From a virus, in the IMG/VR virus record IMGVR_UViG_3300017760_000055, positions 1-29,482 of that record: a stretch of 29,482 bases of DNA; one strand, 5' to 3'. Every line of letters begins with the position of its first letter. Positions within the stretch are counted from its first letter, which is position 1. Shown here one piece after another: positions 1-29,482 of this stretch. The translations under genes and the position numbers were made by a program. The notes below the pieces were generated by a model, which saw nothing but the letters and a program-made list of their open reading frames with translations, ran no database searches and was not told the origin of the DNA.

Positions 1-1452
1 AGCAATGTTCACAATCACAAATCCACCAATGCAAGAAAAAATTACATGGAAGCCAGAGGAGTACCAAGACGACTTTCTCGACGAGGAATTAGCGAGAGAG
101 TCTGCGAGGAATATGGCATCACCACTGACGGAGAACTCCTATGCTTCCATTATCGAGATGGCACTGGACATCTTATTGGAATAAAAACTAAATCCAAAGA
201 CAAACAATTTCGATATGAAGGAGAATCGGATGGCCGGTTCTTTGGTCAACACCTATTCCGACATGCAGGCAAGAGAGTTGTCATTACGGAGGGTGAGATT
301 GATGCTGCTACGTGCAGAGAGGCGCTCCCGACGTGGGAGATGGTATCCCTGCCATATGGCGCAGCGTCAGCAAAGAAATCAATTCAAAAAAATTATGAAT
401 GGTTGGAGAACTGGGATGAAATATGCCTGTTCTTCGACAATGACGATGCAGGCCGTCAGGCAACGCAGGAGGCAGCTGCAGTGCTGCCACCCGGCAAGGT
501 CACGATTGCTGACCTCAAGGGCTACAAGGACGCCTCTGAGGCGGCACAAGACAGCAATCTTGAGGCGGTTCGAGAGGCTATTTGGAATGCTAAGCCGTAC
601 AGACCTGACGGAATTGTCGATGGAAAGTCTTTACTTTCACTTGTAATTGAACCACAACAAGATTACATTCATGAATATCCCTACAGTGGATTACAAGAGA
701 AGCTACACGGGATCAGGCGAGGAGAGCTTGTCACGATTACTAGCGGCTCTGGTCAAGGAAAGTCATCCGTCTGCCGTGAACTTGCAACTTACCTCCTCTC
801 TAAAGGGGAGCGAGTTGGGTACGTGGCACTTGAGGAGTCAAACAGAAGGACAGCACTAGGACTCATGTCCTCTGCTAGCGGTAAACAATTTCACATAGGA
901 ACCCATGAACGATCTGATCTCACCGAAGCATATCAAAACACTCTTGCTAACTGGAATCTCTTTCTTTTCGATGGCTTTGGTAGCTTCGATCCTGACAACA
1001 TACTCAGCAAGATTAGATACCTTGCTGCTGGACTCGACTGCCGGGTTGTATTTCTAGATCACCTATCCATTCTGCTTAGTGGTCTTGATGGAGACGAACG
1101 CAAAATGATAGATAACACCATGACTAAGCTCAGATCATTGTGCGAGGAGACTGGTATTTCTATGTTTTTGGTATCACATTTACGAAGACCACAAGGGGAT
1201 AAAGGACACGAAGATGGAGCAAAAGTATCACTTGGACAGCTGCGAGGAAGCCACTCAATTAGTCAACTTTCTGACGCAGTTATTGGACTCGAACGAGATC
1301 AACAGAGTGGACCTGAACACGCTGATACAACAGTGCGAATCCTTAAAAATCGCTACTCAGGCGAAACTGGTATCGCGTGTGTATTGAATTACGACAAAGA
1401 AAAGTGCAAGTTTAATGAAACAAAAACTTTCGACGCATCCACAGATTTTTGA
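1..1452 (+). CDS. DNA primase-helicase, T7 gp4-like (5' end outside window)
   Basis: T7 gp4 unwinds DNA at the fork and makes primers. The reading frame is open from base 1, and the first in-window Met is at 46. Numbered from that Met, the TOPRIM primase motif EGEID is at residues 82-86 with a second acidic patch FFDNDDAGR downstream. The Walker A motif GSGQGKSS is at 234-241, followed by VVFLDH (Walker B) and a helicase motif ending in LRGSHSISQLSD. The C-terminus is acidic and ends DASTDF, like the T7 gp4 tail that contacts the polymerase. The zinc-binding domain expected at the N-terminus is not visible, so it is either upstream of the window or absent. The Met at 46 sits close to where T7 starts its short helicase form, gp4B. 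Confidence 0.93.
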   Translation, partial: SNVHNHKSTNARKNYMEARGVPRRLSRRGISERVCEEYGITTDGELLCFHYRDGTGHLIGIKTKSKDKQFRYEGESDGRFFGQHLFRHAGKRVVITEGEIDAATCREALPTWEMVSLPYGAASAKKSIQKNYEWLENWDEICLFFDNDDAGRQATQEAAAVLPPGKVTIADLKGYKDASEAAQDSNLEAVREAIWNAKPYRPDGIVDGKSLLSLVIEPQQDYIHEYPYSGLQEKLHGIRRGELVTITSGSGQGKSSVCRELATYLLSKGERVGYVALEESNRRTALGLMSSASGKQFHIGTHERSDLTEAYQNTLANWNLFLFDGFGSFDPDNILSKIRYLAAGLDCRVVFLDHLSILLSGLDGDERKMIDNTMTKLRSLCEETGISMFLVSHLRRPQGDKGHEDGAKVSLGQLRGSHSISQLSDAVIGLERDQQSGPEHADTTVRILKNRYSGETGIACVLNYDKEKCKFNETKTFDASTDF

Positions 1453-1471
1453 ATCACCGCATCAACAAGCG

Positions 1472-1630
1472 ATGTTGACGCGACAATTAATTTCTAATTT
1501 TCGTGGATCAAAATTACGAAAACCAAATCCACCTACCGCTGAAATGGTAGAGAAAGCACAATTTATCGATAAAACTTACATCTGGAAACATGCTGGTGTT
1601 CGACCTGGAGACGAACGGTCTTCTCAATGA
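1472..1630 (+). CDS. Possible small basic protein between primase and polymerase
   Basis: An open frame fills the 137-base gap between the primase-helicase and the polymerase. It could start at ATG 1415 (71 residues, overlapping the primase end) or at ATG 1472 (52 residues). The shorter form begins MLTRQLISNFRG, is rich in Lys and Arg, and ends 41 bases inside the polymerase exonuclease ORF in another frame. I recognise no domain and see no clear ribosome binding site. T7 also carries small genes (4.3 to 4.7) at this position, which makes a real gene plausible. It could equally be a chance open frame. Confidence 0.35.
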   Translation: MLTRQLISNFRGSKLRKPNPPTAEMVEKAQFIDKTYIWKHAGVRPGDERSSQ

Positions 1631-2105
1631 TGTTACCCGCATCCACTGTCTTGTTATCTACGATAGTGAGACTGACCAAACAATGGTTTACAACGACGAA
1701 GGTTCTGAAGAACCCATTGTTCGTGGGATTCAAAACCTTGAGACTGCAGACGTCATTGTCGGACATAACGTCATCGGCTATGACATCCCAGTTATCAAAA
1801 AAATTCATCCTTGGTTTACACCAACCGCCTTGGTCATTGACACCTTACTTTTGTCACGGTTATATCACCCGGACATGATGTCGATTGATAAAAGAAGGAA
1901 TGTTAAACACATGCCTGGTCAACTTTATGCAAGACATAGTCTTGAATCATGGGGTTACAGACTAAGTGAATACAAAGGAGAATTTGGTAAAACTGCTGAC
2001 TGGAAAGAATGGTCAGAAGAAATGCAGGACTACTGCAAACAAGACGTCAACGTTACTAAACAATTATGCGACCACTTCCACCCCTACCTGAGTGGGTTGC
2101 GTTAG
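1590..2105 (+). CDS. DNA polymerase, 3'-5' exonuclease part (split gene)
   Basis: This is the proofreading domain of a family A, T7 gp5-like DNA polymerase. All three exonuclease motifs are intact: Exo I FDLETNGL with D5 and E7, Exo II VGHNVIGYD with D65, and Exo III YCKQD with Y148 and D152. The start at 1590 fits because the protein begins MLVFDLE, and T7 polymerase likewise begins at its Exo I strand. The ORF ends by reading out of frame: after HFHP it runs into YLSGLR and a TAG, while the family-like continuation (LPEWVALEHKVA) lies in the -1 frame from about 2084. One extra C in the CCCC run at 2081-2084 would join it to the next ORF in a single gene of about 581 residues. No classic -1 slippery heptamer is visible. 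Confidence 0.85.
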   Translation: MLVFDLETNGLLNDVTRIHCLVIYDSETDQTMVYNDEGSEEPIVRGIQNLETADVIVGHNVIGYDIPVIKKIHPWFTPTALVIDTLLLSRLYHPDMMSIDKRRNVKHMPGQLYARHSLESWGYRLSEYKGEFGKTADWKEWSEEMQDYCKQDVNVTKQLCDHFHPYLSGLR

Positions 2106-3334
2106 AGCACAAGGTTGCTCAATTACTTACAGAGCAAGAACAACATGGATGGTATTTCGATGAGCAATCTGCATGGAAACTTGCATCGTCTCTCACACAA
2201 GAACTTCAAGATCTTGAAAAAATACTTCGGCAACGCCACCCTGACGTCGCAGGAAGTGAATTCACTCCAAAGCGAGATAACAAGACTAGCGGCTACATCA
2301 AAGGAGCAGCCTTCACACGACTCAAAGAACTAAACCCCACATCACGGGATCATATTTCATGGATATTGCAGCAATACTATGGCTGGAAGCCGACGAAGTT
2401 GACAGCTACTGGGAAGCCTATCGTAGACGAAGTTATTCTGACCGAGATTGGATCAGAAATTTCTATGATGTTTGCGAGATGCTTGACGGTAACGAAAATG
2501 CTTGGGATGCTCTCGAACGGCGTGAACGCATGGCTGAAGCTAGTTACGAAACATAATCGCATACATCACCATTGTTCTATAGCAACATCCACACATCGAT
2601 GCGCCCACAGACGTCCAAATTTGTCGCAAACCCCGAGTGATAATGAATTTAGAAAGTTATTCCAAGCATCCCCTGGTCAAGTTATGGTGGGTGCCGATCT
2701 TAGTTCTATCGAGCTTAGGATGCTCGCCCACTACCTCGGAAAGCATAGTTCCGAGTTTGGAGATACCCTCCTCAATGGAGACATCCATCAAGTCAACGCT
2801 GATCGAGTTGGAGTCAGTAGAAGAGCAATTAAAACAATTACCTATGCCTGGTGCTACGGTGCTGGAGATGAAAAAATAGGTCATAGTTTTGACCCACAAC
2901 TATCATCAGCCCAAGCTAAAAAGAAAGGGAAGGAAATCAGAGCAGCATTTGTAAAAGCAATTCCTGGTATGCCTCAACTGTTAGCTGATATTGCTGCTGC
3001 TGCTCAACGTGGATACGTGAAAGCAATCGACGGTAGGAAGATCATCCTAGAAAGCCCTCACAAGGCATTGAACTACGTTCTGCAGTCATCTGCCGGTGTG
3101 ATTTCGCGCAGGTGGATGCTAATTAACCAAGAGACAATACAAGAAACTAATCTTTGTTGTTCTCAACTAGCCTACATTCATGACGAATTACAATTCGAGT
3201 GCGAGCCAAAACACTCAAAAGATTTGGCAACATCCCTGGTATATAGCGCTGCAGCGGCTGGCGAATACTACAACATGCGACTCCCAATCGCAGCAGAAGC
3301 AAAAATCGGAAACAACTGGGCAGAGGTACACTGA
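2066..3334 (+). CDS. DNA polymerase, palm-fingers-thumb part (split gene)
   Basis: This is the polymerase domain of a family A, T7-like enzyme. Motif A is GADLSSIELR with catalytic D211. Motif B is RRAIKTITYAWCYGAGDEKIG with K256 and Y260; the Tyr is the residue that in T7 permits efficient dideoxynucleotide use. Motif C is YIHDELQ with catalytic D373. The ORF overlaps the exonuclease ORF by 40 bases, and ATG 2066 would give MRPLPPLPEW before the homologous region starts. The thumb segment between the LRQRHPD region and NPTSRDH is roughly half as long as in T7, where it holds the thioredoxin-binding loop, so processivity may be obtained differently. The stop is followed directly by the exonuclease gene. 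Confidence 0.9.
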   Translation: MRPLPPLPEWVALEHKVAQLLTEQEQHGWYFDEQSAWKLASSLTQELQDLEKILRQRHPDVAGSEFTPKRDNKTSGYIKGAAFTRLKELNPTSRDHISWILQQYYGWKPTKLTATGKPIVDEVILTEIGSEISMMFARCLTVTKMLGMLSNGVNAWLKLVTKHNRIHHHCSIATSTHRCAHRRPNLSQTPSDNEFRKLFQASPGQVMVGADLSSIELRMLAHYLGKHSSEFGDTLLNGDIHQVNADRVGVSRRAIKTITYAWCYGAGDEKIGHSFDPQLSSAQAKKKGKEIRAAFVKAIPGMPQLLADIAAAAQRGYVKAIDGRKIILESPHKALNYVLQSSAGVISRRWMLINQETIQETNLCCSQLAYIHDELQFECEPKHSKDLATSLVYSAAAAGEYYNMRLPIAAEAKIGNNWAEVH

Positions 3335-4093
3335 ATGAAGTTATTGGTAGACGCAGACTTCATTGTCTATAAGTCTTGCGCTGCCGCTGAAACAGAAATT
3401 GACTGGGGTGATGATGTTATCCTAGTAACCAGTAAATTTAGCGATGCGTACAAAAATGTTCAAAAAGAACTATATAGGATAAAGAACCAGTTTATGTGGG
3501 ACACACCTGAACTGATGTTATTTTTCAGTGACTCAAAAAATTTCAGGAAGAAAATTTACCCTGATTACAAGGGACATCGAAACAGGAAAAAGCCCTGTGG
3601 ATATAGACGAGTTATTGAAAACCTAAAAGATGAATATGACGTTGTCAGACTACCAGAACTAGAAGCAGATGATGCCATGGGTATTTATGCAACAGCTAAC
3701 CCTGGAAACATTATTGTTAGTCCTGATAAAGACATGCGTCAGATACCTGGACGTTTGTACAACTTAGATGAAACGTTCACAATCACGCCTCAAGACGGTG
3801 CTAGATGGCATCTTATTCAAACGCTAGCTGGTGACCAAACAGATGGTTACAGTGGTGTTCCTGGAATAGGTGTTAAAAAAGCTGTGGCATTGTTTGAAGA
3901 CAAGGGCTACAGCTGGGAAACTGTCGTTGAAGCATTTAAGAGTAAGGATCTTACAGAAGAGGATGCCTTATTGAATGCAAGGCTTGCTCGAATCCTTACT
4001 AATAATGATTATGACACTTCCAATAAACGAATCATCCATTGGACCCCCACCTCCAGTTATCGAATTGACACTGGAACAGCAGTTCAAACTTAG
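3335..4093 (+). CDS. 5'-3' exonuclease, T7 gp6-like
   Basis: T7 gp6 degrades host DNA and removes RNA primers. This 252-residue protein has the FEN/PIN-type layout: N-terminal LLVDADF (D6, D8), FFSDSKNFRKKIYPDYKGHR at 63-82, the acidic motif EADDAMG at 110-116, SPDKDM around 129-134, and a helix-turn-helix/H2TH DNA-binding segment GDQTDGYSGVPGIGVKKA at 166-183. The stretch from WHLIQTLAGD to GYSG matches T7 gp6 closely. The start ATG directly follows the polymerase TGA. The last 25 or so residues, after the ARIL...NNDYD segment that ends T7 gp6, are poorly conserved, and their DNA is shared with the next gene in another frame. Confidence 0.9.
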   Translation: MKLLVDADFIVYKSCAAAETEIDWGDDVILVTSKFSDAYKNVQKELYRIKNQFMWDTPELMLFFSDSKNFRKKIYPDYKGHRNRKKPCGYRRVIENLKDEYDVVRLPELEADDAMGIYATANPGNIIVSPDKDMRQIPGRLYNLDETFTITPQDGARWHLIQTLAGDQTDGYSGVPGIGVKKAVALFEDKGYSWETVVEAFKSKDLTEEDALLNARLARILTNNDYDTSNKRIIHWTPTSSYRIDTGTAVQT

Positions 4094-4280
4094 AAAGATT
4101 GATGATTACCTAGCAATGGCTAGTAAAGAGGACATCGTTACTGTCTTTGTAGCATTACAAAGGCAGAACTTTGCCCTTTCAAATACTGTTACTAACTTAG
4201 TAAAAAAATGGCCAATTCACCCATTCACTACACCAGAGGAGACATCGAAGTCTGGGGTTTCATCAGAGACCAAGGACTAA
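4011..4280 (+). CDS. nblA-like: NblA-like phycobilisome degradation adaptor
   Basis: NblA is a small helical adaptor that brings phycobilisome proteins to the host Clp protease. From ATG 4011 the product has 89 residues. The hallmark ELTLEQQFKLR at about residues 18-28 matches the first helix of NblA (LEQQF.LR), followed by a Ser-Lys-Glu turn and a second helix with VALQRQNFALSNT, matching the L.RQ..... region of NblA. The NblA-like part ends near KKW at 65-67, and a low-complexity tail overlaps the next gene. Upstream in-frame ATGs exist at 3975 and 4005, but they add only residues that overlap the exonuclease and are not NblA-like. The call rests on motif recognition in a very short family; a phage-specific protein that resembles it by chance is possible. 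Confidence 0.62.
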   Translation: MTLPINESSIGPPPPVIELTLEQQFKLRKIDDYLAMASKEDIVTVFVALQRQNFALSNTVTNLVKKWPIHPFTTPEETSKSGVSSETKD

Positions 4281-4504
4281 ACTATTTTAGAGGCAATGCT
4301 ATTAAATATATTTGCCGAGCCGGTTTCAAAAGTCCTCACACAGAGGTTGAGGACATTAAAAAAGCTATCCACTATCTTGAAAATGAGCTACACCACGCAT
4401 TGCACCAAAGCGAGTTTGAGCGATCAAGCACAGGAGTTTCGTTCCGCCTACGGAATGCAGAACTCATGGGACAACCGGACTATGCAACGGGATTTGATCG
4501 TTGA
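4208..4504 (+). CDS. DUF3310 domain protein (T7 gp1.7-related domain)
   Basis: The N-terminal half carries the DUF3310 pattern: HYTRGDIEVWGFIRDQG, then NYFRGNAIKYICRAG, then EDIKKAIHYLENEL. The same domain occurs in T7 gp1.7, a protein linked to nucleotide metabolism, and is common next to nucleotide genes in phages. The product has 98 residues. The last 30, from about FERSSTG, are not part of the domain, and their DNA overlaps the start of the MazG-like gene. The gene starts inside the end of the NblA-like ORF. The exact biochemical role of this version cannot be told from sequence. Confidence 0.8.
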   Translation: MANSPIHYTRGDIEVWGFIRDQGLNYFRGNAIKYICRAGFKSPHTEVEDIKKAIHYLENELHHALHQSEFERSSTGVSFRLRNAELMGQPDYATGFDR

Positions 4505-4760
4505 AGAGTTCCAAGAATTTATACAATCAATGCGTGAAGGATATGAACAGGAAATAAAAGAACTTGCAGATCTTGTTTATGTCTGTTTTCAATACGCAGA
4601 AAATATGGAATGGGATCTGGAAATAGCATTAGATCGTGTCCATAAATCAAACATGTCCAAGCTTGGTTTGGACGGTAAACCTATCCGCCGTAAAGACGGC
4701 AAAGTCCTTAAAGGACCAAACTATCAACCACCTGTATTAAACGATCTAGTCAATGCCTGA
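4383..4760 (+). CDS. mazG: MazG-like nucleoside triphosphate pyrophosphohydrolase
   Basis: MazG-type enzymes cleave (d)NTPs to monophosphates and pyrophosphate. The start at ATG 4383 gives 125 residues; an earlier ATG at 4296 would add 29 residues with no family likeness that overlap DUF3310. The metal-binding pattern EExxE...ExxD is visible as E41, E42, E45, then E60 and D63 (ELADLVYV). The C-terminal part has VHKSNMSKL and DGKVLKGPNYQPP, typical of phage and bacterial single-domain members. In cyanophages MazG is often proposed to adjust nucleotide or alarmone pools, but its natural substrate is not shown here. It overlaps the following reductase gene by eight bases (ATGCCTGA). Confidence 0.85.
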   Translation: MSYTTHCTKASLSDQAQEFRSAYGMQNSWDNRTMQRDLIVEEFQEFIQSMREGYEQEIKELADLVYVCFQYAENMEWDLEIALDRVHKSNMSKLGLDGKPIRRKDGKVLKGPNYQPPVLNDLVNA

Positions 4761-6135
4761 ACTTATCTCTAGAACTGGCCGGGTTCAATCCTGGATGGAC
4801 GACCCAGAAGGACGTCTCCCCGTGTCGTGCACGGTATTTGTTGTTGAAAATGAAATGGAAGGACCAAATGGAATCGAAGCGAGCTGGAGATTTGCTAGTC
4901 ATGCTCTACGCAATGGAGCGGGATGCGCAATCCATCTATCAAGGCTTGACCCCCGAGGCTACGAGAGAACATCAGGGGTTGTGGCGTCTGGTCCAGTATC
5001 ATTTGGGCGCATCTATTCAGGCCTTAACGAAACTCTCAGGCGAGGAGGTAAGTACAAGAATGGGGCGATAGTCCTTCATCTTGATGCTTCTCATCCTGAC
5101 ATTGAAGAATTTATTGAGGCTCCTCGTGACTATCTTCCGTGGGTCAAACGGTGTGTCAACATCTCACCAATGTGGTGGGATGGTATGCATGACACAACAA
5201 AACAAAAACTACTCCGTGGTATTGCTGCGGGAGACATCTGGTTAAACAAAGTAAAATACGATGACTATGGAAATCGAATTAGGGGAAATGTCTGCCTTGA
5301 AGTATACCTGCCCTCACGCGGAACATGCTTGTTGCAACATGTCAACCTCTCTGCCTGTGAATTCAACACAATCCCTGAAGCTTTTGTTCAAGGTATGCAG
5401 GAACTGTGTCAACTCCACACTAATACTGGTGTCGGCGATACAGGCGAATACCTCACACCCGAAACAGACAGACAAGTTGGTCTTGGAATGCTCGGACTGG
5501 CAAACCTTCTTCGAAGGGTTGGAGTTTCCTATTCCCAGTTTGGAGACGCCCTAGAACAATATAATAATGGAGAAAAGAAAGTATCCCCCGCATATGAGCT
5601 TGCTTCACAGCTCGCTAAAGGCATCCAGCAGGCTGCCAAAATTGCAAGGGATAACAACATGGACAGAGCCTTTGCAATCGCCCCTACAGCGTCTTGCAGC
5701 TACCGCTCAAAGGGTCTTGATGGCTTTACTTGTACTCCTGAGATCGCTCCACCTATTTCTCGTACTGTTGATCGAGACAGTGGGACATTTGGAGTGCAAA
5801 CTTACAGCTACGGTGACGTAGAAATTGCATCTGAAGTCGGCTGGGATGCGTACAAAAAAGTAGCCGATAATATTATGATATTGCTAGAAAAGACTGGACT
5901 TCTTCATGGGTATAGCTTCAACAGTTGGAGCGACGTCGTCACATATGACGAGACCTTTATCGAAGAGTGGCTTAAATCGCCCCAGACTTCCCTCTACTAC
6001 TCACTCCAAGTAATGGGTGATGTACAAGATAAGTCAAGTGCGTTCGCTGCTTTAAGTGAAGAAGAAGTTGATGATTATCTTGCAAACCTATTCATGGAGT
6101 CACCTATTGAACCTCAATGTGATTGCCAAGAATGA
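4753..6135 (+). CDS. nrdA: Ribonucleotide reductase alpha subunit, class I type
   Basis: This is the catalytic subunit that reduces ribonucleotides to deoxyribonucleotides. Visible active-site elements are C26 in LPVSC, the N179-x-C181-x-E183 triad in GNVCLEVYLP, the partner cysteine C202 in NLSAC, and the PTASCSYR loop. A tyrosine pair, Y415-Y416 in SLYYSLQ, matches the radical-transfer tyrosines of class I enzymes, and the downstream gene is a beta subunit, so class I is preferred over the class II label often given to such cyanophage proteins. At 460 residues it is much shorter than bacterial NrdA and lacks an N-terminal ATP cone, so activity regulation by that domain is absent. The tail ends CDCQE, probably the redox cysteines. 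Confidence 0.88.
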   Translation: MPELISRTGRVQSWMDDPEGRLPVSCTVFVVENEMEGPNGIEASWRFASHALRNGAGCAIHLSRLDPRGYERTSGVVASGPVSFGRIYSGLNETLRRGGKYKNGAIVLHLDASHPDIEEFIEAPRDYLPWVKRCVNISPMWWDGMHDTTKQKLLRGIAAGDIWLNKVKYDDYGNRIRGNVCLEVYLPSRGTCLLQHVNLSACEFNTIPEAFVQGMQELCQLHTNTGVGDTGEYLTPETDRQVGLGMLGLANLLRRVGVSYSQFGDALEQYNNGEKKVSPAYELASQLAKGIQQAAKIARDNNMDRAFAIAPTASCSYRSKGLDGFTCTPEIAPPISRTVDRDSGTFGVQTYSYGDVEIASEVGWDAYKKVADNIMILLEKTGLLHGYSFNSWSDVVTYDETFIEEWLKSPQTSLYYSLQVMGDVQDKSSAFAALSEEEVDDYLANLFMESPIEPQCDCQE

Positions 6136-6845
6136 ACCCTTATCAAAAACTAATTAGCCGGAAACGGAAATGGACACCTGTTAAACCAACAGCAGGTAAA
6201 TGTAAAGAAGGTGCAGAGGAAGCAATCCTCCGTGCCTTAGCACTCCGCCACATGGAACTACCCGTAGGAGATTTTATTACCGATGCTCTGTCATCTGAAG
6301 TACCGCCACTCGCCAGAGAGATACTACACAGTAACGTTATCGATGAAGAAAACCACGACCTGGCACTTGGTTACGTTTCCGAGTCTTACGGCGTCGATGA
6401 ACAAGCTGAGAAAGAAGCGATCAGAATCAGAGATGCGTGGATTGCGCATCCTGATCACACGATCACCAAAGCAATGGTTGCCGAGCGTGCAGTTTTCTTT
6501 GTTCTACTACCATTCTTTCGCCGTAATGGTAACGACGGTATGCGAACAGTATCAGCGGACATAAGTAGAGATGAACAAATTCACGTTGCTACCAATAGTA
6601 TTGTTCATCGGGAGTTGGGGCTTGATATCTCTCCTAGTCTTGATAAACTCCGCAAGGCAACTATCCATTGGGTGATGCAACCCTTGGGTAAGAATGCCTC
6701 AAAACATTTGGACCAAAAATTTTGGCTAGATGCATCGGACAACCTGATGTATCAAGGCAAAGCACCCGAACTTAGCGACACAAAAGCAGGACGTATGCCT
6801 GCATTCTTTGAACACAGTAATGTAAACCTCCCGCAGTACGCTTAA
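6132..6845 (+). CDS. nrdB: Ribonucleotide reductase beta subunit lacking the radical tyrosine
   Basis: This is a ferritin-like small subunit that should hold a dinuclear metal centre and supply the radical to the alpha subunit. The start is ATG 6132, which overlaps the alpha stop as ATGA and gives 237 residues. Ligand candidates fit the class I spacing: E42, then E72-x-x-H75 (EENH), E118 (AERAVFF) and E148-x-x-H151 (DEQIH). In standard NrdB the radical Tyr lies four residues after the first ligand His; here that position is L79. The subunit therefore probably uses a tyrosine-independent cofactor. It is short compared with bacterial NrdB (about 340-375 residues). Tight coupling to the alpha gene supports a shared complex. 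Confidence 0.82.
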   Translation: MNPYQKLISRKRKWTPVKPTAGKCKEGAEEAILRALALRHMELPVGDFITDALSSEVPPLAREILHSNVIDEENHDLALGYVSESYGVDEQAEKEAIRIRDAWIAHPDHTITKAMVAERAVFFVLLPFFRRNGNDGMRTVSADISRDEQIHVATNSIVHRELGLDISPSLDKLRKATIHWVMQPLGKNASKHLDQKFWLDASDNLMYQGKAPELSDTKAGRMPAFFEHSNVNLPQYA

Positions 6846-6949
6846 TGAAATGGTTTATTGCTTCCTTGATTGGCATTCTTTGTTTTATACAGGCATACCA
6901 TATTCATTGGCATAAGCACTGTCCTAAATGTGAAATTTGTGAGTATTAA
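6845..6949 (+). CDS. 34-residue membrane peptide with cysteine motif
   Basis: This tiny gene is coupled on both sides by TAATG: its ATG overlaps the beta-subunit stop, and its own stop overlaps the next ATG. The product starts MKWFIASLIGILCFIQAY, a probable single membrane helix, and ends in a His/Cys-rich tail HKHCPKCEICEY with CPKC and CEIC. The tail could bind metal or act in thiol exchange. Its place after the reductase makes a link to electron supply imaginable, but nothing in the sequence proves it. No homologue is recognised. Confidence 0.65.
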   Translation: MKWFIASLIGILCFIQAYHIHWHKHCPKCEICEY

Positions 6950-7134
6950 TGACTACTTCTATCAACATGCTTGAAGTCTTCGGTATGGAAGCTAGAGCTG
7001 TACTAACTGAAATGGAAGAGATGTTTCCACCACCATCTCCGCTTCCTAATGATTCTATTAATGAAATTATGTACCGCTCTGGTCAACGTTCTGTTGTTGA
7101 GTGGTTAACCAACCGACTGGAAAACGATGGCTAA
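6949..7134 (+). CDS. Small hypothetical phage protein
   Basis: The product has 61 residues and begins by TAATG overlap with the membrane peptide gene. It is acidic in the N-terminal half (TEMEEMFPPPSP) and has a C-terminal segment EIMYRSGQRSVVEWL that looks like a conserved short motif I associate with proteins at this position in marine T7-like phages. That association is from memory and is not a functional assignment. It has no signal peptide or membrane segment. It overlaps the next gene by eight bases, so it is probably translated together with it. In T7 this interval holds virion-associated small proteins. Confidence 0.7.
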   Translation: MTTSINMLEVFGMEARAVLTEMEEMFPPPSPLPNDSINEIMYRSGQRSVVEWLTNRLENDG

Positions 7135-9088
7135 ACAGTGGAAAGACCTATCAAAGAAACAACAGAAAAAATTTGGTGATAACAAGAAGGCTTTTAAGAA
7201 AGCCAAAAAACAAGTAAAAAAATCTGGTGGCAATGCAGGTAGTGTCCTCCAGATTAAGAAAGCACACCAAGCACCGGCACCTACTCCAGCACCTACTCCA
7301 GCACCTACTCCAGCACCTACTCCAGCACCTACTCCAGCACCATCTTTTAAGAAAGCTGTTAAAGAACTTGGTAAAGATGGTAAGATCAGTAAAAAAGATT
7401 TTAAAGAACTTGTTGAGGATTATGGTGAAAAGAAAGTAACTAATAAACTGGAGAAGGTAGCCGACAAAACTGATATTAAAATCGGTGCTAAACCATCAAA
7501 GGTATTGGCGATATCTAAACCTGCCGATAAGAAATCAACTAAGGAACCAGAAAAAGTTTCACAAAGTTTTAAAGCTATTCAAACTGGTGATATCAATGCT
7601 CTAAGAGCTTCAGTTGGATTACCTCCGTTAAGCGAAGAAGAGCTTCAAAAGGAAAGCGATAGGATTGCACAAGACAAAGCTTATGGAGAGCACCTCGGAT
7701 CACTAGGTAAAGAAGAGCGTGAAAAGCGTGTTAAGGATGCTGGCGGTTACAATAATTACCGCGAGCTGTTTGATAAAGGAGAACACGAATCTAAGAAAAC
7801 TTCTTTTAAAGAAGCTGTCAAAGACCTAGGTACTGACGGCAAGATCAGTAAAAAAGATTTTAAAGAACTTGTAGATACTTACGGGGAAGAAAAGGTTGCC
7901 GATAAGCTTGAAAAGATAGCTGACAAGAAAGATATTAAAATTGGAAAGAAGCCTTCTAAATCACTAGGTATTCAAGATACAAAAACCGAAACCAAGGCAG
8001 CTAAAACTGAACCGACTGTTACTGAACCGACTGTTACTGAACCGACTGTTACTGACGATAAACCTTCTTTTAAAAAAGCTGTCAAAGACCTAGGTGCTGA
8101 CGGTAAAATCAACAACAACGATTACAAGGAACTTGTAGATACTTATGGTGAAGAAAAGGTTACCGATAAGCTTGAAAAGATAGCTGATAAAAAAGACATA
8201 AAGATAGGCAATAAACCTTCTAAGTCTTTGGGTATTGACAATCAACCAGCTAAGACTGAACCAGCTAAGACTAAAGAAACTGAAACTGAAGATAAACCAT
8301 CTTTTAGAAAAGCTGTCAATGAGTTAGGTGCTGACGGTAAGATTAACAACAAGGATTACAAAGAACTTGTTGAAACTTATGGGGAAGAAAAAGTTGAAAA
8401 GAAACTTGAGAAGGTAGCTGATAAAAAGGATATCAAGATAGGCAACAAACCCTCTGAATCTTTAGGCATTGAGCCAGAGATTGATATCTATAAAGATAAG
8501 GGTTTAAATATTAATGAGCCGGATCAAGCAGACCCAGCGCCAAAAGTAACAAAAACTAACCCTAAATCTTTCCAAAAAACACTTGATGAATACTACGAAA
8601 AGGGGCTAGAAAAATATGAAGGTCGGATGCAAACATTTGCTGAAGATTTTAACAAAGGTTACGACAGACATAAAGGTAAGAAGGATGAATCAGGTAGAAA
8701 TAAAATACAACGTGAATACAAAGATAAGCGCACTGCAGATGCTACTGCATACGATAACGATAAATCTCAATTCCATAAAGATAAACTTAACTCTTTGTAT
8801 GCACAACGGCGTGACTTGTTAGATGACAAAGGTATGGTCAAGCGTCCATCGCTTGATGTATCTACTACACCTAACCCTTATGAAGGTGCTATCAGTGAAA
8901 TTAAACAGGCACTTGGTATTCAGAAACCAAACTCTAACTATCTAAAAGATCAAGTTAAGAGTTCATTGACATTGAAAATTGATAAACCTAGTTTTGATTT
9001 AAACATTAGAGGAGCCGAAAGTAATGCTCCAAAATTTACAACTAAACAATTTAATAGATTAGATCGTAATTACAAACCTAGAACATGA
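7127..9088 (+). CDS. Lysine-rich protein with four EF-hand-like repeats
   Basis: The function is not recognised. The 653-residue product is highly charged. After a Lys-rich start it has a PAPT tract (about residues 48-72), then four 58-residue repeats at 72-129, 225-282, 313-370 and 391-448. Each reads like [P/T]SF..AV..LG.DGKI...D[FY]KELV..YGE..V..KLEK[VI]ADK.DIKIG..PS. The segment [DE]LG.DGKI...D resembles an EF-hand calcium loop with Asp/Glu at position 1, Asp at 5, Gly at 6, Ile at 8 and Asp at 12, but Gly at 3. Spacers are low-complexity Thr/Pro/Glu, including TVTEP triplicates. The last 200 residues are non-repetitive. Sitting just before the portal, where T7 has gp7.3 and related virion proteins, it may be a particle component; that is inference. 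Confidence 0.8.
   Translation: MAKQWKDLSKKQQKKFGDNKKAFKKAKKQVKKSGGNAGSVLQIKKAHQAPAPTPAPTPAPTPAPTPAPTPAPSFKKAVKELGKDGKISKKDFKELVEDYGEKKVTNKLEKVADKTDIKIGAKPSKVLAISKPADKKSTKEPEKVSQSFKAIQTGDINALRASVGLPPLSEEELQKESDRIAQDKAYGEHLGSLGKEEREKRVKDAGGYNNYRELFDKGEHESKKTSFKEAVKDLGTDGKISKKDFKELVDTYGEEKVADKLEKIADKKDIKIGKKPSKSLGIQDTKTETKAAKTEPTVTEPTVTEPTVTDDKPSFKKAVKDLGADGKINNNDYKELVDTYGEEKVTDKLEKIADKKDIKIGNKPSKSLGIDNQPAKTEPAKTKETETEDKPSFRKAVNELGADGKINNKDYKELVETYGEEKVEKKLEKVADKKDIKIGNKPSESLGIEPEIDIYKDKGLNINEPDQADPAPKVTKTNPKSFQKTLDEYYEKGLEKYEGRMQTFAEDFNKGYDRHKGKKDESGRNKIQREYKDKRTADATAYDNDKSQFHKDKLNSLYAQRRDLLDDKGMVKRPSLDVSTTPNPYEGAISEIKQALGIQKPNSNYLKDQVKSSLTLKIDKPSFDLNIRGAESNAPKFTTKQFNRLDRNYKPRT
7277..7336 (+). 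repeat. Five perfect 12-bp tandem repeats
   Basis: GCACCTACTCCA occurs five times head to tail without mismatch and encodes the APTP/PAPT tract of the repeat protein. Perfect identity at the third codon positions points to recent slippage or expansion, so copy number may vary between related phages. Confidence 0.95.
8006..8050 (+). repeat. Three perfect 15-bp tandem repeats
   Basis: ACTGAACCGACTGTT occurs three times in direct order and encodes the TEPTV units between the second and third EF-hand-like repeats. It is in frame and lies in a flexible linker. Confidence 0.95.
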
Positions 9089-10644
9089 CAGCAAAGCATA
9101 GGTATGACTCACTAAGCGGTGAACGTAACCAGTTCTTGCAAACTGCTATCGATGCTTCAAAGCTAACTCTTCCATATCTTGTCAAACAGGACGAGGAGAG
9201 TGGATCACATAAGACGTTGTTGACACCGTATCAAAGTGTCGGAGCGAAAGGAGTTGTCACACTCGCATCTAAATTGATGCTGGCTTTACTTCCACCACAA
9301 ACAAGTTTCTTCAAGCTACAACTTGACGAGGCAGTGTTTGCTCAAGGTGAAGTAAACCCACAGATTCGTTCAGAACTTGATCTTTCGTTTGCCAAGATTG
9401 AACGTACCATCTTAGAATCTATTGCAGCTTCTGATGATCGTGTCGTTGTACATCAGGCACTAAAACATCTTGTTGTTTCTGGTAATGCTTTGATTTATAT
9501 GGCTAAGGATAAACTTAAGTTATATCCTCTTAGTCGATATGTAGTTAATAGAGACGGTCTCGGCAACGTGATAGAGATAGTCACTAGAGAAAGTATTGAC
9601 AAATCTATTCTTCAAGAAATGATGCCTGATCTTAAAGAAGAGAAGGTAGCAGATAGTGAGGACAATTATTCAAGCCTTGGTAAATCAAACCAATGTGATA
9701 TTTACACTCACATCAAACGAGAGAATAATAGATTTGTTTGGCATCAAGAAGTTTATGGTAAAAAAATTCCTAAGTCATTTGGTAAGGCTCCAGTAGATCT
9801 TACTCCTTGGCTGCCACTTAGGTTTAATACAGTTGACAATGAAGCTTATGGCCGTGGTCGAGTAGAAGAGTTCCTTGGTGATCTTGAGTCACTTGATGCA
9901 CTCTCTCAGGCCATCATAGAAGGCTCTGCAGCAGCCGCTAAGGTTGTCTTTACCGTATCACCCTCAAGCACAACTAAACCAGCCACGCTGGCGAAGGCAG
10001 GCAACGGAGCAATCGTCCAGGGGCGACCAGATGATATCGGTGTTGTACAGGTTGGAAAGACAGCAGACTTTGCTACTGCTTACAACATGGTGCAGCAGCT
10101 AGAAAGACGTTTGGCAGAAGCATTCCTTATCCTTAACGTGCGCAACAGCGAGCGAACAACTGCAGAAGAAGTTCGTATGACACAGATGGAACTAGAGCAA
10201 CAACTCGGTGGATTATTTAGTCTGCTTACTGTTGATTTCCTTGTTCCTTATCTCAACCGCAAACTTAGTCAGGCACAAAAAACAGGTGATATTCCAAAGA
10301 TCCCTAAGCAGTTTGTGAAGCCAACTATTGTTGCTGGTATTAATGCATTAGGTCGTGGTCAAGACAGAGAAAGTCTTGCTATGTTTATGCAGACCATTGC
10401 ACAGACAATGGGTCCACAAGCTATCGGACAGTATATCAATCCTGAAGAAGTGATCAAACGTCTTGCTGCATCACAAGGTATTGATGTACTCAACCTTGTT
10501 AAGACTATGCAAGAAGTGCAAGGCGAGCAACAACAGATGATGCAACAAGAGCAAGAACTAGCGATGGCTAATCAGGCCAGTAAGTTTGCACAAATTGATC
10601 AACAAGCTGAGGCACAACAGGCAGCAGCTGACACACCAACTTAA
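9085..10644 (+). CDS. Portal (head-tail connector) protein, T7 gp8-like
   Basis: The portal forms the ring at one capsid vertex through which DNA is packaged and ejected. At 519 residues the length is close to T7 gp8. The N-terminal region (YDSLSGERNQFLQTAIDAS, LTPYQSVGAKGVVTLASKL, MLALLPPQTSFFKL) and the later VVSGNALIYM, NTVDNEAYGRGRVEEFLGD and RTTAEEVRMTQMELEQQLGG are characteristic of podovirus portals. The C-terminus is Gln/Ala-rich and probably helical. It starts four bases before the end of the repeat-protein gene (ATGA) and is followed nine bases later by the scaffold gene. Confidence 0.93.
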   Translation: MTAKHRYDSLSGERNQFLQTAIDASKLTLPYLVKQDEESGSHKTLLTPYQSVGAKGVVTLASKLMLALLPPQTSFFKLQLDEAVFAQGEVNPQIRSELDLSFAKIERTILESIAASDDRVVVHQALKHLVVSGNALIYMAKDKLKLYPLSRYVVNRDGLGNVIEIVTRESIDKSILQEMMPDLKEEKVADSEDNYSSLGKSNQCDIYTHIKRENNRFVWHQEVYGKKIPKSFGKAPVDLTPWLPLRFNTVDNEAYGRGRVEEFLGDLESLDALSQAIIEGSAAAAKVVFTVSPSSTTKPATLAKAGNGAIVQGRPDDIGVVQVGKTADFATAYNMVQQLERRLAEAFLILNVRNSERTTAEEVRMTQMELEQQLGGLFSLLTVDFLVPYLNRKLSQAQKTGDIPKIPKQFVKPTIVAGINALGRGQDRESLAMFMQTIAQTMGPQAIGQYINPEEVIKRLAASQGIDVLNLVKTMQEVQGEQQQMMQQEQELAMANQASKFAQIDQQAEAQQAAADTPT

Positions 10645-10652
10645 TTCTACCC

Positions 10653-11285
10653 ATGGCAGAAACACTAATTGTAAATGGAGCAGAGGCTCCTACTGAAGGC
10701 CTTTCAAGTGAAGAGCAGGAGTCATATGAAATTGGAGAGGAACTCCAACAACAACAGGAAAACCTTCTAGCTGGTAAATACACAGATGCTGCTCAACTAG
10801 AGCAGGCTTATCTAGAGCTTCAGCAAAAGCTAGGTGAACGTGATAAGGTTGGGGAAGAAGAACAAGAGCAGGAATATGTTGAGACTGAGGAAGAGTCTGA
10901 TGAAGTAACAGAGACTGTAGGCCTTTCTCAGGAAGACGTGAATGCATTGCAAGAGCTGGCTGGAGGTAAAGAGCAGTACAACGCTATGACCCAGTGGGCT
11001 TCTGACAATCTCAGTCAAGATCAGATTGAACTCTTTGATACGGTCATTGATGCTGGTGATCCTGCAGCATGTTTCTTTGCTGTTCAGTCACTTATGAATC
11101 AATACAGCGAAGCATTTGGAAATGACGGAGAATTGCTTACTGGCAGTGAACCACCAAATACTTCCGACAGATTCCGAAGTCAAGCAGAATTAGTTTCTGC
11201 AATGAACGATTCTCGTTACGACAACGACCCTGCATATCGTGAAGATGTGCTTAACAAACTTGCTAACTCTGATCTCGAATTTTAA
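10653..11285 (+). CDS. Capsid assembly scaffold protein, T7 gp9-like
   Basis: The scaffold directs shell assembly inside the procapsid and is lost on maturation. The product has 210 residues, is strongly acidic and Gln/Glu-rich (for example EEEQEQEYVETEEESDEVTE), probably helical, and has a C-terminal segment FRSQAELVSAMNDSRYDNDP with REDVLNKL that matches the capsid-binding end of T7-like scaffolds (AM.D.RY..D..Y...V..K). Its position between portal and capsid genes fits, although here the photosynthesis island separates it from the capsid gene. The stop overlaps the hli start as TAATG. Confidence 0.9.
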   Translation: MAETLIVNGAEAPTEGLSSEEQESYEIGEELQQQQENLLAGKYTDAAQLEQAYLELQQKLGERDKVGEEEQEQEYVETEEESDEVTETVGLSQEDVNALQELAGGKEQYNAMTQWASDNLSQDQIELFDTVIDAGDPAACFFAVQSLMNQYSEAFGNDGELLTGSEPPNTSDRFRSQAELVSAMNDSRYDNDPAYREDVLNKLANSDLEF

Positions 11286-11458
11286 TGAACGACACCCAAA
11301 TCTGGCCTACTGAACCACCCATGACCTTCGACGAAAAGTACACCGTGCCACATAACGAACGAGCTGAAACATTGAATGGACGCCTGGCAATGCTAGGTGT
11401 CATCGCTGCTATCGGAGCATATGCAGTTACAGGACAACTTATCCCAGGAGTATTTTAA
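11285..11458 (+). CDS. hli: High-light-inducible protein (Hli, CAB-like)
   Basis: Hli proteins are single-helix chlorophyll-binding proteins of the thylakoid that protect photosystems from excess light. The 57-residue product has the chlorophyll-binding motif ETLNGRLAMLG at residues 28-38 (E28-x-x-N31-G32-R33), then one membrane helix and the typical end TGQLIPGVF. It starts on the scaffold stop (TAATG) and ends on the next start (TAATG), so it is translated within the structural block. Phage Hli proteins are thought to help keep photosynthesis working with phage D1 during infection. Confidence 0.93.
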   Translation: MNDTQIWPTEPPMTFDEKYTVPHNERAETLNGRLAMLGVIAAIGAYAVTGQLIPGVF

Positions 11459-11619
11459 TGGCTTACACAAAAAAAGTAGTAAAGAAAAAACATGGTGGGA
11501 GTGGCAACAGTGGTATGAACCCTGCCAACCTTTTGATTGGTGGTATTGCTGGTGCATTCCTCCAGGGATTCAATGGTAACTCTGGTACAACGACAAAGAA
11601 AATTATCAAGAAAAAGTAA
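11458..11619 (+). CDS. Small Lys/Gly-rich protein
   Basis: The product has 53 residues: a basic start (KKVVKKKHGG), a Gly/Ala hydrophobic centre LLIGGIAGAFLQGF that could be a short membrane or amphipathic helix, and a basic end KKIIKKK. It is coupled to hli by TAATG. No domain is recognised. Its basic ends flanking a hydrophobic core resemble membrane-active or nucleic-acid-binding peptides, but no role can be assigned. Confidence 0.68.
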   Translation: MAYTKKVVKKKHGGSGNSGMNPANLLIGGIAGAFLQGFNGNSGTTTKKIIKKK

Positions 11620-11621
11620 CC

Positions 11622-11693
11622 ATGCCATACGGACCAGGAACATACGGAACAAAAAAAGGCAGGCCACCTAAGAAAAAAGGAGGCAAAAAATAA
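11622..11693 (+). CDS. Tiny basic peptide (23 residues)
   Basis: The product starts MPYGPGTYGTKKGRPPKKKG and ends GKK. The GRPPKKK core resembles an AT-hook (GRP flanked by basic residues), which binds the minor groove of AT-rich DNA. The gene begins two bases after the previous stop and overlaps the next start (TAATG). Similar short peptides of the YGxKxGRPPKKK kind are, as I recall, frequent in cyanophages. The small size keeps confidence moderate. Confidence 0.6.
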   Translation: MPYGPGTYGTKKGRPPKKKGGKK

Positions 11694-11842
11694 TGGCTAA
11701 ACCCGGACTCTATGCAAACATCCACGCCAAACGAAAGCGTATCGAAGCAGGCAGTGGTGAAACAATGAGGAAGGCTGGCAGTAGGGGAGCACCTACTGCA
11801 GCTAACTTCAAGCGGTCTGCACGGACTGCAAAGAAAAAGTAA
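11693..11842 (+). CDS. Small basic conserved-type cyanophage protein
   Basis: The product has 49 residues, starting MAKPGLYANIHAKRKRIEAG and ending SARTAKKK, with SGETMRKAGSRGAPTAANF between. The pattern GLYANI.AKR.RI..GSGE.MRK.G..GAPT..NF is one I recognise as recurrent in marine phages, with unknown function. It is strongly basic and may bind nucleic acid or be packaged. It is the last gene before a terminator, so the four genes from hli on can form the end of a transcript from the portal-scaffold region. Confidence 0.72.
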   Translation: MAKPGLYANIHAKRKRIEAGSGETMRKAGSRGAPTAANFKRSARTAKKK

Positions 11843-11849
11843 ACAACAC

Positions 11850-11890
11850 AGCCCGGTAGTGAGGAGCAACTATCCGGGCTAAAAATTTTT
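11850..11890 (+). terminator. Rho-independent-type terminator after the small basic genes
   Basis: The inverted repeat AGCCCGG (11850-11856) and CCGGGCT (11874-11880) form a seven-base-pair GC-rich stem, followed by AAAAATTTTT with the T-run at 11886-11890. It lies directly after a stop codon and before a gene that has its own leader. Confidence 0.7.
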
Positions 11891-11917
11891 GCTCCATACA
11901 ACAAACTCTTATTTTAT

Positions 11918-12262
11918 ATGCGTACTCTTATTGCAACCGTCGGTGTCCTCCTGGGTCTTTCGACTCCCGCTCTTGCTGGAACCTATCTAAACGTAGAAGC
12001 CAATAGTGGCTACACAGGTTCAGATTATCAATCTACTGTTATCGACAATCATGTTGGATATGAAGGTGACAACTGGTATATTCAAGGTGGTCCTAGTATC
12101 GTAATGGAAGATGCTGGTGATAGCGATCTGGAACTGTCAGGTAAAGCAGGAGGTTCCTTGAGTCTTTCAGAGAAGGTTTCTCTCTATGGAGAGGTGTCCT
12201 TCATGACTGGTGACGATGAAAATAGCTATGGAACTAAAGCCGGAATGAAGTTTAACTTCTGA
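11918..12262 (+). CDS. Secreted beta-barrel-like (outer membrane type) protein
   Basis: The product has 114 residues with a clear signal peptide: basic start MRT, hydrophobic LIATVGVLLGLS, and cleavage after ALA at residue 20. The mature part alternates polar and hydrophobic residues in strand-like segments (YLNVEANSGY, WYIQGGPSIV, ELSGKAGGSLSLS, VSLYGEVSFMTG, YGTKAGMKFNF) and ends in Phe, as outer membrane beta-barrels do. It is small for a full barrel, perhaps six strands. It is expected to be exported by the host; possible roles are altering the outer membrane or blocking superinfection, which is inference. It stands between two hairpins and so could be a separate unit. Confidence 0.75.
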   Translation: MRTLIATVGVLLGLSTPALAGTYLNVEANSGYTGSDYQSTVIDNHVGYEGDNWYIQGGPSIVMEDAGDSDLELSGKAGGSLSLSEKVSLYGEVSFMTGDDENSYGTKAGMKFNF

Positions 12263-12269
12263 GTTATAT

Positions 12270-12302
12270 AGCCCTCCACTGGATGTGAGCCTTGGGAGGG
12301 CT
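12270..12302 (+). terminator. Hairpin between secreted-protein gene and psbA
   Basis: AGCCCTCC (12270-12277) pairs with GGAGGGCT (12295-12302) in an eight-base-pair stem with a 17-base loop. Only a weak T content follows (TCATT), so it could be an inefficient terminator, an mRNA end protector, or part of a psbA leader. RNA motifs called PhotoRC are known upstream of psbA in cyanobacteria and phages, but I cannot match their consensus here. Confidence 0.5.
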
Positions 12303-12357
12303 TCATTAAAGTGCTCAAATACATACCCTTTGTAACTACAAATCACTCGCACTTTTA

Positions 12358-13410
12358 ATGACTACTGTAATTCAACAACAGAGGTCAACCTGGGACGATT
12401 TTTGTTCTTGGGTTACCTCTACTAATAATCGCCTTTATGTTGGTTGGTTTGGAACACTGATGATTCCGTGTCTCCTTGCTGCCACAACTTGCTTCATTAT
12501 TGCGTTCATCGCAGCCCCACCTGTTGACATTGATGGAATCAGAGAACCAGTATCTGGCAGCCTTGCCTACGGAAATAACATCATCTCAGGAGCAGTCGTC
12601 CCGAGCAGCAATGCAATCGGACTACATCTCTACCCAATTTGGGAAGCTGGTTCACTTGACGAATGGCTCTACAACGGCGGACCGTACCAGCTTGTCGTCT
12701 TCCACTTCCTCATTGGTGTCTTTGCTTACATGGGACGAGAATGGGAACTTAGCTATCGACTAGGGATGCGTCCCTGGATCTTTGTAGCGTACTCAGCACC
12801 TGTTGCTGCAGCTACAGCAGTGTTCCTTGTATATCCATTTGGTCAAGGTTCATTTTCTGATGGTATGCCTTTAGGTATTAGTGGAACATTTAACTTTATG
12901 TTGGTCTTCCAAGCGGAGCACAATATCCTCATGCACCCTTTCCATATGCTTGGTGTTGCTGGTGTATTTGGTGGCGCTCTTTTCTCGGCTATGCATGGAA
13001 GCCTCGTCACATCCTCGCTTATTAGGGAAACTACCGAGAAGGAATCCCAAAATTATGGATACAAGTTTGGTCAAGAGGAAGAGACCTACAACATCGTTGC
13101 AGCTCACGGATACTTTGGCCGTTTGATTTTTCAATATGCGTCCTTCAACAATAGCCGCAGCCTGCATTTCTTTCTTGCTGCTTGGCCCGTGGTTGGCATT
13201 TGGTTTACATCACTCGGTGTATCCACAATGGCTTTCAACCTTAATGGTCTCAACTTTAACCAGTCGATCATTGACTCTGAATCTAGAGTCATCAATACCT
13301 GGGGCGATATCCTCAATCGTGCAGACCTTGGAATAGAGGTTATGCATGAAAGGAACGCTCATAACTTTCCGCTAGATCTAGCTGCACATACAGCTCCATC
13401 TATCGGCTAA
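12358..13410 (+). CDS. psbA: Photosystem II D1 protein
   Basis: D1 is the photosystem II core subunit that turns over fastest under light; phage copies replace it during infection. The 350-residue product matches D1 throughout, with NRLYVGWFG, the [13 protein letters not shown] lumenal region, [50 protein letters not shown] and the C-terminal manganese-ligand segment [14 protein letters not shown]. The N-terminus is two residues shorter than in Thermosynechococcus, so standard residue 130 is E128 here (GREW): the Glu, high-light form. The C-terminal extension after Ala342 (equivalent to 344) is AHTAPSIG, to be removed by CtpA. No intron or frameshift interrupts it. It is separated from hli by four small genes. 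Confidence 0.98.
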
Positions 13411-13428
13411 TTCTTCGTACGTTCATCC

Positions 13429-13593
13429 ATGTATCAAATAACATTATCTAGTGATGCCTGTGTCGTGATTCGTGATGCACTCCGTCAGTACCTAAAAACT
13501 TGGCCTGGTGGAGATCCTGAAGTACAGGAAGCCATCATGTTTCTCGAAGTAGAATTTACCAAGATAGTGCTTGAATCTTATATGGACGCATAA
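13429..13593 (+). CDS. Small hypothetical cyanophage protein
   Basis: The product has 54 residues, starting MYQITLSSDACVVIRDALRQ, with the central motif YLKTWPGGDPEVQEAI and a helical end FLEVEFTKIVLESYMDA. The pattern of a helix, a WPGGDP turn and a second amphipathic helix is consistent through its length and looks like a real folded protein. I recall similar proteins next to psbA in cyanophages but know no function. It starts 18 bases after the psbA stop, so it probably shares the psbA transcript. Confidence 0.7.
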   Translation: MYQITLSSDACVVIRDALRQYLKTWPGGDPEVQEAIMFLEVEFTKIVLESYMDA

Positions 13594-13634
13594 TAGCTAA
13601 CCATGGAACGGGGGTTAGTGAACGGAGATTCACT

Positions 13635-13751
13635 ATGACCAACATTCAAAAGCAGTACATTATCAACCAGTACAACAAACTGCTCCGCGAGCAAAAGGAG
13701 ATCAACCTTGTGTATCGTGGAACTGCTTACAGCAAGTCTGTTCTAAAGTAA
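13635..13751 (+). CDS. Small hypothetical protein with good ribosome binding site
   Basis: The product has 38 residues, starts MTNIQKQYIINQYNKLLREQ, and ends LVYRGTAYSKSVLK. The YRGTAYS piece resembles the YRG..Y motif of short cyanobacterial and cyanophage proteins (DUF4278-like), a weak likeness. Unlike most genes here it has a clear Shine-Dalgarno GGAG at 13624-13627, seven bases before the ATG. A possible small hairpin, CTAACC with GGTTAG, lies just upstream. The end of the gene, AAGTAA, is also the 5' side of a stem in the following structured leader. Confidence 0.58.
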   Translation: MTNIQKQYIINQYNKLLREQKEINLVYRGTAYSKSVLK

Positions 13752-13872
13752 TCGGATCATAGCCGACAGGGAGGTGCAAGTCCTCCCTTACTTATTTGGC
13801 ACCGAGCCCGTACGCGGATACCTTGGCTGCCGTCTAGACGGTGGGAAAGACCACAATTTCAAAGCTTTGAAA
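13746..13872 (+). other. Structured leader region upstream of the capsid gene
   Basis: This gene-free stretch is dense with complementary segments. AAGTAA (13746-13751) pairs with TTACTT (13788-13793) and encloses two hairpins: TCGG/CCGA with loop ATCATAG (13752-13766), and GGGAGG/CCTCCC with loop TGCAAGT (13769-13787), which looks like a tRNA T-arm. Next, GGCACCGAG (13798-13806) pairs with CTTGG-C-TGCC (13822-13831) around CCG-TACG-CGG. Then come two perfect palindromes, CCGTCTAGACGG (13830-13841) and TTTCAAAGCTTTGAAA (13857-13872), with GTGG/CCAC (13841-13854) between them. These may serve promoter function, RNA processing or mRNA stability for the capsid message. The helices are read by eye and not scored. 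Confidence 0.6.
13794..13808 (+). promoter_or_regulatory. Candidate phage RNA polymerase promoter for capsid gene
   Basis: ATTTGGCACC matches nine of the first ten bases of the promoter reported for the marine cyanophage Syn5 RNA polymerase (ATTGGGCACCCGTAA, from memory); the last five bases differ at the aligned position, though CCGTA occurs four bases later. It lies 107 bases before the capsid start, the place of the strong phi10 promoter in T7. No other copy of the ten-base core was noticed in the window. The phage polymerase gene itself would be left of the window. Confidence 0.5.
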
Positions 13873-13900
13873 GATTGCATATACATTCTTTTATTTAACA

Positions 13901-15100
13901 ATGGCACAATTTAATTCAAACAGTGAAGTAGCCGCCCCTAGGGTAAGGCCTGGTTCACTTAATAACGGCACGGACTCTCGTGCTCTATATCTCAAACTAT
14001 TTAGTGGTGAGATGTTCAAAGGTTTCCAGCACAATACTATTGCTCGGGATCTGATTATGAAGCGTACTCTTACTAAGGGTCGCTCACTCCAGTTTATCTA
14101 CACTGGCCGCACGAAGGCTGAATACCATACTCCTGGACAGCCCATCCTTGGTAATGACCAGGGTGCTCCTCCAGTGGCAGAGAAGACCATCACGATTGAT
14201 GATCTGCTCATCTCCAGTGCATTCCTGTATGACCTTGATGAGACCCTGGCTCACTATGACCTGCGGTCTGAAATCTCCCGTAAGATTGGTTATGCACTTG
14301 CACAGAAGTATGACCGTTTGGTTTTCCGTGCTGTCACCCGTGGTGCTCGTGCTAAGTCACCTGTCCAGATGACTAACTACATTGAGCCAGGTGGAACTCA
14401 GATTCGTGTGGGTACTACTACCACTGCAGACGAAGCATATGATGCAGGCAAACTTGTTACTGCATTCTTCGATGCTGCTGCTGCACTTGATGAGAAAGGT
14501 GTGAGCCAAGATGGCCGTGTTGCTGTACTGAACCCACGTCAGTATTACGCACTGGTTCGTGAGACTGGTTCTAATGCTTTGATCAACCGCGACGAAACTG
14601 GATCTGCACTGCAGTCCGGTGAAGGTGTGGTGTCGATTGCTGGCATCAAAATCTACAAGTCCATGAACATTCCGTTCTTCGGCAACTATGGTACTAAGTA
14701 TGGTACTGCTGGTGCTACCAATCCTGGCATCACTTCTCCTACAAACGTTGGTGACTTCGTCTCTGAAGTCATGGAGGATGCTGAGAGCACTGACTCTGGA
14801 ACCAACAATGATTATGGTGAAGGCGGTGATGGTGCTACCGGCGACTTCAAGAACTCCTGTGGTCTGATCTTCCAACGTGAAGCTGCAGGTTGTGTTGAAG
14901 CTATCGGTCCTCAAGTACAGACCACCAGTGGTGATGTCTCCGTGGTTTACCAGGGTGATGTAATCCTTGGCCGTCTGGCTATGGGTGCTGACTACCTGAA
15001 CCCTGCTGCAGCTGTTGAGCTGTACTCTGGTACAGCAACTGCTCCTGCACAGTTCGGTACTGTCCAAACAGCCTCCAACAACGCTGGTTACGGCGGCTGA
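13901..15100 (+). CDS. Major capsid protein, T7 gp10-like
   Basis: This protein forms the icosahedral shell (HK97 fold). The 399-residue product has the family features LYLKLFSGEMFKGFQHNTI, the TLTKGRSLQFIYTGRTKAEY region with GQPILG, the KTITIDDLLISSAFLYDLDE spine helix, AQKYDRLVFRAV, and the VLNPRQYYALV motif, closely like T7 gp10A. The DNA is richer in GC and in regular codons than its neighbours, as expected for the most highly expressed gene. Start ATG 13901 is preceded by an A/T-rich segment with no Shine-Dalgarno. It is flanked by a candidate promoter and a strong terminator. I see no frameshifted extension of the gp10B kind. Confidence 0.95.
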   Translation: MAQFNSNSEVAAPRVRPGSLNNGTDSRALYLKLFSGEMFKGFQHNTIARDLIMKRTLTKGRSLQFIYTGRTKAEYHTPGQPILGNDQGAPPVAEKTITIDDLLISSAFLYDLDETLAHYDLRSEISRKIGYALAQKYDRLVFRAVTRGARAKSPVQMTNYIEPGGTQIRVGTTTTADEAYDAGKLVTAFFDAAAALDEKGVSQDGRVAVLNPRQYYALVRETGSNALINRDETGSALQSGEGVVSIAGIKIYKSMNIPFFGNYGTKYGTAGATNPGITSPTNVGDFVSEVMEDAESTDSGTNNDYGEGGDGATGDFKNSCGLIFQREAAGCVEAIGPQVQTTSGDVSVVYQGDVILGRLAMGADYLNPAAAVELYSGTATAPAQFGTVQTASNNAGYGG

Positions 15101-15114
15101 TTTTTTTTATATAT

Positions 15115-15140
15115 GGGGCTCTTCGGAGTCCCTTTTTTTT
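15115..15140 (+). terminator. Strong rho-independent terminator after capsid gene
   Basis: The stem GGGGCTC (15115-15121) and GAGTCCC (15126-15132) closes a TTCG tetraloop through a C-G pair, with one G-T wobble, and is followed by eight T at 15133-15140. A run of eight T also lies upstream at 15101-15108. It sits in the same place as T7 T-phi, just after gene 10. Confidence 0.92.
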
Positions 15141-15153
15141 ATCTATTCATACT

Positions 15154-15792
15154 ATGGCAGTCTTTCCTACTGAATACACAGAAGACCAAAAAGCAGCGGT
15201 GAATGAGATGCTTATGTCTATTGGACAAGCACCACTCACTACTTTAGAAAACACTAACCCGGACGTTACACTGGCCTTTAACACCCTGCTGAATGTGTCT
15301 AAAGAGATTCAGTCAGAAGGTTGGACATTTAACATGGAGTACGATAAGAAAGTAGATCGTGACTCAGTAACAAACAAGATCGATTATAGGACCAATGCAT
15401 TGCAGATGGACCTTACAGATAATGTAGAAAACACATCTCAAGATGCTGTTGTCAGAGCTGATGCTGATGGTGTTTTACGTATGTACAATAGAGCCAAAAC
15501 ATCTGATCATTTTATTTGGGACTATAACCCACGTTTTGATATCAAATATTTCTTTGACTTTGACGAGTTGCCTAGACCTATTTTGAACTACGTTATTGCT
15601 AGGGCGTCTACTATTTTTGCTTCACGCATTGTAGGTGATATGAATCAATTCCAACTGCTTAGTACAAAGGAAGCTAATGCTCGTGCACAGGCTATGGAAT
15701 ATGAATGCAATCAAGGTGACCATTCATTCTTTGGAACCTCTACTGTACGTTATCAACCATACAAACCATATAATGCAATCCTTCGCTCATGA
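15154..15792 (+). CDS. Tail tubular protein A (gatekeeper/adaptor), T7 gp11-like
   Basis: In T7 gp11 forms the ring that joins portal and nozzle. The 212-residue product has the family start with AVNEMLMSIGQAPLTTLE, then PDVTLAFNTL, VSKEIQSEGWTFNMEYD and RMYNRAKTSDHFIWD, with FDFDELPRPILNYVIARAS near the end. Length is close to T7 gp11 (196). It starts 14 bases after the terminator T-run, so reading through the terminator or a weak promoter in the AT-rich gap must supply its transcript. It overlaps gp12 by four bases (ATGA). Confidence 0.93.
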   Translation: MAVFPTEYTEDQKAAVNEMLMSIGQAPLTTLENTNPDVTLAFNTLLNVSKEIQSEGWTFNMEYDKKVDRDSVTNKIDYRTNALQMDLTDNVENTSQDAVVRADADGVLRMYNRAKTSDHFIWDYNPRFDIKYFFDFDELPRPILNYVIARASTIFASRIVGDMNQFQLLSTKEANARAQAMEYECNQGDHSFFGTSTVRYQPYKPYNAILRS

Positions 15793-17846
15793 ACATTACA
15801 CAACAAGTACCTAATTTCTTAGGTGGTATTTCTACAAAGCCTGATGATCAAAAGGAACTTGGTGAGGTTCGTGAAATTATCAATGGCTATCCAGACCCTA
15901 CTTATGGTTTGGTTAAAAGACCTGGATTTAATTATGTTACTGAGTTAGGAACTGATACTGACTACAGTGGTGCTCATTGGTTTTACTATCGATATAGTGC
16001 CAGTGAGACATACATCGGTGCTATTAAGAATGGCACTATTACAGTCTGGAGAACTTCTACTGGCAACCAAGTCTTCCAGGCTACTAATCAACCTTATTTA
16101 AATAGCAGTGGCTACAATGATTTCTATGTTCTACCACGCCAAAGCCAACTTGTTATTGTCAATAAGACGACAACTGTATCCACATCTGGTACTACTTCAG
16201 GAACTTTTGACGCTGCACATGTTGCTGATAGTGTTGCCAGTTTACCTGCTGCCAATACTGTGCCAGGTGAATACTGGAAGGTAGCAAATACAAGTGCTCT
16301 TGAAGATGACTATTGGGTTGTATCCAATACTACGTCTGGGGTTTCGACTTGGGTTGAAGCAGCTAAACCAAACATTACAGCTGGATTAGATGCAGCCTCT
16401 ATGCCACATGTTCTTACTAGAACAAGTGAAAATAACTTTACTTTTACGCAGGCTGTTTATTCGACTCGTGCAGTTGGTGATCTGGCTACTAATCCTGATC
16501 CATCATTTGTTGGGAAAAAAATTAACTTCGCTTTTTATCATAATAATCGTCTTGGATTTCTATCTGAAGACAATGTCATTCTAAGCCAGCCTAACCAATT
16601 CTTTAACTTCTATGTGAACTCTGCTGTTGTGCAGAGCGATGCTGATCCTGTAGACCTCAACTGCTCAAGCCTCAAGCCAGTCAACCTGACGGCTGCTAAG
16701 CCTGTCACACAAGGCGTTGTGCTGTTCAGCCAGCAGTCCCAGTTCATTCTGTTCTCAGACACTGGTGTGTTGACGCCTGCTGCAGCTACCATCAATTTGA
16801 TTTCTGACTTTGAGATGGATGATGTTATCCCTCCTGTAGAGATGGGTACGTCATTTGTCTTTGTCAATAAGACATCTGCTTATGTACGTGTGCTTACGAT
16901 GGAAACACAAGGGCTAGGAAATAACCCTTTGTTTATTGACATCGGAAAGAATGTTACGCAGTACATTCCAAACACTGTGTCAAAGATGTTCTCTGATCCG
17001 CAGAACTCATATATCGGTATGTATGACCAGGCTTCAAACAAAGCCTACTTCTATCGTACTTATGTTGAGAACCAACAGATCCTAATGAGGTCTTGGTATA
17101 GCTGGGAGCTACCAGGACATATTCAATTTATGATGTCTGATAGCGATACTGTCTATGCAGTCACAAAGCAGACCAATAAGGTTGTATTACTTAAGACTCA
17201 ACTTAATTCGATCCCAACTGGTGCTGCTGTCACCGCTGGTGTCCAAGTTCCATCTTTTGACTTCCGAGCATTTGTAAACAACAGTGGTATCACGCATGAT
17301 ACAACTTCAGATACAACTCGGATTCCAATTCCATTTCCTAAAAACACAGCACTAACACCTGTTGCTGTACGGCAAGAATCTGCTGGTACTACATTCTTCC
17401 AGACACCCACACAGACCACTATTAGTGGTAATGACTTCTTTGTCATCCCTGGAGATGTTGCTGATCAAGATTGGTATGTAGGATATAAGTTTGATTTCAA
17501 AGTTGATCTACCTATCTTTTACTACCGGCAACAAGGCCTTGTTGATTACTCAGCTTCTCTAGTCTTATCTAGAATAAAAATTGCTGTTGGTTTGTCTGGT
17601 CTTTGTGAATTTAAAATTACACCTAGAAACCAAAACACCATGGTAATTGAAGGTAATCCAATTCTCCTTGATAGATATACATATGACTCAGTCCCTATCG
17701 ACGATAGGAACGTCTATGAAATACCAATCCACCAACGAAATACTAACTTTGACATCCAAGTCTTTAGTGATACTCCTTACATTGTATCTCTTAATTCAGT
17801 GATGTGGGAGGGTAACTATTCACCGAAATACTATAGAAGAACCTAA
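15789..17846 (+). CDS. Tail tubular protein B (nozzle), T7 gp12-like
   Basis: The nozzle forms the lower tail tube to which fibres attach. The 685-residue product has the typical start QQVPNFLGGISTKPDDQK, YPDPTYGLVKRPGF, and later INFAFYHNNRLGFLSEDNVI, QSQFILFSDTGVLTPAAATI, DVIPPVEMGTSFVFVNK and the C-terminal VNSVMWEGNYSPKYYRR-like ending (actual: SLNSVMWEGNYSPKYYRR). A Thr/Ser/Ala-rich insert near residues 115-200 (GTTSGTFDAAHVADSV, PGEYWKVANTSALEDDYWVV) looks like an added loop domain. The stop overlaps the next ATG (TAATG). Confidence 0.93.
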   Translation: MNITQQVPNFLGGISTKPDDQKELGEVREIINGYPDPTYGLVKRPGFNYVTELGTDTDYSGAHWFYYRYSASETYIGAIKNGTITVWRTSTGNQVFQATNQPYLNSSGYNDFYVLPRQSQLVIVNKTTTVSTSGTTSGTFDAAHVADSVASLPAANTVPGEYWKVANTSALEDDYWVVSNTTSGVSTWVEAAKPNITAGLDAASMPHVLTRTSENNFTFTQAVYSTRAVGDLATNPDPSFVGKKINFAFYHNNRLGFLSEDNVILSQPNQFFNFYVNSAVVQSDADPVDLNCSSLKPVNLTAAKPVTQGVVLFSQQSQFILFSDTGVLTPAAATINLISDFEMDDVIPPVEMGTSFVFVNKTSAYVRVLTMETQGLGNNPLFIDIGKNVTQYIPNTVSKMFSDPQNSYIGMYDQASNKAYFYRTYVENQQILMRSWYSWELPGHIQFMMSDSDTVYAVTKQTNKVVLLKTQLNSIPTGAAVTAGVQVPSFDFRAFVNNSGITHDTTSDTTRIPIPFPKNTALTPVAVRQESAGTTFFQTPTQTTISGNDFFVIPGDVADQDWYVGYKFDFKVDLPIFYYRQQGLVDYSASLVLSRIKIAVGLSGLCEFKITPRNQNTMVIEGNPILLDRYTYDSVPIDDRNVYEIPIHQRNTNFDIQVFSDTPYIVSLNSVMWEGNYSPKYYRRT

Positions 17847-19963
17847 TGGCAGACGCTAAGGAAGTACAACAATATAATCAGGCTGCCAGACTAAACGATT
17901 ATCGCGCTAACGTAGAAAACTATTTTGCTCAGAAGGAGCAGAATGAAGTTAATCGAGTTCTCCAGCAAGAGCAGCAGCTTGATACTCATATTCAAAATCT
18001 CAAGATACGTGATGTCCAGCTAAATGCTAACTTACAAGCTTGGGAAAAATCAGAACAGGGATTCCTTGATCAGTTACAGCTGAATGAACAAGCCCAGCAA
18101 GTAGCGTTGATGGGCGAGCAAAAGGTAATGGATGAGCGAATGCTCGAAGCTGCCTTTGCTACTGATGAAATCAATATCCGCCAACAGCAAAGTGTTCTTG
18201 AATCTAAATTTAATTTCGAACAACAACAGAATAGTTTGGCTGATGCTGTAGCTGATTATGACTTTCAGATTGGTATTAACTCCTTGATGTTTCAAGAAAC
18301 TCAGGCTGGTCTAGACAAAGCTGAAGGTGATGTTAGTCAGCAAATTCTTACTAAAGGGACTGACGAAGCTGAAGAGAAACGTAGACTTAACATACAAGCT
18401 CGTGATCGCAAGATCGGTCTTAATTCAGAAAAAGATGCAATCGGTCGTGAAAAAAATGTCTTAGAAGGTGAAAAAGCAGGCTCATTAAAAACTGAAAAAC
18501 GACAAGTTGATGAGTTGTTGCGTACCAAAGGTTTAAAAATTAAACAACTAGACGCTCAGATTGATAACTTTACTGATGAGATAGCTCAAGGTAAAAGTGA
18601 AATTACTGCTTCTAAAGCTACTGAACAGCGATCTAAAGCGGAAATCTTAGCTAACAAAAATATTGAAGATATACGTGCACAAATTTCCAAAGATAATCTT
18701 CAAGATGAGTACAAGTTTGTTGACGAGTCACTAACACAAAATCAAACTGAATTAGACAATCGGATGTCAGCCGTTCGTGCTGATGCTGCATTCCAGTCAT
18801 TAGAAAATGATATTCAATCTAAGATCTCTTCTGGCCGCGCTCGATCAGCAGGTAGAAAAGGTGTATCAGTTCAACGTGTGTATGACACAATTACTGCATT
18901 GTCAGGTTTAAATGCTGCAAAAATTGCTGATTCTTTGGAGCGTGCTGATAATGACTATTTGCTAAATACTTCGCGGTTGCAGTCTGAACGTAAATTTAAA
19001 CTTGGTGAAGAAGGTTCTTTTGAAGGTGAATATGGTGGCATTATGGGTCGCCAAATTCAACAGTTTGAAGCTGAAAAGCTTGACAGAAAAACTCGATATG
19101 ACCGTAGCAAATTACAGATTGAGTCTGATAGTTCTCAAGAGCGAGCACGTATGCAGCTCGGTATTGACAGAACAACAAGGGCTCAAACACTTGCTACTGA
19201 TGAAAAAACATTCACCAAAAATCAAAACATTGACCAAGTTGATCAAGTAAGGCAGGACTCTGCGGCTTCAAGGGCTCGTCAAGGTCTACGAATTGCAGAT
19301 ATCACATCACGCGAAACAGGTATTACGACTGAACAGGAAAGGATTCAAACTGATCTTACTGCAGCTACTGATTTTGTAACTGAAAAATCCTACCAAACTC
19401 TCCAATCTTTAAATAGAGAGAAGTCTAGTATTGGCTTACAAAAACAGATGGCAAATGAACGCCAACGTTTGAGTGATGCGCAGGCTGCAGAACAAAAAGA
19501 AAGCCGTAAGCGTACAATTACAACTAACACTAATAGAATTTCTGATGCATTAGGTCTTGACTCTAACTTGTTTACCCTAAGTAAACAACAACTTGGGCAG
19601 CAACTCATTAGTGCTGCTGAGTCGTATGACACAAGAGTTGGTCAGATTGGTGTCAAGAAATTCGAAGGTGATCTGGCTGCATATGCCAATCGCATGATCT
19701 TCCCAGACATTGTAGATGCTGAACAAGCACCATATAAGCTACCAGATATTGTTTCTGTTGCTCCTCCACAACCTGTTAGACCTGTCAGAACACAAACTGG
19801 TGGTATGAATCCAGAAGGAAGCACTACAGGTGCTGTTCTTGGAACTCTAGGCTCCACTGCAATGGCTGTATCTGCTGCACCATTTATTGGTCCGGTTGTT
19901 GGGGTTGCAGGTGCTGCTGTCGCTGGTTTAGGAGCTATCGGAGAAGCTTTCGATTGGTGGTAA
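17846..19963 (+). CDS. Internal virion protein, gp14-like position, long coiled coil
   Basis: By order this is the first of the three ejection proteins that T7 calls gp14, gp15 and gp16, which leave the particle and form the DNA channel across the cell envelope. The 705-residue product is far longer than T7 gp14 (196). Most of it is Gln/Glu/Lys-rich and probably coiled coil, with an Ala-rich segment SAGRKGVSVQRVYDTITALS near residue 340 and a hydrophobic Gly/Ala C-terminus (GAVLGTLGSTAMAVSAAPF, GPVVGVAGAAVAGLGAI) that could insert in a membrane. The assignment is by position and the C-terminal hydrophobic part; direct similarity to T7 gp14 is not evident by eye. Confidence 0.72.
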   Translation: MADAKEVQQYNQAARLNDYRANVENYFAQKEQNEVNRVLQQEQQLDTHIQNLKIRDVQLNANLQAWEKSEQGFLDQLQLNEQAQQVALMGEQKVMDERMLEAAFATDEINIRQQQSVLESKFNFEQQQNSLADAVADYDFQIGINSLMFQETQAGLDKAEGDVSQQILTKGTDEAEEKRRLNIQARDRKIGLNSEKDAIGREKNVLEGEKAGSLKTEKRQVDELLRTKGLKIKQLDAQIDNFTDEIAQGKSEITASKATEQRSKAEILANKNIEDIRAQISKDNLQDEYKFVDESLTQNQTELDNRMSAVRADAAFQSLENDIQSKISSGRARSAGRKGVSVQRVYDTITALSGLNAAKIADSLERADNDYLLNTSRLQSERKFKLGEEGSFEGEYGGIMGRQIQQFEAEKLDRKTRYDRSKLQIESDSSQERARMQLGIDRTTRAQTLATDEKTFTKNQNIDQVDQVRQDSAASRARQGLRIADITSRETGITTEQERIQTDLTAATDFVTEKSYQTLQSLNREKSSIGLQKQMANERQRLSDAQAAEQKESRKRTITTNTNRISDALGLDSNLFTLSKQQLGQQLISAAESYDTRVGQIGVKKFEGDLAAYANRMIFPDIVDAEQAPYKLPDIVSVAPPQPVRPVRTQTGGMNPEGSTTGAVLGTLGSTAMAVSAAPFIGPVVGVAGAAVAGLGAIGEAFDWW

Positions 19964-19985
19964 ACAATTAACTAATTTCTAAATA

Positions 19986-22805
19986 ATGGCAAGATTCCGT
20001 GGGTACGCCCAAGAAAACCGCCGTGGGTTTGATCCGATGCGTTTGCCGGATGAATCACGTCGCATATTAGAGCAAGCCGAACAGACCATTCAAGGTATGA
20101 AGGCAGTCCGTGATGCAGACATTGCAAACACGGTTCAATATTTACAAGGGTATAACCAAGCCCAAGACTTTGAGCAGGCCACTCGTACGCGAGCTGGTCA
20201 GCTCCAGACTGAGAATCAGCAAGCACTTGCTGGTATTGCTCAGATGAGGTTAGAAGAAAAGCAAGAAAGAGAAAAGCAACGTGTTGCTAAAACTGCTAAA
20301 CAACGTGAAGCAATTTTAGGTGTTCTTTCTACTTTGAGTAAGACTGCTGTTGCTTTTGTCCAAGAACAACAAGAGCAAAAATATCAGGATGACTATCACA
20401 AGGAGATAATGAACTCTCTTTCTGATGGTCCACTAGATATGGAACAACTCAATGACTATGTTGCCAATTTAAGTGCTAAACACACTCTTGATATGCAAGA
20501 GGTTAGCATCAATAGCCAGGCTAATGCTGCTGAAAAAAATGGTTCTTCTTCTTTAGACACGGCAAGTATCCGTCAGTTAGGTAAAGGTCTTTCGCAAGGC
20601 GCTAAGGATGCACGGGCTAAATTAGTCGGTATGCAATATGGTGACTTTTTACAGAGAGTTTATAGTGGTCAGGAAGAAATAAAAGTCAAACTTTACTCAC
20701 CTGACGGTAAAGGTCTTATTGATGGGGTTGCCCATGAAGCTACAAGTGCACGCGATAAAGCACTTGTTAATCAACAGTTGGGTGCTCATTACCTAGCAAA
20801 GAATGGCCTGTGGGGTAAGCCTAGTGCTGCGCTTACAGATACTATTCTTCAGATGCGTGCTGCTAATAATAGGATCACTAGCAACGCTTATCGTGAAGAT
20901 ATTCAGAAACAATTAGATAATCAAAAGGATAATCTAGAAATTGCATTTACCACTAACGTACATGCTAATCCTGCTCAGGCGTTTCACCGCGCATTTAACA
21001 TCGGCAGTCAGGTCTATGGCTCCCATCGCGAGGCAAGAGAACATCTTTTTACAATGATGGAGGACATCGGTACATTTACTGATGCACAAGTAGACTCTAT
21101 TCTTGATTCTTCTTTTCAACACCAACCAACAAAGGCTATACGTGAACTGTATGGACCTGAGGTTGTTAAGTTGATGAATGCTCGCAAGAGAAGCTATGTT
21201 ACTCAGTACAGTAATGAAAATAGCTTGCGTAAGCAGAATATTGATAGGCAGTATCAAGAGTTGACAAAGACAATGGTCTACGACGTCAATGAAGATAATG
21301 ATCGTGTTCTTGATCTAGATGACACACAGCTAGAAGAGATGATCCAAGGCTATAGACGTCAAGGTCCAGAATATAATCACTTTGTTGAATTTCTTAGTTC
21401 CTTTAAGGATTACACATCTACGTCTGTAAGCGAGAGCGTTTGGACTAATCAATACGATGAGCGTATTCCACTTGGTCTTCTAGATCCTATAGAAGTCCAA
21501 ATGAATAAGAATCTGACGAAAGCAACTAAGAAAGAGTATCGGATTAAGGCTGCCCAGTCATGGGCTCAGAAGCCAAATGAAAAGCTGGAGAGTGAAGCTA
21601 AGTCTCGAATCAATCAGATGTTATCCACTCGTGTGGGTTTTGTTGAAGGCAAGACTGTAAAAGATCAGTCCTTTTATGCTGCGTATGACCATGCAATTCG
21701 TCAGTACCATACTGATTTCTTAAAGCACCGTGAAGACGGCAAAAGCGTACAACAGGCTCATGATCAAGCCCTAAGGGTTGATTTTATGGCTGAGATGGAT
21801 AAAGGTTCCTATGAAGGTGAGTACGCCCTTTTACAAGCATCTCAAAGTAAAGATAAAAATGGAGTGTTTAGATCTGGTCGATTTAAACATTATGAACAAT
21901 TTAAAATAGCTGGAGATTCTATTGAGATTACTGGACAACAAATTCAAGATACCATCAATTCTGGTACTTGGAGTATTGACAGTGGTGATCCTATCACCGA
22001 CAAAAATGAGATCAGCCGTACAATTAACAGCTTCCTACATGGTGGGAAAGTAAATAGAGTACCTCAAATTATGGCAATGCAAAAAGCATCTAGTTCTCAG
22101 TATTCATATATTGATTTGCTAAATTCAGAAGCCCGTAAGCACGGCCTACAAGAGATCGATGTTGGACAAGTAAAAGCTGTTAAAGAGTTTGAGGATGAAG
22201 TCTCTGCACGATATCAGCGATTTAAAGATCCGATGTTAGCCTCTCCTATTAGAACTGATATTATGATGATGGGTAGTGGTAAGTACCCAATATATCAGCA
22301 AAAAACTACTGTACAGCGTAGTGCTTTAGACATTTTAGCTAAGTACGAATCTGAAACTGCTGGTGGTTACGATGCAATGAATGAAGGTGGTGCGGATGGC
22401 GGTCGCACACCTTTGGGGTACTCTGGTCCGTCACAAGATAACAAAAGGATTGGTAAGGCAATCTCGAAGATGACTGTGCGTGAATTAATGGATCATCACG
22501 CTGCTGGTCGTATTCACGCTGCTGGTCGATATCAATTTATTGGTTCTACTTTTGCTGAGGAAGTGCGCCGTCAAGGTGTACCACTTGATATGGTATTTGA
22601 TGCAAGAGTTCAAGATGCTATGGCAATTAATTATATGCATCATATTGGTAGATGGCGTGGTATCTGGATTGGTCCAACTGATCGTGCTACTCCACAGGAA
22701 GCTGCTCTATTAGATGCTGCTCTTCAAAATCCTTATGATCTTGATAATCCATTTGCAAGTACAGCAAATATGAATCCTAATTTAATCCAACGTATGCAAC
22801 GCTAA
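19986..22805 (+). CDS. Internal virion protein, gp15-like, with C-terminal lysozyme-like domain
   Basis: This is the second ejection protein, 939 residues against 747 in T7 gp15. The first three quarters are helical and charged. The last 170 residues form a separate domain of phage muramidase/transglycosylase type: ILAKYESETAGGYDAMNEGG with candidate catalytic E788 or E790, then GKAISKMTVRELMDHHAAG and HAAGRYQFIGSTFAEEVRR (G847-R848-Y849-Q850-F851) and AINYMHH. Such domains cut peptidoglycan so that the ejection tube can pass. In T7 this activity sits at the N-terminus of gp16, so the domain is placed differently here. It starts 22 bases after the previous stop and ends two bases before the next ATG. 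Confidence 0.82.
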   Translation: MARFRGYAQENRRGFDPMRLPDESRRILEQAEQTIQGMKAVRDADIANTVQYLQGYNQAQDFEQATRTRAGQLQTENQQALAGIAQMRLEEKQEREKQRVAKTAKQREAILGVLSTLSKTAVAFVQEQQEQKYQDDYHKEIMNSLSDGPLDMEQLNDYVANLSAKHTLDMQEVSINSQANAAEKNGSSSLDTASIRQLGKGLSQGAKDARAKLVGMQYGDFLQRVYSGQEEIKVKLYSPDGKGLIDGVAHEATSARDKALVNQQLGAHYLAKNGLWGKPSAALTDTILQMRAANNRITSNAYREDIQKQLDNQKDNLEIAFTTNVHANPAQAFHRAFNIGSQVYGSHREAREHLFTMMEDIGTFTDAQVDSILDSSFQHQPTKAIRELYGPEVVKLMNARKRSYVTQYSNENSLRKQNIDRQYQELTKTMVYDVNEDNDRVLDLDDTQLEEMIQGYRRQGPEYNHFVEFLSSFKDYTSTSVSESVWTNQYDERIPLGLLDPIEVQMNKNLTKATKKEYRIKAAQSWAQKPNEKLESEAKSRINQMLSTRVGFVEGKTVKDQSFYAAYDHAIRQYHTDFLKHREDGKSVQQAHDQALRVDFMAEMDKGSYEGEYALLQASQSKDKNGVFRSGRFKHYEQFKIAGDSIEITGQQIQDTINSGTWSIDSGDPITDKNEISRTINSFLHGGKVNRVPQIMAMQKASSSQYSYIDLLNSEARKHGLQEIDVGQVKAVKEFEDEVSARYQRFKDPMLASPIRTDIMMMGSGKYPIYQQKTTVQRSALDILAKYESETAGGYDAMNEGGADGGRTPLGYSGPSQDNKRIGKAISKMTVRELMDHHAAGRIHAAGRYQFIGSTFAEEVRRQGVPLDMVFDARVQDAMAINYMHHIGRWRGIWIGPTDRATPQEAALLDAALQNPYDLDNPFASTANMNPNLIQRMQR

Positions 22806-22807
22806 TT

Positions 22808-25800
22808 ATGTCTGATTATGATCCTAGCCTTGCAAATAATCTCTATACTAAGGATGCTTTTCAAGCTGAATTAGATCAAAGAGCTGAAATGCAAGCTTTA
22901 AAAGAAGCTAGACAACAGGAAGAAGAAGAAGAAAAACAAGTTGAGCGTCAGGCACAACAAGCTGAGCAAGAAAAGGAAGATAGCAAACATCTTGGAGACA
23001 AGATCCTTGATACACCTGTTGTTGGTCAAATTGCTTCCGTTGGAGCTGGCGTTACTGATACTGCTTTAGATATTGCTGGCATGATTCCATGGTTGAAACC
23101 TATTGAGGAATCCTGGGATGAACATCATGGCAGGGAGCGTGAAGATAATCCACTCAATAAATTTATTAGGGATGCATCTGGTCTGATTATTCCATCACTT
23201 ACTGGTGGTGGAATGATTGCTAAAGGACTTCAGGGTGCTGCTACAGCAGGCAAGCTTGGTGCAGGCGTTAAGGCTGCATCAGCGTTGAAGCGTACTCAAG
23301 TCCTCGGACGCATTGCTACTGACCTTGGTGTCAGTACAGCTGTTGAAGCTGTCTCTGACCAAACAGAAGAGGCCGGTAATGTGGCATCTGCACTGGAGGA
23401 GCTGTTCAATGCTCCTGGCTCAATACCTTGGGCTAGTCGTGAAGAAGATAATCCAGATGTTAGATACCAAAAAAATATGTATGAAGCCGCCGCTATGGGC
23501 GGTTTTGTAGGTTTGATTGATGGATTGTTTGCCTTAAAAAAAGGTTATGAGTTTATTCCTAAAAACGATAAATCAACTGAACTTCTGAACCTAAAACTTC
23601 AAAAAGAAAACGTAGATTTAGATGCTGCTGGTGGTGATGTTGTCGTAGCCAAAATTGAGGCACAACGTGCTGCAAGAGAAGAGGCTATTACTGATGAGGC
23701 TGTACGTCGTTTTGAATATAACGATGGTACTTATGATCCTTATATCCACGAACCACATCAGGCTATTGATAGGCCAGCTATGAACTTTGATGCTGATCCA
23801 GCTAAGTTTATGGTTGATAACCATCGTATCTTAAATAACATTGGTACTACAAATGGTCGTCCTACACCTGTTGTAACTGACCACTATAAGTTTAAGTTTT
23901 TAGATGCTGGTTCATCAGTAGATCGTAATAAACTTCTAGATGATCTTGCTAGTCGTTCACAACATGATTTTGATGTGACCTTCCAAGGTGCTAAGGAGAA
24001 AGTTACGCTGAAAGATAAGGATATCAAAAATTCTGTAGATACTCTTGTTAAGCAGGCATTTGAAATTGATACCAAAAAATTTGAAGAAGTCTTCAAGAAA
24101 AACATGGATTACACTACTGATCGTCTGGTCGTAGGTGGTAAACAGGTTGATTTGTTGACTACTGCTGGTATGAAGGAAGCCGGAGAGGTTCTTAAAAAAG
24201 GTTTGGATATGTTAGATCCAGACCGTATTCGTAGTGCAGCTAAGATTACCTCGCAGTCTGCTGGTGATGCTGCTGATTTAGCAAGAGGTATTGCCTTTAT
24301 TGCTGAAGATGGAAATATTGCTAGTCAAGCTGATTTATTGATTGATAACCTGTCACTTGTCTTACGTGAAACTGGTATCCATAAAGCTATCAAAGGTTAT
24401 GGTCTTAAGGCGTTGGACTTTACTGAGCGTGGCATTAAAACTAAGCAAGGTCTAGATGCTTCTTTCTATGAAGAAGCTGGTGAGGTTTACGAACAAATTG
24501 TAAAACAAAAATCTGATAGTGCTGCAACTCTTGCTAAAGAATTGAAAGCTATTAACAAAGAAAATCCACAATATTTGAAGCCACTTTGGGAGCAATATCT
24601 AAAGACTGGTGGTGATATTGATACCATGGAAAAGATTAATCAACTTGTTGAAAATAGGCTTGGCTTTTGGAAGAAAGCTTTTGTAGATGGTGAATCTCAA
24701 TATCCTTCATATCTACTGCAAGAGTTGAACTCTGCTAGATACAACAGCGTCCTAAATGGACTTGCACCTGTACGTGCTGTTGCTGGTGGTGCTATGGCAT
24801 TGATTGGTAAGCCACTCACTACTTTTGTTGGTAGTGTTCCTCGTGTCTTGATGGATCGTCAGGAAGGCTTAGGTGAGTTCAAACGTGCTATGTACACCTA
24901 CGGTGGTGTTGTAGAAAACATACAGCGTGGTTTTAAAAACCTGAAAAGTGAGTGGAAACATGCTGTTGAAAATCCAAGAGGTGAGAAACAAATTGGTAGG
25001 GCTGATGTTAAGCAGCAGTCTTTAGATGATTTTCAAACACTTGAACGTATGTCAAGTGAGTGGATGAAAAAAGGAGACTTTGGTAAAGTAGCTGCTTGGA
25101 ATATTACTAAGGGTCTTTCATACTTTAACAACTGGAGCTATGCACGATGGGGTGTTAACTCTATGTCTGCTATCGATGGTTTTACGAAATCAATGACTCG
25201 CAGTATGGCTGCACGTTCTAAAGCATATGATGAGCTATTTTCTCAAAGTAATGGTGCATTTGATACCAAGGCTTTTGAAACAATGCAACGTAAGTTGTAT
25301 AACGATTCCTTTGATGCTGATGGTCTGATGACCAATAAATTAGCTCAAGATGTGGCTAAAGCTGGAAATTATGCAGCAGGTGAAATTAACCTAAACTTGG
25401 ATATGGATAGTGTAAAAGCATTGGAAGGTGTTATGAAACACTTCCCTTTGATGCGCTCTATCTTTATGTTTCCAAGAACAGGTATGAATGCTTTGGAGTT
25501 AGCTGCTACGTTTAACCCAGGCAATATGGTCACCACAATCACTAATGGAAAGTTAAATCTTTCTCTTGGTAAGGCACGTCGTCTTATGACTGCCACAACA
25601 GATGACCAAATTAAGGAAGTCCTTAGTGAGCATGGTCTATCTGGCTTTGGTTCTGAGGCTTTCAAACAACTCAAGAGTGAGTACCTAGGTAGATATACAG
25701 CAGGTAGTGCTGTAACGATGGGTGCTGCAATGCTTGCTGCACATGGAATGATCACCGGTTCTGGACCACAGGATGACGGTGAGAAGAGACGTATGCAGGC

Positions 25801-26761
25801 TATGGGTTGGAAACCTTTCTCCTTCTGGGATCCAGTCGGTCAGCAATGGCGCAGTTATCAAGGTTTGGAACCGTTTGATACGTTCCTCGGTCTTACTGCT
25901 GATATTGCATATAACTTTAACCGTGTTGATCAAGCTGTAACAGAAGATTGGTTCCGTGCTATTGCACATTCTATTACTATGAATGTGTCTAACAAGTCAT
26001 TTCTTAGTGGATTTGAGCCTCTTGTAGGTTTAATCACTATGGATCCATCTCAGATCACACGATATCTTGTCAATGTTACTGATAGCACTATTCCTGGTGC
26101 AGGTGTACGGAGTATTCTCAATAAGGTCATTACACCACAGCTCAAAGATGTGCAAAATAACTACTTTGAGTACCTAGCTAATAGGAACAAGTGGCTTGTT
26201 GGTGATAAACTTGAGACTTTCCTCGATGTCTATACCGGAATGCCTATCAATACATATGACCCAATGAATCGGGCTATTAATAGTGTGCTTCCTTTCTTTA
26301 AAACGAATGGTGGTATGGAACCTTGGCGAAAACAGCTACTTGCTAGTGGTTGGGATGGTCTACAAGCTGTACGTCGAAATAAAATCGACGGCAAAAATTT
26401 ACGACCTAGTGAGAGACAGTTTATTAATAATTGGATTGCACAAAACTACCAGCTTGGACGGCGTGTAGAAGATCTTTTCAACCAATCACCTAAGTTTTGG
26501 GAGAAAGAAATGAAAAAATACGTCAAAGACAGGGGTCTAAAAACGCAAGAAGAGTACCCTATCAAGCAAACTTTACTTCACGATAAACTAAATCAGCTAC
26601 ATAATGAAGCGTTTGATGCTGGTTTTGCTGCCTTAGCACAAGAAAATGCAGCATATGGTACTCGTAAAAACCTACAACAACTTGTAAATACCTCTATTAA
26701 ACGAGGAGATTACAAATCTGCCACCCAGGCTGCTGAAGCCATTAAAAATATTCCTAAATAA
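22808..26761 (+). CDS. Internal virion protein, gp16-like
   Basis: This is the largest ejection protein, 1317 residues, almost the length of T7 gp16 (1318). The start is an acidic/Gln coiled coil (EEEEEKQVERQAQQAEQEK) followed by hydrophobic and Gly-rich stretches (VGQIASVGAGVTDTALDIAG, LIIPSLTGGGMIAKGLQGAA). The middle and C-terminal parts contain long helical regions, and MKHFPLMRSIFMFPRTGMNA, MGWKPFSFWDPVGQQWRSYQ and LEPFDTFLGLTADIAYNF are recognisable gp16-type blocks. No N-terminal transglycosylase domain like that of T7 gp16 is visible; the neighbouring gp15-like protein carries one instead. It ends three bases before the tail fibre start. Confidence 0.85.
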   Translation: MSDYDPSLANNLYTKDAFQAELDQRAEMQALKEARQQEEEEEKQVERQAQQAEQEKEDSKHLGDKILDTPVVGQIASVGAGVTDTALDIAGMIPWLKPIEESWDEHHGREREDNPLNKFIRDASGLIIPSLTGGGMIAKGLQGAATAGKLGAGVKAASALKRTQVLGRIATDLGVSTAVEAVSDQTEEAGNVASALEELFNAPGSIPWASREEDNPDVRYQKNMYEAAAMGGFVGLIDGLFALKKGYEFIPKNDKSTELLNLKLQKENVDLDAAGGDVVVAKIEAQRAAREEAITDEAVRRFEYNDGTYDPYIHEPHQAIDRPAMNFDADPAKFMVDNHRILNNIGTTNGRPTPVVTDHYKFKFLDAGSSVDRNKLLDDLASRSQHDFDVTFQGAKEKVTLKDKDIKNSVDTLVKQAFEIDTKKFEEVFKKNMDYTTDRLVVGGKQVDLLTTAGMKEAGEVLKKGLDMLDPDRIRSAAKITSQSAGDAADLARGIAFIAEDGNIASQADLLIDNLSLVLRETGIHKAIKGYGLKALDFTERGIKTKQGLDASFYEEAGEVYEQIVKQKSDSAATLAKELKAINKENPQYLKPLWEQYLKTGGDIDTMEKINQLVENRLGFWKKAFVDGESQYPSYLLQELNSARYNSVLNGLAPVRAVAGGAMALIGKPLTTFVGSVPRVLMDRQEGLGEFKRAMYTYGGVVENIQRGFKNLKSEWKHAVENPRGEKQIGRADVKQQSLDDFQTLERMSSEWMKKGDFGKVAAWNITKGLSYFNNWSYARWGVNSMSAIDGFTKSMTRSMAARSKAYDELFSQSNGAFDTKAFETMQRKLYNDSFDADGLMTNKLAQDVAKAGNYAAGEINLNLDMDSVKALEGVMKHFPLMRSIFMFPRTGMNALELAATFNPGNMVTTITNGKLNLSLGKARRLMTATTDDQIKEVLSEHGLSGFGSEAFKQLKSEYLGRYTAGSAVTMGAAMLAAHGMITGSGPQDDGEKRRMQAMGWKPFSFWDPVGQQWRSYQGLEPFDTFLGLTADIAYNFNRVDQAVTEDWFRAIAHSITMNVSNKSFLSGFEPLVGLITMDPSQITRYLVNVTDSTIPGAGVRSILNKVITPQLKDVQNNYFEYLANRNKWLVGDKLETFLDVYTGMPINTYDPMNRAINSVLPFFKTNGGMEPWRKQLLASGWDGLQAVRRNKIDGKNLRPSERQFINNWIAQNYQLGRRVEDLFNQSPKFWEKEMKKYVKDRGLKTQEEYPIKQTLLHDKLNQLHNEAFDAGFAALAQENAAYGTRKNLQQLVNTSIKRGDYKSATQAAEAIKNIPK

Positions 26762-26764
26762 TCA

Positions 26765-29482
26765 ATGGCAATTACAACTAATTCTTATACGGGAGATGGG
26801 TCTACTACGGTATATACCATCTCCTTTCCGTATGTAAAAACCGCAGATGTAAAGGCCACTCTTGATGGCTCAGCAACTACTGCATTTACAGTATCTGGTA
26901 CAAATTTAACATTTACGTCTGCACCTGCTAATAGTGTAGCAATTAAACTGTTTAGAGAGACTAATAATGAAACTATTCTAGCTAGTTTCCAGTCTGGTTC
27001 AGCACTTCGTGCTGTAGATATGAATACGAACTTTACTCAAAGTTTGTATGTCTCTCAGGAGACTACAACGACCGCAGATTCGGCTGTAACAACGGCTAAT
27101 TCAGCGGTCACAACGGCTAACGGTGCTGTCACTACAGCTAATGCAGCCACTTCTACTGCTGATTCAGCGGTTACTACAGCTAACAGTGCTGTCACTACAG
27201 CCAATGCAGCTACTGCAACGGCTAATACGGCGTCCACTAACGCTTCTAGTGCTGTTACGACAGCCAATACAGCATCAACCAATGCTTCTGCTGCTGTTAC
27301 GACAGCCAATAGTGCAGATACCAAGGCTGATAACGCTGTAAGTACAGCAAACACTGCATCCACTAATGCTTCCAGTGCTGTAAGTACGGCTAATACAGCG
27401 ACTACAACTGCCAATAGTGCGGTCAGTACAGCTAATACTGCTTCTACCAATGCTTCTGCGGCTGTAACGACTGCGAATAACGCTCAGACTGCTGTTAATA
27501 ATGCAGCTATCTTTGTCATTGTTAATAACGTCGCAGCGATCCCTGGAAGCCCCTCTGACCAGGATCGAATTGAGATTACGGACTCGTCTGGGGTTCAGCA
27601 ATCAAGCGTTGTTGCAGGCCTTCCTGTTGGCTTTGTAGGTGACTCTGGGTTGTTTGTAAGACTTAAGTACCAGACTTCTAATAGTAAGTGGAACTTTGTT
27701 CAGTATAGTGCTAATGATATTGATGATCGATATGTAAGATATTTTAGTGGTAATGTTGGTATTGGTACAACAAGTCCAGCAGAGATTCTCCATGTAAATG
27801 GCACTGCTAGTGCAATTAAAATCGACAGCAATGGTGATGCAGCACTTAGATTTGCCACAAGTGGTACAAATAAATTTAGTATTTATCACACATCAGGTGG
27901 AACATTAAACTTTTTTGATAATACGAATAGCCAAAACAGGTTGTCAATCACCAGCACCGGAGATGCGGAGTTTGGTGGGTCTATAGTCAGCAAATATGGT
28001 GAACTTAAGAGAGATGTAAGTACCAGCAGTTTTGTGTTAACAGGAGGTACTGCGTCAAACAACGGTGCAAACATAATTTTGTACGGACCTTCACATTCAT
28101 CGCATGCAAGTGTCGTACGGATTCGTCAGAGTGGTTCTGACAGAATTTATATCAACGGCTCGGGAAATGTTGGGATTGGAAACAGTGATCCAGGTGCGCT
28201 GCTTAATGTACGCGATTCTAGTGCTGCGGGTGTAATACGTATTGGAGGAAATAATGGCTCAGTCGTTGGCTGTGATATTACCTACTCTAATTCAGGTGCA
28301 ACGAGCACTACTATTAAGCAAAATTATCGATCGTCTAATTCTAGCGCTGAGCTAAAAATTGATTCTGGTGTTTTCACTGTCTGCAGTGGATCCGGTGGCC
28401 TTGAAACGATGCGAGTGCACCACAACAGAAATGTTGGCATCAGAACAAGCGCACCAGCAGCTCCTTTACATGTCGATTCAGACAATGCTTATGGCAGCGT
28501 TGTACTAAGTCGTGATGGAGGTGCAGTAGGACGGAGACCTTTTGGTATCGGCATATCTGGTAGTGCTGATGACCATTTGAGAATTAGTTCCTCAAGTGAC
28601 ACAACAGGTGCAAACGCATTTACAAATCAGATTATTGAAATTACATCTGAAGGAAAAGTTGGAATTAATACGAATTCGCCTGAAGGTGTATTAAGTATTT
28701 ATGGAACAGCTGCCGAACCTCCTACAAGTGGAACAACATCTAATTCTTTAATTGAACTTAGTAGCAGTCTTGGCAATAGGCTTAACATTGGACTAAATAC
28801 AGCAACTGGAAATTATGGTTCATATATTCAAGCAAGTGATAATAACTTAGCTGTAAATTATTCATTATATTTACAGCCTAATGGTGGTAATGTTGGGATT
28901 GGCACTACGAATCCTGATGCTGCCCTGGATATTTTTACATCAACTGGTCCTTACTTTCGTGGTGGCTCTGACAATACTGCAAGACAACTAATTATTGAAA
29001 GCAGTACGACCACAAATGCTGGTGATACACATACTTTCCGTGCTTCAAGCACTACTGGCGTTATAGCGTTCGCAAATTCGGTTAGCTCTGAGCATATGCG
29101 AATCGACAGCTCGGGAAATGTTGGGATTGGTACGTCAAATCCTGTTGCTCCTTTAACAATAGGTGCTGCTAATCATAGTTCTGAAGATTTCGTTCTTCAC
29201 ACGTCCAACAACGGCAACTCAAGAATTAGGTTTAGGGAAGGCGGTACTCAAGCTTCCGGCTTTAACGAATATTCATTTGGCATGGTTGGAAATGGCAATG
29301 CTATGACCTTTGAATCACAAGCTATAGGTGAAGTCATGCGTATCAACAGCTCGGGAAATGTTGGTATCAATGAACTTGATCCGTATTATAGACTCCACAT
29401 GGTGTTTAGCAATGCCACTACAGCGTTGTCTGGTGGTACTAGCGGTCAGTGGGGCAGTGACGGCATAAGAATCGAAAATAGC
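26765..29482 (+). CDS. Tail fibre, T7 gp17-like N-terminus (3' end outside window)
   Basis: The fibre attaches to the tail and recognises the host surface. The frame is open from ATG 26765 to the last base (906 codons), with no stop. Residues 1-100 resemble the T7 fibre tail-attachment domain (SYTGDGSTTVYTISFPYVK, SALRAVDMNTNFTQSLYV). Residues 104-248 are a Ala/Thr/Asn heptad-like repeat, probably a trimeric coiled coil. From about 329 on, seven copies of GNVGIGT.SP....L.V occur, a pattern seen in beta-rich fibres that end in a self-cleaving S74 chaperone; that part would be right of the window. The receptor is unknown. The repeats encourage recombination and exchange of tips. Confidence 0.88.
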   Translation, partial: MAITTNSYTGDGSTTVYTISFPYVKTADVKATLDGSATTAFTVSGTNLTFTSAPANSVAIKLFRETNNETILASFQSGSALRAVDMNTNFTQSLYVSQETTTTADSAVTTANSAVTTANGAVTTANAATSTADSAVTTANSAVTTANAATATANTASTNASSAVTTANTASTNASAAVTTANSADTKADNAVSTANTASTNASSAVSTANTATTTANSAVSTANTASTNASAAVTTANNAQTAVNNAAIFVIVNNVAAIPGSPSDQDRIEITDSSGVQQSSVVAGLPVGFVGDSGLFVRLKYQTSNSKWNFVQYSANDIDDRYVRYFSGNVGIGTTSPAEILHVNGTASAIKIDSNGDAALRFATSGTNKFSIYHTSGGTLNFFDNTNSQNRLSITSTGDAEFGGSIVSKYGELKRDVSTSSFVLTGGTASNNGANIILYGPSHSSHASVVRIRQSGSDRIYINGSGNVGIGNSDPGALLNVRDSSAAGVIRIGGNNGSVVGCDITYSNSGATSTTIKQNYRSSNSSAELKIDSGVFTVCSGSGGLETMRVHHNRNVGIRTSAPAAPLHVDSDNAYGSVVLSRDGGAVGRRPFGIGISGSADDHLRISSSSDTTGANAFTNQIIEITSEGKVGINTNSPEGVLSIYGTAAEPPTSGTTSNSLIELSSSLGNRLNIGLNTATGNYGSYIQASDNNLAVNYSLYLQPNGGNVGIGTTNPDAALDIFTSTGPYFRGGSDNTARQLIIESSTTTNAGDTHTFRASSTTGVIAFANSVSSEHMRIDSSGNVGIGTSNPVAPLTIGAANHSSEDFVLHTSNNGNSRIRFREGGTQASGFNEYSFGMVGNGNAMTFESQAIGEVMRINSSGNVGINELDPYYRLHMVFSNATTALSGGTSGQWGSDGIRIENS
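27074..27508 (+). repeat. Degenerate 21-bp repeat array in the tail fibre shaft
   Basis: Units of seven codons such as AVTTANS, AVTTANG, ASTNASS and AVSTANT recur about twenty times. They give a strict heptad with Ala at two core positions. The opposite strand is also free of stops over most of it (27055-27450), a side effect of the biased codons. Confidence 0.85.
27749..29377 (+). repeat. Seven dispersed GNVGIG-type repeats in the tail fibre
   Basis: Copies begin near 27749, 28163, 28427, 28652, 28886, 29114 and 29354, each coding for about 15 residues of the form [GR][NK]VGI.....P...L.[VIM]. The last two share the DNA AACAGCTCGGGAAATGTTGG exactly, and the second shares most of it, which suggests recent duplication or gene conversion. 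Confidence 0.85.

Follow-up and report, generated by a model that had tools for sequence, protein, structure and literature searches.

The nblA gene analysed here is located inside the replication/nucleotide block of a T7-like cyanophage that carries hli and psbA (see Table 1; the window, i.e. the whole stretch of DNA analysed, comprises 29,482 nucleotides of IMG/VR record IMGVR_UViG_3300017760_000055). As the sequence-only reading had described, the gene overlaps both of its neighbours: it shares 83 bp with the end of the exonuclease gene and 73 bp with the beginning of the DUF3310 gene, where the nblA tail is encoded in a different frame; the intervening 114 bp (4094-4207) are clear of both. 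The order exonuclease, nblA (overlapping the exonuclease end), DUF3310 is the one typical of nblA in T7-like cyanophages. hli and psbA are placed among the structural genes, and the psbA DNA is 79% identical to that of Synechococcus phage S-SBP1. The true start of the MazG-like gene probably lies further in than the annotated position. A sigma-70 scan of positions 3000-7000 returned fewer sites than in shuffled sequences and none ahead of nblA, and is uninformative on expression.

Several further features of the window were recorded. The DNA polymerase is split into a 3'-5' exonuclease part and a polymerase part, and the same split/frameshift is present in the annotations of S-TIP37 and P-SSP7. 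The reading frame at 6123-6845 encodes a 240-aa protein without Pfam match; in S-TIP28, the gene at the equivalent place after the ribonucleotide reductase carries the annotation "class I ribonucleotide reductase beta subunit". A 653-aa protein (7127-9088) contains an APTP repeat and four EF-hand-like repeat units (DGKIxxxDxKELVxxYG...), its Pfam matches being weak and below cut-off. Just ahead of psbA, positions 11918-12262 encode a small, beta-barrel outer-membrane-like protein (PF24653 Phage_OMP, E 3.9e-38), the start of which resembles a signal peptide.

Table 1. Features of the window and diverged nblA orthologues (positions of the latter refer to the sequence named)
Feature	Position	Strand	Evidence or remark
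Primase/helicase	46-1452		Upstream of nblA
DNA polymerase	1590-2105 and 2066-3334		Two overlapping ORFs, upstream of nblA
T7-like 5'-3' exonuclease	3335-4093	+	PF02739 (E 3.9e-11), phrog_107 (E 2.5e-67)
nblA	4011-4280	+	ATG ORF, 89 codons/89 aa; Pfam PF04485, PDB NblA matches, two helices (predicted), purifying selection
NblA core	4062-4208 (residues 18-66)		Within nblA
DUF3310 protein ("nucleotide kinase"-like)	4208-4504	+	PF11753 (E 1.3e-12), phrog_236
MazG-like nucleotide pyrophosphohydrolase	4296-4760	+	PF01503/PF03819, phrog_671 (E 5e-31)
Ribonucleotide reductase	4753-6135	+	PF02867 (E 2.7e-17)
hli, high-light-inducible protein	11285-11458	+	phrog_178 (E 2.9e-23)
psbA, photosystem II D1 protein	12358-13410	+	PF00124 (E 5e-90)
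nblA orthologue, P-SSP7 (L003; 13741-14052 in P-SSP7)	2174-2485		Diverged, same locus
nblA orthologue, P-SSP2/3 (L075/L076)	1483-1794		Diverged, same locus
nblA orthologue, NATL1A-7 (L002)	2159-2434		Diverged, same locus
nblA orthologue, L080	2971-3273		Diverged, same locus

The product of nblA is a member of the NblA family. The helix ELTLEQQFKLR and the following LQRQ helix, which had been likened to NblA from the sequence, are present as described, and the Pfam model PF04485 matched the ORF with 30.0 bits (E 7.4e-7; curated cut-off 25 bits) as the single NblA match in the whole record. The ORF sequence also matched the crystallised NblA 3cs5 (E 7.7e-5) and is included in phrog_27006 (E 4.9e-22), a phage family with unstated function. 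Using a viral profile of 26 relatives, the only PDB sequences at E <= 1 were four, all of them NblA (E 2.5e-7 to 1e-4), and profile-profile comparison with cyanobacterial NblAs from genomes gave E 1.8e-10 over residues 17-65, with a probability of 96.9%. PF04485 matched each of the 26 aligned viral relatives at E <= 0.1; L19, T20, E22 and Q23 are invariant among them, and F25, R28, L63 and K65 nearly so (in some isolates residue 65 is T, S, E, D or Q instead of K). Both binding motifs described for NblA (PMC4103541), the N-terminal motif on the ClpC side and the C-terminal motif on the phycobiliprotein side, are thus conserved.

NblA is known as a ClpC adaptor that forms a helix-loop-helix dimer (PMC7966870). 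According to the AlphaFold model (26 sequences), the protein of the window is confidently predicted to form the corresponding monomer, a two-helix hairpin of residues 21-36 and 39-66 (pLDDT about 95; ends of low confidence), in agreement with the monomer part of the fold expected from the sequence. Foldseek returned no PDB match for the hairpin model and only noise against BFVD; this outcome speaks against the NblA reading as far as it goes, but is taken to carry little information for a hairpin of this size.

Relatives of the gene were detected by tblastn in 37 phage records and by pattern scan in 65 environmental viral contigs of IMG/VR. In the isolates and contigs inspected, nblA is positioned directly 3' of the exonuclease gene and overlaps its end, so that the setting, which the sequence-only reading had set apart from that of known homologues, is standard and conserved in this clade of T7-like cyanophages. 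In five T7-like cyanophages with more distant exonucleases (9515-10a, NATL2A-133, S-TIP28, SS120-1 and Syn5), the viral profile matched nothing significantly in this region; in the three scanned for it (9515-10a, S-TIP28, Syn5), the small ORF downstream of the exonuclease is DUF3310. The S-RIP1 match counted among the phage records is fragmentary: nblA is split across two frames (L077:1199-1608) and the exonuclease match is likewise in two pieces, which reflects either sequencing error or decay. T7-like cyanophage contigs were also found within public bacterial assemblies (L080, QCFJ01000008.1; L078; L079; L081), namely a Prochlorococcus single-cell genome, which likely represents an infected cell, and metagenome-assembled genomes labelled Gammaproteobacteria, Flavobacteriales and Planctomycetota, in which the phage contigs are likely misbinned. 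Since Synechococcus phages (e.g. S-SBP1, S-TIP37, S-RIP2 and the S-CBP phages) make up most of the nearest named relatives by exonuclease, psbA and NblA, the host is probably a marine Synechococcus.

The nblA of the window is an already described feature of these marine phages at its usual genome place. It is the same gene (phrog_27006), directly after the exonuclease, as in S-TIP37, S-SBP1, S-CBP1/3/4 and S-RIP2, shares 49-68% identity with them along most of the protein, and differs from these only in sequence divergence and in the length of the C-terminal tail. Based on Nadel et al. 2019, as cited in PMC9602691, nblA has been predicted in 14 cyanopodoviruses and one cyanomyovirus. The NblA proteins of the freshwater cyanophages Ma-LMM01, MaMV-DC and PaV-LD are also phage-borne and have the same proposed role (PMC4103541, PMC9602691), whereas these phages belong to other lineages; in a published tree, marine cyanopodovirus NblA is placed apart from that of freshwater phages and T4-like phages (PMC9602691). 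Cyanobacterial NblA (PDB 3cs5, 1ojh, 2q8v, 2qdo) shares the LTxEQxFxxR motif, the two helices and the sequence/profile matches; core identity is about 35%, however, and the phage protein is longer (89 versus about 60 aa), its ends being flexible.

In view of the profile match, the predicted two-helix monomer and the role published for phage NblA, it is very likely that this phage-borne nblA would make the infected cyanobacterium dismantle its light-harvesting antenna, as had been suggested from the sequence. In an infected marine cyanobacterium (probably Synechococcus), nblA expression would most likely coincide with that of the replication and nucleotide genes. By analogy with other NblAs, the small helical hairpin would dimerise, its C-terminal part binding phycobiliproteins and its N-terminal LTxEQ motif the ClpC chaperone; such bridging would lead to phycobilisome disassembly and Clp proteolysis, and the loss of the antenna may benefit the phage, with amino acids set free and less light absorbed. 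Phycobilin loss has been reported when phage nblA genes, taken from freshwater phages and from marine viral metagenomes, were expressed heterologously (PMC9602691). The phage-encoded hli and psbA products may meanwhile help to maintain photosystem II: Both genes are present as claimed, but the proposed remodelling of the whole antenna-reaction-centre balance goes further than the sequence, in which a concerted action of hli, psbA and nblA is not visible.

An ORF that overlaps both neighbours and is left unannotated in many records (S-TIP37, S-SBP1, S-RIP2 and S-CBP3; elsewhere it is called hypothetical) might also have arisen by chance between two real genes, without any functional protein being made. 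The reading frame itself speaks against this. When pN/pS was pooled per frame over 17 sequences aligning gap-free, the non-overlapped codons 34-65 gave 0.16 in the nblA frame, versus 1.4 and 4.0 in the two alternative frames, both of which contain stops; within the exonuclease overlap (codons 12-21), the values were 0.20 for the nblA frame and 2.06 for the exonuclease frame. The nblA frame is thus under clear purifying selection even in the overlap, where selection keeps the nblA reading and leaves the exonuclease tail, which differs in length and sequence between relatives, free to drift. In addition, a hold-out viral profile (window and three closest relatives excluded) scored the ORF with 129.7 bits (E 6e-38), whereas the highest score among 47,300 shuffled ORFs was 15.5 bits. 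Together with the numerous viral relatives and the 114 bp free of either neighbour, these frame and shuffling results make the probability of a chance ORF negligible, and the gene is genuine. Because nblA is short and overlapped, it is often missed by annotation pipelines and under-reported in databases. A second in-frame ATG at 3975 would yield an alternative product of 101 aa, but the start conserved among relatives is 4011. The tail past approximately residue 76 (SKSGVSSETKD) is probably not functional as NblA, since it lies within the DUF3310 gene and NblA ends ahead of it in many relatives.

A more substantial objection concerns the target: the protein might be an NblA-fold ClpC adaptor with a main client other than, or besides, the phycobilisome, e.g. 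residual phycoerythrin. Prochlorococcus lacks phycobilisomes and nblA (PMC7439483), yet orthologues at the same locus were recognised by the viral profile (E about 1e-27 to 1e-30) in P-SSP7, P-SSP2/3, NATL1A-7 and a contig of the Prochlorococcus single-cell genome AG-363-G03. These copies have diverged past recognition by the Pfam NblA model (no match at E <= 1 in those scanned) and align more weakly to cyanobacterial NblA in hhalign (E 7.6e-6, 84%). Over 31 codons, comparison of P-SSP7 with P-SSP2/3 shows changes at 16 of 19.5 synonymous but only 1 of 73.5 nonsynonymous sites, a pattern of strong purifying selection by which the protein is maintained though its textbook target is absent. On the other hand, the copy of the window is a good NblA match with mostly Synechococcus-phage relatives, and the divergence tracks the host imperfectly: the copy of Synechococcus phage S-B28 is also without Pfam match, so that divergence is not strictly host-linked, and residue 65 differs (K, T, S) among Synechococcus phages, which weakens a clean split with the NblA signature lost only in Prochlorococcus-phage copies. 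When PF04485 was run against 151 genomes around the Prochlorococcus single-cell genome, 4 matches were obtained; since one or more of these adjoins a T7-like exonuclease (L097), the survey does not represent a clean host test. A main client of this kind is improbable for the protein of the window. Because phages of phycobilisome-free Prochlorococcus retain orthologues, there may be clients besides the phycobilisome; that the viral NblA family as a whole has a client or role beyond it, a second function which the window protein may share, is slightly less improbable, though still unlikely. Possible reasons for the retention in Prochlorococcus phages are residual phycoerythrin, a dual host range and another client.

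Antenna dismantling is thus the preferred reading for the window gene, and the upkeep of nblA in phages of phycobilisome-free Prochlorococcus poses a testable question that is more interesting than this gene itself. According to Nadel et al. 2025 (Nature 648:434), as cited in PMC12892361, NblA is encoded by many oceanic cyanophages and lowers light capture, with an estimate of up to 5% of global photosynthetic light capture; each nblA carrier lengthens the list of phages able to lower oceanic light capture.
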